Below are positions 1 to 64,000 of a stretch of DNA of 64,000 nucleotides, piece by piece. The notes beneath the pieces were generated by a model. It did no database searches. It saw nothing but the letters and a program-made list of their open reading frames with translations, and was not told where the DNA came from. The stretch is from Rhodohalobacter sp. SW132 (GTDB lineage Bacteria; Bacteroidota; Rhodothermia; Balneolales; Balneolaceae), in the NCBI RefSeq assembly GCF_003390325.1, contig NZ_QUOK01000001.1, forward strand, positions 186,001 to 250,000, read 5' to 3'. The position numbers and the translations under genes were made by a program. Numbering within the stretch: the first letter of the stretch is position 1; each line of letters starts with the position of its first letter.

Positions 1-273
1 GGTGATTCCCTGAGCCAAAGTATGGGTACGCTGAAAAAAGGCGGGCATCTTGTATCTATCACAAAGAGTAAACCTGAAGTGAGAGATGACATTCACTTTC
101 AGTATGTTTTTGTGGAGCCAAATGCCCGGCAGCTGGATCACATCCGGGAACTTGTGGACAGCGGTAAAATCACCGTTCCGGTTTCTGAAACATTCACCCT
201 CGAGGAGGTTCCGCAGGCGCTTTCACAGATTGAAAAACTTCATACACGCGGTAAACTCGTGGTTACGCCCTGA
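1..273 (+). CDS. Zinc-type alcohol dehydrogenase-like protein, C-terminal part
   Basis: The frame is open from the first base, so this is the C-terminal 90 residues of a gene that starts outside the window. The sequence fits the end of a medium-chain dehydrogenase/reductase of the quinone oxidoreductase type: a Rossmann-edge strand (GGHLVSI), a helix with 'QLDHIRELVDSGKI', a strand with 'PVSETFTLEEVPQAL' and the closing 'GKLVVTP', which is typical of this family. These enzymes use NAD(P)H to reduce quinones or enones, or oxidise alcohols. The substrate cannot be told from this fragment. The zinc and cofactor residues lie upstream of the window. Confidence 0.8.
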   Translation, partial: GDSLSQSMGTLKKGGHLVSITKSKPEVRDDIHFQYVFVEPNARQLDHIRELVDSGKITVPVSETFTLEEVPQALSQIEKLHTRGKLVVTP

Positions 274-334
274 TCTGTTTGGTGAAATTTGACAATTTTA
301 AGAATCGAACTTACGTTTGAAAATTGATGTGCAT

Positions 335-373
335 AAAAAAAGCCGCCCCGAATATCTTCGGAGCGGCTTTTTT
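335..373. terminator. Bidirectional Rho-independent terminator
   Basis: Arms at 341-352 (AGCCGCCCCGAA) and 357-368 (TTCGGAGCGGCT) pair with one mismatch around a 4-nt loop. An A-tract precedes and a T-tract follows, so it can end transcription from both the dehydrogenase on the plus strand and the LVIVD gene on the minus strand. The two genes converge here. Confidence 0.9.
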
Positions 374-394
374 AATTTCTGAAATCAGCCATCG

Positions 395-2377
395 TTAAGA
401 GGCTGATGCAAGATCACGAAGTGTGTTTGCAATTTTTGTCACTTTATCCCCATTGGAGGAAGATCCGGCATGATTTTCAAGTTCTCCGGCGAGCTCAGTA
501 AGCATACGTCTTTGTGCTGAACCGTTGGTATTTTCCGCTTCCTGTACACCTCTGCGGATGCTGTTAATAGCGGAAATATCCAGTTCACGATTTCGCTCAA
601 GCTGATCGAGATAAGCTTTCGCCAGCGCAAAAGATGACGGGAATGAGTATTTAGGCTGACCCTGGGGATTGAAATAATCCATGGAGACTGTATGCATGGC
701 ATCGATTTCATTCTGGGTAATAAATTCACTTGGAACCAGTTCAAAAATATCAAGTCCGCGTGCAATCTCTGAGTTTACCAGGTATCCGTTGTACCAGTAA
801 ATCGACCAGCTGCCACCGGTTTCCACTCGTTCAGCGCTGATTGGTCCGCGATCGTGAAACGCAATCTCTACTGGATTTTTTGGATCGGTAAAATCAAACA
901 CATTGATCCCGCCCTGGTACCACGACTGCACCATAATATCACGGTCGGGGATTGGAATCATCGAGCCGTTATGAGCTACACAATTCTCTGTTTCGGTCTG
1001 CGGTGCATCCATTTTGAAATAGCTTTGAAAAACCATCTCGCCGTTTTCTATGCTATAGATAGCGTTTGCTCCCCATTCGTAGGGATCTTCCTCGCGGCAC
1101 TTTGGCTGTGTACCGCCGCCCCATTCATCCGTAAAGAGTACGGTTGTGCCATCATTGTTAAAGGTAGCAGAGTGCCAGTAAGAGAAATTTGAATCGGCTA
1201 CTGCATCAATCCGAACAGGATTCACCGGGTCTGAGATATCGAGTAAAAGTCCCAGCCCTTCACACGCACCACCTGCGAGACCAATTTCCGGGTAGAGCGT
1301 AATGTCGTGACATTGGTTGGGTCCGAGTGCTTCAGAACCTCGACCTCTTGCGGCTAACATCTCGTCAATAAATTCAGGCAGGCGTTCTTGTAAGGCTGCG
1401 CTGTCGGCTGCAGTGGGTTCACCCTCGCCGTCTCTTTCGCTGACCAGTCTCTGCAGAAACCCTCGGGCCATACCGTTCGGAATGACTCGTTCGCGGCCCA
1501 TCATTTCGCCTACGAAACGTCCCTGTTCACGAGCCTGTTCGATTCGCTCCTGCTCTTCTGCAGTGAGTTCCCGAACGGGGGGTGCTTCAAGGCCGTCAAA
1601 AATCCGGGGTGAGTTTGCAATTGCGGCATCCTGTGGATTTGCAAGCGGTACCTTAATAACCTCAATTCTGAAAAGCGGACTATCGGGATCTTCATCAGGA
1701 AAGGCGGTAGTACAGCCGGGAAGCTCTTCTTCGGGACGGACCGGTGCAGATCCGGAAACATACACATATACGTTTTCGTCATCATTCGGGTCGACCAAAA
1801 CAGAGTGGGTGTGTGATCCCCGGCAGGTTTGAACATTTGCAATGTACTCGGGATTGTACATATCAGAAATATCGAATATTCGGATACCGCGCAGCCGGTC
1901 GGCACTTACGGTCTCCCGTACGCCTTCCGTACCGCAATCTAACCGGCCGCCCAATCCTTCACCGGATACAAAAAGCAGATCTCCGTAAACGGAAACATCA
2001 CTTTGTGATGCCGGGCATTTGAAATCAATAGCTACCTCAGGATTAGCAGGGTCACTGATATTCCAGACGATAAATCCATCATAATTTCCCTGGATTGCGT
2101 AATTATCTTTAAATGCAAGGTCGGTTCCCCAGGATCCGAGAAACGCTTCGGGCGGGGGAGTTGCGGATAAAAGGTTCAGATTCCAGATTGTTTCCTCCGC
2201 ATCAAATAGCCCTGCCTGAAGTCCTACACGAGGGTCGGGGCTGGGGCGCTCAATCTCAGAGAGCGGCTGGATGGTTGGCTGATCATTTTCTTGTTGTGTG
2301 ATATCGGATGATGCGCAACTATAGACGCCAAATATGGCGGCAAAAGTAAGTAGCAATCCTGGTAGTAGTTTTTTCAT
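395..2377 (-). CDS. LVIVD-repeat beta-propeller lipoprotein
   Basis: A 660-residue protein with an SPII signal (lipobox VYSC, Cys21). It then carries repeated beta-propeller blades of the LVIVD type, for example 'LRGIRIFDISDMYNPEYIA', 'LLLDISDPVNPVRI' and 'INVFDFTDPKNPVEIA', each with the signature D-[IF]-[ST]-DP-x-NP. I start it at the ATG at 2377. The frame is open further upstream, but that extension would run into the neighbouring DUF305 gene and lacks a signal peptide. LVIVD proteins are secreted or lipid-anchored propellers of unknown biochemical role. The next gene upstream on the same strand is DUF305, and this pairing suggests a shared envelope function. The family call is firm; the function is unknown. 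Confidence 0.85.
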   Translation of the reverse strand: MKKLLPGLLLTFAAIFGVYSCASSDITQQENDQPTIQPLSEIERPSPDPRVGLQAGLFDAEETIWNLNLLSATPPPEAFLGSWGTDLAFKDNYAIQGNYDGFIVWNISDPANPEVAIDFKCPASQSDVSVYGDLLFVSGEGLGGRLDCGTEGVRETVSADRLRGIRIFDISDMYNPEYIANVQTCRGSHTHSVLVDPNDDENVYVYVSGSAPVRPEEELPGCTTAFPDEDPDSPLFRIEVIKVPLANPQDAAIANSPRIFDGLEAPPVRELTAEEQERIEQAREQGRFVGEMMGRERVIPNGMARGFLQRLVSERDGEGEPTAADSAALQERLPEFIDEMLAARGRGSEALGPNQCHDITLYPEIGLAGGACEGLGLLLDISDPVNPVRIDAVADSNFSYWHSATFNNDGTTVLFTDEWGGGTQPKCREEDPYEWGANAIYSIENGEMVFQSYFKMDAPQTETENCVAHNGSMIPIPDRDIMVQSWYQGGINVFDFTDPKNPVEIAFHDRGPISAERVETGGSWSIYWYNGYLVNSEIARGLDIFELVPSEFITQNEIDAMHTVSMDYFNPQGQPKYSFPSSFALAKAYLDQLERNRELDISAINSIRRGVQEAENTNGSAQRRMLTELAGELENHAGSSSNGDKVTKIANTLRDLASAS

Positions 2378-2474
2378 ACGTATTGAATGATTGATGTTTT
2401 TTGTGTTCGTAAATAAAATAGTTGCAAGACATTGTTCATCAATGCCGACTTTAAAATCTTGATTCCCTTTTGAT

Positions 2475-3230
2475 TCAGGAGCCTTCCATCTCTTCCAGCA
2501 TCGACTGCATGCGGTTGATTTCGGTAATTTGTTCAGCATTAATACCGGATGCGAGGTCGAACATTTCGCGATCGCCGGCGGCGCCATTAGCGTTAAACAG
2601 GGTTTCAACCATTGTTATAGCGCCCTCATGATGTTCGATCATATAGAGCAAAAAAAGTCTGTCGAACTCACGCCCTTGTGCCTCGGCGAGTTCTTCAAGC
2701 TGCTCCTGGGTGAGCATTCCCGGCATGTCGCTGTGGTCATGCATTCCTCCATGGTGATCATGATGCCCGTGATGGCCGCCACCGTTATGTTCCATATCCG
2801 GCATGTGAATCATCAGGTTCAGGCCGTCGATATGAACTTCGGGTACCGGCTGGTTCCGATCGGCAAGCCATTGCTGCATCAACCGGATTTCATCACCCTG
2901 TGCATTAATAATTCTTGCCGCCAGCACCTGTACGGAACGGCTGGCATCGTTTTCGGGAGCCAGGCGCGACATAATCAATGCCTGTGCATGATGCCCGATC
3001 ATTCCGGTCATAAAAACCACGTCTGCCTGTGTAAAATTCATCCTGGAACTGTCGATACGCGCCCAATAAATCTCTTCGAGACTGGAAAGATTGCGATCCG
3101 GGGAATGTTCAACCGTTTCATTGTCGGCAATCTGTTCTGATCCTGCGCAGCCCATGAAATGAAATGAAAGCAGAAGTATAATTGAAATGAATAGTACCGG
3201 CAAAGTTGTAAAGCGCATCGAAAGGAACAT
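2475..3230 (-). CDS. DUF305 family metal-binding lipoprotein
   Basis: About 251 residues. An N-terminal hydrophobic segment ends in the lipobox FMGC (Cys28). Two DUF305 histidine motifs, 'MTGMIGHHAQALIM' (HH at about 80-81) and 'YMIEHHEGAITMVE' (HH at about 200-201), form the expected four-helix, ferritin-like metal site. Between them is an insertion very rich in His and Gly (about 148-166), which could bind extra copper or zinc. DUF305 proteins include the periplasmic copper-binding CopM of cyanobacteria. I prefer the ATG at 3230. Another in-frame ATG lies at 3218, and both leave an intact signal peptide. It lies upstream of the LVIVD gene with a 97-nt gap, so the two are probably co-transcribed. 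Confidence 0.85.
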   Translation of the reverse strand: MFLSMRFTTLPVLFISIILLLSFHFMGCAGSEQIADNETVEHSPDRNLSSLEEIYWARIDSSRMNFTQADVVFMTGMIGHHAQALIMSRLAPENDASRSVQVLAARIINAQGDEIRLMQQWLADRNQPVPEVHIDGLNLMIHMPDMEHNGGGHHGHHDHHGGMHDHSDMPGMLTQEQLEELAEAQGREFDRLFLLYMIEHHEGAITMVETLFNANGAAGDREMFDLASGINAEQITEINRMQSMLEEMEGS

Positions 3231-3405
3231 GTTAAAACTCAAATCTTAAAAATTTTAGAAACAGAACTATACAGCATTATTTGAATGTTTCAAAAGCAAA
3301 GATCGCTGAATAAACGTAAAATTTCGTCAACAAAAGATATGGAAATCAGCATACCGGCATTCCCATTGCGTGGATGAATATGACCGTAAGATCTGAATCA
3401 GAACT

Positions 3406-4503
3406 TTACAGCTCTATCCATTCACCACCGCGCTGCGATGATTCCATAATTGCCTTCACAATCCGAATATCTGCCAGGCCATCTTCACCCGGAACGATCG
3501 GGTCTTTACCATCAAGAATCGCTCGTGCGTCGTTATCCATCTGGCGCGCCTGCTGGTTGATTCCCGCTGGCGGAAGCTCTCTTCCATCGCTGGTTTCTCC
3601 CTGAACACCGCGATAGCTCTGCATCGGGCTCAGGCGGTACCATCCATCCGTGCACTCCACATTTAAGTAATTTGTAGAGTTGCCAAAACTGGTTTCTCCG
3701 GTGGCAATGACACCATTTGGAAATTCCATCTCAAAATCTGTGTGTTCATCAACGTCGGAATACATCTCCTCGCGGTCTGACCATTGCCGGCCTTTTACTG
3801 CGATGGGTTCCATTCCGGTAGCAAATCGCGCTGCATTGATCGGGTATACCCCCATATCATACAGTGCACCGCCGCCGAGATCGGGATTGCGCCGCCAGTT
3901 CTCCGGATCACGATGAGCTCCGCTATATCCGGCTCCGGTTTGTACACCGGTAATCACTCCGTAGGTCTCTTCTCTGCCAAATTTTATGACTGTTTGTGTA
4001 TTCGGTTCATGCTGCATCCGATACCCAATGGTAAGCTGAACTCCGTTTTTACTTGCTGCGTCAATAATATTCTGACACTCCTCTTCATCCATTGCCATCG
4101 GCTTTTCACACCATACATGCTTTCCCGCTTCGGCTGCAACAATAGCGTCTCTTGCATGGACACCCGGCGGAGTGACAATATAAATCACGTCAATATCATC
4201 GTTATTGGCTACTTCATGCAGGTTTTCGTAGTTGTATACGTTTTGATCCCGAATTCCGTACCGCTCCTGCCACTCGGGAATTTTGGATGGTGTGCCGGTT
4301 ACAATCCCCCGGAGTTCGCAATATTCGGTTTCCTGGAGTGCAGGGGCAAGCTGGCCGCCTGCATAACTCCCCAAACCAACGAGAGCAACACCTATCTTCT
4401 CCTTTTTACGGGGAATAATAATTGAGGGAAAACCTACGGAGGCAATGGTGAGTGCCGTACCGGCATGTTTCAGGAATGATTTCCGCGTGATATTTTTAGA
4501 CAT
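3406..4503 (-). CDS. Gfo/Idh/MocA family oxidoreductase
   Basis: 365 residues. The N terminus (R-K-S-F-L-K then a hydrophobic stretch) resembles a Tat signal but has RK instead of RR, so export is likely but not certain. The NAD(P)-binding motif is GLGSYAGG (residues 43-50). The family's catalytic-site motif EKP is at 133-135 ('WCEKPMAM'). The C-terminal half is the usual alpha/beta substrate domain, with 'LGGGALYDMGVYPINAARF'. These enzymes oxidise or reduce sugars and polyols with a bound nicotinamide cofactor. The exported type is close to glucose-fructose oxidoreductase. No sugar genes adjoin it, so the substrate is open. Confidence 0.88.
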   Translation of the reverse strand: MSKNITRKSFLKHAGTALTIASVGFPSIIIPRKKEKIGVALVGLGSYAGGQLAPALQETEYCELRGIVTGTPSKIPEWQERYGIRDQNVYNYENLHEVANNDDIDVIYIVTPPGVHARDAIVAAEAGKHVWCEKPMAMDEEECQNIIDAASKNGVQLTIGYRMQHEPNTQTVIKFGREETYGVITGVQTGAGYSGAHRDPENWRRNPDLGGGALYDMGVYPINAARFATGMEPIAVKGRQWSDREEMYSDVDEHTDFEMEFPNGVIATGETSFGNSTNYLNVECTDGWYRLSPMQSYRGVQGETSDGRELPPAGINQQARQMDNDARAILDGKDPIVPGEDGLADIRIVKAIMESSQRGGEWIEL

Positions 4504-4642
4504 AACATGAGGTGGTTTTAAGTTGAATTTTTGGGGGTGTGAACATCATCTGTTCAATACAGCAAAAAAAACTTTAAACGTTTTCAGATCTGAAATTCAT
4601 GCATAACACTCCAGTCTCACTCACACGAATTTATTCGTCCGG

Positions 4643-5185
4643 TTACTCTTCCAGTAGGTTCTTCACATACTCATTGCCCGGATCCATCTTAAGAGCTTGT
4701 TCATAGTACGTTTTTGCTTTTGCATCATGGCCGCCTTTTTTCATCAGGTCGCCCATCAGGATCCAGTTTTCAACGTCTTTGGGATCACTTTTAATGCGGT
4801 CGAGCAGATACTGAATTGCCTGCTGGCCTTCACCATTCATAAGTTTATAAAGGACAAGGTTCCTGTGTGCAGCAGGTAAATTATCCAGGGCAATCGCCCG
4901 TTCGAAATCCTTTTTTGCTTTGTCTGGTTTATCGACATTCAGATAGGAATATCCCCTGAGGTTGTAGAGTCGTCCGTTATCGGAATCTTTTTCGATCGCA
5001 TCATCAAACGACTTAATGCTGGTATCCCACTGGTTCAGTTTCTGCATCACTTCTCCTTCGAGTGTAAAACCCTCCGGTGCATCCGGATTCAGCCGCTGTA
5101 GTGAGCGCGCTACATCCAGACTTTTATCGAGGTCTTTTTCGTGCAGAAGTTCATACCCTTCTTTGTGTCTTTCTTCAAAACTCAT
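4643..5185 (-). CDS. Tetratricopeptide repeat protein
   Basis: 180 residues, with no signal peptide, made of about four TPR units. The helix pairs carry the usual W-L-G-Y-A-F-A-P spacing, for example 'LYNLRGYSYLNVDKPDKAKK' and 'WILMGDLMKKGGHDAKAKTY'. It is predicted to be a cytosolic protein-protein interaction scaffold. It lies directly downstream (7 nt) of a small membrane-protein gene in the minus-strand run that also holds the deoxynucleoside kinase, folK and folB. The partner cannot be inferred. Confidence 0.8.
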   Translation of the reverse strand: MSFEERHKEGYELLHEKDLDKSLDVARSLQRLNPDAPEGFTLEGEVMQKLNQWDTSIKSFDDAIEKDSDNGRLYNLRGYSYLNVDKPDKAKKDFERAIALDNLPAAHRNLVLYKLMNGEGQQAIQYLLDRIKSDPKDVENWILMGDLMKKGGHDAKAKTYYEQALKMDPGNEYVKNLLEE

Positions 5186-5192
5186 ATATAAT

Positions 5193-5414
5193 CTATTTCT
5201 TCTCTTTTTCAGTTATATCTTCAAATTCAGCTTCTTCAATATGTTCCAGATTTTTTCTGCGCCGGCCATTTTGTGAGCTGGAACCGGATCTTTGTGAATG
5301 TGCCCCGCCTGGCCGGTTATTCTGACGGGGAGTGTTAAAGCTGCTCAGTTTTTTGGATAAATATCGATAGAGCAGAAAAAAAATAAGTGCGAAAAATAGT
5401 CCGCGTAAAAGCAT
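5193..5414 (-). CDS. Small single-pass membrane protein (DUF4834-like)
   Basis: 73 residues. An N-terminal transmembrane helix (residues 3-20, 'LLRGLFFALIFFLLYRYLSK') is followed by a short charged cytoplasmic tail rich in Arg, Ser, Gly and Glu. The ATG overlaps the stop of the kinase gene upstream by one base (TAATG), which indicates translational coupling. Size and layout resemble the small DUF4834-type proteins found beside nucleoside kinase and TPR genes in Bacteroidota, but I assign that family with low certainty. Confidence 0.6.
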   Translation of the reverse strand: MLLRGLFFALIFFLLYRYLSKKLSSFNTPRQNNRPGGAHSQRSGSSSQNGRRRKNLEHIEEAEFEDITEKEKK

Positions 5415-6058
5415 TAATCAGGAATAATGTGAATATGTGTGTTGCTACGGATCGGTTGATTGAAAATCTGTTCCTCAAGATACGATAAATGATCCGGATT
5501 ATGTACAAAATCGATCTCCGTTGCATTTACTATGATGAGGGGTGATTTATTATACCGATAAAAAAATTGATTGTACGAATCGGACAGCTCTTTCAGGTAA
5601 TCTTCAGTGATATTTTTTTCGTAATCCCGGCCCCGCATTTCTATGTTATGCATCAGCCGTTCAACGGAGTTTTGCAGATATATTACTAAGTCAGGCTTGG
5701 CCGATATCCCGGTCATAATCCCAAAGATATTATCATAAAGTGAAAGTTCGTCATCATCGAGGTTGAGACGCGCAAAAATCCGGTCTTTTTCAAAAATGTA
5801 ATCTGAGATCACAAAATCGTCAAAAAGTTCCCGGTTGGTCATCTTCTGTTGCTGCTTAAAACGGCTTGCGAGAAACGCGAGCTGAGTTTGAAATGCAAAA
5901 CGTTCGCGATCTTCATAAAATTTTGGCAGAAAGGGATTCTCTTCAAATTCCTCCAACACCAGCCGTGCATTGTGGCGCTCCGAAAAAAGTTTGGCAAGTG
6001 AGGTTTTCCCCGCACCAATCACGCCCTCAATGGCAATAAAGTCAAAACGGTTTGGCAT
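5414..6058 (-). CDS. Deoxynucleoside kinase
   Basis: 214 residues of the deoxyadenosine/deoxyguanosine kinase family, which phosphorylates deoxynucleosides to monophosphates for nucleotide salvage. The P-loop GVIGAGKTS is at residues 12-20, and a conserved Glu follows in 'LEEFEENPFL'. The 'DYIFEKDRIFAR' segment corresponds to the family's DRS-like motif, and 'EMRGRDYEKNI' looks like the lid region. The length matches the family (200-220). It sits 3 nt downstream of folK and overlaps the next gene by one base, so it is part of the folB-folK-kinase operon. Substrate preference (dA/dG versus dC) cannot be decided here. Confidence 0.87.
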   Translation of the reverse strand: MPNRFDFIAIEGVIGAGKTSLAKLFSERHNARLVLEEFEENPFLPKFYEDRERFAFQTQLAFLASRFKQQQKMTNRELFDDFVISDYIFEKDRIFARLNLDDDELSLYDNIFGIMTGISAKPDLVIYLQNSVERLMHNIEMRGRDYEKNITEDYLKELSDSYNQFFYRYNKSPLIIVNATEIDFVHNPDHLSYLEEQIFNQPIRSNTHIHIIPD

Positions 6059-6061
6059 TTT

Positions 6062-6550
6062 TTACCAGTTCAGTTTGGTTTTTTGAATCTGCATTTCCGG
6101 TGCCCCGGATATAAGGTCTTTCAGCGGCCTGCCCGTTACAGGATCTGACCAGTCCTGTAGAATCTCATTCATGGGAAGCAAAACAAAACGTCTGACCGTG
6201 TATTCCGGATGTGGAATAATAAGGTTCTCTTGCTGAATCACCAAGTTGCTGTAGGTGATGATATCGAGATCCAGAATTCTGGGGCCCCAGCGGATGCGTT
6301 GTTCATCACGTCCCATCTCTTTTTCGAATAACTTCAGTTTTGCAAGCAGTGCAGCCGGCTTTATATCCGTTTCGATTTTTGCGGCGGAATTGAGGAAAGT
6401 AAACTTCGAAGGTCCCACAGGTTCAGATTCCCAAATGGATGACTTGAGAGGCGTTGATGATGAGATTGAATTGAGAAACACCCCTGCTTTCCGGAGCACC
6501 GCATGGCGATCGCCCAGGTTGCTTCCGGCTGCAATAATTACCGTTTCCAT
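6062..6550 (-). CDS. folK: 2-amino-4-hydroxy-6-hydroxymethyldihydropteridine pyrophosphokinase
   Basis: 162 residues (HPPK family). It transfers pyrophosphate from ATP to 6-hydroxymethyl-7,8-dihydropterin in folate synthesis. Visible motifs are the N-terminal 'AAGSNLGDR' and the signature 'RWGPRILDLDIITY', which holds the two Asp residues that bind the magnesium ions. The start overlaps the end of folB by 13 nt, so the two genes are translationally linked. They catalyse neighbouring steps of the same pathway. Confidence 0.95.
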   Translation of the reverse strand: METVIIAAGSNLGDRHAVLRKAGVFLNSISSSTPLKSSIWESEPVGPSKFTFLNSAAKIETDIKPAALLAKLKLFEKEMGRDEQRIRWGPRILDLDIITYSNLVIQQENLIIPHPEYTVRRFVLLPMNEILQDWSDPVTGRPLKDLISGAPEMQIQKTKLNW

Positions 6551-6903
6551 TCCAGGGTGACTTCAGCGTATGATGCCTCGGTTTTTATAGGCGGGTTGAG
6601 CTTGCGAACGGATACGTTTAAATGCTTTACAACCGGGAATGATTCAAAAATTTTACTGCCGATCTCACTGCATAAAGTTTCAATTAGTTTTTTTGGTTCA
6701 CCGTGCATCACTTCACTGACAATCTGTTCAGCCCGTTCGTAATCGAAAGTAATTTCCAGATTATGGTCATTTGTGGCTGCTGCACGGAACGAACCATATG
6801 CCGTCAGATCGATTTCGAAACGATTTCCGCCACGACGTTCATCATCATAATAGCCGTGTTTCGCTTCGTAGGCGAGCGATTTAAGTGTTATTCGATCCAG
6901 CAT
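6538..6903 (-). CDS. folB: Dihydroneopterin aldolase
   Basis: 121 residues. It cleaves 7,8-dihydroneopterin to hydroxymethyldihydropterin and glycolaldehyde, the step before FolK. Family marks are the start 'LKSLAYEAKHGYYDDER' (the conserved Glu of the HG-x-x-x-x-E region), 'LIETLCSEIGSKIF' and the catalytic Lys in 'VRKLNPPI'. It lies 11 nt downstream of dnaA in the same orientation and overlaps folK, so replication initiation and folate genes may share a transcript. Confidence 0.93.
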   Translation of the reverse strand: MLDRITLKSLAYEAKHGYYDDERRGGNRFEIDLTAYGSFRAAATNDHNLEITFDYERAEQIVSEVMHGEPKKLIETLCSEIGSKIFESFPVVKHLNVSVRKLNPPIKTEASYAEVTLEWKR

Positions 6904-6914
6904 TCGATAAAGAA

Positions 6915-8360
6915 TTAAATCGTTGCCACTTCCAGTTTTTGCTCCAGTTCATTCAGAATCCGTTTGTGTTTCGGATTAGTTGACATTCTCTCTTCGATGG
7001 TTGAAATGGCATGGATAACCGTAGAATGATCACGACCCCCAAACTGAAGCCCGATCGTTTTCAGGCTTGATTTAGTATATTTTTTCGAGAGATACATGGC
7101 AACCTGCCTGGCTTCAACAATCTCCTGTTTCCTGGTTTTCTCCCTCACTTTGTTTGTATCGATCCCAAAATATTCACAAACGCAGTTTTGGATGACCTCG
7201 ATGGATATCTGTGTCTGCGAACTTTTCACCATATCTTTCAATACGGTCTTGGCCATCATCAAATCAATTTCATCCACATTTTTTAGAGATGCAGTAGCCA
7301 AAAGTTTAATGATCGCCCCTTCAAGGTCGCGAACATTCGATTTAAAATTGTGAGCGATAAATTCAACAATTTTCGGATCGATGGAGATGCCGTTGTCACT
7401 CGCTTTTCTCTCCAGGATAGCATACCGCGTTTCGTATTCCGGAATCTGCAGATCTGCGCTTAAACCCCAGCTGAAACGGGAAATCAGACGCTCTTCAATG
7501 TCGGGTACATCTTTGGGGGCGCGGTCACTGCTTAAAATTATCTGTTTTCCTTCCTGGTGAAGCGCGTTAAAAATATGGAAAAATTCTTCCTGTGTTTTCT
7601 CCTTACCGCTGAAGAACTGAATATCATCCACAATTAACACGTCAATATTGCGGTAAAACATGGAAAATTCGCTGGCCCGGTTATTCCGTATCGCCTGAAC
7701 AAATTCATTGGTGAACGTTTCCGAAGAGACATACAAGACCGAAAACTGATCTCCGAAATCTTGTTTAATTTTATTTCCAATGCTCTGAACAAGGTGGGTT
7801 TTACCGAGCCCGGTGGTGCCGTATACAAAAAATGGGTTGAAAGAATTTTTTCCGGGGTTTTCGGCGATTGCCATCGCTGCAGAGCGCGCCAGGCGATTAC
7901 AGTCTCCCTCGATATACCGCTCAAAAATGTAACTGTCGTTCAGGTTGGGGTCGATATTCGTTTTGCGAATACCGGGAATCACAAACGGATTTTCAATTTT
8001 TCCGGGATGATAGTCGCTGTACGAGTTCATCTCCTGCGGCTTACTCGGCGGAACTGGCCGCTGTGGGAGATTTATGGAGCGGTTATCCTCAAGCTTATCA
8101 GATTTTTCAACGAGTACTGAGTATTCAAGTTTTCCATTTTCACCCAATACTTTTGCAATCGTAGAGCGAAGCATATTATAGTAGTGCTCTTCAAGCCACT
8201 CATACCAAAACTGACTCGGTACCTGAATCGTTAACGTATCCCTATCAAGTTTAACAGGTTTGATAGGTTCAAACCATGATTTAAATTTTTGATAGCTGAT
8301 GTTATCCTGTATGATTTCCAAACAATCATTCCAGGCATTTTCTGCGGTTACCGTATCCAA
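6915..8360 (-). CDS. dnaA: Chromosomal replication initiator DnaA
   Basis: 481 residues with all four DnaA domains: domain I (1-85), a linker (85-135), the AAA+ domain with Walker A GTTGLGKTH (181-189) and Walker B VLIVDDIQFF (241-250), and the C-terminal DNA-binding domain with the signature GRDHSTV (442-448). It binds DnaA boxes, melts the origin and loads the helicase. The start is a TTG. A strong GGAGG at 8370-8374, nine bases upstream, supports it, and the N terminus 'MDTVTAENAWNDCLEII' aligns with normal DnaA starts. A cluster of DnaA boxes lies directly upstream. Confidence 0.97.
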   Translation of the reverse strand: MDTVTAENAWNDCLEIIQDNISYQKFKSWFEPIKPVKLDRDTLTIQVPSQFWYEWLEEHYYNMLRSTIAKVLGENGKLEYSVLVEKSDKLEDNRSINLPQRPVPPSKPQEMNSYSDYHPGKIENPFVIPGIRKTNIDPNLNDSYIFERYIEGDCNRLARSAAMAIAENPGKNSFNPFFVYGTTGLGKTHLVQSIGNKIKQDFGDQFSVLYVSSETFTNEFVQAIRNNRASEFSMFYRNIDVLIVDDIQFFSGKEKTQEEFFHIFNALHQEGKQIILSSDRAPKDVPDIEERLISRFSWGLSADLQIPEYETRYAILERKASDNGISIDPKIVEFIAHNFKSNVRDLEGAIIKLLATASLKNVDEIDLMMAKTVLKDMVKSSQTQISIEVIQNCVCEYFGIDTNKVREKTRKQEIVEARQVAMYLSKKYTKSSLKTIGLQFGGRDHSTVIHAISTIEERMSTNPKHKRILNELEQKLEVATI

Positions 8361-8369
8361 ACGTACTGG

Positions 8370-8374
8370 CCTCC
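8370..8374 (-). promoter_or_regulatory. Ribosome binding site of dnaA (fixes a TTG start)
   Basis: On the minus strand GGAGG lies nine bases before the TTG of dnaA. Shine-Dalgarno sequences are generally weak in this window, so this strong one supports the unusual start codon. Confidence 0.7.
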
Positions 8375-8404
8375 AAAATTCTTAAAATAGTTACAAATAT
8401 CCCT

Positions 8405-8682
8405 TCAGTTATCCACACGCACTGCCCAATCTTTTTGCGTGCGGTGAAGAGAAAATCACGATTTATTTGGCTGAAATCAAAAAAATATGACGGGGCTGTG
8501 TAAAAGTTATCCACATTAGATTAAACATGTTAATAAATTGGCGCACAAAGAGTTAAATATTTTTTCACATTTTCATCACATTCGGCTTGACACGCCATAA
8601 CAATTCCCTAACAATGGTTTTACAATAAAAACAAGTTGGGCAGGCACCCCTTAAAAACTTTTCCACAAGTTATCCACATGAA
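8405..8682. other. Putative chromosomal replication origin (oriC)
   Basis: This intergenic stretch between dnaA and prmC holds three perfect 9-mer DnaA boxes TTATCCACA, at 8409-8417, 8507-8515 and 8670-8678. All are in the same orientation. A one-mismatch box TTTTCCACA lies at 8659-8667. The segment at 8516-8575 is AT-rich and could be the unwinding element. Location next to dnaA, box clustering and the lack of a convincing gene all fit an origin. GC skew was not computed. Confidence 0.75.
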
Positions 8683-8750
8683 TCTGTTAACTATTCAATG
8701 GGTCTAAAACAAATCTATTTTGTGTAAAAAAGAGCTTGTGAAGCAGTGAT

Positions 8751-9620
8751 TTAACCGGCAATAAGTGCCAGAATGAAACGCGGGTTTTGATCCAGGTCTT
8801 TTTCGATTTTTGCACCGGGATAAAACTGTTGCACGATTCCGAGTATTTCATCGGCCAGTGTATTGTTAAGCTCGAGGAAAAGATGAGCTTTTTTACGATG
8901 AGCGAAAGCGGTAATTGAGTGATATACCTCGAGCGGCTTATCATGAAACAGGGCAGATTCCGGTTCAAATTCCGAAACCTGTTTTTCGATTGCCGGTTTT
9001 TCACCTGGCTGTATATAGGGAGGGTTTGAAACAACCAGATCCAGTTCCAGGTTTTCAGCCTCTGAGTTCTCGGGCTCGAAAAGATCTCCCTCAAAAAAAA
9101 CAACATCCACAGAATTGAGCGTGGCGTTCTGTTTTGCGCAGGCGAGGGCCGGCTCCGAGTTGTCCATTCCCCAGCAGTTCCAGTTCGGCACGGCTTGCTT
9201 TATTGATATTGGAATACAGCCGCTTCCAGTTCCGATATCAAGAACATTTAGTTTGTTGGCGTGAAATCCGGCGGTTTTATCAAGCAAGAGCTCAACCAGC
9301 TGTTCGGTTTCTATGCGGGGAATCAGAACGGATGGATTCACTTCAATTCTTGCGTTCATAAAATCGGTATAACCGATAATATACTGCAGCGGCTCATGAT
9401 TGGCTCTCCGTTTAACCAGCGGCCTGATGGAGTCGAGCTCTTGTTGAGAAAGCGGACGATCATATTTTAGATAGAGATCCAGCCGTTTGCACTCCAAAAC
9501 TTCCGCGAGCAGCCACTCGATGCTGTGGCGCGGGTCTGGAATCTCTTTCTTTTTAAAGTAATCTGTGGCCCACTCCAGCATACGCAGAACGGTCCACAGC
9601 TCTTCTTTTTGGCTGGCCAT
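8751..9620 (-). CDS. prmC: Peptide chain release factor N5-glutamine methyltransferase
   Basis: 289 residues (HemK/PrmC family). It methylates the Gln of the GGQ motif in release factors RF1/RF2 with S-adenosylmethionine. An N-terminal helical domain (1-95) binds the release factor. The Rossmann domain carries PRIETE (101-106), the SAM-binding motif DIGTGSGCI (128-136) and the catalytic NPPY (199-202). Length and motif order match the family. It is transcribed toward the putative origin and dnaA. Confidence 0.95.
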   Translation of the reverse strand: MASQKEELWTVLRMLEWATDYFKKKEIPDPRHSIEWLLAEVLECKRLDLYLKYDRPLSQQELDSIRPLVKRRANHEPLQYIIGYTDFMNARIEVNPSVLIPRIETEQLVELLLDKTAGFHANKLNVLDIGTGSGCIPISIKQAVPNWNCWGMDNSEPALACAKQNATLNSVDVVFFEGDLFEPENSEAENLELDLVVSNPPYIQPGEKPAIEKQVSEFEPESALFHDKPLEVYHSITAFAHRKKAHLFLELNNTLADEILGIVQQFYPGAKIEKDLDQNPRFILALIAG

Positions 9621-9645
9621 GGAATGGATTTGGCGTCACTGCCTT

Positions 9646-10035
9646 CTAATTATCGTCGTCCGTAGCTGGTTTTTCCTGCTCTTCCTGGAGGGAAAGCCCA
9701 AATCGTTTTGAAAAGTCCATCACAAAATTCACGATTTCAGCTTCAATATTATGCTCTTCCGAAAGTGAACTGCCGCGGAACCCCATCCTGCCGCCAGCCT
9801 TTTTCAGCTCTACGCGGTTTTGAGTGGCTGTGCATTCAATAATACAGGTGAGCGTAATTGTGGCATTTATCTGCTTTTCAAACTGTTCGTAAACAGCAAC
9901 AAAAACTTCATCGTTGTTGGCAGGTGATTGATACTTATACAGAAATTTGGGCTCTACACTCTCTAAAAGTTTTGGCGCCATTCTGCGCAGTGTAGATTGT
10001 GGTCCATAAACCAAATATTTTGTTACTGTACTCAT
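9646..10035 (-). CDS. Conserved-looking hypothetical protein
   Basis: 129 residues that I do not recognise. It has no signal peptide or membrane helix. The core alternates strand-like stretches ('EVFVAVYEQFEKQINATITLTCIIECTA') with a helix near the C terminus ('AEIVNFVMDFSKRFGLSL') and ends in an acidic tail. It probably folds as a small alpha/beta cytosolic protein. It lies 25 nt upstream of prmC on the same strand, so co-transcription is likely. No function is assigned. Confidence 0.6.
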   Translation of the reverse strand: MSTVTKYLVYGPQSTLRRMAPKLLESVEPKFLYKYQSPANNDEVFVAVYEQFEKQINATITLTCIIECTATQNRVELKKAGGRMGFRGSSLSEEHNIEAEIVNFVMDFSKRFGLSLQEEQEKPATDDDN

Positions 10036-10226
10036 GTGCGTACCCGGCGGATTTTGTGTATATCAATATAAAGGTAATGTGCAATTTTCTGCCTGAATAA
10101 AAGCCAAAATCAAACAATAATCAAATAGAGACTGTAAAGAAATGCGATAACATTTATATATTCGTAAGTTCGAATGCAATGATATCCGTCTGAAAACCGT
10201 TTCACCATCGAACTAAATATTTATTT

Positions 10227-11060
10227 ATGAGATCTCTGACAGGTACTTTCATACTTTTAATCACTTTCTTGCTGTTTTCTGTTGCGGAGCAGGCGGATGC
10301 ACAAGTTACCGAACCGGAACTGCGCGTGGAGGATCGTGTGGCTGTTCCGCTGAGCGATAACTACAGATCCGGCCTTACGTTCGATATTGTTATCAATAAT
10401 TTTGGATTTGGTTTAGGTGGTGAATACCGCCGTGTAATCGGCTCTCAGACAGAAGGGGTATTTAACACGAGAATTACAGGACTTCGTGATGCCTCAGAGC
10501 AGACGTTTACGGACTTCTTCGGGCAACAAGCTGTCCCCAACAAATACCAGCGTGCATTTGCGTTTCCGGCCATGATCGGTATGCGCCAGCGTCTTTTTGC
10601 GGATAAGGTTCAAGAAGAGTACCGGTTTTTTGTTACACTCTCTGCGGGTCCCGTAGCAGCTTTCGCTTTTCCCTATTTCGACGACCGAAATGATAATGGC
10701 TATAGAGAGCAGGGCATTGAGCGACCTGATAATTATTTCGAGCCGATCAACGATATATTTTCAGGCTGGAGCAGCGGCGAATGGCATTTCGGTGCGGCGG
10801 GTGAATTCAAGTTTGGTCTCGATTTCGGGCGGACATTCAGCAGGGTAACAAGCGTGGAATTTAGTTATCACTTTAATTTCTTTCCTGACGGCATTCAGAT
10901 GATGATGCCCACGCAGCCGGATCTGCGGGAAAATGTAGCGCCAAACCAAAATCCATTTCAATACGATGAGCAGGGTGAGCTGATTTTAGAACCGTTTTTT
11001 GATGCCCAGCGATTCTTTGGTACACCTCAAATCACTATTACATTTGGCCGTCTCTGGTAA
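10227..11060 (+). CDS. Secreted or outer-membrane beta-barrel-like protein
   Basis: 277 residues. A clear signal peptide ends near 'EQADAQV' (about residue 26). The mature part alternates hydrophobic and polar residues in strands such as 'YRSGLTFDIVINNFGFGLGGEYRRV', 'VEFSYHFNFFPDG' and the terminal 'PQITITFGRLW'. A C-terminal aromatic residue preceded by an alternating strand is typical of outer-membrane barrels. The family is not recognised. It stands alone between divergent and convergent neighbours. Confidence 0.6.
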   Translation: MRSLTGTFILLITFLLFSVAEQADAQVTEPELRVEDRVAVPLSDNYRSGLTFDIVINNFGFGLGGEYRRVIGSQTEGVFNTRITGLRDASEQTFTDFFGQQAVPNKYQRAFAFPAMIGMRQRLFADKVQEEYRFFVTLSAGPVAAFAFPYFDDRNDNGYREQGIERPDNYFEPINDIFSGWSSGEWHFGAAGEFKFGLDFGRTFSRVTSVEFSYHFNFFPDGIQMMMPTQPDLRENVAPNQNPFQYDEQGELILEPFFDAQRFFGTPQITITFGRLW

Positions 11061-11194
11061 AAGCTGCTGCATTTTTGTGTTTTGTTATTGATGCAGTGAT
11101 GGGGGTATTGGGTTGGGATCTTCACCGGATGAATTGTCCAACCTTAGCATTATCCAGTGCATAATCTTATAGTGTAATATCTTACTCCTATCAA

Positions 11195-11225
11195 CTCATC
11201 CGATGACGTGGAGTCAGCGGATGAG
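11195..11225. repeat. Intergenic inverted repeat CTCATCCG/CGGATGAG
   Basis: Perfect 8-bp arms at 11195-11202 and 11218-11225 with a 15-nt spacer, between a plus-strand and a minus-strand gene. The sequence AACTCATCCGATGA at its left arm recurs at 24543-24556, where CGGATGAG is also nearby (24490-24497). It may be a small dispersed repeat or a weak terminator (no clean T-tract). Confidence 0.4.
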
Positions 11226-11288
11226 GGTATTTTCAAAATATCCGAAAAATTAAATATCACTTAGCTTCAAGTAATCTTGTTTTTAAAA

Positions 11289-11984
11289 TCATGATAATTC
11301 AAATCCAAGTTTGCTTAGCCAATGGCGCGGATTGTCAAGAGAGTCGAGGATCAGATCCGGCCGGTGCGGCTCCAGTTGCGCGGCAGTAAATCCCCCCGTG
11401 GTTACGGCTACCGATAACGCACCAAAATATTTCGCGCACCGGATGTCGTTCGGCGTATCGCCTATCACCACATAGCTATTAGATTCCGGTTTTATTCCGA
11501 AGATCTCTTGATACTCATTTGCGGCTTCTCCTGGCAGAAAATTTCTGTCTGAATGGATCCCGCCAAAGCCCCCGAATGAAAAAAATCCGTTGAGGCCGGC
11601 CGCTTCTACCTTTTTCATAGCTACACTTCTGAAGTTGCCAGTGCACAGGCCTATGGGAATATCCAGATTTTTGGCGGCACGAACGGATTCAACAGCCTTC
11701 TCGATTTGATGTACATGCATTGAAGTAAGATTCACATTCATGGCATCCATATAACTTTTCGTCAGCCGTTTAAAGATCTCTTCTCCGTCTTCTCTTTCGC
11801 CGATCAATTCCATAAAAATTCCACGATCTGTTCGGCCCGCAAATGATTGCGGACGCGCATCGGGTTTTTCTACTCCGAATCTTTCGAGCTGTTCAGCAAT
11901 GATGGATAACAGGAAATCCCGCTTCACATTTAGCAGTGTTCCGTCAATATCATATAATAGGATTGGTCTGGATTGAGGCATCAT
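11289..11984 (-). CDS. HAD-superfamily hydrolase, phosphoglycolate phosphatase-like
   Basis: 231 residues. Motif I is 'LLYDIDGTLLN' near the N terminus (nucleophile Asp and acid Asp in D-x-D-G-T). Motif II is the Thr in 'IGLCTGNF', and motif IV is 'VIGDTPNDIRCA'. A small alpha-helical cap lies between motifs I and II, as in phosphoglycolate phosphatase and related beta-phosphoglucomutase-like enzymes. I start it at the ATG at 11984 rather than the TTG 18 nt upstream, because an A-rich purine tract precedes the ATG. The exact phosphate ester is unknown. Confidence 0.8.
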   Translation of the reverse strand: MMPQSRPILLYDIDGTLLNVKRDFLLSIIAEQLERFGVEKPDARPQSFAGRTDRGIFMELIGEREDGEEIFKRLTKSYMDAMNVNLTSMHVHQIEKAVESVRAAKNLDIPIGLCTGNFRSVAMKKVEAAGLNGFFSFGGFGGIHSDRNFLPGEAANEYQEIFGIKPESNSYVVIGDTPNDIRCAKYFGALSVAVTTGGFTAAQLEPHRPDLILDSLDNPRHWLSKLGFELS

Positions 11985-12054
11985 CTTATTTTCTTTATAC
12001 AAATCATATTAAACAGTACATTTAGGTAATTATCAAATTAACTAACATAAATAA

Positions 12055-13347
<1,293 letters not shown>

Positions 13348-13378
13348 TTTCAGGCGCTGTATAACAAATCTTTCCTAT

Positions 13379-13409
13379 AGAGCCCCGAAAGATCGGGGCT
13401 CTTTTTTTT
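13379..13409 (+). terminator. Rho-independent terminator of eno
   Basis: Perfect 10-bp stem AGAGCCCCGA (13379-13388) and TCGGGGCTCT (13393-13402), a 4-nt loop and a run of eight T. Confidence 0.95.
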
Positions 13410-13833
13410 GCTCATATTTACGTGATCAAGATCCTGCCCTCATTCGGCTAAGTTTTTGCGAGATAATTACAGAGATAATCTTCAGGAATATTCGATCGAA
13501 TAACAATTCTATAAATGAACTATGCACTCATTTTAAAAGTGATTATCCCACCTGTTCTTTTATATGTTATTGTGTTGGGTTTCGGTAGATCCACTCAATA
13601 TTTCAAAGTGTGTACTTATATCAAGCCGACTATTGGCATTAAGGAATTTAAATGCCACACATATTTTGATCAATTCCGACATTATTTTGACTATTATTTA
13701 AGAGAGTGTAAATTCCATCAATAAGTAATTTTTAATCTCACTGTAATTTCAATTCTATTTTTCTCATCAAGAAAATTCCTGATAAAGCTTTCAATGTCAG
13801 GAGTTTTTCAACCATAACCGTAACACTTCTATT
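13410..13833. other. Intergenic region upstream of susC-like gene
   Basis: No convincing gene. It is AT-rich and holds a 14-bp perfect palindrome TATTCGATCGAATA at 13489-13502. A weaker inverted repeat TCCTGA/TCAGGA (13777-13782 and 13797-13802) lies about 30 nt before the SusC start. It probably carries the promoter of the SusCD pair. A 69-codon open frame inside it is not supported. Confidence 0.4.
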
Positions 13834-16827
13834 ATGAAACATAGTTACAAACTACTTAAATGGATTATCGTGTTTTGTGTGATATCTTTGTCCGGGCAGT
13901 TATCGTATGCTCAGATGACGGTATCCGGCACAATAAGTGACGCTGCAACCGGAGAAGCTCTGACCGGAATTACCGTTTTCCATGCGGCAACAAATACCGG
14001 TACATCATCCGGAATCGACGGAGAGTACACACTTCAGGTTCCGTCGGGGACTGTAACTCTCCGATTTTCCTCAATTGGGTTTCTTACCCGCAACATTGAT
14101 GTAACAGGATCCGATGGAGATTCTATCACGCTTGATGTTGAGCTCCAATCTGATGTGGCGAATCTCGATGAATTGGTTGTTACCGGATTGGCAAGCACGG
14201 TACGACGATCGAACCTTGCCAATTCCGTGTCATCCATCTCAGCGGAGAGACTCACCGGAAATTCCGATCCGCAAACTCTCGACAGGGCCCTTCAGGGGAA
14301 AATTCCGGGCGTTCAGATCAACTCCTATTCGGGAGCGCCAGGTGGTGGATTTAACGTTCAGCTCCGTGGTGTGAGCACACTGGGTGCCGGGGCATCTCAG
14401 CCACTTTACATTATCGACGGTGTGTATGTAAATAATAACGTATTAACTACCGGGCGATCTACTGTGAGCCAGGCTGGTGGCACCACACAGGATGGGGCGG
14501 CTAACCGCCTCGCCGACCTTAACCCGGATGATATCGAAAGTGTAGAAATACTGAAGGGCGCCTCTGCCGCAGCCATCTATGGTCAGCGCGCAAATGCCGG
14601 CGTGGTTATTATCACCACAAAGCAGGGCCGATCGGGAGCAACTCAAGTCTCCCTGAAACAAGATGCAGGTTTTAACAACGCCCTGAATCTTCTCGGAAGA
14701 ACAGAATGGACGGAAGAGAGAATCGATATTTTTTATGGAAATAACCCGGCCCGTGCCGAACTCGAAAAACAAAGGCTGAATTCTGCAATAGCCAACGGAA
14801 ATGTTCGAGATTTGGAACAGGAGATTTATGGCCATACCGGGGTTGTGCGCAATACCCAGCTCAGTGTTTCCGGGGGTGATGAAAATACCCGCTTTTTCGT
14901 ATCGGGTGGACTGAATTCAGAAGATGGTATAGTGCGAAACACCGGCTTTGACCGACGCTCGCTGCGCGCCAACCTGGAGCATACCATTTCTCCGCAATTT
15001 CGGGTAAACAGTAGTTCAAGCTACATCCATACGGATTCAAGACGTGGATTTACCGGTAATCAAAATAACACAGGCGGTTCGATAGGGTATTCTCTGGCTT
15101 TCCACCCGAACTACGCATACGATATCATTCGGCAAAACGAAGATGGGTCGTTTAACGACACTCCATATTTCGGGGAAAATCCTCTTCGGTTGATTGAAGT
15201 TGCTGAAAACACACAGAAAGTAAACCGTTTTCTGCAGTCTTTAAGCCTTGAATCCATTCTTTACAATAATGATCAGTCGATTTTTACACTAAATCTCAGA
15301 GGTGGTCTCGACTATACCAACTCTAAATCAATGATCTACTTTCCGGAATTTATGCAGTTTCAGAGAACATCAGCCACATTTCCGGGAGATGTAATCCACT
15401 CTGCAGAAGAGGTTCTCAATACCAATCTTCAGGCAGTACTGCTCTACAATACAAATCTGAATACCGATTTTGGCCATGTAGATTTAACAACCCAGGTTGG
15501 TGCTACGCGGTTTGAGCAGCAGATATCGCTTGACAGAATCAGGGGGCAGGGCCTTCTTCCCGGACAGACGAACGTGGGAAATGCCGCCCAGGTGACCTCG
15601 GCTCAGAACAATGTGGATATCACCGATTTTGGGCTTTTTGCCCAACAAGAAGTCAATTTTGCTGATAGAGTTATTGCTACAGTTGGCGGCCGGTGGGATA
15701 AGTCTACTCTCAACCTTGATGTTGATCAATATTATTTCTACCCAAAAGCGTCTATCGCTATCAACGTAACCAATTTCGATTTTTGGGAAACGGATTGGGT
15801 AACACAGCTCAAACCCCGAATCGCCTATGGTGAAACCGGAGGGCTCCCCAATTTCGGGAGTATCTTTTCCAGTCTCGGAGGTACAAATATTGGAGATTTA
15901 GGAGGGGCAACTGCACCGGGAACGGATGTAGACCCCGATCTTAAACCAGAACGTGCAAAGGAACTTGAGTACGGTATTGATATCTCCCTTTTTAACGGTC
16001 GTGCATCCCTGGAATTTACGCGTTACAACAAAACCATTGAAGATCTGATCCTGGGGCTACAGCCATCTCCGGCAACCGGGGTAAGCAATGTAACCACAAA
16101 CGCTGCCGAGCTGGAAAATATCGGTACGGAGATTGGATTAAATCTTATCCCGTTCCAGCGAGAAAATTTTGTGTGGAATTCGGGAATACTCTGGTGGACC
16201 AACAGGTCAGAAATCACCAATCTGGCCATTCCTCCAAGAACCAACACATTTTATGCGTCTCCTAACTTTGGGGCGAGCAGAATTGAGGAGGGAGTTTCAC
16301 CAACGGCCATTTACGGATTTATACCGGATCCTGATGTTACAGATCAGGTTGAAATTGGAGATCTCCAACCCGACTTTCAAATGTCTTTTTCCAATGAATT
16401 TACGTTTCTGAGAAATTTCTCGGCAAGTTTTCTTATTCATTGGAGTCAGGGCGCGGAAGGTATTAACCTGTCAGAATTGCTGACTGACAGTGGCGGTAAT
16501 ACCCCCGACTTTTTCGATAGCAACAATAACCGTGTACAGCGCGAAGGGGGGACGCTTTCCTACCTTGAGGATGCATCGTATGTAAAGCTCAGAGAGGCTT
16601 CACTATACTATTCCCTCCCGGCCTCTGTTTTACAGCGACTTACCGGAAATACAGTAAATAACGCCCGTTTTGGAATTACGGGCACAAATTTACTGATGTT
16701 CACCGACTATCAGGGTTACGATCCTGAAGTGAATGCCACAGGGCGAAATGCACTTGGCACACGTGTAGATATTACTCCATATCCCTCTACACGAAAAGTG
16801 CTGTTTTCCGTACAAGTTGACTTTTAA
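13834..16827 (+). CDS. SusC/RagA-type TonB-linked outer-membrane receptor
   Basis: 997 residues. A signal peptide ends near 'SYAQM'. It is followed by a carboxypeptidase-regulatory-like domain (about 28-110, 'VSGTISDAATGEALTGITVF'). The TonB-dependent plug follows (about 113-245, 'LDELVVTGLAS', 'LQGKIPGVQI', 'PLYIIDGVYVNN', 'SVEILKGASAAAIYG'), then a 22-strand type barrel ending in 'VLFSVQVDF'. It forms the energised pore of an import complex with the SusD lipoprotein encoded 18 nt downstream. No glycan hydrolase adjoins it, so the ligand (oligosaccharide, peptide or other) cannot be named. Confidence 0.95.
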   Translation: MKHSYKLLKWIIVFCVISLSGQLSYAQMTVSGTISDAATGEALTGITVFHAATNTGTSSGIDGEYTLQVPSGTVTLRFSSIGFLTRNIDVTGSDGDSITLDVELQSDVANLDELVVTGLASTVRRSNLANSVSSISAERLTGNSDPQTLDRALQGKIPGVQINSYSGAPGGGFNVQLRGVSTLGAGASQPLYIIDGVYVNNNVLTTGRSTVSQAGGTTQDGAANRLADLNPDDIESVEILKGASAAAIYGQRANAGVVIITTKQGRSGATQVSLKQDAGFNNALNLLGRTEWTEERIDIFYGNNPARAELEKQRLNSAIANGNVRDLEQEIYGHTGVVRNTQLSVSGGDENTRFFVSGGLNSEDGIVRNTGFDRRSLRANLEHTISPQFRVNSSSSYIHTDSRRGFTGNQNNTGGSIGYSLAFHPNYAYDIIRQNEDGSFNDTPYFGENPLRLIEVAENTQKVNRFLQSLSLESILYNNDQSIFTLNLRGGLDYTNSKSMIYFPEFMQFQRTSATFPGDVIHSAEEVLNTNLQAVLLYNTNLNTDFGHVDLTTQVGATRFEQQISLDRIRGQGLLPGQTNVGNAAQVTSAQNNVDITDFGLFAQQEVNFADRVIATVGGRWDKSTLNLDVDQYYFYPKASIAINVTNFDFWETDWVTQLKPRIAYGETGGLPNFGSIFSSLGGTNIGDLGGATAPGTDVDPDLKPERAKELEYGIDISLFNGRASLEFTRYNKTIEDLILGLQPSPATGVSNVTTNAAELENIGTEIGLNLIPFQRENFVWNSGILWWTNRSEITNLAIPPRTNTFYASPNFGASRIEEGVSPTAIYGFIPDPDVTDQVEIGDLQPDFQMSFSNEFTFLRNFSASFLIHWSQGAEGINLSELLTDSGGNTPDFFDSNNNRVQREGGTLSYLEDASYVKLREASLYYSLPASVLQRLTGNTVNNARFGITGTNLLMFTDYQGYDPEVNATGRNALGTRVDITPYPSTRKVLFSVQVDF

Positions 16828-16845
16828 TCCAAACTGAGAAATCCA

Positions 16846-18252
16846 ATGAGAAATATAATAATTAAGATAATGGTCTTAGCAGGATTAATGCATTTGTCAA
16901 CATCCTGTAATTTAGTAGAAGTAGATCCCGTAACGGATCCGAATAGCCCGAGTTCCGCCGCTGTTCTTGAAAACGCCACTTTGGGGCAACTGCAGGATTT
17001 AGCTGCGGGACTTGAATCCGTACATCGGAACTATAATAGTGCAACAAGCGGGTGGTGGAGCCTTACCGGTACAATTAGCCGCGAACTCTACTATATCAAC
17101 ACATCAGATCCCAGCTTTGCCGGCACCTGGCTGCAAATTCCACCCGTCTCCGTGCCCGCTGAACAGGATAACAACTTCTTTGTGGATGGCAGCGGTTATA
17201 ATACACCATACTTTGCCATACGTCATGCAAATCTGGTGATTGAGTCTGTTAATAACACAGATGTCGTTACCGAAGCTCAGCGAAACGGATATCTTGGGTT
17301 TGCGAATACCATCAAAGCCTACCAGTTCCAGATGCCTTTGATGCATCAGTACGAGAACGGGATTCGTGTAGATGTAACATTCCAGGAACCCCTTAATCCG
17401 GGCGGCTACCTGTCGTATGACGACGCTCTCTCAGAAATAAGGGGCATTCTGGATCAGGGATACAGCAACTTGCAAAATGCAGGAAACGAATTTGCATTTA
17501 CTCTATCTCAGGGTTTTGAAGGATTTAATACTCCTTCTGGTATGATGGAAGTAAACCGTGCGATTGCAGCCCGTTATGCCATTTACGCTGAAGATTGGCA
17601 AGGTGCCCTGACGGCGCTGGATGATTCTTTCCTGAACCTTACTCCCGGCCAGGGAGAAGCAGAACTCTATGCAGGGCCTCAACATACATTCAGTGGTGGA
17701 AATGACCTGTTTAATCCATACCATTTTGTACCAGATGCTGACCAGAACCTATTAATCGTACCGAGTCCTGCATTTGTAGATGAAGCTGACAATGGTGACC
17801 TGCGGCTTGAGCGAAAGCTTGAAGAACGAGAAAATCCGGCTACTACGCCCGACATCACCGGGTTAGAGTCAGCTTACCAGGATGCCCGTTTCAGCTCAGC
17901 AACAAGCCCGATGCCGTTTATCAGAAACGAGGAGTTACTTCTTATTTATGCAGAGGCTAATATTCAAATCGGTGATGCAGCAAGTCTTGATAACGCTGTT
18001 GATGCGCTGAACATCATCAGAGAGGCGTGGGGAGTCGGTGCATACACCGGCACTATTAATCAGGAAGCATTAATTGATGAGATGCTGAAACAGCGCCGCT
18101 ACTCTCTTTGGGGCGAAGGTCACCGTTGGGTTGATATGCGAAGATATGAACGGCTTGATCAGATTGATACATCAGCTGATGGCGGACGTGTCGCAAACTA
18201 TATCGGACGGCCACAAGGTGAACTCGATTGGGATACCTTCTCTTCTAATTGA
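16846..18252 (+). CDS. SusD/RagB family nutrient-binding lipoprotein
   Basis: 468 residues. The SPII lipobox is STSC (Cys21). The protein has the alpha-helical TPR scaffold and the typical C-terminal SusD segment 'LKQRRYSLWGEGHRWVDMRRYERL'. It is the surface lid that captures ligand for the SusC channel encoded directly upstream. The two form one operon closed by a strong terminator. The 'RNEELLLIYAEANIQIGDAA' helix pair is also characteristic of the family. Confidence 0.93.
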   Translation: MRNIIIKIMVLAGLMHLSTSCNLVEVDPVTDPNSPSSAAVLENATLGQLQDLAAGLESVHRNYNSATSGWWSLTGTISRELYYINTSDPSFAGTWLQIPPVSVPAEQDNNFFVDGSGYNTPYFAIRHANLVIESVNNTDVVTEAQRNGYLGFANTIKAYQFQMPLMHQYENGIRVDVTFQEPLNPGGYLSYDDALSEIRGILDQGYSNLQNAGNEFAFTLSQGFEGFNTPSGMMEVNRAIAARYAIYAEDWQGALTALDDSFLNLTPGQGEAELYAGPQHTFSGGNDLFNPYHFVPDADQNLLIVPSPAFVDEADNGDLRLERKLEERENPATTPDITGLESAYQDARFSSATSPMPFIRNEELLLIYAEANIQIGDAASLDNAVDALNIIREAWGVGAYTGTINQEALIDEMLKQRRYSLWGEGHRWVDMRRYERLDQIDTSADGGRVANYIGRPQGELDWDTFSSN

Positions 18253-18278
18253 GAAGTTCTAACAAAGAATAAAAACCG

Positions 18279-18309
18279 GCCCCCTGCCTCAAAACAGGGG
18301 GCTTTTTTT
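18279..18309 (+). terminator. Rho-independent terminator of susCD
   Basis: Perfect 8-bp GC-rich stem GCCCCCTG (18279-18286) and CAGGGGGC (18295-18302), an 8-nt loop and seven T. Confidence 0.95.
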
Positions 18310-18414
18310 GTGATAACGGGATCAATAGAACTCTTCCATTATAACCTGCTGAAATAACCGGATGAATCAACCGCATTGATATACAGGTACCTATTTTTTT
18401 TCTATCTTGGTCAA

Positions 18415-19551
18415 ATGCGAATCAACCGGCTAAAATTACGCTACTTCAGAAATCACATCGATACCGAGGTGGAGTTTGCACCACATCTGAATTTAATAAC
18501 AGGTCCCAATGGCGCCGGAAAAACCAACGTGATTGATGCCATTCACTACCTTTGCATGAGCCGCAGTTTTGTGGCGTCCAGCGATCAGTACGTGGCCAAT
18601 AATGAAGAGAAATATTTTATGATCGAGGGCGATTTTGAAGGCGAGATCCGACAGTCGTTCAAGGTATCGTGCAGTTATTCGCGGGGGGAGGGGAAAAAAA
18701 TATTTGTGAACGACAGCCCGCTCTCCCGCCTGTCTGACCTGATCGGGATGGTGCCGGTTGTAGTGATGAGTCCGGAAGATCTGAAACTAACTGCAGAAGG
18801 CCCGGCGGAGCGCCGCTCATTTCTCGACAGTATGATCAGCCAGATCTCCCCAAAATATCTTCGTGATCTGATAAAATTCCGTCACATCCGAAAACAGCGT
18901 AACAAACTGCTGCAGGAATTTCGCGGGCCGCGTGAGATTCTGGAGGGATATCTTGAGCCATGGAATCTGCAGCTAACCGAAACCGGCTCACGCCTGATTG
19001 CCAAACGGGCAGAAGTACTGGAACGTTTTAAGCGATATCTTGAATTTCAATATCAGTCAATCTCCGAGTTGAAGCTTAAGCCCGGTCTCCGCTATCAAAC
19101 CATAACGGATCAAACCGAAGACGAAGACGACATTCGCGAGACATACATGCAGCAGCTCGAAGAGAATTCAGAAAAAGAGATGGACCGTGAGCAAACTCTG
19201 ATCGGCCCGCACCGCGATGAAGTTGTTTTTTACCTTGATGATATGGAACTTCGAAACTATGGATCACAGGGTCAGCACCGCCTTTTTTCCATGGCCCTGA
19301 AGATGGCTCAGTTGTTCTATTATTCCGATCAGCTGGATGACCTGCCAATTATGCTGTTGGATGATATTTTTGGCAATCTTGATCAACAAAAAGTATCCGT
19401 TATCATGAAAACACTGACTAAACACTCCGGGCAAACGTTTATAACTTCTGCAGCTGAGAAACCTTTTCTGGAATCTCAGTTTAAAGACCATGTAACAAAC
19501 CGGTGGTTTAGAGTTGAAGACGGGCAAATTGCAACCAAAGCGGAGACTTAA
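18415..19551 (+). CDS. recF: DNA replication and repair protein RecF
   Basis: 378 residues. RecF is an SMC-like ATPase that helps load RecA at gaps. Walker A GPNGAGKTN is at residues 30-38. The signature region is 'LIGPHRDEVVF', and Walker B and the D-loop are 'IMLLDDIFGNLDQQK'. The ATG at 18415 gives the usual N terminus 'MRINRLKLRYFRNH'. An earlier in-frame start would add 13 unrelated hydrophobic residues. It is followed one base later by a DUF721 gene. Confidence 0.95.
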   Translation: MRINRLKLRYFRNHIDTEVEFAPHLNLITGPNGAGKTNVIDAIHYLCMSRSFVASSDQYVANNEEKYFMIEGDFEGEIRQSFKVSCSYSRGEGKKIFVNDSPLSRLSDLIGMVPVVVMSPEDLKLTAEGPAERRSFLDSMISQISPKYLRDLIKFRHIRKQRNKLLQEFRGPREILEGYLEPWNLQLTETGSRLIAKRAEVLERFKRYLEFQYQSISELKLKPGLRYQTITDQTEDEDDIRETYMQQLEENSEKEMDREQTLIGPHRDEVVFYLDDMELRNYGSQGQHRLFSMALKMAQLFYYSDQLDDLPIMLLDDIFGNLDQQKVSVIMKTLTKHSGQTFITSAAEKPFLESQFKDHVTNRWFRVEDGQIATKAET

Positions 19552-19552
19552 T

Positions 19553-19852
19553 ATGGCATTTGGAAATAAACCTCAGTCGATGGACAACCTGCTGAAAGAG
19601 TTTATGAAGCGGATTCCACACCGCACCAAACTCCAGCGGGGAATGGTTCTGCACGTCTGGCCGGAAATTGTGGGCGAGCGGATCAACTCCGTTTGTAAAA
19701 ATCTGCACTTTGAAGGCAGTCGTCTTGTAGTGGAAGTAGAAACCGCTGCCTGGCGCCACGAAATACATATGAACCGCTTCTCAATTGCAAAAAAACTGAA
19801 CGATAAGGTCGGCAGTAAAATCGTGAAAGAAATTGTTGTGAGATCAGCGTAA
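19553..19852 (+). CDS. DUF721 (DciA-like) protein
   Basis: 99 residues. The sequence has the DUF721 pattern: an N-terminal helix 'MDNLLKEFMKRI', then 'VLHVWPEIVGERIN', 'LVVEVETAAWRHEI' and a C-terminal 'IAKKLNDKVGSKIVKEIVVRSA'. DUF721 proteins related to DciA load or assist the replicative helicase in bacteria without DnaC. The start at 19553 lies one base after the recF stop, so the genes are coupled. The recF-DUF721 order is common in Bacteroidota. Confidence 0.87.
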   Translation: MAFGNKPQSMDNLLKEFMKRIPHRTKLQRGMVLHVWPEIVGERINSVCKNLHFEGSRLVVEVETAAWRHEIHMNRFSIAKKLNDKVGSKIVKEIVVRSA

Positions 19853-19871
19853 ATCCACCATATTGAACTTT

Positions 19872-20873
19872 ATGGGAATATTTAAAACCACAAAAGATAA
19901 AATAACCGAACTTCTGACAGGGCGGTGGGGCGTCGATGAAGATGACGACACCAAAATGTTTTCCCGCCAAAAAGTGCTCGGATTTGCATTTGCAATGTTG
20001 CTTTCCATCAGCCTTTGGGTGATTGTAAATATGGGGCGAGATTATAACGTAAGTATGATGATTCCCATCGAAATTGCACAAATCCCTGAAGATGTAGCTC
20101 TGAGCAGCGAAATTCCCAATCATGCAGCTGTAAGCGTAAGTGGTGAGGGCTGGAGTCTGTTTAATTTATATACAAACATTCCGACCATCTCACTCAGCGG
20201 GGATAATCAGCAGGTAAATATGTTTGAGCAGGTGAGGCAGCAGATCGGATCGGTTTCTACTGTGAGCGTGATGCAGGTTGATCCGATGTTTATTGAGATT
20301 GAAACAGAGCAGCGAATTACAAAACGAGTACCTGTTGAATCGAACATCAGCCTTTCTACCCGCTCTCAGTTCGGAATTTTGGGGTCACCCCGATTTATAC
20401 CAGACAGCGTTACCGTTACAGGCCCCGCATCGCGTGTAGAACAAATTGAGTCATGGAGCACTGAAGAATCAACGATTGCTGATGTAAGCACGAACCTTGA
20501 ACTGAATGTGGAGTTGGAATCACCGGGATCCGGCTTGACAGTAAGCCCTTCTGAAGTGCAATTACGGGCTGATATAGCCGAATTTACCGAAGCTCAGGTT
20601 CGCATTCCCGTCCGTACACGAGACCTTCCTTCAGGAGTAGCCATTACATTTTCGCCATCCTCGATACTTGTTCGGTATGATGTGCCGATTGAGCAGTATA
20701 ATGATGTGCAGGATATCCGCCCCTTTGTGGCTTTTGTAGATTACGAAAGAATCGAAGCCGACACCACGGGTCTGATTACACCACAGCTCGAAACGGTAAC
20801 GGATGAATATGATGTGCGCCTGAGAAGTTTTCAGCCAACCCGTATTTCCTATTTCAATATTCTTTCTGATTAA
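19872..20873 (+). CDS. YbbR-domain membrane-anchored protein
   Basis: About 333 residues. A short cytosolic N terminus precedes one transmembrane helix ('VLGFAFAMLLSISLWVIVNMG'). Tandem YbbR-like beta domains follow ('VSVSGEGWSLFNLYTNIPTI', 'RVPVESNISLSTRSQFGIL', 'VTVTGPASRVEQIES'). YbbR (CdaR) proteins regulate c-di-AMP cyclase in Gram-positives, but no cyclase gene is next to this one. The ATG at 19872 is preferred over the TTG nine bases upstream. It is the last gene of the recF operon and converges on ispH. Confidence 0.83.
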   Translation: MGIFKTTKDKITELLTGRWGVDEDDDTKMFSRQKVLGFAFAMLLSISLWVIVNMGRDYNVSMMIPIEIAQIPEDVALSSEIPNHAAVSVSGEGWSLFNLYTNIPTISLSGDNQQVNMFEQVRQQIGSVSTVSVMQVDPMFIEIETEQRITKRVPVESNISLSTRSQFGILGSPRFIPDSVTVTGPASRVEQIESWSTEESTIADVSTNLELNVELESPGSGLTVSPSEVQLRADIAEFTEAQVRIPVRTRDLPSGVAITFSPSSILVRYDVPIEQYNDVQDIRPFVAFVDYERIEADTTGLITPQLETVTDEYDVRLRSFQPTRISYFNILSD

Positions 20874-20884
20874 GCCCGGATATT

Positions 20885-22135
20885 TTAGGTAGCTGCTGCC
20901 ATCGTTTTCTCAAACGGTTCGATCACGTCATCCACCTCTCTTGTCTGGTCAAAGAACGAAAGTATTTTCAACAGAACCTCATCCACCAGCACATCCGGAC
21001 ATGAGGCTCCGGAAGTTAGTGCAACTCTAAGATTCTTCTTATCTGCAGGCAGCCAGTTTTTTGTCTCTTTCATCTCCTTCTCCCACTGGTCAAAATGGAG
21101 AATTGCTTCAGGTGAATCGAATTCATTTGCATCCCGCACGTGAAACGTAGGGCAATGATCCTCCAGGATTTCAACAAGATGCATCGTATTCGATGAGTTG
21201 TAACCGCCAACCACAATTGCAAGATCCGGCTTTGCATCGGCGAGGGCATACGTGGCGGACTGATTTTCGTTCGTGGCGTAACATAACGTATCTGAAGTGT
21301 CCGCAAAATGATTTTGCACGTTAGCTTCCCCAAATCGTTTTTTGGAAGCATTCTTCAAGATATTCATCACTTCCTGGGTTTCGGTAGCCAGCATGGTGGT
21401 TTGATTGATCACCCCGAAAAATTCAAGATCTTTAAGCGGGTCGAATCCTTCGGTGCTTTTGTGGCCAAAATATTTTTCAAAATCTTCAATCGGACGTTCT
21501 TCGGTCATAATTTCAGCCAGGATACGGGCCTCCTCCGGGTTCAGTACAACAACTACCGGTGAATGATCGGCACTGTGAGAGAATGTGGCCCGGGTCTCCT
21601 CGTGCCGGTGTTTCCCGTGAACCACCAGGCTATATCCCTTTTTACCGAGCTGTTTTCCACGCTTCCACACCTTCTCCACAAAGGGGCAGGTGGTGTTGTA
21701 TTGATAAGGATCGATCCCTTGCTGCTGAAGTTTTTCCTGGATATCGAGTGTCGTGCCGAAGGCGGGCACAATCACGATATCATCGGAATGGAGCGATTCG
21801 ATTGGAATTCGCTCCGTGCCATCCGTATCAAACAGAAATTTCACACCTTTTTCGAGCAGATCCTCGTTTACGGTGGGATTGTGGATCATCTCGCTGAGCA
21901 GGTAGATATTTTTATCCGGATTCTCCTCCACCGTGCGGTATGCGATATCGATAGCGTTTTCCACGCCGTAGCAGAATCCAAAATGCCGCGGGATTAACAC
22001 TGTAAGCGGACCAAAATTGAGTTCTGAAGGCTCCAGGTCTTTTTTACGCGGATCGGTAACCTTGTTCGCCTCCTTTACTTTTCGGATGATCGGTGACCGG
22101 TACATTTTCGGGATGTCGAACGACTTTCGTGCCAT
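20885..22135 (-). CDS. ispH: 4-hydroxy-3-methylbut-2-enyl diphosphate reductase
   Basis: 416 residues. It is an iron-sulfur enzyme of the MEP isoprenoid pathway that forms IPP and DMAPP. The three cluster cysteines are Cys55 ('HFGFCYGVENAI'), Cys150 ('NTTCPFVEKVW') and Cys379 ('SGASCPDVLVDEV'). The substrate loop is 'VVGGYNSSNTMHLVEI'. It is about 100 residues longer than E. coli IspH, with a 45-residue N-terminal extension and a longer middle section, as in the long-form IspH of cyanobacteria and plants. All key residues are present. Confidence 0.95.
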   Translation of the reverse strand: MARKSFDIPKMYRSPIIRKVKEANKVTDPRKKDLEPSELNFGPLTVLIPRHFGFCYGVENAIDIAYRTVEENPDKNIYLLSEMIHNPTVNEDLLEKGVKFLFDTDGTERIPIESLHSDDIVIVPAFGTTLDIQEKLQQQGIDPYQYNTTCPFVEKVWKRGKQLGKKGYSLVVHGKHRHEETRATFSHSADHSPVVVVLNPEEARILAEIMTEERPIEDFEKYFGHKSTEGFDPLKDLEFFGVINQTTMLATETQEVMNILKNASKKRFGEANVQNHFADTSDTLCYATNENQSATYALADAKPDLAIVVGGYNSSNTMHLVEILEDHCPTFHVRDANEFDSPEAILHFDQWEKEMKETKNWLPADKKNLRVALTSGASCPDVLVDEVLLKILSFFDQTREVDDVIEPFEKTMAAAT

Positions 22136-22668
22136 AAAGCTGCTGGATCATAAAATTATAATTCTGATGAACTCCCCAAAAGAGAGCTCAGCTGAACACC
22201 AAATCAATCTTAAAGATACAAAGTTCAAATCAGAAACATGATTGATCTTTTAAAGATTCGGTTCACTTATGGATTTCTGGTCAATTCCTTTGAGCGGTTT
22301 TCAGTTAGGAATTATAGAACGGGTCAATGCAGTATGATGAATGATTGACAAACGAATCATCTTGCTGTCTGTGATATTTTTACGGATGCAAATATTGCGA
22401 AGCGTATAAGCGGTTAGGAAAGATTAACGGAGATTGGCAACAGGTGCAGCGGGGCCAAATTTAATATTTTTAAGTTACTTAAATTATTAGGCTTAAGTAT
22501 CATTATAAAACATTTAAGAGCACTACTATAAAAGATTCCTAATTTTGACTATAGAGGTAAAGTTCATTACTTCTAAGGCGATTGCTTTATACGATGTATG
22601 AATAAAATAAAGTTGGCTTATACAATATATATAAAGCATCAATCGGGATAAAAAGAGAACACAGGCAA
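22136..22668. other. Intergenic region upstream of the curli-like locus
   Basis: 533 bases with no gene that I can support. It is AT-rich from about 22460 on, with several TTAAG-type motifs, including CTTAAG at 22492-22497 and TTTAAG at 22513-22518. A similar pair lies upstream of the first large curlin gene (25075-25100). It likely contains the promoters of ispH (left end) and of the LysM-CsgE gene (right end). Confidence 0.35.
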
Positions 22669-23526
22669 ATGGTACAACGTATTATCATATTTATAGTATT
22701 GGCAGTATTGCTGAACGGTTGGCATCCGGCAGGTAATGATGATGTTTCAGAGCTGGAACGGTGTAGTGATCTTGACGTTATCTACGAAGTAAAAGAGGGT
22801 GATAATCTCTATGAAATCAGCGCACATTATGGAAGCTACCTTTTTTGGGAGTCGATCTATGTGGCAAATGCAGATATACTAAACGATCCAAACCTGATTT
22901 TCCCCGGGCAGCAAATTCGGATACCATACAACATCGCGTACTATCAGCAGAATGAGCTGGCTATGAGTGATGTGCTTGAAAATCCCTTTTGTAAACTATC
23001 GGAGCTTCCTTACAGGCAGGTACAAAATCGATTTATAACACGCTATGATTTAGCATTTTTAGAGAATAAAGCTAATGCAGAACGTCATCAGGAGAAAGAA
23101 GAAGCAGAGAAAAAAGAGCAGGAGAGAATGGCAGAACTTCATGCAGAAGAACTGCAGAGAGAGACCAGGGTAAATCAAAGAGAAAGCAACCAGGAGCAGG
23201 TACAGAGAGAATCAGAGAGGCAGATGCTGATTGAGATCGACGGAATGGTGCACGACGAAACGCGTTCGAAGGTGGGCCGCGATTTCTACGATGTATTCTA
23301 TTCCCATTGGCAGTCACCGCCTGAAGCAGGCAACTTCACTATTCGGGTGGATGAACAGCCTTCACCAAACATGGGAACAACCATCATGGTAAAGGTGAAT
23401 CAAACGGAAACTTTCAAAATGAGGCTGCAGCCCCGTTATGAAATGATCCAGGAAGCCGGTAAATACGCGGTTCACCAAACATATATGCATCTGAAAAATA
23501 ACCCGCAAGGGACTTTAATCTACTAA
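22669..23526 (+). CDS. LysM-CsgE fusion, curli assembly factor-like
   Basis: 285 residues. An N-terminal hydrophobic export signal comes first, then a LysM domain (about 38-88, 'VKEGDNLYEISAHYGS' to 'LIFPGQQIRIP') that should bind peptidoglycan. A charged Glu/Gln/Arg coiled coil (about 131-188) leads to a C-terminal CsgE-like domain (about 187-285: 'IDGMVHDETRSKVGRDFYDVF', 'TIRVDEQPSPNMGTTIMVKV', 'AVHQTYMHLKN'). CsgE is the periplasmic adaptor that caps the CsgG curli pore and guides subunits to it. Here LysM and the coiled coil would tether that adaptor to the cell wall. It is the first gene of the curlin locus. The CsgE assignment is by motif similarity. Confidence 0.8.
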   Translation: MVQRIIIFIVLAVLLNGWHPAGNDDVSELERCSDLDVIYEVKEGDNLYEISAHYGSYLFWESIYVANADILNDPNLIFPGQQIRIPYNIAYYQQNELAMSDVLENPFCKLSELPYRQVQNRFITRYDLAFLENKANAERHQEKEEAEKKEQERMAELHAEELQRETRVNQRESNQEQVQRESERQMLIEIDGMVHDETRSKVGRDFYDVFYSHWQSPPEAGNFTIRVDEQPSPNMGTTIMVKVNQTETFKMRLQPRYEMIQEAGKYAVHQTYMHLKNNPQGTLIY

Positions 23527-23807
23527 AGCAAATGTACACAAGGTGTAAATGTCGCTATAGTAACAGCAGTTTATTGATGGCACTCCTGACCAGTGAGTCA
23601 TCGAATTACAGAACAGAAACCAGAACAAAACGTATGAAATCAGGCATTATGGTGTTTCCCTGGAATGGAGTACAGCGGGCGAGTTGAATAGGGTCGGTGT
23701 CAGTTAAAGGAATGATAAAGTATACGTAAGAGTGCTTCAGGTAAGATTTAGCAGTGAATTACAAAAAGAGAGAACAAATAGATAGAACTTAGGTTTCAGT
23801 AGCAAGA

Positions 23808-23836
23808 CAGGGAACGGATACGGTATCCGTTCCCTG
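23808..23836 (+). promoter_or_regulatory. Perfect 13-bp stem-loop in the leader of the first minor-curlin gene
   Basis: Arms CAGGGAACGGATA (23808-23820) and TATCCGTTCCCTG (23824-23836) pair perfectly around a 3-nt loop. No T-tract follows, so it is not a standard terminator. The Shine-Dalgarno AGGAG (23857-23861) of the next gene lies 20 nt downstream. It may stabilise or control the mRNA. Confidence 0.65.
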
Positions 23837-23856
23837 GCAGGAGAACATAAAACTTT

Positions 23857-23861
23857 AGGAG
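23857..23861 (+). promoter_or_regulatory. Ribosome binding site of minor-curlin paralogue 1
   Basis: AGGAG eight bases before the ATG at 23870, close after the 13-bp hairpin. It supports the chosen start. Confidence 0.6.
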
Positions 23862-23869
23862 TCAGACAA

Positions 23870-24430
23870 ATGAGACAATTATACATACTGTTTTTGGTAA
23901 CCCTTTTTATCACATGCAATGCCTTTGCGCAGACAGGGCAGCGGCCGGGTGAAGTATTTATCCAGCAGGCGAACTTTGATCATACGGAGGCAGCCCAACA
24001 GTTTACTAGTGATTTTACTGCACTTTTCGATATGAGTCTCGACGCCGTTGATTTGTTTGATGGCCGGACCAACACCGCATTCGTGAATTTGTATGGGAGT
24101 GATAACCAATCCAGTGTTACACAATCCGGCTGGGGAAATGTTGCCATGGTTAATATTCTGGGAGACAGGAACAGATCCGGTCTGCAGCAAAGGGGAAATA
24201 GTAATCGGTTTATCCTCAACCTGGAAGGCAGTGATGGTTTGGTTGATGGTATGCAGGCAGGAAAAAATAACTTTTTGCGAATGGACCTGATTGGAAATAC
24301 CCATAATCAAACATTCAGCCAGACCGGGGCAAATTTATCACTCCAGCTAATTGACAATGGCGGGGGCGGTGTACCCATGCAGATTGAACAGCGAGGCAAC
24401 GGCGCATCGGTCATTATCGAAAACTACTGA
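23870..24430 (+). CDS. Minor-curlin-like (CsgB-type) secreted protein, paralogue 1
   Basis: 186 residues. The signal peptide is cleaved near 'AFAQ'. A non-repeat N-terminal segment with the motif RPGEVFIQQANF comes first. About five degenerate curlin repeats follow with Q-x-G-x-x-N spacing ('VTQSGWGNVAMVNILGDRN', 'LQQRGNSNRF'), ending in 'IEQRGNGASVIIENY'. It shares its start and end motifs with the protein at 30511-31062. The curlin repeats are less regular than in the larger proteins nearby, so a nucleator or capping role like CsgB is a reasonable inference. AGGAG at 23857-23861 supports the start. Confidence 0.75.
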   Translation: MRQLYILFLVTLFITCNAFAQTGQRPGEVFIQQANFDHTEAAQQFTSDFTALFDMSLDAVDLFDGRTNTAFVNLYGSDNQSSVTQSGWGNVAMVNILGDRNRSGLQQRGNSNRFILNLEGSDGLVDGMQAGKNNFLRMDLIGNTHNQTFSQTGANLSLQLIDNGGGGVPMQIEQRGNGASVIIENY

Positions 24431-25305
24431 AGTAAATAGTTGATGTAATTTGTTGCTTCTTAATGGGGGGGCTCTCCAACATCGATCCTCGGATGAGGCC
24501 CCTGAATCATATACTAAAATCAGCACAACTCGATTTATTGATAACTCATCCGATGATCCAGCTCTCCGGAGGTATTCGGAAATCCGGGTCACTTTTCTTT
24601 TCGGTACTAACCTCTCTTCTCTGTCGAAAAGCATTTGGTTAATGAATTCCCAGAAACGTATTTGAAGGGTTCTGATCCTTTTTTGTAATTCCTTTAATAA
24701 CTCAGATTAAGAAGGCTTTGAAATACCCATCTGCCGGCTGGCTGCCCTCATTGAGATTTTTGAATACAGTCATCCACCGATTTGATTTTGCTAATCGCTG
24801 AAATTTGATTTTATAGTTGATATTAAGGTGTGTTTTGAATTCAGTTATTTTTATGTCATACATTTTATATACTATAGTTTTTAATATCATGATTAATTTC
24901 AGGCACATCTCAAAGTGATATTTTGGTTCCTGGTAAAACGGAAGGATTTGAATTAGAAACCGCACTTCTTTTCTAATTTTTGGAGCTGTCAAGCAGTTAA
25001 AAATCTATAACACACAGACGGCCATTCGTATTCGTTAGATTTTTTAATGCTCTTAAATAACTTATAAACAATAACTTAAGATTGTTATGAAAATTTTAAG
25101 GGTCAAACTATAAAGAAACGCTAATTATGATCAATGACAGCTTCTTCATTTCTTTGATGGAGCAAAGAAATCAATTGGTATGATTCTATGATGTACATAT
25201 TTAAAAATTGAATCTTTATTGATTTTCAAAAACAAATGTTACAAAGTGTCGGCAAGTTGGCTGCCGGCAAAGATTTAGAAAAACTACAGAATTCGGGATT
25301 AAACA
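24431..25305. other. 875-base gap inside the curlin locus
   Basis: No gene that I can support. The left part holds CGGATGAG (24490-24497) and CTCATCCG (24545-24552), which match an intergenic repeat at 11195-11225. A minus-strand frame of 96 codons (24702-24992) is AT-rich and has no recognisable motif. A hairpin TTTCTTTG/CAAAGAAA (25149-25156, 25163-25170) lies near the right end. CTTAAG/TTTAAG occur at 25075-25100. The right part probably carries the promoter for the main curlin genes. Confidence 0.4.
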
Positions 25306-26052
25306 ATGAAAATGTACACTCTCTCTATGCTTATCTGGCTCCTGGCAACAGCCGGGCTATTTGCCCAGGGCAATGATGCCATCATTGAGCAGGCCGGCGA
25401 TGATCATTCAGCTTCTATAGAGCAGGTTGGATCAACAAATAGTGCATTAGTTATCCAGGAAGTTGCCGGAAACGAGGCAATCATTCATCAGGAAGGATCA
25501 AACAGTGCGCAGTTGATTCAGTATGGTGTAGATAATCGCGCCGAAATCAACCAGTGGGCCGGTGGCCAGTCTGGAATTGAGGGAGCTTCTTCAGCTACAA
25601 TCGAGCAGGCGGGTGATGGAAATAACGTTGAAGTAAATCAATTTGGAAGCCATATCGCAGAGATCAGTCAGACAGGAGAAGGCAGCAATCAAATTAACCT
25701 GACACAGGCACAAGGTAATTCAACAGTTTCCTCTTTTGGTGAGGAATTCGGAAGCGGCGCTTTTGCGCTGCTGATGCAGCACGGTTTCAGCAATGAAATC
25801 ACGCTGGCGCAAAACGGCTCCCATTATGCTGAAATCACGCAGCATGGAAGCTATAACACTGCAGCTGTTACGCAGGATGGACTGGATCTCGGCAACTTTG
25901 CCGAAATCGAGCAGGATGGCATACAGAACAGCGCTTTAATTGAGCAGTTTGGCGCAGACAATGCCGCCATCATCCGACAATACGGTAACGGGCACTCCGC
26001 CCGCCTGGAGCAATACGGCAACGGCAATCGGGCCATCATTACTCAACAATAA
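25306..26052 (+). CDS. Curlin-repeat major amyloid-like subunit 1
   Basis: 248 residues. The signal peptide is cleaved near 'GLFAQG'. The rest is almost entirely curlin repeats, about eleven units of 18-23 residues with the CsgA-type pattern of Gln, Gly and Asn at fixed spacing ('IEQAGDDHSASIEQVG', 'IEQFGADNAAIIRQYGNGH', 'LEQYGNGNRAIITQQ'). Such repeats stack as beta-solenoids and polymerise into extracellular fibres in the curli system. The last repeats are the most regular. The mature chain has few charged residues and is rich in Ala, Ile, Gln and Asn. Confidence 0.85.
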   Translation: MKMYTLSMLIWLLATAGLFAQGNDAIIEQAGDDHSASIEQVGSTNSALVIQEVAGNEAIIHQEGSNSAQLIQYGVDNRAEINQWAGGQSGIEGASSATIEQAGDGNNVEVNQFGSHIAEISQTGEGSNQINLTQAQGNSTVSSFGEEFGSGAFALLMQHGFSNEITLAQNGSHYAEITQHGSYNTAAVTQDGLDLGNFAEIEQDGIQNSALIEQFGADNAAIIRQYGNGHSARLEQYGNGNRAIITQQ

Positions 26053-26064
26053 TGCAAATTTACA

Positions 26065-26082
26065 CTGAACCGAGAGGTTCAG
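26065..26082 (+). promoter_or_regulatory. Intercistronic stem-loop after curlin 1
   Basis: Perfect stem CTGAACC (26065-26071) and GGTTCAG (26076-26082) with the GNRA-type loop GAGA, 13 nt after the stop codon. It is followed by CTCAAATTA. No T-tract. It is one of a family of hairpins in this locus. Confidence 0.6.
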
Positions 26083-26129
26083 CTCAAATTAACAAACAAC
26101 AAATCGTACATAACAAAACACAGAGAACT

Positions 26130-26948
26130 ATGAAAACAATAAGCACATTTACACTCGCACTGTTCTTCGCAGCAGGAACCGCATTCGCACAAAGCAATGA
26201 TGCAACAGTTGATCAGGAAGGAAATAGCAACGATGCAACAATTGAACAGACCGGAAGCGGACAAGTTTCTGCCATCGATCAATCAGGATCTTCAAATACT
26301 GCATCATCTGTTCAGAATAGTACAAGCAACAGCAGTGAAATAAGTATAACACAAGTTGGCTTTTATAATACTGCTTCAGCTGACCATTCAGGTAGCGGAG
26401 AAATTACTCAGTATCAGGCTGGCCTGAATAACAGTGCAGTAGCGCGGGCTACATCTTCATCTGATGTAGAGCAGACTCAAATTGGATCCGGTAATGAGGC
26501 GTTAATTGCGGAAACAGGTTCCCGATTAAATCAAAATAGTTCAGTGGAGCAATATCAAGTGGGTTTTAACAACGAAGCTTCTCTGTCTATCTGGAGTGGG
26601 AATGGCCGTCATCTGGATATTGAACAAATTCAGGTTGGTAGCGGAAATGTAAGTGACATTTCAGATGTAAGCCATTCAAATGTACTTAGTACGAGACAGT
26701 ATGGGTTGAATAACAGTGCAACACTCGAAAGAGGAAGCAGTGCTTTTACCGGGCATACAGTTGACGTTCTTCAGCTTGGTGATGGCAACAGCGCAACATT
26801 TACAAGTAACGGACAACACAATAGTTACGCCGGAATTGAGCAGTTTGGACTCAGTAATATGGCTTCAATTGCACACGGCAGCGGAGATTTCGCAACTATT
26901 TCACAAGAAGGCTACAGCAACTCAGCTACAATCACACAAGGAAACTAA
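26130..26948 (+). CDS. Curlin-repeat amyloid-like subunit 2
   Basis: 272 residues from the ATG at 26130. The frame is open upstream, but the signal peptide 'MKTISTFTLALFFAAGTAFAQ' begins here. The mature part is curlin repeats rich in Ser, Asn, Gln and Gly ('IEQTGSGQVSAIDQSGSSNTAS', 'QIGSGNEALI', 'IEQFGLSNMASIAHG') with somewhat longer units than subunit 1. The signal-peptide coding sequence and part of the leader are nearly identical to those of subunit 3, so the two arose by duplication. It is predicted to be a secreted fibre subunit. Confidence 0.85.
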   Translation: MKTISTFTLALFFAAGTAFAQSNDATVDQEGNSNDATIEQTGSGQVSAIDQSGSSNTASSVQNSTSNSSEISITQVGFYNTASADHSGSGEITQYQAGLNNSAVARATSSSDVEQTQIGSGNEALIAETGSRLNQNSSVEQYQVGFNNEASLSIWSGNGRHLDIEQIQVGSGNVSDISDVSHSNVLSTRQYGLNNSATLERGSSAFTGHTVDVLQLGDGNSATFTSNGQHNSYAGIEQFGLSNMASIAHGSGDFATISQEGYSNSATITQGN

Positions 26949-26966
26949 ATCCTTTTGATGTCCGGA

Positions 26967-26989
26967 CGCCCGGTTCTAATTGCCGGGCG
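26967..26989 (+). promoter_or_regulatory. Intercistronic stem-loop after curlin 2
   Basis: Perfect 7-bp stem CGCCCGG (26967-26973) and CCGGGCG (26983-26989), 9-nt loop, 19 nt after the stop codon. No T-tract. Flanking bases TTTTGATGTC are shared with the hairpin after curlin 3. Confidence 0.65.
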
Positions 26990-27079
26990 GCTGAGACTCA
27001 AACGCCAGTATAAAAACAAGAAAAGTACCAGTTACATATCATAAATCAACAAATCGTACAACTCAAAACAAAAAGAATC

Positions 27080-27922
27080 ATGAAAACAATAAGCACATTT
27101 ACACTCGCACTGTTCTTCGCAGCAGGAACAGCATTCGCACAAAGTAATGACGCTTCAATTTCTCAAGTCGGCTCAGATAATGATGCTGATGTAACTCAGA
27201 CAGGCACTCATGAGGCGTCCGTTACACAAATTGGAGATTACAATAGCGCAACAGCTCTTCAGGTAGGAGCCGATACTGAAAGTTCTGTAACGCAAACCCA
27301 AACCGGAAATGAGAACAGTGCAACAGCATTGTACCTCGGACGATCGGGTGACTGGGATGGACGAAGCGGAGTCATAACCCAGATTCAAACTGGTGACAAT
27401 AATACCGCTTATGCTGTTGGCCGTGAAGGAGCAAATCTTAGCCAGGAACAGATCGGTAATTATAACCATGCCCAGATAGGCGACCCTACAGGCGAAAGCG
27501 GCAACCCAAATGGTATTCGACGAGTTATGAACGTCGACCAATATCAGGAAGGTGACTTCAATACAGCTTATGTAGAGCCTGGATTCAGATTCATCCGTGA
27601 TGGTGTTATCAATCAATCACAAATTGGTGATGGCAACCTCGCAGAAGCACTTGGCCTGACAAATGCAGCCCGAATTAATCAGTCACAGGTTGGTGATGAT
27701 AACATTTCTATTGTTGAGCAGGGAAATAGCAATTTTCATGCAAACACAACGCAAGAAGGCGATTTCAATGAAGCGTACATCATAACTGGCGGCCATTCAT
27801 TTAATGAAATCAGTCAGTTCGGTGATTCTAACTTCGGCTCAATTGAAACATCCAGCCACAGCAGTGGAGTGATTTCGCAAGATGGTGATTTCAACACAGC
27901 TACAATCACACAAAGTAACTAA
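27080..27922 (+). CDS. Curlin-repeat amyloid-like subunit 3
   Basis: 280 residues with the same 21-residue signal peptide as subunit 2. The curlin repeats are of two types: short regular ones ('ISQVGSDNDADVTQTGTHEASVT') and longer ones ('QSQIGDGNLAEALGLTNAARI', 'QSQVGDDNISIVEQGNSN'). The chain ends 'ISQDGDFNTATITQSN'. It is predicted to be a secreted amyloid subunit. It shares leader bases CAACAAATCGTACA (27047-27060) with subunit 2 (26097-26110). Confidence 0.85.
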   Translation: MKTISTFTLALFFAAGTAFAQSNDASISQVGSDNDADVTQTGTHEASVTQIGDYNSATALQVGADTESSVTQTQTGNENSATALYLGRSGDWDGRSGVITQIQTGDNNTAYAVGREGANLSQEQIGNYNHAQIGDPTGESGNPNGIRRVMNVDQYQEGDFNTAYVEPGFRFIRDGVINQSQIGDGNLAEALGLTNAARINQSQVGDDNISIVEQGNSNFHANTTQEGDFNEAYIITGGHSFNEISQFGDSNFGSIETSSHSSGVISQDGDFNTATITQSN

Positions 27923-27937
27923 ATCTTTTGATGTCAG

Positions 27938-27964
27938 GGCGCCTGGTTCAAATTACCGGGCGCC
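27938..27964 (+). promoter_or_regulatory. Intercistronic stem-loop after curlin 3
   Basis: 10-bp stem GGCGCCTGGT (27938-27947) and ACCGGGCGCC (27955-27964) with one G-U pair and a 7-nt loop, 15 nt after the stop codon. The bases before it and the CTCAAATTA after it repeat those of neighbouring hairpins. Confidence 0.65.
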
Positions 27965-28032
27965 ATTGGCTCAAATTACACAGAACAACAAGAGAAGTAC
28001 CTAAAACAAAAAAACGACTACAGAGGTTAATT

Positions 28033-29238
28033 ATGAATAAGTTTACCACACTATCATTTGCACTGCTTTTCGCGGCAGGAACCGCACTTGCGCAAAGCAA
28101 TGACGCTTCGATCGACCAAGTGGGCGATGATCACGATGCCATGATTTCCCAAACCGGATCTTTAAACGATGCACATGTTTTGCAAACGGCTGACGCCGGC
28201 AGGGAAGGCAGCGACGTTGGAACAGCTGATGTGACTCAGGATGGATCAGAAAACAGCGTAAATCTCCGTCAGAGAAACTTTTTTGGCAATAATGTTGCAA
28301 ACATCACGCAAGTTGGATCAGGCAACAGTGTGCAGGGAACAAGCGCCGGTTCAGCGTTTCTGCAGAATCACGGACTGAACATCATTGATGTGATGATGGA
28401 AGGAGATGATAATACGCTTTACAGCCTTCGTGGTGAAGCACAGAAAAATACCAACACTCTTCTGCTTGATATTCTTGGCGACGGTAACACGGTAGGACTC
28501 CTGCAAGAGCATGGATATGCAGATATATCTCTCACCGGATCTTTCAACGATGTTGTACTCGATCAGAAAGCGAACAACAACGCAAATCGTCAGACTGCCT
28601 ATGTGGATGTAACCGGAAGCGATAACCTGGTGGATGTTTCTCAGAGAGGACAAGCCGGAACAGCTGATATCACGCAAAATGGTGATGATAACACAGCTTT
28701 TGTACGTCAAAATGGTGTAGGAAACTCAGTTCTGATTGAGCAGGGTGTATACGGCGGTGCGACTGCAAGCATTGCAGACTTTACCCAAATTGGCGATGGC
28801 AACTACTTCGAAACCAAGCAGGTTCGTTCCGTTGATAACAGAGTGACCGGTACGCAGCTTGGAGATGATAACTACTACCGTGCAAGCGTTCGCGGCGAAG
28901 ACAATTCTGTAAGCATGGATGTTGCAGGCGATGAAAACCGCGGAAGCTGGGCAATCAGCTCACTCGGATGGCCACATCAGCCAACAGGAAACTCACTTAC
29001 TCTTGATGTAACCGGCAGCAATAACTACAGCACAGGAAGCATTGCCGGTGATAACAATACCGTAACCGTTGCACAGGACGGACTTGGTAACCGACTCGGA
29101 ACATCATGGTACACAAGCGATGGCGTAAGCATTGCAGGTGATGCCAACTCCGTATCGATCGGACAGTTTTCAGACTATAACACTGCTTCAGTTAGCGTAG
29201 CAGGAAACAGCAATACAGCGACCATTACCCAGAACTAA
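28033..29238 (+). CDS. Curlin-repeat amyloid-like subunit 4 (largest)
   Basis: 401 residues from the ATG at 28033, supported by AGAGG at 28022-28026 and the signal peptide 'MNKFTTLSFALLFAAGTALAQ'. The frame is open upstream, but that extension has no export signal. The repeats are curlin-like but diverse: 'IDQVGDDHDAMISQTGSLNDA' at the start, a middle region with Asp/Asn-rich units ('LDILGDGNTVGLLQEHG', 'VDVTGSDNLVDVSQRG') and a Gly/Asn-rich end ('VAGNSNTATITQN'). It is the longest secreted curlin here and probably forms a longer beta-solenoid than CsgA. Confidence 0.83.
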   Translation: MNKFTTLSFALLFAAGTALAQSNDASIDQVGDDHDAMISQTGSLNDAHVLQTADAGREGSDVGTADVTQDGSENSVNLRQRNFFGNNVANITQVGSGNSVQGTSAGSAFLQNHGLNIIDVMMEGDDNTLYSLRGEAQKNTNTLLLDILGDGNTVGLLQEHGYADISLTGSFNDVVLDQKANNNANRQTAYVDVTGSDNLVDVSQRGQAGTADITQNGDDNTAFVRQNGVGNSVLIEQGVYGGATASIADFTQIGDGNYFETKQVRSVDNRVTGTQLGDDNYYRASVRGEDNSVSMDVAGDENRGSWAISSLGWPHQPTGNSLTLDVTGSNNYSTGSIAGDNNTVTVAQDGLGNRLGTSWYTSDGVSIAGDANSVSIGQFSDYNTASVSVAGNSNTATITQN

Positions 29239-29263
29239 ATTTGTTCTGAGTGTACATTTGCAA

Positions 29264-29291
29264 CCCTGCACGGTTTGAACGCCGTGTGGGG
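29264..29291 (+). promoter_or_regulatory. Intercistronic stem-loop after curlin 4
   Basis: 10-bp stem CCCTGCACGG (29264-29273) and CCGTGTGGGG (29282-29291) with two G-U pairs and an 8-nt loop, 25 nt after the stop codon. Not followed by a strong T-tract. Confidence 0.55.
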
Positions 29292-29428
29292 GATTTGTTT
29301 ATCCAAATAAATTAAGAATGAAAAAGCTAATACATAACCGGAGGAATTGAACCGGGATGTTGAGGCAGATCATCAATAAAAAACACAGAGATTAAAAAAC
29401 TGTTTTTTTGCTCAGGTCTAATCTATAA

Positions 29429-30442
29429 ATGACTACCAAAGAGTTCCATATCGCCCTTCTGACCATTTTTCTGATCGTTGCAGGCGTGCTTACTCATCAC
29501 CTGCTGAACGACGGAAATAATGCCTCTTATTTTCAGTTTGAGTTACCGAAATTCGGTGAGATTTCTTCAAATCAAACGGAAAAGGCCCCATCTGGAATAG
29601 GCACACCAATCTTTCGGGCACCATTTATCGGCGGGGAAAAGGATCAGAAAAGAGATACACATCCACTTTCGTTTGATGAAGAGCAGATTTTAAAAACAGA
29701 GCCGGATCAGGGTAAAGATGAAGAAAAACAAAATGTGGAAAGAGAACAGGTTGAAAATCAACAAGTGAGCCCACCAGAAGATGAGAGTGAAAATAAGGTA
29801 AAACCCACATCTGCCCGTTTATTCATTCCGTTTACCCGGTTAACGGAGAGCTACCCCTGGGTAAACAAAGGCTCGGCTTTACAAAAATTAGAAAGTGCCG
29901 ATAAGAGAGATGAAGCGGGGTTTGGTTCCCGTATTGACGTATTGACCGGGCAACAGGAACTGAGTCGTTCTCATGTGAGGATTCTCCAGATAAGCGATGA
30001 AAATACCGCGGATGTAAGGAGTGAGAACCGCGATAATTATGTGGAGATCATTCAGTCGGGAGATTCCGGAAATGTGGTGCAACTGACGCAAAGTGCATCC
30101 GGAAATACCGCTCAAATCACTCAGCAAGGTTATGGAAACAGGCTTGGAAGTAATAAAACCCAGTGGATCAACCCGAGAATTACCACGGAGCAGATCAGGG
30201 ATTCCAGGCTTGATATTTCTCAAGCCGGTGATTTTAACGCAGCCGATTTCATACAGGATGGATCCAAAGTGCAATCCCAACAGTTCGGTGTGATGAATAC
30301 AGTGATTGCCGGCCAAATACAGAGCACAGCACATATTTCTCAAAATGGTGATTTTAACACGACAACCCTGGAGCAGAATAACGGATCAGCTGATATCAAT
30401 CAGGAAGGAACTGGTAACCTGATCACGCTCCGCCAGCTCTGA
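29429..30442 (+). CDS. Membrane-anchored protein with C-terminal curlin repeats
   Basis: 337 residues. An uncleaved-looking N-terminal transmembrane segment (residues 7-26, 'HIALLTIFLIVAGVLTHHLL') is followed by a low-complexity acidic/Lys/Gln linker (about 75-135). The C-terminal half holds about seven curlin-like units ('VRILQISDENTADV', 'VQLTQSASGNTAQITQQGYGN', 'ISQNGDFNTTTLEQNNG', 'INQEGTGNLITLRQL'). Unlike the others it has no cleavable Ala-Gln signal, so it may anchor or template fibres from the inner membrane. I know of no named family with this exact layout. The repeat assignment is clear; the role is inferred. Confidence 0.7.
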   Translation: MTTKEFHIALLTIFLIVAGVLTHHLLNDGNNASYFQFELPKFGEISSNQTEKAPSGIGTPIFRAPFIGGEKDQKRDTHPLSFDEEQILKTEPDQGKDEEKQNVEREQVENQQVSPPEDESENKVKPTSARLFIPFTRLTESYPWVNKGSALQKLESADKRDEAGFGSRIDVLTGQQELSRSHVRILQISDENTADVRSENRDNYVEIIQSGDSGNVVQLTQSASGNTAQITQQGYGNRLGSNKTQWINPRITTEQIRDSRLDISQAGDFNAADFIQDGSKVQSQQFGVMNTVIAGQIQSTAHISQNGDFNTTTLEQNNGSADINQEGTGNLITLRQL

Positions 30443-30510
30443 GATCAACCGGTCATACGTTCGTTTATCAATCTTTTGGATTGAGCAAACCTAAAACGAA
30501 TGAAACCGGA

Positions 30511-31062
30511 ATGAAAATATTCATATGGATCGCTCTTTTACTGGCTGCAGGCCTTCCGGCCGCAATTGCACAGACCCATCAAAATCCGGGCGAAGTATTT
30601 ATCGAACAGGCAGCATTTAATCATAATGATGCAGTCGTTCAGTTTACCGGAGAGTTCAGCCATCTATTTGAACCAGAAGAGGAGTTTTCGGCCAGTTTCA
30701 GTGATGGGGATCACCACGCAAGTGTTTTGCAATCGGGAAAAGGAAATCTGACTCTTCTGAATCAAATCGGATTTAATAATCGGACTATACTAAATCTGAT
30801 TGGTGCCGATAATGTAGCGGGGGTTGTTCAGAATGGCGATAACAACCAGGCTGCAGTAAGATGGGTTGGATCGGCGAATGAGTTTGAATATCTTCAACTC
30901 GGCGATTTCAACCGGATGGAAGTACAGCAGTCTGGATCGGGGGTTCGTCAGCGTTTTGAGCAGATTGGCAGCAATCATGCCCTGCAGGTGATCGGCCGGG
31001 GTATCCCGCTGAACATTTCACAGTTCGGCAATGGAGCTTCTGCAGTGGTCGAAACGTATTAA
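30511..31062 (+). CDS. Minor-curlin-like (CsgB-type) secreted protein, paralogue 2
   Basis: 183 residues from the ATG at 30511, where the signal peptide begins ('MKIFIWIALLLAAGLPAAIAQ'). An in-frame TTG lies 30 nt upstream. The mature N terminus NPGEVFIEQAAFNH and the end 'ISQFGNGASAVVETY' match paralogue 1 at 23870. Between them are about five curlin-like units ('VLQSGKGNLTLLNQIGFNN', 'VVQNGDNNQAAVRWVG'). It lies 68 nt after the membrane-anchored curlin gene. The pair of paralogues near the two ends of the locus suggests nucleator or capping subunits. Confidence 0.75.
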   Translation: MKIFIWIALLLAAGLPAAIAQTHQNPGEVFIEQAAFNHNDAVVQFTGEFSHLFEPEEEFSASFSDGDHHASVLQSGKGNLTLLNQIGFNNRTILNLIGADNVAGVVQNGDNNQAAVRWVGSANEFEYLQLGDFNRMEVQQSGSGVRQRFEQIGSNHALQVIGRGIPLNISQFGNGASAVVETY

Positions 31063-31131
31063 AGTAGAGCAAACAGAGCGCCTGTTACATCAGAAAAAGT
31101 TTACCCATAACATTTCATTACAGAAGAAATT

Positions 31132-31782
31132 ATGAAGTCACGAATTGTATTTTATCTGACAATGCTTGCCGCATCGGGATTGATTTTCGGATCGTGCGCA
31201 AAAGAGTCGGTTGAAGCTGAATCCTTTGGCGATATTGATGGCATTGTCATCAACAGTGAGACTGAGACGGGGCTGGGTACTGTAAATATTACAACCACAC
31301 CGGCATCAAACGCAATTTTTACTGAGAGCGACGGCACGTTTACTATTCAAAATGTTCCCACAGGAAACTACACCATCCAGGCGCGTAAAAAAGATTACAG
31401 TAATGCATCAGTGAGCGTATCTGTCCGTGACGGGCAAACAGCCGTTGCCAAAATTTTGATGAACCCCGTGGACGAAGATGAAGATTCCACTGCCACAACC
31501 GATGACTTTCGTGCTGAAATTACAGCCTGGTTTAATGATGTGGATGGCGATTCAACTCACGTGGATGTGAATTACCGAGTAACCAACACAAGCGAAGCTG
31601 CCGATATCGAAGAGTATGAGGTCTATTTTGAAATTCTTACCGTGAGCGGAACCAGTTATTTCTTTGATGTCTCCGGCGAAACACTGCGTGCCGGTCAAAG
31701 TCGTAATGGTGAGCACAGACACTATATCAGAAATGAAGAGGCAACAGATGTAATTATCAATGATGTGTGGATTCTTCAGTAA
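31132..31782 (+). CDS. Lipoprotein with carboxypeptidase-regulatory-like domain
   Basis: 216 residues. The SPII signal has a Cys at 22 ('LIFGSCAKES'). Residues about 32-112 form a carboxypeptidase-regulatory-like beta sandwich ('IDGIVINSETETGLGTVNI', 'FTIQNVPTGNYTIQARKKDY'). Residues 122-216 form a second beta domain ('VDVNYRVTNTSEAADIEEYEV', 'RAGQSRNGEHRHYI') resembling FxLyD-type folds. It lies 69 nt after minor-curlin paralogue 2 on the same strand, so it may be the last gene of the curlin locus. A function in fibre assembly or anchoring is only a guess from position. Confidence 0.7.
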   Translation: MKSRIVFYLTMLAASGLIFGSCAKESVEAESFGDIDGIVINSETETGLGTVNITTTPASNAIFTESDGTFTIQNVPTGNYTIQARKKDYSNASVSVSVRDGQTAVAKILMNPVDEDEDSTATTDDFRAEITAWFNDVDGDSTHVDVNYRVTNTSEAADIEEYEVYFEILTVSGTSYFFDVSGETLRAGQSRNGEHRHYIRNEEATDVIINDVWILQ

Positions 31783-31822
31783 ACATAATCATGGCCGGGT
31801 ACAATCTGTGAGATAAAAGATC

Positions 31823-32740
31823 TCATCCGGCCTGTTTCTTAAGCTGATACTGTTTAGGTGTGGTTCCGGTATGCTCTTTGAACAGTTTTATAAAATGGCT
31901 CAGGCTGGAATATCCCAGCTTAAAGCTCACGTCGGTCACGTTCAGATCTTTATTCCGGAGCAATTTGCACGCTTTTTTCACTCTCTCCCTGTTGATATAC
32001 TCCACCGGACTGATCCCAAACTCGTTATTGAAATAGCGATAAAACGAAGCCTTACTCATGCAGGCGATATCAGCCAGTTTATTGATTGAGATTGGCCGGT
32101 CCAGGTTGTTTTTGATAAACTCCACGGCAGAAGCCAGCCCGCTTTGTGTAACATGCTTCCGGTAATTTTTCAAAAGCAGGTTTCTCGATTCGGTCTGCAG
32201 CATGTGAACAATCAGTTCGGCCGTATTCATCTCCACCAGAAGATCTTTTTGATTGTGCTCCTCTGTAAAAATGTGAAACAGCTTTCGGATCAGCAGATCA
32301 ACAGATTCTGTATTGGAAAAATGGACAGAAGCTGATGCGTCATACTCCCACTCACCGGATGTTTTTGTACGCGGCATCCGGTCGTTCATCCGGGCAACGA
32401 TCTCATCAATCCGCTCCAGGGGAAGCTCAACGGTGATGCATTTTGTGGGCTGATTTAACTTCGCATCCGGAAAATCGATGTAGATCGTCGAATCGGGAGG
32501 CAGTACCAGCGATTCACTAGGCACAAACTCAAAAGGGGTTTCATCGCCCGAGTGGATCACCTTCTTGCCGGAAATCATACCGCAATACATCGGGCTGTCT
32601 GATTTCAGTTCCACCCTACTCGCTTCCTGATACGTATCATAAACCGAAAAGACGGCATCCCTTCCCGCATAGCTGGTCCGGTTTTCAACCAGTTGCCGGG
32701 GCGGCTTTTCTCTGTTTTGTACCAGGGATTGATTAATCAT
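31823..32740 (-). CDS. AraC-family transcriptional regulator
   Basis: 305 residues from the ATG at 32740; a GTG 39 nt upstream is a less likely start. The N-terminal half is a cupin-like AraC_N ligand domain ('PSESLVLPPDSTIYIDFPDAKL'). The C-terminal 100 residues are a double helix-turn-helix ('SINKLADIACMSKASFYRYF' and 'NVTDVSFKLGYSSLSHFIKLF'). It is divergent from the aldehyde dehydrogenase and DUF779 genes and is probably their activator, sensing an aldehyde or alcohol-derived signal. That target is inferred from position. Confidence 0.88.
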   Translation of the reverse strand: MINQSLVQNREKPPRQLVENRTSYAGRDAVFSVYDTYQEASRVELKSDSPMYCGMISGKKVIHSGDETPFEFVPSESLVLPPDSTIYIDFPDAKLNQPTKCITVELPLERIDEIVARMNDRMPRTKTSGEWEYDASASVHFSNTESVDLLIRKLFHIFTEEHNQKDLLVEMNTAELIVHMLQTESRNLLLKNYRKHVTQSGLASAVEFIKNNLDRPISINKLADIACMSKASFYRYFNNEFGISPVEYINRERVKKACKLLRNKDLNVTDVSFKLGYSSLSHFIKLFKEHTGTTPKQYQLKKQAG

Positions 32741-32925
32741 GGCAGAATGGATCTGATTACCGTACAACCGGCGCTGCACCGTTTTTTAGTATAGATAATG
32801 AACATATCGAAACCAAATTGAGACGATAGCGCAATTTTCTGAGAGTATAGACCAAGATTGGAAGCGCTTTTTTATGCATCATTGAGTACAAATAACTAAG
32901 TAACTTAATTTAATGGAGACTTAAA

Positions 32926-34428
32926 ATGTTGCATGAACGCCCCACATTCAAAGATAAATATGATAACTATATCGGCGGAAAATTCGTGCCGCCGGCCGAT
33001 GGAGAATATTTCGATAACATTTCGCCTGTTGATGGAAAAGCGTTCACTAAATGTGCGCGATCCAATGAAAAAGACATTGAGATGGCACTTGATGCCGCTC
33101 ATAAGGCAGCACCGGAGTGGAATCGCTCTTCAGCTGCAGAACGGGCATCGGTGCTAAACAAAATGGCCGATATCATAGAGGATAACCTCGAGCTTCTGGC
33201 ACGTGTCGAAACAATTGAGAATGGAAAACCGATCCGGGAAACGATGAATGCCGATCTGCCCCTGGTGGTGGATCACTACCGCTATTTTGCTGCTGCGATT
33301 CGAGCACAGGAGGGTGGTATCTCGGAGCACGATGCCAATACAGTATCGATCAATCTGCCGGAGCCGCTGGGCGTAGTAGGTCAGATTATACCATGGAATT
33401 TTCCGCTGCTGATGGGCGCCTGGAAAATAGCACCCTCCCTGGCTGCAGGAAATTGCACGGTGGTAAAACCGGCCGAGCAGACCCCTTCAAGCATTATGGT
33501 GATGTTGGAGCTGATTGGAGATGTAATTCCCGATGGTGTGCTGAACGTTGTAAACGGATTTGGCCCTGAAGCCGGACAGCCGCTCGCTACCAATGAGCGG
33601 ATCGCCAAAATTGCGTTCACCGGCGAAACCACAACCGGCCGGCTGATTATGCAGTACGCATCTGAAAATATCGTACCGGTAACGTTGGAGCTGGGCGGCA
33701 AAAGTCCGAACGTCTTTTTTGAAAGCGTGATGGATGCTGATGATGAGTACTTTGATAAAGTTCTGGAAGGTGCGGCAATGTTTGCGCTAAACCAGGGAGA
33801 AGTCTGCACCTGCCCGTCACGTATCCTGGTACAGGAGTCAATCGCGGAAGTATTTACCGAACGGGTTGTTGAGCGGGTGAAGAAGATCAAAATGGGGCAC
33901 CCGCTGGATGATGAGACGATGGTGGGCGCGCAGGCTTCGAACGATCAGTATGAGAAGATTCTGAACTACTTTGAAGTTGGCCGCGAAGAGGGTGCAAAAG
34001 TTCTCGTTGGCGGCGGTAAAGCCGATGTGGGCAGCAACGGAACCTCCAATGGGTACTATATACAGCCAACCATCTTTTCCGGAAATAATAAAATGCGGGT
34101 ATTCCAGGAAGAGATTTTTGGCCCGGTTTCATCACTCACAACATTCAAAGACGTGGATGAAGCTATAGAGATTGCCAATGACACACTCTACGGTCTCGGA
34201 GCCGGCGTGTGGACCCGTGATGCTCACGAACTCTACCAGGTGCCGCGTGCCATCAAAGCGGGGCGTGTGTGGGTGAACTGCTACCACACCTATCCGGCAC
34301 ACGCAGCTTTTGGCGGGTATAAAAAATCCGGATTTGGCCGCGAAAATCACAAGATGATGCTGGATCACTATCAGCAGACCAAAAACATGCTGATTTCATA
34401 CGACAAGAAAGCAATGGGCTTTTTCTAA
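32926..34428 (+). CDS. Aldehyde dehydrogenase (AldB/ExaC type)
   Basis: 500 residues. It oxidises aldehydes to acids with NAD(P)+. Key marks are the cofactor region '[17 protein letters not shown]', Lys181 in '[11 protein letters not shown]', '[11 protein letters not shown]', the general base Glu255 in 'LELGGKSPN' and the catalytic Cys294 in '[11 protein letters not shown]'. The [11 protein letters not shown] form is typical of the AldB/ExaC acetaldehyde dehydrogenase subgroup. DUF779 follows and an AraC regulator is divergent, which is a known cassette with this subgroup. Confidence 0.94.
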
Positions 34429-34448
34429 GAGTTGACCCACAAACCAAA

Positions 34449-34475
34449 CCCCCGGTGCTTTTATTAGCCCGGGGG
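34449..34475 (+). terminator. Possible terminator hairpin after aldehyde dehydrogenase
   Basis: Stem CCCCCGG (34449-34455) with CCGGGGG (34469-34475) and a 13-nt loop, 20 nt after the stop codon. The T-tract after it is poor, so termination is uncertain. Confidence 0.45.
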
Positions 34476-34572
34476 ATGTTTAGTTCGGTTGAGTGGTTTA
34501 AGTTTAATTACAGGCTGTACCAAAATCCCAACAACCCACCTCTGATCCAAACTCTGTACGAGTTTTGATCTG

Positions 34573-34590
34573 TCTCCTCCCGGGAGGAGA
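34573..34590. repeat. 18-bp perfect palindrome
   Basis: TCTCCTCCCGGGAGGAGA in the 294-base gap between the dehydrogenase and DUF779 genes. It could be an operator, a REP-like element or part of an RNA hairpin. No T-tract follows. Confidence 0.55.
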
Positions 34591-34722
34591 GGTTCATTTT
34601 CTTGCTATTCCGAGGTAGGCTCGAAAGAGCTGGAGTTGATAATCTAACTCAAATCATCAATCTCAGGATGTTAACTATGAGCTCCTCTAATCATTTAACT
34701 TTCATCTCTAATCTGTTGTACC

Positions 34723-35088
34723 ATGCCAGTAAAACGAGTTCTTATAACCGATGATGCCAAAGAAGTAATGGATGAACTGCGAGAAAAGCATGGCGAACTG
34801 ATGTTTCACCAAAGCGGCGGGTGCTGCGATGGTTCTTCGCCTATGTGCTATAAAGCCGGGCAGTTTCGGGTGGGTAAAAGTGATGTGAAACTGGGTGAGG
34901 TTTATGGTGCTCCTTTTTACATGGCGAAAGACCAGTTCAAATACTGGCAGCACATGCAGCTCACGCTTGATGTGAAGCCGGGACGCGGTTCAAGCTTTTC
35001 GATAGAGATTCCGATGGGTGTGCGGTTTCTCATCAAATCGAAGATGTTTACGGAAGAACAGCTGGAGGATCTGGAGCCTGTGGAATAA
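34723..35088 (+). CDS. DUF779 family protein
   Basis: 121 residues, cytosolic. The family motif 'HQSGGCCDGSSPMCY' carries Cys34, Cys35 and Cys42, which suggests metal or redox chemistry. The rest has 'VYGAPFYMAKDQFKYWQ' and 'GFSIEIP'-like strands typical of DUF779. DUF779 genes regularly follow AldB/ExaC-type aldehyde dehydrogenases, as here (294 nt downstream). An accessory role for the dehydrogenase is inferred. The biochemical function is unknown. Confidence 0.88.
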   Translation: MPVKRVLITDDAKEVMDELREKHGELMFHQSGGCCDGSSPMCYKAGQFRVGKSDVKLGEVYGAPFYMAKDQFKYWQHMQLTLDVKPGRGSSFSIEIPMGVRFLIKSKMFTEEQLEDLEPVE

Positions 35089-35185
35089 ACCGAATTTTTT
35101 TTCTGATTAAATCATAATTATCTATTCTTTGCCGGTATTTATTACTTTCATGCATCAGGAATTTCAAATGATATAAATTCTTAGC

Positions 35186-36169
35186 ATGAATAGAATTCTT
35201 TTTCTTTTTTCTTTTGTCATTCTGTTGGCGGGGTGTGAGACATCTGAAAATTCAATCGAAGGCAAAACAATTGTGCTCGATCCCGGTCACGGCGGTACGG
35301 CTGAAGTGGATCACTATCGGGTTGGACCCACTGGAGAGCGGGAGGAGTGGATCAATTTGCGTGTGGCACTGATGCTGCAGGATCTGCTGATTGAAGAAGG
35401 TGCTGAGGTGCTCATGACCCGCACGGATGACAGCGACGTAGGCTTGCAGGAACGTGCACAGCTTGCTGTGGATAACAATGCGGATCTGTTTCTGTCGATC
35501 CACCACAACGCTATAGCCGATACTTCCGTGAACTTTCCGGTGGTCTACTTCCATGGCAATGCCAGCGAAAACCGCGCCGGCCTGCAGCTTGGTAAGATAT
35601 TGGGACAAAAAATAAACGATGCGCTTTTTGATGGAGAGGAACCGGTGTTGGTGGCATCTGATCACACCATATTCACCCGATCGGGCACAGCGGTTTTGCG
35701 GCACTCTTACGGCATTCCCGGTATCATTACAGAGGCTTCCTTTTTCACAAATCCGGATGAAGAACAGCGCCTGAAAGAGGAGGATTACAACCGTAAGGAA
35801 GCGGAAGCACTTGTTGAAGGAATCAGTGAATTTTTTGAGGCCGGTGCCGAACCCATTAAAGAGAAATTTAGCAAAATTGAACTTCCGTCATTCCCGGTAC
35901 TGCAGGCTGAAGGGCGAATGAGTCCTGAAGTTCTTGGGTGGAAATCAGCTTTTGAACAGGCACAGGAGTTAAGAGAAAGTTCAGAACCTGAAAAAATTAT
36001 TCAGGCTTTAGAATACGCAACAGAGAGTGCCCATCTTTTTCCCGATTCACCTGTGGCGAAACAGGCTCATGAGCTGCGAGCTGAATTGCTTGAGAGATTA
36101 GGTCGCCCGGATGAAACTCATTTAGCCAGAAAACGCTCCGAAGAGTTCTATAAACTATTACGGCCGTAA
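35186..36169 (+). CDS. N-acetylmuramoyl-L-alanine amidase, lipoprotein (Amidase_3)
   Basis: 327 residues. The lipobox is LAGC (Cys17). The zinc ligands of Amidase_3 are visible: His35 in 'VLDPGHGG', a Glu in 'EREEWINLRV' (about 53-54), His106/His107 in 'SIHHNAIAD', and the catalytic Glu183 in 'IITEASFFTNPDEE'. It cleaves the bond between MurNAc and the stem peptide. The C-terminal 100 residues form a helical, TPR-like extension ('ALEYATESAHLFPDSPVAKQ'). Membrane anchoring and the helical tail suggest a localised cell-wall hydrolase. Confidence 0.9.
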   Translation: MNRILFLFSFVILLAGCETSENSIEGKTIVLDPGHGGTAEVDHYRVGPTGEREEWINLRVALMLQDLLIEEGAEVLMTRTDDSDVGLQERAQLAVDNNADLFLSIHHNAIADTSVNFPVVYFHGNASENRAGLQLGKILGQKINDALFDGEEPVLVASDHTIFTRSGTAVLRHSYGIPGIITEASFFTNPDEEQRLKEEDYNRKEAEALVEGISEFFEAGAEPIKEKFSKIELPSFPVLQAEGRMSPEVLGWKSAFEQAQELRESSEPEKIIQALEYATESAHLFPDSPVAKQAHELRAELLERLGRPDETHLARKRSEEFYKLLRP

Positions 36170-36401
36170 ATAAATAAACACAGGTTATTAAATGATATGC
36201 CGGTGACTTAGAACTTATGATTTAGGTGGTTAAGTTATTGTTAATGTTGTTTATTGCAGGTGAGATATGGCAGACACTCACAGTGAGAACCCGGAACAAA
36301 TATTTCATGAGAGCCTATATAATTATTAATTAATTGAACCATATAAATTTTTAATACGAATCGTTACCGTATTAAGCATCACGGTTTCAAAACTATTATA
36401 T

Positions 36402-36851
36402 ATGAATTTATGTAAGAAAAACATACCGTCAGATACCTTTACAACGGTTGACTTGTCGGATGTGATAGAGATACGCCGGTATACCAGGAATTTGGCCGGA
36501 ACCCTGGGATTTTCAAAAACAAATCAAACTCAGATTACCAGTGCGGTAAGTGAAATTTGTGAAAATGTGATTGATTTTGCGATCAGAGGTCATGTGAACG
36601 TGAAGTCCGTGAATTTCGAAACCCGCCGGGGTATCCTGATAAAAGTAACAGATTCTGGTCCTGGAATTCTCGACATATCTGCAGCTGTAAAGGATGGATA
36701 TTCAACCCGTAACCGCCTCGGACTGGGCTTGCCGGGCACAAAAAGGTTTATGGATATCTTCAAAGTGCAGTCTAAGCCGGATGACGGAACTAAAGTTGTG
36801 ATGTGCAAGTGGGTTACTGACAGAGACAGATTCATGCTTCAATCAGTTTGA
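36402..36851 (+). CDS. RsbT-like ATP-binding anti-sigma/switch kinase
   Basis: 149 residues of the GHKL ATPase fold. The N-box is E51-x3-N55 ('SEICENVIDFA'), G1 is D84-SGPG, and G2 is GLGLPG (107-112). RsbT-type proteins phosphorylate STAS antagonist proteins and switch on RsbU-type phosphatases in partner-switching pathways. The gene is followed 19 nt later by a kinase whose N terminus looks like the RsbT-binding region of RsbU, so the two proteins probably interact. No STAS gene is seen nearby. Confidence 0.82.
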   Translation: MNLCKKNIPSDTFTTVDLSDVIEIRRYTRNLAGTLGFSKTNQTQITSAVSEICENVIDFAIRGHVNVKSVNFETRRGILIKVTDSGPGILDISAAVKDGYSTRNRLGLGLPGTKRFMDIFKVQSKPDDGTKVVMCKWVTDRDRFMLQSV

Positions 36852-36870
36852 AGAATAGGGCTAAACTATT

Positions 36871-38694
36871 ATGAGTATCGATAAAAGCGACATCAAACAG
36901 ATGTTTTTCGACCGGCTGAACAGTTTTTTAGTAAATCAGTCGGAAGAGAATTTATCTGATATTTATTCTCTTGGCAGGCAGGCTTTGAATAGCGGTTTTG
37001 GACTGCTTGAATTGCTTGAAATCTATCATGAAACCACTGAAAGCAGAGATTTTAATATCAGTGAATCCCAGCAAAAACATCTGAAGATCGCGCTTAGCTT
37101 TCTTACGGAATGCCTTGCTCCCTACGAAATGAAACAGCAAGGGTACGAAGAAATGATTAAAAGTCTCAAAGATCAAAACAATCAGCTGAAAAAAGAGGTT
37201 GAACAGAGAAAACAGGTTGAAAACGAACTTAAGGAAAGTAAAAATCACTTCCAGCAGCTTGTAGAAAATGTGCTCGATATCATAACCATTTTAGACCCCG
37301 ATGGTACGATCCGGTTTCTAAGTCCCTCGGTAAAAAAAGTTTTAGGATATTCGCCCGAAGAGCTTCAGGAAGTGCAGGTATTGGATTTGATCCGTGAGAA
37401 GGATCGTAAGCAGGTAAGGAATAAATTACAGGAAGTTTCTGAAAAACCAGGCAATGAAATTTCTGTGCGATTTGAAATTAAACATAAAAAGGGTCAGTAC
37501 AGGTGCCTGGAAAGCTCAGCAAAAAACGCTGTTAATGCATTGGGGAAGCCGGGAATTATTGTCAATTCACGCGATGTCTCCGAAAGGGTAAAAGCATTTG
37601 AAAAGTTAGAAGCGAGTCGCGAACAGCTTCGGAAAGCGCAAAAAATTGGTATGCTTGGGAGCTGGGAGTGGGATATTGTAAAAGGCGATCTCAATTGGTC
37701 TGGTGAATTGTGCGATATTTATGGGATTCCGGAAGAGGAGAAGCCCCGTACATACAAGGATTTTTTAGATATGATGCCGGATAAGGACCGGGATAGAATG
37801 ATTCGTATCATACGTGATGAGTATATAAAGAAAGATAGTTTCGAATTTGAACACCGAATTGAGCTGCCTGATGGCCGGAAAAAACTACTTTTAGTTCGCG
37901 GAGATGTGATACAGAATGATGAGGGTAAACCTGTGAAGATGATCGGGACCGGACAGGATATTACCAGGATGAAAGAAACAGAACGTAAACTGCGTGAATA
38001 CAGCGATCAGCTGAGACAATTGTCCCGCAAAAATGAACAGGTTCGTGAAAATGAAAGGATTCGTATTTCGCGCAAACTCCATGATGAATTGGGGCAGACA
38101 TTATCTTTACTGAAAGTTGATCTGTTTATTTTACAGCAAAAACTGGATTCAGATGATAAAACTGCAATCCAAAAAGAGTATGTAGTTGAGGAGCTGAAGA
38201 AGTCAATCAAACACGTTGAGACAACGATAAAAACGGTGCAAACCATTTCACGTGAACTGAGACCGCTGATACTGGATGATTTTGGCCTTTCTGAAGCAAT
38301 ATGCTGGCAGCTCGATAAGTTTGAAAGTCATAGTGGAATTACGACCACATTTCAGAATAATACTGACCCTGACCAACATCTTGGTGAAGAAGAAACCACG
38401 GCTGTGTTTAGAATTTTGCAGGAATCATTGACAAATATTCTGCGACATGCAAATGCCAGTAAAGTAGATGTTGAACTGCAAGAGAAAAAAGGCCGATTGG
38501 TCTTAAAAGTTAAAGATGATGGAATTGGCATTCGCTGGGATCAGCTTAAAAACTCTAAATCATTGGGGATACTGGGGATGCGTGAGCGGTGTGCTCTTCT
38601 CGGCGGAGATATATCTTTTGTTGACCAGGATGGGAAGGGAACAACAGTCATTCTTACCATACCATTTGAAAAAGAAGAAGTGTCTGATGGATAG
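36871..38694 (+). CDS. Histidine kinase with RsbU-like N terminus and two PAS domains
   Basis: 607 residues, no transmembrane helix. Residues 1-88 form a four-helix region like the N terminus of RsbU ('LSDIYSLGRQALNSGFGLLELLEIYHE'). A coiled coil (90-125), PAS 1 (about 125-245) and PAS 2 (about 258-372) follow. Then comes a HisKA_3 domain with the phospho-acceptor His404 in 'ISRKLHDELGQTLSLL', and a HATPase_c domain with 'DDGIGIRW' and 'GILGMRERCALLGG'. It should phosphorylate the NarL-type regulator encoded next. The RsbU-like head in place of a PP2C phosphatase suggests input from the RsbT-like protein upstream. Confidence 0.87.
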   Translation: MSIDKSDIKQMFFDRLNSFLVNQSEENLSDIYSLGRQALNSGFGLLELLEIYHETTESRDFNISESQQKHLKIALSFLTECLAPYEMKQQGYEEMIKSLKDQNNQLKKEVEQRKQVENELKESKNHFQQLVENVLDIITILDPDGTIRFLSPSVKKVLGYSPEELQEVQVLDLIREKDRKQVRNKLQEVSEKPGNEISVRFEIKHKKGQYRCLESSAKNAVNALGKPGIIVNSRDVSERVKAFEKLEASREQLRKAQKIGMLGSWEWDIVKGDLNWSGELCDIYGIPEEEKPRTYKDFLDMMPDKDRDRMIRIIRDEYIKKDSFEFEHRIELPDGRKKLLLVRGDVIQNDEGKPVKMIGTGQDITRMKETERKLREYSDQLRQLSRKNEQVRENERIRISRKLHDELGQTLSLLKVDLFILQQKLDSDDKTAIQKEYVVEELKKSIKHVETTIKTVQTISRELRPLILDDFGLSEAICWQLDKFESHSGITTTFQNNTDPDQHLGEEETTAVFRILQESLTNILRHANASKVDVELQEKKGRLVLKVKDDGIGIRWDQLKNSKSLGILGMRERCALLGGDISFVDQDGKGTTVILTIPFEKEEVSDG

Positions 38695-38766
38695 AATCAC
38701 CACTGCTGTCGGCTGAGAATACTCGATTTGAAACTACAAACTATAAAAAAACTATAAAATTGAATT

Positions 38767-39417
38767 ATGATTAATGTAATTGTAGCGGATGATCACCCAC
38801 TGCTTCGTGAGGGGGTTAAAAAAGTATTGACAGAACAATCAAATTCGATCCGGGTGATAAAGGAAGTATCAAATGCCGGTGATCTGATGAACGCCCTCTC
38901 TGAAGAGGAACCGGATCTCGTCATTCTTGATATCACCATGCCGAACCGAAGTGGTCTGGACGCGATGAAGGATATGCAGGATATCCACCCAAAAATTCCG
39001 GTACTTATTTTAAGTATGCATCCGGAAGATCGCTTTGCCATACGTGCCATTAAAGCAGGCGCTTGGGGTTATGTGAACAAGTCGAGTATTGGGGAAGAGC
39101 TTGTAAAATCCATCACAACAATTGTAAAGGAAAAACGCAGATACATTAATTCCAAAGTTGCCGAGGAGCTAGCACGCCAGATCGGAACGCCGTCTGATCA
39201 GCTTCCACACCATGCATTATCCGACAGGGAATTCCAGGTATTTCACAGGGTTGCTTCAGGAATGAAAATAAGCGACATCGCAAAAGAGCTTTCTTTAAGC
39301 GTGCAAACGATCCACACCTATAAAACGAGACTTAAAAAGAAAATGGATCTGAAATCCAACGCAGATCTTACAAGGTATGCAATCCAGCATAACCTGGCGG
39401 ATCTGAACGTAGAATAA
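38767..39417 (+). CDS. NarL/FixJ-family response regulator
   Basis: 216 residues. The receiver domain has Asp8/Asp9 and the phospho-acceptor Asp55 ('LVILDITMPNRSG'), with Lys in 'GAWGYVNKSS'. A LuxR-type helix-turn-helix is at the C terminus ('LSDREFQVFHRVASGMKISDIAKELSLSVQTIHTYKTRLKKK'-type spacing, residues about 145-208). It lies 72 nt after the HisKA_3 kinase, the usual partner type for NarL regulators. Targets are unknown. Confidence 0.92.
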   Translation: MINVIVADDHPLLREGVKKVLTEQSNSIRVIKEVSNAGDLMNALSEEEPDLVILDITMPNRSGLDAMKDMQDIHPKIPVLILSMHPEDRFAIRAIKAGAWGYVNKSSIGEELVKSITTIVKEKRRYINSKVAEELARQIGTPSDQLPHHALSDREFQVFHRVASGMKISDIAKELSLSVQTIHTYKTRLKKKMDLKSNADLTRYAIQHNLADLNVE

Positions 39418-39430
39418 CTGATTCACCGCT

Positions 39431-40837
39431 TTATTCTGTTGTAAATTCCAGAGTGGCACGGGTTCCGTTGTCAGATTCAAGAGATATGGAGCCATTGATC
39501 TGTTCAGCCATTACCTGCGCCAGGTAAAGTCCTGAACAGTTGGTTTGATTCACTTCAAAACCGTGTGGAACTCCGATGCCGTTGTCACTTACAGTAAGCA
39601 AATAATTCTCTCCTTTTTTCTTAAGCGAAACTCTCACTTCTCCGTGTTTCTTTTTCGGGAAGGCATATTTAATGGCGTTGAATAGAAATTCAACGAGGAT
39701 TAAACCAACAGAGCTCGCTTTTTTTAGCTCGAGCCTGAGTTCGCAAATATCGTCCTTCTGAACGGAAATAGAATCTGTGTTTCCAATAATAGAATCGATA
39801 ATCAGATTACAATATTCGTGAACATTTACATCCTCTGAGGATTGATCCTGGTACAAGAGATGGTATACCTCTGCGACTGATTGTATTCGCGCCGAAAGAC
39901 CTTCCAATAGTTCCCTGGCTTCATCAGTTTCAACAGACATCGCTTTAAGGTCGGTTAAACCGCAAATGAGGCTGAATGAATTTTTTGTCCGGTGTTGCAG
40001 CTCCTGAATCATTATCTCTTTAGTCTCAATTTCTTTTTCCAGCAGTTTAATCGTTCTGTTTTTAGGCGTTGCATCCCGAACGGTATACTGAAATCTCCTT
40101 CGTCCATCCTCAAGAAACACGCTGCCGCGAACATCAATTTGTTTGAAGTGATAATCAGGAGTTGTTACCGGAATGTTTTTAAACCATTGGCTGCCGTTGA
40201 TAAATATCTCATGCAGGAAGTTTGCTTCATTCTCAATCTGCTGCAGAAGATCAATTTCCCAGAATTTCTTTCCTGAAAGCTGTTGTCCGGAAACCTTTGT
40301 AAACTCTGCTACAGCAGGATTTACATCAAGCAGTCGGCCGGTATCTGCATCGAAAATAAAAATGGCATCATCTGAATTATTGAACACCATTTCATAGCGG
40401 CTGCTATTTTTAGATGATACCTGTTCTGGATGGATATGATTGTATTGAAATTGAAGTGCCTTCCGGATAGATGAGTCCAGTTTGTTTAGCTCAACGGAGT
40501 TATCCATGATACTTGCGGATACAGGTTTGTCAACACGCGTTTCGTCATGTCGCGATTCATCACCTGAAGTGAACAGAACCGGCAGGCTAAAATAACTCAT
40601 CATGTTCATGATAGACTCTGCCTCCTGCCTGTTTTCAACCAATCCAAGATCCATAACAATCAGATCAATACTGGGTAGGTGTTGTTTGATACTGTTCATT
40701 AGATTCTCGTCGCCGTTGGTGGTTACAACTTCATAACCGCAATGTTTAATCTTATCGGCAATACCCGTAGCCTCTGATGAAGAATCCCCTATAAGCAGGA
40801 TGTTCTTTTTTGCCTTGATGTTGTTTTTTTGTTGCAT
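39431..40837 (-). CDS. Hybrid-type HisKA_2 sensor kinase with receiver-like and PAS domains
   Basis: 468 residues. An N-terminal receiver-like domain (12-125) has Asp63 in 'DLIVMDLGL'. A PAS domain (145-262, 'IFIFDADTGRLLDVNPAV') and a short helix lead to a HisKA_2 domain with His282 in 'MIQELQHRTKNSFSLI'. A HATPase_c domain follows ('SVGLILVEFLFNAIKYAFP', 'VSDNGIGVP'). The kinase has no membrane segment. It converges on the NarL regulator gene with only 14 nt between them. The receiver head could receive phosphate from another kinase. The partner is not known. Confidence 0.86.
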   Translation of the reverse strand: MQQKNNIKAKKNILLIGDSSSEATGIADKIKHCGYEVVTTNGDENLMNSIKQHLPSIDLIVMDLGLVENRQEAESIMNMMSYFSLPVLFTSGDESRHDETRVDKPVSASIMDNSVELNKLDSSIRKALQFQYNHIHPEQVSSKNSSRYEMVFNNSDDAIFIFDADTGRLLDVNPAVAEFTKVSGQQLSGKKFWEIDLLQQIENEANFLHEIFINGSQWFKNIPVTTPDYHFKQIDVRGSVFLEDGRRRFQYTVRDATPKNRTIKLLEKEIETKEIMIQELQHRTKNSFSLICGLTDLKAMSVETDEARELLEGLSARIQSVAEVYHLLYQDQSSEDVNVHEYCNLIIDSIIGNTDSISVQKDDICELRLELKKASSVGLILVEFLFNAIKYAFPKKKHGEVRVSLKKKGENYLLTVSDNGIGVPHGFEVNQTNCSGLYLAQVMAEQINGSISLESDNGTRATLEFTTE

Positions 40838-41163
40838 AACGTAAAATTAGATGCTGTTTTGCAGAACCATTGAATTCACCTGATATTCAATCGGGGAAAA
40901 ACTGCACGGTTTTGCAAAAAAAGTGGTTCTAATTAACATATAGCATTTTCAAGAGATCTGATATGCGTTTGCAGGTGATTCTTAAGTCGTAAATCATTGA
41001 TTTTTATGTAGTAAATTTACTACACGGTGTCTTAAGAGTACTCTTGTGAAAGAATATATAATTCCGATTATCGGGGTATAGAATCCCGGAAGAAAGGTTG
41101 CTTTTTGACCCGTTTAAAACGGGTTGGATATTTCAGCACCAATCTACAGCGTGATTTGAACAG
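40838..41163. promoter_or_regulatory. Palindrome-rich intergenic region upstream of the HisKA_2 kinase
   Basis: No gene. It contains an 18-bp perfect palindrome TGTAGTAAATTTACTACA (41007-41024), flanked by CTTAAG at 40981-40986 and 41031-41036. A 12-bp palindrome AAGAGTACTCTT (41034-41045) and a CCCGTTT/AAACGGG hairpin (41109-41123) are also present. The hairpin lies past the stop of the DUF4440 gene and may act as its terminator. The first palindrome is a good operator candidate. Confidence 0.55.
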
Positions 41164-41610
41164 CTATGGTATCCGGGTAGCCTGCCACGCCACAGCCCGC
41201 CACTCTCCATCTGATTTTCGAAACGTTCCGGTATTATAATAATTAAGAGAGTCATTCTCTGATTCAGCGACCAGCCGAAAAGCGACGACAGCTGTATCTC
41301 CATAGAGCTGAATCTGAACTTCTTCTGAGTGATAGATAAACTCCGGCTCTGACTCCTGATTTCCGCCATTATCGAGACTGCTTAAAATATCACCTTTGGA
41401 TACCCTGCGACCGTCTGAGCCGGTATATATCAGCTCTTCATCCCAAAATCTTTCGTGAATTTCTGAACTATTCTCAGAGGCACCCTGCAGGAAATTGTCT
41501 AATAACTCCCGGAGTTCCTGCTCGTCGTTCACCACATTTTGTTCAGAGGGATGAGTACAGGCTGAGACTAAAAAAATCAGGAAAAAAATCAGAACTTTAA
41601 TCAGGTTCAT
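41164..41610 (-). CDS. DUF4440/SnoaL-like lipoprotein
   Basis: 148 residues. The lipobox is VSAC (Cys18). The mature part has the NTF2-like fold of DUF4440/SnoaL proteins: an N-terminal helix 'LRELLDNFLQGA', then 'LIYTGSDGRRVSKGDILSSL' and the strands 'VQIQLYGDTAVVAFRL' and 'GEWRAVAWQATRI'. Members range from enzymes to ligand-binding proteins, so no reaction is given. It lies 8 nt after the thioesterase gene on the same strand. Confidence 0.75.
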   Translation of the reverse strand: MNLIKVLIFFLIFLVSACTHPSEQNVVNDEQELRELLDNFLQGASENSSEIHERFWDEELIYTGSDGRRVSKGDILSSLDNGGNQESEPEFIYHSEEVQIQLYGDTAVVAFRLVAESENDSLNYYNTGTFRKSDGEWRAVAWQATRIP

Positions 41611-41618
41611 AGCAGGAT

Positions 41619-42035
41619 CTATGTTTTGTTTCGGTACAGTTCAAGTGCATCCACAACTTCAGCAGGAGGACGAATCGGCCGGCCGTCATTCATAAATACC
41701 GTAGTGACAATTCCCTTCAGCATAAGTTCGTTGTCTTGGCTTCGATAAATATCTTGTTCGAAAATATAACGAACATGCCCTTGTCTTCGAATTACAGATC
41801 TCACAGTAAAAATATCGTCTCCCATCAACGGGCGTTTATACTCCAGTTCAATTTTGTGCACTACGGCATCAACACCATTTGTGTGAAGCTCGTTAAAATT
41901 CAGGCCGAGCTCCTTCAGGAACTGGTGGCGGGCATGTTCCAGGTAATTCTGGTAGACGGAGTTATTTACAACACCTTGAGTATCCAGTTCGTAATCCCGA
42001 ACCTGCATCTCAAAGTCAAAATCATAAGATTTCAT
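41619..42035 (-). CDS. Acyl-CoA thioesterase, hotdog fold (4HBT/YbgC-like)
   Basis: 138 residues. The start 'VRDYELDTQGVVNNSVYQNYLEHARHQFL' matches the 4-hydroxybenzoyl-CoA thioesterase family, whose catalytic acid is the Asp in D-x-x-G-x-V-x-N. The central strands are 'KIELEYKRPLMGDDIFTVRS' and 'RYIFEQDIYR'. It hydrolyses acyl-CoA thioesters in the cytosol. The substrate is not predicted. It is followed 8 nt later by the DUF4440 lipoprotein gene. Confidence 0.88.
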   Translation of the reverse strand: MKSYDFDFEMQVRDYELDTQGVVNNSVYQNYLEHARHQFLKELGLNFNELHTNGVDAVVHKIELEYKRPLMGDDIFTVRSVIRRQGHVRYIFEQDIYRSQDNELMLKGIVTTVFMNDGRPIRPPAEVVDALELYRNKT

Positions 42036-42185
42036 TAAAGTGGGTTTAATTATAAATTTGCTTCGACGATAACATACATCACAATTCCTGAAAGATGAAG
42101 CGGCAGATGAAATTATCTGGCATCCTGTTTAAAGTACACCTGCCAGACTAATCAGGTAACCAGTCAAATAAAAAAGAGTAAGACA

Positions 42186-43190
42186 ATGGCTTATAGATTA
42201 TACAGGCAACTGCGCAATTTCGGGTTTATGATGGTGAGTGTGATGTTTGTTTTTCACACCGCACAGGCGCAAGACTTTCCAATGGATAATCTGTCTGAGT
42301 TAACATCCGGCACACCATCAGAAGCCGCTTATTTTTCGGATCATATAATGGGTGGGGAAACGAAATCTCTTCATTTTATTGATTTTCAAAATCGCAGCAT
42401 TATAAAGCGTTTTGATGAGTTCAATACGAGAAATGAAGAACGAGAGCGGATAAGCAGTCGTCAGAGAACCAAATCACTGACCGCAGGTTATATTGATGAT
42501 GAATTTCTGCTCGATACAGAGAGCGGCAGCGGCAAATTTCGGTTTGATGGAGAAGCGGCCGGGCTGATGTTCAGCGGGCAGTCAGCATCGCTTATGCTTT
42601 CGTACGGAAATGCGGAAGCAACTGAGCACGATGGAGATATCAGAAGCATCACAGCTGATCTGAGTTTTGGAGGAAACAAGCACATTTTCAGAAATTTTCT
42701 GCAGCTGCCCATTGGGATCTATGTTCCGGTTCGTCTGAGTGCAGGGTACCGGAATCTTACGATCATTGAAGAGGAAGAAACTGCTCATATCACGAACAGT
42801 GCAATCGGTGCAGGAATTGGGACAAGTGCCCGTATTCCAACATCATTGCCGATTTTTCGCGATAACATCACCGGTTTTGCGTCGCTTGTTCGAAGCGTGG
42901 GCGGAATTGGAGATCTCTCAGGCAGTGAGGACTCTTTTGGTCTGGAGGATGAGCGCATTTTCGGAGGAATACACCTCACACAAAACACCGATTTCAACAT
43001 CGAGGGTAAATTTGAAAATCTTCTTGGTGATAATACCGGGGTTACCATTGGCCTGACACTCCGCTGGATGGCATGGAGTGAAGAGGCTGCGGATAATTTC
43101 CGGGAACTGTTTGATGTGGTTACCGGTCAGCGGGAAGATCTGGTTCAGCGAAGTAGTCAAACGTTCCTTCGGGTTGGTCTGAATTGGTAG
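42186..43190 (+). CDS. Secreted or outer-membrane beta-barrel-like protein
   Basis: 334 residues. The signal peptide is cleaved near 'TAQAQD'. The mature protein alternates strand-like stretches ending in turns ('GLMFSGQSASLMLSYGNA', 'ITADLSFGGNKHIFRNF', 'VTIGLTLRWMAWS') and ends in 'TFLRVGLNW', with a terminal Trp as in many outer-membrane barrels. The family is not recognised. It converges on the FAD-dependent dehydrogenase gene, with 18 nt between the two stops. Confidence 0.6.
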   Translation: MAYRLYRQLRNFGFMMVSVMFVFHTAQAQDFPMDNLSELTSGTPSEAAYFSDHIMGGETKSLHFIDFQNRSIIKRFDEFNTRNEERERISSRQRTKSLTAGYIDDEFLLDTESGSGKFRFDGEAAGLMFSGQSASLMLSYGNAEATEHDGDIRSITADLSFGGNKHIFRNFLQLPIGIYVPVRLSAGYRNLTIIEEEETAHITNSAIGAGIGTSARIPTSLPIFRDNITGFASLVRSVGGIGDLSGSEDSFGLEDERIFGGIHLTQNTDFNIEGKFENLLGDNTGVTIGLTLRWMAWSEEAADNFRELFDVVTGQREDLVQRSSQTFLRVGLNW

Positions 43191-43208
43191 GAAAAACATG
43201 AGATGCCG

Positions 43209-44762
43209 TTATCCGGATTGGGCCGCTTGTTTAGCACAGCGAATTCCATCCATAGCGGCTGATACAATACCGCCTGAGTACCCTGCCCCTTCACCGCACG
43301 GATAGAGTCCGGCTACGCCGGGATGCTGCAGTGTTTTCCAGTCACGCGGAATACTTACCGGGGACGACGTCCGGGTTTCCGGCGCATGCACCACGGCATC
43401 ATTGGTCAGGTATCCCCTCATCGATTTATCGAACTGTTTGAAACCATTTTTCAGGGAATGATAGATGAAATCAGGAAGGACAGATCTAAGGTCAACGGAT
43501 GTAATTCCCGGGGAGTACGATGTGTTGGGGAGGTCATCAGAAACCCGTCCTTCAGTAAAATCGACCAAGCGCTGAGCGGGGGCAGTTTGTGTTTTTCCGC
43601 CTTCAGCCCATGCCTTCTGCTCAATCGATTTTTGAAACTCCATTGCAGCAAGCGGACCATACTCACTGAATGAAGCAAAATCTTTTTCATAGAGCTCTAC
43701 GACAATCCCGGAATTAGCTGTTGCCCGGGCCCGGCGTGAAGAGGACCAGCCGTTGGTTACAATTTCACCCGGTTTTGTGGCGCACGGAGCAATCACACCC
43801 CCCGGACACATACAGAAAGAGTACACCCCGCGTCCATCCACCTGCTTAACGATACTGTAAGCCGATGGCGGCAGATGTGGACTTCGTACATCACAACTGT
43901 ACTGAATGGAGTCGATCAGCGACTGCGAGTGTTCCACACGTACACCCACGGCCAGCGGTTTCAGGTCAATTTTAACACCTTTCCGGTGAAGCATTTCAAA
44001 AATGTCTCTTGCCGAGTGACCGGTTGCCAGGATTACCTTGTCGGAGTGATAGGTTACGCCGCCGAGAGTTTCTACACCGTGAACTTTATCTCTCGTGATG
44101 ATCAGATCGGTGACACGAGTGTTGAAATGGATTTCACCGCCGGAATTGAGTACGCACTCTCTCATCTTTGCGATAATTGGCGGGAGTTTATTCGTGCCGA
44201 TATGCGGATGGGCATCCACCATGATCTCTTTTACAGCGCCGAATCCAACGAAAAGTTCAAGGATTCGCTGAACGTCACCGCGTTTTTTAGAGCGTGTGTA
44301 GAGTTTGCCATCAGAGTACGTGCCGGCACCTCCCTCCCCAAAACAGTAGTTGGAATCTTCGTTTACGACATGATCCACGTTGATCCCTTTCAAATCTTTA
44401 ATCCGCTTTTTTACATCTTTTCCGCGTTCCAGGATAATCGGTTTGAAACCCTCTTCGATCAGCTGCAGGGCGGCAAACAAGCCAGCCGGACCCATGCCTA
44501 CAATCAATACTTCTTTGGCGGAAGAGACATCGGGATAATGGGGCAGCGTTACAGGCTCTTCACTGAACTCCTCATTTACATAAACGTCCACTTTGAGGTT
44601 GATGATCACCTGTTTTTGCCGTGCATCAATCGATCGGCGAAGAATTTGTACGTGCCGGATATCATCTTTTGGAATATTCAATTGCTGAGAAACATGATCC
44701 TTCAGCAGATCTTCCTGAGCGGCAACTTCCGGATAAACGCGTAGCTGGTGAGTTTGGGGCAT
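43209..44762 (-). CDS. FAD-dependent dehydrogenase (COG2509-type)
   Basis: 517 residues. An N-terminal domain of about 85 residues ('LRVYPEVAAQEDLLKDHVSQ') precedes the FAD-binding Rossmann motif GMGPAGLFAALQL. Family marks include 'FGEGGAGTYSDGKLYTRSK', 'VILATGHSARDIFEML', 'VYSFCMCPGGVI' and the closing 'LYPCGEGAGYSGGIVSAAMDG'. It is a conserved but uncharacterised FAD oxidoreductase. Cytosolic. The electron acceptor and substrate are unknown. Confidence 0.9.
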   Translation of the reverse strand: MPQTHQLRVYPEVAAQEDLLKDHVSQQLNIPKDDIRHVQILRRSIDARQKQVIINLKVDVYVNEEFSEEPVTLPHYPDVSSAKEVLIVGMGPAGLFAALQLIEEGFKPIILERGKDVKKRIKDLKGINVDHVVNEDSNYCFGEGGAGTYSDGKLYTRSKKRGDVQRILELFVGFGAVKEIMVDAHPHIGTNKLPPIIAKMRECVLNSGGEIHFNTRVTDLIITRDKVHGVETLGGVTYHSDKVILATGHSARDIFEMLHRKGVKIDLKPLAVGVRVEHSQSLIDSIQYSCDVRSPHLPPSAYSIVKQVDGRGVYSFCMCPGGVIAPCATKPGEIVTNGWSSSRRARATANSGIVVELYEKDFASFSEYGPLAAMEFQKSIEQKAWAEGGKTQTAPAQRLVDFTEGRVSDDLPNTSYSPGITSVDLRSVLPDFIYHSLKNGFKQFDKSMRGYLTNDAVVHAPETRTSSPVSIPRDWKTLQHPGVAGLYPCGEGAGYSGGIVSAAMDGIRCAKQAAQSG

Positions 44763-44911
44763 ATTCTATAAATCAGTTTGGATAAAAGGCTTAAACTAAC
44801 GGTTTTCACAAAGAGTCACACCAGTTGTTTAGAACTGCTTTTTATAAATGAGCCTGAATGAAGAATGAGAATGCAGAACAGAAGGAGAGCTTACCAGTAT
44901 CCGTCTATAAT

Positions 44912-44951
44912 AAAAAACCCGTGCCTGGGTGAGGTTCCGGCACGGGTTTTT
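44912..44951. terminator. Bidirectional Rho-independent terminator of the SPFH operon
   Basis: Perfect 9-bp stem ACCCGTGCC (44917-44925) and GGCACGGGT (44939-44947), A-tract before and T-tract after. It lies directly beyond the stop of the last minus-strand SPFH gene. Confidence 0.92.
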
Positions 44952-44955
44952 AATT

Positions 44956-45906
44956 TTATGAAGTTGTTTTGTCTGTAAGAATACGCTCCGGTTTGTCAAG
45001 AGCGAGGCCCTTCATCAGGGAGTCGTAATCGGTGAGATCTTTTGGCAGGATGATCTGGTTTTCTTCTTTACCGAGGCCCTCCATCACCGTGAGGTATCTT
45101 TGCTTCAGCTGCAGATCCATCGCTTCCTTTCCTTTGGGTTCCGAAAGTGCTTTAGCGACCTGTTCAATAGAAACTGCCGTTGCTTCAGCGATCGTCTCGA
45201 TCTCCTTCGCCAAACCTTCTGCTTCGTTAATACGCCGCTGCATTTCCGCTTCTGAGATGTTTACGATCTCCTGTCTGCGTCCCTGCGCATCATTTACAGC
45301 TGAATCACGCACACCTTCTGATTTTGCAATCACGGCACGACGTTCCCGTTCGGCCGTCATCTGCCGCTCCATCGCTTTTTGAACCGTTCGCGGTGTGTTG
45401 ATGTTTTTAATCTCGTAACGGTGGACGCGAATTCCCCAGAGTTTTTCCACATCGCCAAGCACTTCAACAACTTTTTTGCTCATTTTCGCCCGTTCCTCAA
45501 ATGTTTCATCGAGATCAAGCAGTCCGATGACTGAACGGGTTGTGGTTTGGGCAAGCTGAACGGCAGCATATCGGTAGTCGGTAATGCCGTAACTGGCGTT
45601 AACCGGGTCAACCACGCTCAGGTAAAGAACACCGTCCACCTCAACTTTTACGTTATCTTTGGTGAAACACTCCTGCGGCTCAACTTCAATCGTTTCCTCG
45701 CGGAGATCCTGTTTGTACACCACTTTATCCACAAACGGAATGAGCGCGTGAAAGCCCGGCCCGAGTGTGCGATGATAATTCCCCAGACGCTCCACGATGT
45801 GGGCGAACTTATTCGGCACCAATCGGAGTGCCTGCAGAAATTTGAAGGTCAGATAAATTGCAAATAGTGCCAGTATTACCTGGCTGAAAATTTCTATTGG
45901 ACTCAT
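44956..45906 (-). CDS. SPFH/band 7 protein (QmcA/HflK-like), copy 2
   Basis: 316 residues. One N-terminal membrane helix (residues 5-27) is followed by an SPFH domain ('VERLGNYHRTLGPGFHALIPFVDKVVYKQDLR'-type start) and a coiled coil rich in Glu/Ala ('AEGLAKEIETIAEATAVSI'). SPFH proteins oligomerise into membrane microdomains and assist proteases or membrane integrity. The gene overlaps the upstream SPFH gene by 4 bases (ATGA) and is third in the NfeD-SPFH-SPFH operon. Confidence 0.92.
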   Translation of the reverse strand: MSPIEIFSQVILALFAIYLTFKFLQALRLVPNKFAHIVERLGNYHRTLGPGFHALIPFVDKVVYKQDLREETIEVEPQECFTKDNVKVEVDGVLYLSVVDPVNASYGITDYRYAAVQLAQTTTRSVIGLLDLDETFEERAKMSKKVVEVLGDVEKLWGIRVHRYEIKNINTPRTVQKAMERQMTAERERRAVIAKSEGVRDSAVNDAQGRRQEIVNISEAEMQRRINEAEGLAKEIETIAEATAVSIEQVAKALSEPKGKEAMDLQLKQRYLTVMEGLGKEENQIILPKDLTDYDSLMKGLALDKPERILTDKTTS

Positions 45907-46853
45907 GATGACAAGTTTTGAGGATTACTGTTTGCAGATGGGTTGACCTGGGTATGCTTTTTCAGCGTGCCAACGCCTTCGAAAAAGGTTTTCAGGTTTG
46001 CCGTTTCGGTAGGAAGAACGGAGACATTTGTATTCTTGATGATCTTGCCAAACTGATCGATATACTGCTCTACAAGCTTGGTTTTAACGGCTACTGCACC
46101 ACCCGGTTTTTCGATTGCCGTTGCCACCCGCCGGATACCGTTGGCCGTAGCCGTTGCTACCAGCTCGATCTCCTGCGCTCGTCCTTTTGCTTCATTGATA
46201 CGGCGCTGGCGCTGGGCCTCGGAAATCAGAATCTGACTTTCCCTTTCCCCTTTAGATTCATTAATTCGAGCTTCACGGAAACCTTCGGAATTTACGATCT
46301 CCGCCCGCTTTTCACGCTCAGCTTCCATCTGCTTCTCCATTGTATCCACGATGGCGTTCGATGGGCTGATGTTTCTGATCTCGTAACGCATCACCTTAAT
46401 TCCCCACGGATCGGCGGCATTATCGATCTCATTTACGATATTTTCGTTCATCATATCACGCTCTGAGAAGGTATCATCCAGCGTAATTTTACCGATTTCA
46501 CTTCGCATTGTAGTTTGAGCGAGATTCACAGCCGCAGCCACATAGTCGGAGATTCCGTAGCTGGCGCGATAAGAGTCCATCACCTTGACATACACAAGGC
46601 CGTCAACAGAAACTTCAATATTGTCTTTTGTGATACAGGTCTGGCTCGGTACATCAATCACCTGTTCACGCATCTCCTGCCGGTAGGCGGCGCGGTCAAC
46701 AAAGGGAATCATAAAATGAAATCCCGGTGAGAGAGTTTTTTTGTATTTGCCAAGACGTTCTTGTATCACTTCTTCGCGAAACTCCACGATGATAAACAGT
46801 CGGGTGACAATCACGAAAAGGATTACCAGCAGTATGAGTAGTGTTGTCCACAT
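45903..46853 (-). CDS. SPFH/band 7 protein (stomatin-like), copy 1
   Basis: 316 residues. It has the same layout as the next gene: a membrane helix (about 2-24), an SPFH domain ('IQERLGKYKKTLSPGFHFMIPFVDRAAYR'-type start, cut here) and a helical tail ('AQRQRRINEAKGRAQEIELVATATANGI'). It differs from copy 2 enough that the two likely form hetero-oligomers rather than being a recent duplication. The gene follows NfeD by 2 bases and overlaps copy 2 by 4 bases. Confidence 0.92.
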   Translation of the reverse strand: MWTTLLILLVILFVIVTRLFIIVEFREEVIQERLGKYKKTLSPGFHFMIPFVDRAAYRQEMREQVIDVPSQTCITKDNIEVSVDGLVYVKVMDSYRASYGISDYVAAAVNLAQTTMRSEIGKITLDDTFSERDMMNENIVNEIDNAADPWGIKVMRYEIRNISPSNAIVDTMEKQMEAEREKRAEIVNSEGFREARINESKGERESQILISEAQRQRRINEAKGRAQEIELVATATANGIRRVATAIEKPGGAVAVKTKLVEQYIDQFGKIIKNTNVSVLPTETANLKTFFEGVGTLKKHTQVNPSANSNPQNLSS

Positions 46854-46855
46854 AG

Positions 46856-47359
46856 TCAGTTTTTATTTTTTTTCAGGTTACGCAGTTGTTCTTTTGTTGG
46901 CTCTTTCACGCCGATCGGCTCCACAATCCAGGTTGTATTTTCCCGATAGCGGATTCGTACTTTTTTTCCGGGTTTGATGGATCCCTCCAGGGATCTTGCT
47001 CTCCAGGTTGTTCCGTTAAGCCGAATTTTCCCGTTGTTATCTTCGTCGTTTACAGTTTCGGTGACCTCCACAATTTGGTCCATCGCCTCGTAATCTTCAT
47101 CGGCATATTTAAAAAAGCTTTCGGCTTTAAAATATTTTTTGATGAACGGGCGGATGGCAATAGTAAGTACGACCGATAAAATCAGCCATGCGGCAATGGA
47201 TGAGCCTGTTCCGGTTAAAATTCCCAAAAACCGTAAAATACCCACACTAAGCCCGCTGAATCCAAGAAAAAGAGCGAGTCCGCTGGGTGCAATAAATTCG
47301 AGAAGCATCAGGAGAATCCCTCCGCCAAGGAAGATCCACGTAAGTAGTTCTGTATCCAT
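46856..47359 (-). CDS. NfeD family membrane protein
   Basis: 167 residues. Three to four membrane helices in the first 80 residues ('LLTWIFLGGGILLMLLEFIAP', 'LSVGILRFLGILTG', 'IAAWLILSVVLTIAI') are followed by an OB-fold domain ('GTWRARSLEGSIKPGKKVRIRYREN'-type) and a basic tail. NfeD proteins pair with SPFH proteins and are thought to help build their membrane complexes. It is the first gene of the operon with two SPFH genes. Confidence 0.9.
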   Translation of the reverse strand: MDTELLTWIFLGGGILLMLLEFIAPSGLALFLGFSGLSVGILRFLGILTGTGSSIAAWLILSVVLTIAIRPFIKKYFKAESFFKYADEDYEAMDQIVEVTETVNDEDNNGKIRLNGTTWRARSLEGSIKPGKKVRIRYRENTTWIVEPIGVKEPTKEQLRNLKKNKN

Positions 47360-47561
47360 TATGTTCGAATAGATTGATGTTTTTGGTTAGATAGCGATTT
47401 GTACGGTGAAAACATAAAAAAGTTATAGCGGAAAATACTTTGAAGAAGAAGCCTGAAGATGCATCAAAACCCGGCCCTATCATACCAAAATTAAAGTCGT
47501 CAATTCATTAAATTTGATCTATTTTTACAGCACATGAAAAACCACATAAAAATACTGGTAT

Positions 47562-48002
47562 ATGAAAGCAGAAATTGAGATCAAACAAGGCACACTCGGA
47601 ATTGAATTGTATGAAGATGATGCACCCGGAACCGTTGAGAATTTCGTGAGCCTCGTAAAGAAAGGATTTTATGATGGACTTACGTTTCACCGCGTGATAC
47701 CCGGCTTTGTGGTCCAGGGCGGGTGCCCCGATGGTACAGGTGCCGGCGGCCCGGGGTATACGATAGATTGTGAGCTCGACGGGGATAAACAATACCACGA
47801 TCGCGGCGTGCTCTCAATGGCACATGCCGGAAGAGATACGGGCGGATCGCAGTTTTTTATCTGCCACAGCCGAAAGAACACCGCCCACCTCGATGGCAAT
47901 CACACCGTATTCGGGAAAGTGGTGGAGAATGTAGATCTGATCGATCAGATCAAACCAAAGGATAAAATGGTTGAAGTACGGATCCTGGAGAATGAAGATT
48001 AA
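47562..48002 (+). CDS. Cyclophilin-type peptidyl-prolyl cis-trans isomerase
   Basis: 146 residues, no signal peptide, so cytosolic. It has the full cyclophilin core: 'APGTVENFVSLVKKGFYDGLTFHRVIPGFVVQGG' (catalytic Arg in FHRVI, cut here), 'GTGAGGPGYTI', 'SMAHAGRDTGGSQFFI' and 'HLDGNHTVFGKV'. It catalyses prolyl isomerisation in protein folding. Its last 4 bases overlap the end of the convergent transglycosylase gene. Confidence 0.95.
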   Translation: MKAEIEIKQGTLGIELYEDDAPGTVENFVSLVKKGFYDGLTFHRVIPGFVVQGGCPDGTGAGGPGYTIDCELDGDKQYHDRGVLSMAHAGRDTGGSQFFICHSRKNTAHLDGNHTVFGKVVENVDLIDQIKPKDKMVEVRILENED

Positions 48003-48781
48003 TTGGCCAGGGCCTCAGCTTCTTCGGCGAGAGCCATAACCGCGCTGGTGTAGAGCTCACTCGGGTTGTATCGGAAAACAGCCCGATTGACGCTCCCGGT
48101 TCGTTCAACGAAATATGCGAGATAGTTGCCTACTGACATGATGTTGTTGTTCATATCAAAAATATCATCACCTACAAACCATTTATTGAGCGAGTATGGG
48201 ATGAACTGGGCAAAGGTCATTGCACCTGCATAACTCGATTTCAGTTCGAAAACATCGATTTCGTGCCGGTTCACAAACTCTATCAGTTCCTTAAGCTGGG
48301 CGCGTGCAAATTCGGCGCGGTAATCCACAGCATACATGGAAACGTAGGAGTTAAATGGGTTAAAACTCCCGATATTTCGCCCGTAGTCTGACTCAATTCC
48401 TATAATTGCGGCTATCACATATCTTGGGATGTTATACTCCTCTTCGGCCTTTTTAAGCTGATCGAGATTTGCTTCGATAAATCCAGTGATCTTGGCTTTT
48501 TTGTCGTTAAAGCCTAATACTCCTTTATACTCTTCCAGACTGAGAGTTCTTCGCTCAGCTGAATTTCTGAACCGGTCGCCAATCCCCTCATAAAGTTCAA
48601 ACCGTGAATCGTTAAGCTGGCCTTCAATATTCATTCCGTTGGACTGAAAATATTCTGTGAGTGATGCCAGGCGCTCTTTGTATTTATCTTTAACATCGTT
48701 GTTATCTGATGCGACTGCTGATTGAGAGAATGCGAAAAACAGAATCAGGACTAAAGAGATGGATGATATTTTGTAATGCAT
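47999..48781 (-). CDS. Lytic murein transglycosylase (MltB-like)
   Basis: 260 residues. The signal peptide is cleaved near 'AVASDN'. The MltB-type core has the catalytic Glu in 'AIIGIESDYGRNIG', then 'FNPFNSYVSMYAVDYR', 'SYAGAMTFAQFIPYSLNKWF' and 'SVGNYLAYFVERTGSVNRAVFRYN' (partly cut here). It cleaves glycan strands of peptidoglycan to 1,6-anhydro products in the periplasm. It is somewhat shorter than E. coli MltB. It ends convergently with the cyclophilin gene. Confidence 0.85.
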   Translation of the reverse strand: MHYKISSISLVLILFFAFSQSAVASDNNDVKDKYKERLASLTEYFQSNGMNIEGQLNDSRFELYEGIGDRFRNSAERRTLSLEEYKGVLGFNDKKAKITGFIEANLDQLKKAEEEYNIPRYVIAAIIGIESDYGRNIGSFNPFNSYVSMYAVDYRAEFARAQLKELIEFVNRHEIDVFELKSSYAGAMTFAQFIPYSLNKWFVGDDIFDMNNNIMSVGNYLAYFVERTGSVNRAVFRYNPSELYTSAVMALAEEAEALAN

Positions 48782-49051
48782 GATCGGATCGGGTCAGTAA
48801 ATGATTGTGTAATGATATATTGAGTATAAAAAAATAGTTGGCAAAAGGAACTACAAATTTTATAACGGAAATTTACGACCAGTTTATATATACCGGTACA
48901 AAAGTTTATAAAAAACTGTGGTAAATCCTGTTGTATTTCCTTTATCGGCTGTACCCCTATTTTTATTAATAAATAGATAGAGAAAATCTCTCATCCATTC
49001 AACTTAAAAAAGGGGGGCTGAAGATATCAGCCAATCTGAGTGTGGTCTCTG

Positions 49052-50533
49052 TTATTGCAGGGTGTTCCTTTCCCGAAAAACGAACCACCAGAGGTACAAT
49101 CCGCTGAGGAGTAATCCGCCAAGCAGAAAAACAATTTTACCTGTTAATTCGCCGATGCCGGGTACAGAAGAGAAAGCCGGCTGAAGATATATCAGCGCCA
49201 TGCATGCCCCCATCAGGCAGAATGTGGCCGGTATGTGATAGGCTACTTTCATTACATTTTTACTGTATATACCGAGCACAAAAGCCATTACGGCATAACT
49301 TATAAGCGTGGCAGCAGCGGAACCCATCATTCCAAAAACCGGGATAAGCAGAATATTTACCCCAAGGGTAATGGCCGCTCCCAGCAGCGTAATTTTATAG
49401 AGCACCGAGGTTTTTTCTTTAATAAAAATGCCCGATGAAAAGTTGATGTACCACCCCTGGAACCAGTAGGCCATCAGCAGAAGCGGCACGATTTCAATAC
49501 CGGCCCAGTAGGAAGAGTTGATGAGGGTCCATCCCACTCCCGGAATTTCAATCGCCACAATCTGATACCTGAAGAGCGATACAGCAAGATAGGCGGGGGC
49601 TGCAAATGCGTTGAAAAAAATGAATGCCTGACTGAATGTTTTGGAAGCGTCATCATCGCGGGAATGGCGCATGAAAAATGGCTGCCACGCCATGCGGTAC
49701 ATCTGCACAATCAGCAGCATGAAAACCGCAAGTTTGTAACATGCGCTGTAAATACCAACCACATCTTCAGGTGTAACACCATCCCCATAGAGCCTTTGGG
49801 ATACGGCCGGATCCATATTGTTCAACAGAAAACGGTCGATCATTTCGTTGATCGCGTGACCGAGCCCTGCAGGAATAAACGGGAGGCCAAATCTGAAAAT
49901 AGTACCGAGCCATTCGCGCTTCCAGTTTCCCTGCCAGTGTTCAGCGGTGTAGACCCACACAATGATGGTTAGCAGCGCCGACGCCGCCAGGTTTGCGATA
50001 AATACCGCTTCGATACCGAAATTGAGGGCGAGAATCAGGTAGAAATTCAGGCCAACATTTATGATTACATTCAGAATTTTGAATACCGCAAATTGAATCG
50101 ATTTTCTCACGAGCCGCAGTTCAGCGAGGGGGACAATCGCGAGCGTATCAAACCAGAGAATCCCGAGCATCATCACAAAAATGGCTGATGTATCGCTGTC
50201 GAGATTCATCTGGGAGAGTGCGGCTGGCATCAGCAGCCAAAGGATCAGCACAATCAGCGAAGAGGTGACGAGTAGCGTGATCTGAATGGTTTTAAAAATA
50301 TTGGACGCTTCTTTCCGGTCTTCTGCATATCGCAGGTAAGCCGACTCCATCCCCATCTGAACAATCACGTTTAAAAATGTTAGGGCTGCGTACGCCAGGG
50401 CAACGATGCTGTAGCGGGCCGGGTTGAAAGCGTCGGTATGAAACGGTACGAGCAGATAATTCATAAACCGCGCGACAACGCTGCTAAAGCCGAAAATCAG
50501 GGTGTCGGAAAAAAGTTCGCGCAGTTTATTCAC
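49052..50533 (-). CDS. Polysaccharide/lipid flippase, MATE-like (Wzx/MurJ superfamily)
   Basis: 493 residues with about 12-14 membrane helices, for example 'VARFMNYLLVPFHTDAFNPARYSIVALAY', cut to show its start, and 'FLLGGLLLSGLYLWWFVF' at the end. This is the oligosaccharide flippase layout. I start it at the GTG at 50533. GGGAG (50542-50546) lies eight bases upstream and the gene then begins just after the aroQ stop, whereas the longer frame would run into aroQ. It moves lipid-linked glycans across the inner membrane. The actual substrate is unknown. Confidence 0.87.
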   Translation of the reverse strand: MNKLRELFSDTLIFGFSSVVARFMNYLLVPFHTDAFNPARYSIVALAYAALTFLNVIVQMGMESAYLRYAEDRKEASNIFKTIQITLLVTSSLIVLILWLLMPAALSQMNLDSDTSAIFVMMLGILWFDTLAIVPLAELRLVRKSIQFAVFKILNVIINVGLNFYLILALNFGIEAVFIANLAASALLTIIVWVYTAEHWQGNWKREWLGTIFRFGLPFIPAGLGHAINEMIDRFLLNNMDPAVSQRLYGDGVTPEDVVGIYSACYKLAVFMLLIVQMYRMAWQPFFMRHSRDDDASKTFSQAFIFFNAFAAPAYLAVSLFRYQIVAIEIPGVGWTLINSSYWAGIEIVPLLLMAYWFQGWYINFSSGIFIKEKTSVLYKITLLGAAITLGVNILLIPVFGMMGSAAATLISYAVMAFVLGIYSKNVMKVAYHIPATFCLMGACMALIYLQPAFSSVPGIGELTGKIVFLLGGLLLSGLYLWWFVFRERNTLQ

Positions 50534-50537
50534 TAAA

Positions 50538-50972
50538 TCAGCTCCCGGAGATGAGCTTTTTTGCCGCTTCCACCCCGAGGTGATAGCTAATGGCGCCAAA
50601 ACCGGTAATGATTCCGCTCATCATTTTACCGGTGATGGATCGCTCCCTGAACTCTTCGCGGCCGTGGATATTGGAGAGATGCACCTCAATTTTCGGGATC
50701 CCCAGAAGAGCAAGCGCATCCCGGATGGCAACCGATGAGTGGGTGAAGCCGCCCCAGTTTGCGATAAGAGCGTCAAATGAACCATCTCTGGCGTTGTGAA
50801 TGGCATCGATCAGCTCACCCTCATGATTGCTTTGAAGGAAGGTGAATTGAATATCAGGAAAAGCTTTTTCGAGGCCGGAATTGATCTGCCCGAGTGATTC
50901 GGAACCATACGTGTTTTTGTCGCGGTCGCCCAATAGGTTTAGATTCGGACCATTCAATACCAGGATGTTCAT
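50538..50972 (-). CDS. aroQ: 3-dehydroquinate dehydratase, type II
   Basis: 144 residues. It dehydrates 3-dehydroquinate to 3-dehydroshikimate. Family motifs are 'VLNGPNLNLLGDRDKNTYG' (with the active-site Tyr), 'SNHEGELIDAI', 'NWGGFTHSSVAIRDAL' (Asn and Ser at the site) and 'EVHLSNIHGREEFRERS' with the catalytic His. Length is normal. It overlaps the end of the HIT gene upstream by 4 bases and ends 4 bases before the flippase start. Confidence 0.95.
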   Translation of the reverse strand: MNILVLNGPNLNLLGDRDKNTYGSESLGQINSGLEKAFPDIQFTFLQSNHEGELIDAIHNARDGSFDALIANWGGFTHSSVAIRDALALLGIPKIEVHLSNIHGREEFRERSITGKMMSGIITGFGAISYHLGVEAAKKLISGS

Positions 50973-51367
50973 AAAGAGACCTCTGCTGCGATTTGCTTAC
51001 CGATTTTAGTCATTTCATCTTCCGAAACATCGATTGGGTTTCCAAGCGCCAGGTTTTGTGATTCTTTATAGATTGGAACCAGGTGGATGTGGGCGTGCGG
51101 CACTTCAAGACCTTCCACAATTACACCAGTACGGATCGGGTGAAGCGCTCTGTCAATCGCTTCGGTAATTTTTTTTGCAAAAATAATTGTGTCGGAGAGA
51201 AGCGGTTCGGGTAAGTCAAATAGGTAATCGATCTCTTTTTTGGGTACAACCAGAGTGTGCCCTTTAGCAATCGGGTTAATATCTAAAAATGCGATATGAG
51301 TGCTGTTTTCCGCGATTTTGTAGCACGGAATTTTACCATTTATGATCTGTGTGAAAATAGTTGCCAT
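50969..51367 (-). CDS. HIT-family nucleotide hydrolase/transferase
   Basis: 132 residues. The histidine triad is in 'VPHAHIHLVPI' (H-x-H-x-H). The N-terminal part 'KIPCYKIAENSTHIAFLDINPIAKGHTLVVPKKE' (cut) is typical of Hint-type proteins, which hydrolyse AMP-linked phosphoramidates. Cytosolic. It is the first gene of the HIT-aroQ-flippase operon. Confidence 0.93.
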   Translation of the reverse strand: MATIFTQIINGKIPCYKIAENSTHIAFLDINPIAKGHTLVVPKKEIDYLFDLPEPLLSDTIIFAKKITEAIDRALHPIRTGVIVEGLEVPHAHIHLVPIYKESQNLALGNPIDVSEDEMTKIGKQIAAEVSL

Positions 51368-51547
51368 AGGTTGAAAACTTTTTTTAACAAAATGGAATGC
51401 TAACAGTTCTATATATTGTTGCTGAAATGTAGTAAAGCTAAAACGCTTATGCAGACATTTGAAAGATTAATTTCTAAAAAAGTTCTACCAATTTGTTGAT
51501 TTTAAGTTCATCATCTCCTTATCTTTGGAGTCTTGGATAGAGATGAT

Positions 51548-51620
51548 GAATCGGTAGCTCAGCTGGTAGAGCAACGGCCTTTTAAGCCGTGGGTCGAGGG
51601 TTCGAGCCCCTCCCGATTCA
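51548..51620 (+). tRNA. tRNA-Lys (anticodon TTT)
   Basis: A 73-nt cloverleaf without an encoded CCA. Acceptor arms are GAATCGG (51548-51554) and CCGATTC (51613-51619), with discriminator A at 51620. The anticodon stem ACGGC/GCCGT encloses the loop CTTTTAA, with anticodon TTT at 51581-51583. The T-loop is GGTTCGAGCCCC. Confidence 0.97.
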
Positions 51621-51649
51621 CACAGAATTTTTAAGAATCTCTCTTGATT

Positions 51650-51688
51650 AACCCTTATCGGCTGATACCCGGTAGGGGTTATTTTTTT
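51650..51688 (+). terminator. Rho-independent terminator after tRNA-Lys
   Basis: 12-bp stem AACCCTTATCGG (51650-51661) and CCGGTAGGGGTT (51669-51680) with two G-U pairs and a 7-nt loop, followed by seven T. It lies 30 nt past the tRNA. Confidence 0.85.
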
Positions 51689-51954
51689 GCCCATCTATTT
51701 CTTCGATACTCTGCCTGTCCTGTTCTGAAAGAACACATCAATTTCACCCTGATCAATTTGATGCTCAAACTATTGTTGAATCGCGATTTAAGTGATCTAA
51801 GCGGTTATAAATACGTGTGTATAGTAGAGAATATGAGAAACATCTAATGGCACGCCGTTGGTTCTTTTCTTAATTAGTCAAATCTAATCATTCCTTGGAT
51901 CTGCCATCGGAATTTTTGTATAAAGAGAGCTAAATCGGGGTCTCCTTTAGATAT
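51689..51954. other. Leader region of the giant repeat lipoprotein gene
   Basis: No gene seen. Moderately AT-rich. It separates the tRNA terminator from the giant gene and probably holds its promoter. No clear Shine-Dalgarno sequence precedes the ATG at 51955. A second in-frame ATG at 51961 is possible. Confidence 0.35.
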
Positions 51955-54900
51955 ATGTTTATGAGAAGATTACTATTTTTACTGGCATCTGTAATAGCCG
52001 TTTTCACATTCAGCTGTGACACAACTCAGCCCTCCTTTGATGACTCTGTACCGGGTGTATTTGAACTTAGCACCAATGTATCTCCTGATGATGGCGGTAC
52101 AATTGAACCCTCTGAAGGTGAATATGTGTCTGGTACCACTCTTGAAATCAGTGCTATACCTGAAACAGGGTACGTTTTTGAACGCTGGGAGGGGGACCTC
52201 ACAGGAAGTATAAATCCCACTTTTCTAACAATGAGCCGTAACCGGACGGTAACGGCTTTTTTTATTGAAGCCGATTATCCACTTACCATCGAAATTGTGG
52301 GTCAGGGACGTGTATTTGAAGAAATAATCAGCCAGACTACCAAAGCACCGCAATCTGCAGAAACCGGAGATTTGAGTGCACCGGCTTCTCGCGATAGTTT
52401 GGATGATGATCCTGACCTGAAAAATAACAGAGATTCTGAAGAGCAACTAAAACTACAGAGAGACACCGGCGGTTCCCCGGATCAGCAGGTGGATAATGAC
52501 GTTTCCAATCTGGATATTTCTTCCGGCGCGCCCGGTTCACTACAACAGGGCATTCAGCGTACAACAGAACAGTTAACGGCCGAAAGTTCAGCTTCAGCCT
52601 CTATTGAAATTGAAACCGTAACAGTTCAGCTCACTGCAGATCCGGATGACGGGTGGAGATTTGCCCGCTGGGAAGGTGATCTGACCGGCAGCCAGAACCC
52701 CGATTCTTTATTGGTTGATGAGGAGAAAAATGTCATAGCCGTGTTTGAAGAGATTGGAGCTGAAGAGTACACACTGAATCTGGACGTTGAGGGGCAGGGA
52801 TTTATTGAAGCTTCCCCTGATCGTACACTGTATGATGAAGGAGAAGAAGTAACCTTGACGGCTGTACCGGATGATGGCTGGAGATTTTTGGCGTGGCAGG
52901 GTGATCTGGAAGGGTCTGAAAATCCAGAAACGCTAATTATGGATGCTGATAAAAATGTTACTTCAGTGTTTTCAAGGATTGGTGCCCCCGTATCAGAAAT
53001 TCTGCAGCAGCCTTCATCTGTCACAGCGGGGGAAAATATTTCTCCCGCACCAGCTGTCCGGATAACAAATGACCAGGGTGAGCCTCTTGAGGGAATTGGA
53101 GTAAGCGCGAGTCTTAACAACAACGGATTTAGTTCATCCTCAGGTACAGATGTGAATACGAATTCAGACGGAGTTGCCCGTTTTGATAATCTGAGCATCG
53201 AATCTGTTTCAACAGGATATCGGATTATTTTTGAAGCTGATGATCCTGACATTTCAAGCGTAAGCTCATCAGAATTTGAGGTGTCACCGGCAGAAGCTGA
53301 CCCGGCTTCTACTGTCGCGAATGTAAGGGGTGGTGTAGCTGGAGGAAGTACAGAAATTACGATTTCGGTTTTCGATCGTTTCAATAACCCAATTGCCAAT
53401 GCTGAAGATGAAATTTCGGTAACGGTTTCAGGTGCAAATTCAGCGTCTCCGTCTGTCAGTGCCGGTGACGAAATTGGCCAGTATATTGCAATATACTCCC
53501 CTGAAAATGCCGGGACGGATGAAGTCACGATTGAACTGAACGGTACTCCAATCGATGGCAGTCCATTCATCAGCGAGGTGTTCACCAGTGATATCAGCGC
53601 AAGTGAATCTTCCGTGTCTGCTGACCCGACTGAGCTTCAGGCCGGCAGCAGCTCTACTGTGACTATTCAACTGCGGGATGAATCAGGTAATCCAATCAGT
53701 GAACTCTTTGGCTCCGATTTCAGTATTAATGTAAGTGGAAATAGTACCGCCGGGTCCGTGAGTGAAGTATCATCGGGCACGTATCAATTTAGCGTTTCCA
53801 ATACAACAGCCCAGCAAATATCCGTAACCGTATTCGCTGGCGGAGTGCGTCTTAGCGACACACCTGAAATTACGTTCATCCCGTCAGATCCGGATATGAT
53901 TGCAGTACCATCCGGTTCTCAGCCGGGCACTTCTACTGCAGGTGAAGTTATCTCAAACAGTCCTTCTGCGCGGGTAACTGATGAATTTGGAAATAATATT
54001 GCCGGCCTGGATGTAACCGTATCAGAACAAAATGGGCAGGATTTTTCATCGGGTACAGAAACGAAATCTACGAACAGTTCAGGTATTGCTGTTTTTGATG
54101 ATCTGGTTATCACGAATGCCGGTCGCTATAACCTTGTTTATACAGCCGGATCACTCACAACCACTTCAAACGCTTTTGACGTAAATCCTGCAGCTGCATC
54201 TGCATCTGAAACAACTGCAGACGTGCCGAATGGATCGGCCGGAGACCGCACCGACATTACAATTACGGTTCGTGATGAATTTGGAAACCGTGTGGAAGGT
54301 GTTGCTGAGAATCTTTCCGTGAGTGTCAGCGGTGACAACTCCGGCGCAACTCTTGAGTCAGTTGCCGAAGAAGGGAATGGAGTTTACACTACAGCATATA
54401 CCCCAACAGCAACAGGCACAGATCAGATCACAATTGAGCTTAACGGAACAGGAATTTCAGGCAGCCCGTATGATAGTAATATCATTACAAGCGATGCTGA
54501 TGCTGTAGAAATAGAACAGCAGCCTCAACAAACAGTTGCCGGGGAGTCTGTAGCCGGACCTCCATCGGTAATTGTAACTGACGATCTTGGAAATCCGGTT
54601 GAAGGAGTTGAAGTGGTTGCATCCGTTCAGGGCTCGGCTTCTTTTGATGGTGGTTCAACCACACAGAATACCGGAAGTAACGGAATTGCGGTGTTCAATG
54701 ATCTTGTGATTGAGACAGCCGGAAATTACACCCTTTCGTTCAATGCCATCGGTGCAAGTGAGAATGCGGTATCGGAATCATTTGATGTAGTGGCAGCGGA
54801 TCCCGATAACCTGAGCCGGCTGTCCGGTAATAATCAAAACGGCGTAGTAACAGAAACGCTGGATGAACCTTTTGTTGTAAGAGTTGCAGATGAATTTGGC

Positions 54901-57900
54901 AATCCGGTTTCCGGGCTGGAGGTTGAATTTAGCATTGGCGATACACCTTCCGGTGCGAGCGGTCAGAGTTTAAGCAGCTCATCGGTCACAACCAACTCTG
55001 CAGGAGAAGCCTCTTCCACCCTAACTCTTGGAAATCTGACCGGAACATATACCGTTATTGCTGCCGCCGGAGCTGCCGGAAACATCTCATTTTCCGCAAA
55101 TGCTGCTGCAGGTTCAGCTGAGACTTTTGATTTTGATGATATCAGCTCCCCGCAGACTGCAGGCGAATCGTTTGATATTTCGCTGACTGCTTTTGATGGT
55201 CAGGGCAATATTGCAACGGGCTACCAGGGGACAGCATCTCTCAGTGCGTCAGCGGGATCAGTTAGTCCAGGGAATGCGGAGTTTACAAACGGTACAGCTT
55301 CGCTGAGTGTATCTCTTAGCACCGCTTCTGGTAATCAGTCCATTACTGCGTCTGATGGTTCAATTACGGGCAGTTCAAATACTTTTGAAGTGCAGAGCGG
55401 GGGTGTAAGCGCGAGCAACTCTTCGGTCAGTGCTGATCCGAATCAGCTGCAGGCTGGTAATAGTTCGGAATTGTCTATAAATCTGCGTGACGGCAGCAAC
55501 AATCCGGTAACTGGATTGAGCAGCAGCATATCGATAGATGTCAGCGGTAATGGCAGCGCTGGAGGCGTTAGTGAAACAGGCAGCGGAAATTATACTGCAG
55601 ATGTAAGCAATACAACGGCTGAGATCGTTTCCGTTACCGTCAGTGTAAACGGAGTAACTCTTGATGATGAATCCTCCATTGAATTTACAGCTGCGGATCC
55701 TGATGAACTGACTATTGTATCCGGAAATAATCAGAGCGCGGCGGTATCTCAGCAGCTTTCGGATGATTTTGTAATAATTGTCACTGATGAATTTGATAAT
55801 CCGGTCCCGAATACAACAGTAAACTTCTCCATTGAAAACACTCCATCTGGAGCATCCGGGCAGAGTTTAAGCAGCAGTTCAGCTCAGACCAACAGCTCAG
55901 GCCAGACATCCACTCGCCTGACGCTTGGCGACATACCGGGTGAATATACTGTGAATGCATCGGTGAGTGGTGCGGGCTCGGTTACATTCAGTGCCGAAGC
56001 AGAAATTGGTGCCGCTTCAGATATGGAGATCGCAACACAGCCAGGTACTACAACAGCCGGTCAGTCGATCAGCCCTTCACCACAGGTCAGAATTACAGAC
56101 GGAGCAGGTAACACGATTGAAGGAGTCAGCGTAACGGTGAGTGTGGAAGGTGGAGAAAGTTTTGATTCGGGTACAACTACTCAGTCTACAAATTCATCCG
56201 GGATTGCTACATTTTCCAATCTTGTGCTCGAAACATCAGGATCATACAGTCTGGTCTTCAATGCCGCCGCATCCGGTGTATCGAACGTAACCTCTGATTC
56301 TTTCGAAATAGAACCGGCTGCGGGTGATCCTTCCAACAGCAGCGCCGACGTACCTAACGGAGCGGCCGGAGATGCCACATCGATCACAATTACTGTTCTT
56401 GATGAATTTGGTAACCCGGTAACCGGTGCAGCCGGTAATCTGTCGGTATCTGTTTCAGGTGCTAACAGCGGGGCGTCTTTCATCTCCATCGAAGACAATG
56501 GGGATGGCACGTATTCAACCAGTTACACGCCACAGAATAATGGAACAGACACGATCACAATTGAATTGTCAGGTTCAGGAATTAGTGGCAGCCCGTTTAC
56601 GAGTGAGGTGAGTACGAGTGAGGTGAGCGCATCCAGTTCAAGCGTTTCAGCCGATCCAACTGAACTTCAGGCCGGAAACAGTTCAACTGTAACGGTTCAG
56701 TTGAAAGATGGTGCTGATAATTCTATCGCAGGACTCTCGGATTCTGACTTCAATATCAGCGTGAGCGGAAATGGATCAGCCGGATCTGTCAGTGAGACCT
56801 CAGGAGGTACGTATGTGTTTGAAGTCACGAATGAAACCGCTCAACAGGTAACGGTAACCGTGACAGCTACAGGAACTACGCTGAATGACACACCGCTAAT
56901 CACATATACAGCTGCGGATCCTGATGTTATGCAAATTACAACCGAGCCAGGCGAATCAGTTGCGGGTCAACCTATAAGCGGCCCTCCTGCTGTTCGCATC
57001 TGGGATGAGTTTGATAATCCGGTACCAGGTGTCAGTGTCTCCGTCTCGGAACAAGATGGACAGGCGTTTACAGCCGGAAGTGATACTTCGGTTGAGACTA
57101 ATGGTAATGGATTTGCAGTCTTTAGTAATATTGCAATTGGGCAGGTCGGCGATGGGTATAATCTGGTTTTTTCATCCAGTGGCGTTACACCTCGAACAAG
57201 TAATGCCTTTGATGTTACAGCAGCTTCTGCAGATGCTTCATCAACAACCGCAAATGTCCCTGACGGAACAGCCGGTTCCTCAACGCCGATTGAAATAACG
57301 GTGGAGGATGGCCTTGGGAATCGCGTTGAAGGGGTTGAAGGTGATCTTTCCGTTACGATTGGCGGGGCAAATGATGGTGCTTCGGTTGCAACGATCAGCG
57401 ACGACGGTAACGGCGAGTACAGCACGAGTTACACGCCGGAAAACGCGGGCACTGACGAGGTTGCTATCACACTGGGTGGAAATCCGATTTCGGGAAGTCC
57501 ATATAGCAGTGAAGTTTCCGCAGCTGATCCGTCAAATGTGGAAATTGAATCAGGTAATAACCAGACGGGTTCAGTCAGCCAGGAGCTTTCGGAAGATTTT
57601 GTGGTAAGGGTAACAGATACATTTGATAATCCGGTTCCGAATGCCACAGTAAACTTCTCTATTGATGAAACTCCATCAGGCGCAACCGTACAGGAATTAA
57701 GCAATTCTTCTGCTCAGACCAATAACTCAGGCCTGGCAGCTACACGTCTGACCCTCGGCGACTCACCGGGTGAGTATAGGGTAGATGCAACGGTGAGTGG
57801 TGCAGGGTCTGTTACGTTCAGTGCGGAAGCAGAGATTGGTGCCGCTTCAGAAATGGAGATTACCACACAGCCGGGAACAACAACAGCTGGGCAGTCGATC

Positions 57901-60900
57901 AGCCCGGCGCCACAGGTAAGAATTACGGACAGCGCAGGTAATGAGATTGAAGGAATCAGCGTGACGGTGAGCGTACAAAATGGAGGAGGTTTTGATTCCG
58001 GAACCACAACTCAATCTACGAATTCATCCGGAGTTGCTACATTTTCCAATCTCGTGCTCGAAACAGCGGGATCATACAGCCTGGTTTTCGATGCAGACGC
58101 ATCGGGCGTACCGAATGTAACCTCTGACTCTTTCGAAATAGAAGCTGCGGCAGGTGATCCTTCCAGTAGTAGTGCTGATGTGCCTGACGGCGAGGCAGGT
58201 TCTTCAACACCAATCGAAATAACGGTAGAGGATAGCTTTGGAAATCGTGTTGAAGGGGTTGCGGCGGGTCTTTCCGTAACGATTAGCGGGGCCAATGATG
58301 GAGCATCGGTTGCAGCGATCAGCGACAACGGTAACGGCGAGTACAGCACGAGTTACACGCCGGAAAACGCGGGCACTGACCAGGTTGCTATCACACTGGG
58401 CGGAGATCCGATTTCCGAAAGTCCGTTTAGCAGTGAAGTTTCAGGCGGGTCCGCTTCATCTTTTAATTTTGAGCCGATTGGCACTCAGACAGCCGGTGTG
58501 CCTTTCGAAATAACGATTACTGCTGAAGATGCGAATGGAAATACAGATTCAGGATACAATCAGAATGTATCGCTCGAAACAACTGCAGGAACGATCACAC
58601 CTGAAACAGCAAATTTTAGTACCGGCACGGTTACACTGGATGTGGAAGTGAGCGAGGCGGGAAGCAACCAAACTATCACAGCGGACGATGGTTCATTCAG
58701 CAGCACATCAAATGAATTTACTGTAGAAAGCGGCGGCATTGACACCGATAATTCAAGTGTGATAGCTGATCCATCAGAGCTGCAGGTCGGAAATAGTTCA
58801 ACGCTAACAATAGAACTACGTGATGGCAGTAATAACCCTGTGAGCGGCTTCACAAACACAGATTTCACAATAGGTGTAACTGGAGATGCAGAAGCAGGTG
58901 CAGTGAGTGAAAACGGTACCTCCGGGAATTATACAACAGCAATAACCAACGAGACCGCTGAAACTGTAACGGTTAGCGTCACTGCTGAGGGGACGAGTGT
59001 GGGGGAAGCAGATATCAATTTTACCCCTGCTGATCCCTCAAATATTATAATTGAATCAGGTAATGAACAGACGGGCTCAGTCAGCCAGGAGCTGGATAAC
59101 GATTTTGTTGTTACTGTGACAGATGAATATGGTAATGCTGTGAGAGATGAATCAGTCAGTTTTTCAATTACAGACACTCCGGATGGATCATCCGGCGAAT
59201 CGTTAAGTACGGAATTAGAAACTACAAATAACTCAGGTGAAGCTTCTACACGTTTAACCCTCGGCGACACCCCCGGCACCTACTCTGTAGAGGCAACCTT
59301 TTCAGGTGCAGGGTCGGTAACATTCACTGCCACAGCTGAGGCCGGGGAAGCATCAAATCTGGATATTATAACTGAACCTGCTCAAACCACAGCGGGTGAA
59401 GCCATACGCGGCTCACCGGATGCCCCACTAACAGTACGAGTAATAGATACAGATGGTATCGGGATCAGCGGGGTAAATGTTACGGTTCAGATCGAGGGTG
59501 GAAATACGTTTGACGGGGGAGAGACAGGACAAGTTACAGACACATCGGGTGAAGCTTCCTTTCCAGATTTGGTGATTGAAACTGCAGGTACAAATTACAG
59601 GCTAATCTTTTCTGCAGATGGTGTAGATTCCAAAACTTCATCTCCTTTTGATGTGGTTGCCGCTGAAGCTTCAGTAATAGAAGCAGAAGGTGTAATAACT
59701 TCAGCAGCGGCTGACGGAGATGATGAGTTAGAATTTTCAATTAACGTCTTAGACGAATTTTCAAACCAAGTACCGGGAGTAACTGTAAATGCAAGTGATA
59801 ACGGGACTAATATAACCTACACTAGAGCTGGAAGTTCACAAGAAACTGATGACTCAGGCCAGGTTACTTTTACTGCGACTTCCGAAACGATCCAATCGGA
59901 CGTAATCTTTACGTTTACAGAATTGGTGAATAGTAACACTACAACTGCACAAGGTAGTTTTGTGGACAATTCGGGATTTACGCTAGACAACCCAGGTGAA
60001 CAAACTGCCGGTGAGGAATTCATTCTGGAGATTACAGATGCACGCGGAGTTGGCGGAGAACTTCTTTCTGATAATCGGAATGTTTCAGTAGAAAGTAATC
60101 AAGAAGGATTGATATATGATGAATCAACAAATTTCAATAACGGATCTGCAGATATCCCAATAACACTCACCACAGAGGACGAACACGTATTAATAGTAAA
60201 TGTTGATGGCATTAGTGATGACGAATCGGTATCCCTGAATGTTGTATCAGGAGGACCTGCGACTGTGAATGTAAATGTTTTGAATGGAACAGCAACTGCT
60301 GATGGAGTGGATGAACTGGTATTTGAAATTACAGTTGAAGATATAAATGATAACCCGGTACCGAACGTAACGGTTGAAGTAAGCCATGAAGGGTCTGGTA
60401 TTATCTATACCGGCGCTGGAAGCTCAGATGTTACAGATGATTCAGGTCAGGTTACTTTTACAGCTACTTCCGAAACGATCCAATCGGACGTTAACTTTAC
60501 GTTTACAGAATCAGTGAACAATATCTCGGACACTGCACAGGGTAGTTTTGAGGCCGGCAGTCCGAGTGCGTCCAACTCCGGGATAGAGGCTGCTCCTACA
60601 GAAGGGCTGACTGCTGATGGATCTGACGCCTCCATAATAACTATTACAGTTCGTGATGGTGGTAGCAACGAGCTTGAAGGTGAAGATGTGTTTTTTGCGA
60701 TCACAGGCGGGGATGGCTCACTGAGCAGCGGATCCTGGACGACGGATGAGTTTGGCCAGGCTTCAGCTGAACTCACCTCAACACAAGCGAATACGGTAAC
60801 CGTAACGGGATACTTAGGAACAAACAACAGCGGCGAGGTGATTGGCACTGTTGATGTGGAGTTTGAGAGTGTGGCTGCTGATGCGGGTCAAAGTGAAATT

Positions 60901-62418
60901 AGTGCAGAACCCACATCTATTGCGGCTGATGGCAGTTCCACTTCCATAGTAACGGTGGAACTGAAGGGTGCCAATGGTAACCCCATTTCGTCAGGAGGAG
61001 ATAATGTGGAGCTTACTACAACAGCCGGCACGCTCTTAAATTCAGTAATTGATAACGCTGATGGTACCTACAGTCAGGATTTACAGTCGTCAACCACTGC
61101 AGAGACAGCTACGGTGACCGGAACACTGGATGGTGATGTAATAGGAACCGTTGATGTGGAGTTTGAAACGCTTCAGGCATCGCAGATATCATCGTTGACA
61201 ATTGATGAAGCTGAGATTCCTGTGGATGGGAGTACGTCAGTCACTGCCATAGTGCTGGATGCCATAGACAATCCTGTTCAGAGTGTGGAGGTAAGTTTTT
61301 TTAGTAATGAATCCAATCGCGCAACTGTTGATGAGAGTTCAGCTCTGACCGATGAAAATGGTCTTGCAACGGTTGGTATATCCGGCGCTGCTGACGAAAC
61401 TGGATTGGTAATTATTACCGCATCTATTGAAGATTCAGATGCGAATGTAGCGTTCAGTGACAGTGAAACGGTGGAGCTGACAGTCGTTGCCGGTAGTGCG
61501 AGTTCTTCCAATTCCGGGATAGAGGCAAGCCCATCGGCCGGGCTGAATGCTGATGGATCTGATGCTTCAGAGTTGACAATTACAGTTCGTGATGTGGGTG
61601 GCAACGAGCTTGAAGGTGAAGATGTGTTTTTTGAGATCACAAACGGGGATGGCACGCTGACCAGCGGTCCCTGGACGACGAATACTTCAGGCCAGGCTAT
61701 TGCTGAACTCACCTCAACGCAAGCAAATACGGTAACCGTAATGGGATATTTAGGAACAAACGAAAGTGGTGAAGAAATAGGCACTGCTGAGATAGAATTT
61801 GAAGCAGAGGCTTCATCTCAAATGTCTATTATTCAACAACCGGAAAACACAACGGCAGGTGAGGTGATTACTCCTTTACCACAAGTTCTGATAGTTTCTG
61901 GTGATGGCGATCCGTTAGGGGAAATCAGCGTAACAGTAAGTGTAGAGGAAAGGGTAAGTTTCAGTGATGGTACTTTGACCCAATTGACTGAATCTTCTGG
62001 TGTGGCAACTTTTGATGATCTGGTAATTACATCAGCTGGAAATCACAGACTGGTTTTCAGTGCAGACGGAATTTCGAGTGTCACTTCCGAACCATTTATT
62101 GTGAATCCGGGTGTGGGAAATCCAAGTAATACTACAGCTGAGGTCAATGATGGAATAGTAAATACAGAAACTACGATAACCATAATGGTCAGAGATGATT
62201 ATGGGAACCTGGTAGGCGGAGCGGCATCTGAATTATTTGTAGAAATAAGTATGAATAACTCATCAATAGCTGAAGTCATAGAAACCGATTCACTGGGCCA
62301 GTATACAGCAAGATATTCTCCTGCCAATACAGGAGAGGATTCAATTGATATCACTCTGAATAATGAGCAAATTAACGGAAGCATCTTTTCAAGTCTGGTA
62401 ACCACAAGCGAGGAATAA
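51955..62418 (+). CDS. Giant multi-repeat surface lipoprotein, adhesin-like (about 3,487 aa)
   Basis: One uninterrupted frame of 10.5 kb. An N-terminal signal ends in FTFSC (Cys21), so it is probably a lipoprotein. Three InlB-type (divergent B-repeat) units follow in the first about 340 residues; the second is split by a low-complexity insertion of roughly 110 residues. The remaining about 3,100 residues are around 30 beta-sandwich repeats of three or four kinds: invasin/Big_1-like ('SVSADPTELQAGSSSTVTIQLRD'-type, cut), 'QQPxxTTAG' Ig-like units, and filamin-like units ending in GSPF. No catalytic domain and no type IX or barrel C-terminal domain is visible; it ends 'SSLVTTSEE'. A long stalk-like adhesin or matrix protein is the likely role, by inference. 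Confidence 0.85.
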   Translation: MFMRRLLFLLASVIAVFTFSCDTTQPSFDDSVPGVFELSTNVSPDDGGTIEPSEGEYVSGTTLEISAIPETGYVFERWEGDLTGSINPTFLTMSRNRTVTAFFIEADYPLTIEIVGQGRVFEEIISQTTKAPQSAETGDLSAPASRDSLDDDPDLKNNRDSEEQLKLQRDTGGSPDQQVDNDVSNLDISSGAPGSLQQGIQRTTEQLTAESSASASIEIETVTVQLTADPDDGWRFARWEGDLTGSQNPDSLLVDEEKNVIAVFEEIGAEEYTLNLDVEGQGFIEASPDRTLYDEGEEVTLTAVPDDGWRFLAWQGDLEGSENPETLIMDADKNVTSVFSRIGAPVSEILQQPSSVTAGENISPAPAVRITNDQGEPLEGIGVSASLNNNGFSSSSGTDVNTNSDGVARFDNLSIESVSTGYRIIFEADDPDISSVSSSEFEVSPAEADPASTVANVRGGVAGGSTEITISVFDRFNNPIANAEDEISVTVSGANSASPSVSAGDEIGQYIAIYSPENAGTDEVTIELNGTPIDGSPFISEVFTSDISASESSVSADPTELQAGSSSTVTIQLRDESGNPISELFGSDFSINVSGNSTAGSVSEVSSGTYQFSVSNTTAQQISVTVFAGGVRLSDTPEITFIPSDPDMIAVPSGSQPGTSTAGEVISNSPSARVTDEFGNNIAGLDVTVSEQNGQDFSSGTETKSTNSSGIAVFDDLVITNAGRYNLVYTAGSLTTTSNAFDVNPAAASASETTADVPNGSAGDRTDITITVRDEFGNRVEGVAENLSVSVSGDNSGATLESVAEEGNGVYTTAYTPTATGTDQITIELNGTGISGSPYDSNIITSDADAVEIEQQPQQTVAGESVAGPPSVIVTDDLGNPVEGVEVVASVQGSASFDGGSTTQNTGSNGIAVFNDLVIETAGNYTLSFNAIGASENAVSESFDVVAADPDNLSRLSGNNQNGVVTETLDEPFVVRVADEFGNPVSGLEVEFSIGDTPSGASGQSLSSSSVTTNSAGEASSTLTLGNLTGTYTVIAAAGAAGNISFSANAAAGSAETFDFDDISSPQTAGESFDISLTAFDGQGNIATGYQGTASLSASAGSVSPGNAEFTNGTASLSVSLSTASGNQSITASDGSITGSSNTFEVQSGGVSASNSSVSADPNQLQAGNSSELSINLRDGSNNPVTGLSSSISIDVSGNGSAGGVSETGSGNYTADVSNTTAEIVSVTVSVNGVTLDDESSIEFTAADPDELTIVSGNNQSAAVSQQLSDDFVIIVTDEFDNPVPNTTVNFSIENTPSGASGQSLSSSSAQTNSSGQTSTRLTLGDIPGEYTVNASVSGAGSVTFSAEAEIGAASDMEIATQPGTTTAGQSISPSPQVRITDGAGNTIEGVSVTVSVEGGESFDSGTTTQSTNSSGIATFSNLVLETSGSYSLVFNAAASGVSNVTSDSFEIEPAAGDPSNSSADVPNGAAGDATSITITVLDEFGNPVTGAAGNLSVSVSGANSGASFISIEDNGDGTYSTSYTPQNNGTDTITIELSGSGISGSPFTSEVSTSEVSASSSSVSADPTELQAGNSSTVTVQLKDGADNSIAGLSDSDFNISVSGNGSAGSVSETSGGTYVFEVTNETAQQVTVTVTATGTTLNDTPLITYTAADPDVMQITTEPGESVAGQPISGPPAVRIWDEFDNPVPGVSVSVSEQDGQAFTAGSDTSVETNGNGFAVFSNIAIGQVGDGYNLVFSSSGVTPRTSNAFDVTAASADASSTTANVPDGTAGSSTPIEITVEDGLGNRVEGVEGDLSVTIGGANDGASVATISDDGNGEYSTSYTPENAGTDEVAITLGGNPISGSPYSSEVSAADPSNVEIESGNNQTGSVSQELSEDFVVRVTDTFDNPVPNATVNFSIDETPSGATVQELSNSSAQTNNSGLAATRLTLGDSPGEYRVDATVSGAGSVTFSAEAEIGAASEMEITTQPGTTTAGQSISPAPQVRITDSAGNEIEGISVTVSVQNGGGFDSGTTTQSTNSSGVATFSNLVLETAGSYSLVFDADASGVPNVTSDSFEIEAAAGDPSSSSADVPDGEAGSSTPIEITVEDSFGNRVEGVAAGLSVTISGANDGASVAAISDNGNGEYSTSYTPENAGTDQVAITLGGDPISESPFSSEVSGGSASSFNFEPIGTQTAGVPFEITITAEDANGNTDSGYNQNVSLETTAGTITPETANFSTGTVTLDVEVSEAGSNQTITADDGSFSSTSNEFTVESGGIDTDNSSVIADPSELQVGNSSTLTIELRDGSNNPVSGFTNTDFTIGVTGDAEAGAVSENGTSGNYTTAITNETAETVTVSVTAEGTSVGEADINFTPADPSNIIIESGNEQTGSVSQELDNDFVVTVTDEYGNAVRDESVSFSITDTPDGSSGESLSTELETTNNSGEASTRLTLGDTPGTYSVEATFSGAGSVTFTATAEAGEASNLDIITEPAQTTAGEAIRGSPDAPLTVRVIDTDGIGISGVNVTVQIEGGNTFDGGETGQVTDTSGEASFPDLVIETAGTNYRLIFSADGVDSKTSSPFDVVAAEASVIEAEGVITSAAADGDDELEFSINVLDEFSNQVPGVTVNASDNGTNITYTRAGSSQETDDSGQVTFTATSETIQSDVIFTFTELVNSNTTTAQGSFVDNSGFTLDNPGEQTAGEEFILEITDARGVGGELLSDNRNVSVESNQEGLIYDESTNFNNGSADIPITLTTEDEHVLIVNVDGISDDESVSLNVVSGGPATVNVNVLNGTATADGVDELVFEITVEDINDNPVPNVTVEVSHEGSGIIYTGAGSSDVTDDSGQVTFTATSETIQSDVNFTFTESVNNISDTAQGSFEAGSPSASNSGIEAAPTEGLTADGSDASIITITVRDGGSNELEGEDVFFAITGGDGSLSSGSWTTDEFGQASAELTSTQANTVTVTGYLGTNNSGEVIGTVDVEFESVAADAGQSEISAEPTSIAADGSSTSIVTVELKGANGNPISSGGDNVELTTTAGTLLNSVIDNADGTYSQDLQSSTTAETATVTGTLDGDVIGTVDVEFETLQASQISSLTIDEAEIPVDGSTSVTAIVLDAIDNPVQSVEVSFFSNESNRATVDESSALTDENGLATVGISGAADETGLVIITASIEDSDANVAFSDSETVELTVVAGSASSSNSGIEASPSAGLNADGSDASELTITVRDVGGNELEGEDVFFEITNGDGTLTSGPWTTNTSGQAIAELTSTQANTVTVMGYLGTNESGEEIGTAEIEFEAEASSQMSIIQQPENTTAGEVITPLPQVLIVSGDGDPLGEISVTVSVEERVSFSDGTLTQLTESSGVATFDDLVITSAGNHRLVFSADGISSVTSEPFIVNPGVGNPSNTTAEVNDGIVNTETTITIMVRDDYGNLVGGAASELFVEISMNNSSIAEVIETDSLGQYTARYSPANTGEDSIDITLNNEQINGSIFSSLVTTSEE
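55690..56610 (+). repeat. Three-domain coding repeat, copy 1
   Basis: A block encoding a D-type unit (SGNNQxxxVSQxLS start), a QQPxxTTAG-like unit and a filamin-like unit. It is closely similar in base sequence and order to copy 2 at about 57525-58445. Limits are approximate. Confidence 0.7.
57525..58445 (+). repeat. Three-domain coding repeat, copy 2
   Basis: Same domain order as copy 1. Its last unit (about 58210-58440) is also nearly identical to the unit at about 57300-57510 just before the block. Stretches of over 50 bases differ at only one or two sites, which suggests recent duplication or gene conversion. Confidence 0.7.
60545..60860 (+). repeat. Coding repeat of an invasin-like unit (pair with 61495-61800)
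   Basis: The unit beginning with S-N-S-G-I-E-A and ending near 'TVTVTGYLGTNNSGE' recurs at about 61495-61800 with high base identity. Within 59820-59935 and 60415-60530 another pair of near-identical segments is seen ('ATSETIQSDV' coding). Confidence 0.65.
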
Positions 62419-62642
62419 GTCGGAATATCTCAGTCATTTTTCAGTTAATGTTTTTACCTCAGATAAATGTGTATCTGATTTCTGATTAAAGTAGCAGCTC
62501 TTCAAATCCTTTCTTTCAATTTCTCCACCATTTTATATGATTGATTCTTTAATAGGAGAATGTATATTAAAACCGGTTTTGCCAATTCTCAATGTAGAGT
62601 AACACGCTTAACACTGACAATTTCAAATATATACCATTCAGC
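62419..62642. other. Intergenic region after the giant gene
   Basis: 224 bases, AT-rich, no gene and no clear terminator hairpin. It probably holds the promoter of the propeller protein. Confidence 0.3.
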
Positions 62643-64000
62643 ATGTTGAATAATCTACGCTGCAACACACTTACAGTCTTTTTTATCCTTTTACTGATTC
62701 CCCTAACTTCAATGGCTCAAACAAACGGGGATAATGAATCTTCCGGCGATAACGAAATAGAATCGAGTCACGAAGGACTGCCTCTTGAAGCTGATCGAAC
62801 GGTTCATCTGCAGGCCGAAGAGGGAACCTGGCTCTCCGTTGATGTTCATCCTTCCGGGGAAAAACTGGTTTTTGAATTTATGGGGGATCTTTACGAACTC
62901 CCGATTGATGGCGGAGATGCCGTACAGCTGACAAAAGGGATGGCGTTCGATCATCAACCACGATTTAATCCGGACGGTAATAAGATCGTGTTTATATCAG
63001 ATCGCAGCGGCGGTGATAATGTCTGGATTCTGGACCTCGAAACGATGGAGACCGAACAGCGGACTACCGGCAATAATCATCGCTGGCAATCTCCGATATT
63101 TACCCCGGATGGCGAATATATCATAGCGGCCCGGGCAAACCTCAGAGGCGGGGTGCATAAACTAAGAATGTATCATGTGGATGGCGGAAATGGCACCGAA
63201 TTTATTGATACGCCAAATAATCTGAAAACAATCGAACCGGCATTTGGCGGAGACGACAGATACATCTGGTTTTCACAGCGAACCGGTGACTGGAACTACA
63301 ATGCCATCTTTCCTCAATATCAGATTGCTAAATTTGACCGTGATACGGGCGAGCGACATACGCAAACTTCAAGGCTTGGGTCTGCATTTCGCCCCACGCT
63401 ATCGTCCGACGGGAATTGGCTGGTGTATGGAACACGGCATGATACGGAGACCGGACTTCGAATTCGGGATCTCGAAACGGGTGATGAACGCTGGCTTGCG
63501 TATCCCATTCAGCGAGATGATATGGAATCTCGCGGCACACGGGATGTTCTCCCAACGATGGTCTTTACACCGGATAACAGCGCCGTAATTACAACATGGA
63601 GCGGAAAAATCTGGAGATTACCCATCGAAGAGGGAGCCGAAGCCACTGAAATTCCGTTTCGGATAGACACGGAACTGGAACTGGGCCCGCGACTTGATTT
63701 CAAATATCCTATGTCGGACGATGAGCAGTTTGTTGCACGTCAGATTCGTGATGGCGTTCCATCTCCTGATGGCACTCGTCTTGCTTTTACCGTTTTGAAC
63801 GATCTCTATGTGATGGATCTCCCCAATGGCACACCGGAGAAGATCACAGATCTCGGTTTGTCGAAGGCGTTTCCTGTGTGGTCGCCCGATGGAGACTGGA
63901 TTGCGTTTGCGACCTGGGACCCTGAGGAAGGCGGACACATCTACAGAAAAAGAAGCAACGGACGCAGAAGTGCACAGCGGCTCACAGATCAGGCCGGGCT
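62643..64000 (+). CDS. WD40/TolB-like propeller protein, probably amidohydrolase-linked (5' part)
   Basis: The frame runs off the window end, so only the first 452 residues are present. The signal peptide is cleaved near 'TSMAQT'. Repeated TolB/PD40 blades follow, with motifs such as 'PRFNPDGNKIVFISDRSGGDNVWI', cut here to its key parts F-x-P-D-G and S-D-R-S-G-x-x-N-[VI]-W, then 'FTPDGEYIIAARA', 'PSPDGTRLAFTVLNDLYVMD' and 'WSPDGDWIAFATWD'. In Bacteroidota such secreted propellers are commonly followed by an amidohydrolase domain, which would lie beyond the window. The start is the ATG at 62643. Confidence 0.8.
   Translation, partial: MLNNLRCNTLTVFFILLLIPLTSMAQTNGDNESSGDNEIESSHEGLPLEADRTVHLQAEEGTWLSVDVHPSGEKLVFEFMGDLYELPIDGGDAVQLTKGMAFDHQPRFNPDGNKIVFISDRSGGDNVWILDLETMETEQRTTGNNHRWQSPIFTPDGEYIIAARANLRGGVHKLRMYHVDGGNGTEFIDTPNNLKTIEPAFGGDDRYIWFSQRTGDWNYNAIFPQYQIAKFDRDTGERHTQTSRLGSAFRPTLSSDGNWLVYGTRHDTETGLRIRDLETGDERWLAYPIQRDDMESRGTRDVLPTMVFTPDNSAVITTWSGKIWRLPIEEGAEATEIPFRIDTELELGPRLDFKYPMSDDEQFVARQIRDGVPSPDGTRLAFTVLNDLYVMDLPNGTPEKITDLGLSKAFPVWSPDGDWIAFATWDPEEGGHIYRKRSNGRRSAQRLTDQAG

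Follow-up and report, generated by a model that had tools for sequence, protein, structure and literature searches.

How would curli-type subunits, encoded in abundance at a single locus, leave the cell when neither CsgG nor CsgF is encoded nearby? This question is raised by a locus of Rhodohalobacter sp. SW132, whose genome is available as a 5.08 Mb draft of 45 contigs (98% complete, contamination estimate 0.07). We analyzed a stretch of 64,000 nucleotides, denoted the window, which corresponds to C1:186001-250000 (C1 being contig NZ_QUOK01000001.1). The initial annotation had placed nine plus-strand genes between positions 22669 and 31782, coding for a CsgE-type factor, seven curlin-repeat proteins and a lipoprotein; all nine are in place as intact open reading frames:

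22669..23526, plus strand: LysM-CsgE, comprising a signal peptide, a LysM domain (residues 39-86), a charged linker and a CsgE domain (residues 190-276); Pfam CsgE 5.2e-20, LysM 2.6e-7
23870..24430, plus strand: CsgB-like minor curlin 1, 186 residues, of the 'satellite' type, with the C-terminus ...GASVIIENY; Curlin_rpt 1.2e-5
25306..26052, plus strand: CsgA-like curlin 1, 248 residues, a signal peptide followed by repeats; Curlin_rpt 1e-34 in 8 stretches
26130..26948, plus strand: CsgA-like curlin 2, 272 residues; Curlin_rpt 1.7e-26
27080..27922, plus strand: CsgA-like curlin 3, 280 residues; Curlin_rpt 3.6e-23
28033..29238, plus strand: CsgA-like curlin 4, 401 residues; Curlin_rpt 4e-29
29429..30442, plus strand: membrane-anchored curlin with an N-terminal helix (residues 3-27), a disordered linker of ~150 residues and ~5 C-terminal curlin repeats; Curlin_rpt 2.3e-10
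30511..31062, plus strand: CsgB-like minor curlin 2, 183 residues; Curlin_rpt 1.1e-7 and position in the CsgB tree
31132..31782, plus strand: lipoprotein with a CarboxypepD_reg-like domain; Pfam 4.5e-11
26949-27079, 27923-28032 and 29239-29340, plus strand: intergenic hairpins 3' of curlins 2, 3 and 4; RNA fold z-scores -2.9, -3.9 and -3.4, respectively

For curlins 2 and 4, the starts at 26130 and 28033, which lie at signal peptides, were preferred over those of the longest open reading frames. An 875-base gap (24431-25305) separates csgE and the first csgB-like gene from the remaining genes. The 5' ends, 3' ends and intergenic sequences of curlins 2 and 3 are 80-85% alike and their middles differ, a sign of tandem duplication. 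The lipoprotein is the only good copy in the genome (next best match 1.0e-5). Scans of the locus for sigma-70 and Bacteroidota-type promoters gave matches no more than expected by chance. An AraC-type gene at 31823-32779, considered as a regulator of the locus, was dropped; it is convergent and adjoins an aldehyde dehydrogenase gene.

The assignment of the repeats to the curlin family was borne out by Pfam: each of the seven repeat proteins exceeds the curated threshold of the Curlin_rpt profile, far past chance; the window proteins score below the cut-offs of the NCBIfam csg models. Likewise, the CsgE-type factor is recognized by the Pfam CsgE profile, its LysM domain also exceeds the Pfam cut-off, and profile comparison matches it to the E. 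coli CsgE structure 2na4 (8.2e-14) as well as to solved LysM structures. Signal peptides, read from the sequence, are present in six of the seven curlins; the seventh carries an N-terminal anchor helix with no evident cleavage site. In the model of this membrane-anchored protein the helix has a pLDDT of ~80, the linker is of low confidence and the repeats are without a confident model. The 248-residue curlin 1 matches the subunit of the curli cryo-EM structure 8c50 with a phmmer E-value of 2.3e-24, and AlphaFold2 yields a regular all-beta model of the 401-residue curlin 4 (pLDDT 78, pTM 0.77). A Foldseek search with the latter model returned largely beta-helices as leading matches (8c50 at E 0.35), none of them significant, perhaps because a shallow alignment gives a right-handed solenoid; according to a passage in PMC10192328, such alignments often yield right-handed models of the left-handed curli fold. 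These general beta-helix matches, together with the fact that fibre formation is deduced from the family alone, would also fit secreted beta-solenoid surface proteins, for example adhesins, that do not polymerize; however, the strong curlin-repeat matches and the occurrence of CsgB-like proteins and of CsgE, CsgF and CsgG in the same genome argue for amyloid subunits and make such a function quite improbable.

Whole-genome profile searches identified 13 curlin-repeat proteins, three CsgE, one CsgF (3.3e-36) and one CsgG (2.7e-64). The search for a CsgG pore had been set beforehand as the check that could speak against the curli reading, and it returned this single copy. The curlins fall into three islands, of which the window locus is one; the csgEFG genes, denoted the hub, and the two other islands are located as follows:

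C1:37.4-40.0 kb: hub csgE-csgF-csgG, with csgF and csgG at C1:38.2-40.0 kb
C1:1093.5-1098.1 kb: island 2, with LysM-CsgE, three CsgA-like proteins and one CsgB-like protein
C9:27.6-30.1 kb: island 3, with two large curlins and without CsgE

Some 169 kb separate the hub from the window island, which lies downstream of it. No curlin gene was found in the 7 kb before or the 8 kb after the hub and no csgF or csgG in the curlin islands, so that the genome departs from the usual, though not strictly defining, layout with subunit genes beside csgEFG. The statement that the locus has no CsgG or CsgF nearby is thus true locally, as an effect of a split operon; the presence of both genes elsewhere in the genome means that the locus is not pore-less, and a pore-less amyloid locus is thereby ruled out. 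It is possible that a second csgFG pair lies in an assembly gap of the draft. In the tree, the hub CsgG is unremarkable within the family clade, where it adjoins that of the relative G262, and its pore domain matches the solved structures of E. coli CsgG (6e-60). The curlin repeats are alike across the islands, and all curlin-repeat proteins of the genome are negatively charged overall (net charge -8 to -39), as would be fitting for a halophile.

An assembly in 45 contigs could in principle join parts of two genomes, be it as an assembly chimera or through contamination. We consider this hardly credible, since the hub, the window island and island 2 share one 1.1-Mb contig, the contamination estimate is low, trees place CsgG and both LysM-CsgE in one and the same family, and a comparable satellite occurs in another genome, the Balneolaceae MAG coassembly_bin.34 (G327).

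To place the split layout among related systems, we annotated 33 csg loci from relatives and 80 named loci with profiles built in this analysis. The named loci were obtained from a contig scan with the wider alignment; a scan with the two LysM-CsgE alone gave patterns within LysM, and nothing was confirmed. The nearest named relatives belong to the Balneolaceae/Balneolales. Within the order, 27 of 129 genomes encode curli, and in 25 of these 27 the number of CsgE equals that of CsgF. CsgE exceeds CsgF only in the present genome (3:1) and in G327 (2:1), in both cases through modules of LysM-CsgE, curlin and CsgB without F or G. The extra CsgE of G327 (L088/L133) is a LysM-CsgE beside a curlin and a CsgB-like protein, in a satellite that begins ~400 bases from a contig end. 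CsgB-like protein 1 of the window clusters with those of island 2 and the G327 satellite (support 85/94). In 79 of the 80 named loci, csgE occurs together with csgF; as relatives keep the same genes contiguous, the split is derived. Comparison of the island flanks with the operons of relatives revealed no synteny of use.

Several features of the locus are shared with these relatives. A lipoprotein gene is found beside csg genes in 59 of the 80 named loci, complete operons mostly contain at least two and up to seven curlin genes, and the layout of the membrane-anchored curlin is repeated in four loci (L096, L099, L100 and L101). Subunit number, lipoprotein, CsgB-like protein and membrane-anchored curlin are therefore not peculiar to this genome. 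The description of the locus as expanded is correct in relation to E. coli and loses its force within the group, where such numbers are common. The initial interpretation is supported in part, by the repeats, the signal peptides and the all-beta repetitive model of one subunit; the pore is missing only locally. The more unusual part, absent from the initial annotation, is the LysM-CsgE fusion, the multiplication of CsgE and the two further islands.

Relics of a broken-up operon, no longer in use, might show a similar pattern: csgF and csgG have been lost from the islands, and about four fifths of the order's genomes are without curli genes, so that the system has often been lost or was never gained. 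The islands do not otherwise resemble relics, however, in that no open reading frame is disrupted, signal peptides and regular repeats are in place, CsgE is fully conserved and curlins 2 and 3 stem from a tandem duplication; disuse is accordingly very unlikely. We conclude that the locus belongs to a real, intact curli system with a split operon.

The three CsgE copies differ markedly. The window and island-2 copies share 67% identity in the CsgE domain and are placed together in the tree, on short branches, with the operon CsgE of G262 as their neighbour. The window copy retains every one of the 22 conserved CsgE columns and is therefore under constraint; the island-2 copy retains them all as well. 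The hub CsgE lacks the LysM domain, deviates at six of the 22 columns (every other member at three or fewer) and has an end branch of 1.55, compared with roughly 0.1-0.6 for most other CsgE of the family (one has 0.9); because of the long branches its exact place in the tree is unsure. A search of the family for its close relatives found none, the best matches having ~30-36% identity. In this genome, ordinary-looking CsgE genes sit with the subunits, and the copy adjacent to the pore gene is the odd one. The LysM domain was found by Pfam on 14 of 35 CsgE in the phylum sample, and a profile constructed here from their LysM regions detected it in 15 of the 80 named loci, all of them Balneolales-type records. 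Among the records examined here we found LysM-CsgE only in Balneolales, and the literature searched, which covers few subscription papers, yielded no mention of CsgE and LysM together. LysM-CsgE is also present in intact csgEFG operons of relatives; its pairing there with a normal csgF and csgG indicates that the fusion is compatible with the usual pore.

The most probable reading of these data is that the curli (type VIII, nucleation-precipitation) system of this genome is split and that its islands are served by one shared CsgG/CsgF pore. By analogy with E. coli curli, the curlin subunits would exit the cytoplasm by the Sec route, and CsgE would hold them unfolded and gate them in the periplasm as a cap. 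E. coli CsgE caps the periplasmic face of the CsgG nonamer and brings CsgA there (PMC6050966). The island subunits would then pass through the outer-membrane CsgG pore of the hub, with CsgF, although it is encoded ~169 kb away. Judging from its domain, the LysM may tie the island CsgE to peptidoglycan and so keep the cap under the outer membrane, beside CsgG. Outside the cell, the CsgB-like proteins would seed the CsgA-like proteins, again as in the CsgF/CsgB nucleation of E. coli, and the latter would presumably adopt a beta-solenoid fold and form fibres by stacking.

That two clusters carry their own LysM-CsgE suggests that each brings its own adaptor to the shared export pore. A bolder version of this idea, which we put forward tentatively and think rather doubtful, is that exchangeable, peptidoglycan-tethered CsgE adaptors program the one pore: each island would encode a CsgE that admits its own curlins, the cell would switch between fibre types, and the diverged, LysM-less hub CsgE would have another role, such as that of a default plug. 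Alternatively, the hub CsgE could be the sole copy that pairs with the hub CsgG. With a shared pore, it may also be that the CsgE copies are interchangeable and reflect dosage or separate regulation of the islands, without subunit specificity and with one mixed (composite) fibre, a reading to which we give a substantial chance, somewhat below even. The close paralogy of the window and island-2 copies, with all conserved columns kept, and the similarity of the curlin repeats between islands point in this direction; on the other hand, the satellites of two genomes keep CsgE with the subunits and not with csgFG, and plain dosage would not predict a strongly diverged hub copy without LysM. Interchangeable CsgE copies compete with the specificity reading and not with the shared pore. 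Selection of cargo by the CsgE copies is attractive, and dosage or separate regulation would fit the sequences about as well. The earlier proposal, either a composite fibre or more than one type of fibre, may hold in either form.

The main interest of the shared-pore system is that it makes the role of CsgE as a specificity factor testable. CsgE is called a secretion specificity factor in the title of Nenninger et al. 2011, as cited in PMC4838910. One CsgG with three CsgE, two of which come with their own subunits, amounts to a natural experiment on cargo choice by CsgE, set against the one CsgE per CsgF of the other systems here. Moreover, the LysM fusion suggests a means of positioning the periplasmic cap beneath the pore.

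In comparison with the E. coli curli system (csgBAC / csgDEFG), the prototype of type VIII secretion, curlin repeats, CsgE, CsgF and CsgG are common to both. Here, however, 13 curlin-repeat proteins are spread over three islands distant from csgFG, CsgE carries LysM, a lipoprotein and a membrane-anchored curlin are added, and CsgC is missing (no PF10610 match in the genome). According to PMC3521004, CsgC is confined to Enterobacteriales and Aeromonadales; it does not define the wider family. The contiguous operons of Bacteroidota/Balneolota (csgEFG, curlins and lipoprotein), for example those of Fodinibius salsisoli (L141) and Aliifodinibius salipaludis (L140), contain the same gene set including LysM-CsgE and the lipoprotein; a CsgB-like protein is frequent there, and some relatives also have the membrane-anchored curlin. 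The present genome, by contrast, has a hub, islands and three CsgE. Extra curlin genes as such are familiar: passages in Dueholm et al. 2012 (PMC3521004) and Sleutel et al. 2023 (PMC10192328) report up to six csgA/B per genome with additional operons and genomes with as many as 30 CsgA copies, respectively, and in genomes such as those of Spirosoma and Rhodopseudomonas the extra csgA/B genes are often off the main operon, as here. In the parts of these two papers available to us, neither an extra CsgE accompanying the extra curlins nor LysM-CsgE is described. The closest counterpart is G327 (L129 and L133), which combines a LysM-csgE-F-G operon with a LysM-CsgE/curlin/CsgB satellite without F and G; it has a single satellite, and its hub CsgE retains LysM. 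Taken together, multi-curlin operons and extra curlin loci were known, and the LysM-CsgE fusion and the multiplication of CsgE in a split layout appear to be new, as far as the literature searched goes.

Strong hairpins lie 3' of csgA-like genes in the window, and a membrane-anchored curlin is encoded downstream:

26949-27079, hairpin 3' of csgA-like curlin 2
27923-28032, hairpin 3' of csgA-like curlin 3
29239-29340, hairpin 3' of csgA-like curlin 4
29429-30442, plus strand, membrane-anchored curlin

The hairpins possibly set subunit ratios via mRNA stability. Membrane-anchored curlins were also observed at the csg loci L096, L099, L100, L101 and L167; all display, from the N- to the C-terminus, a helix, a long linker and curlin repeats. 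A similar layout occurs at an Ignavibacteriales locus.

A Pfam search of 35 CsgE proteins sampled from the phylum revealed a CsgC (PF10610) match within four, from relatives (best 4.5e-5), pointing to a possible CsgC-CsgE fusion. These four are probably members of the L109-L117 group of loci, as suggested by the N-terminal layout of CsgE in that group. The matching proteins come from a group reported to lack csgC. CsgE open frames of 455-519 residues in genomes of another family of the Balneolales (G377, G378, G381 and G382) suggest further N-terminal fusions. At L137 (genome G303; 1568-2419), a stop codon breaks the LysM-CsgE gene into two ORFs.

CsgG of the csg locus L026 and of 14 relatives carries ∼195 extra residues at its C-terminal end (9422-10015 at L026). 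This extension, matched by PF13505 in 11 of the 15 proteins (best 6.1e-10), resembles an OmpA-like β-barrel in sequence and is absent from E. coli CsgG.
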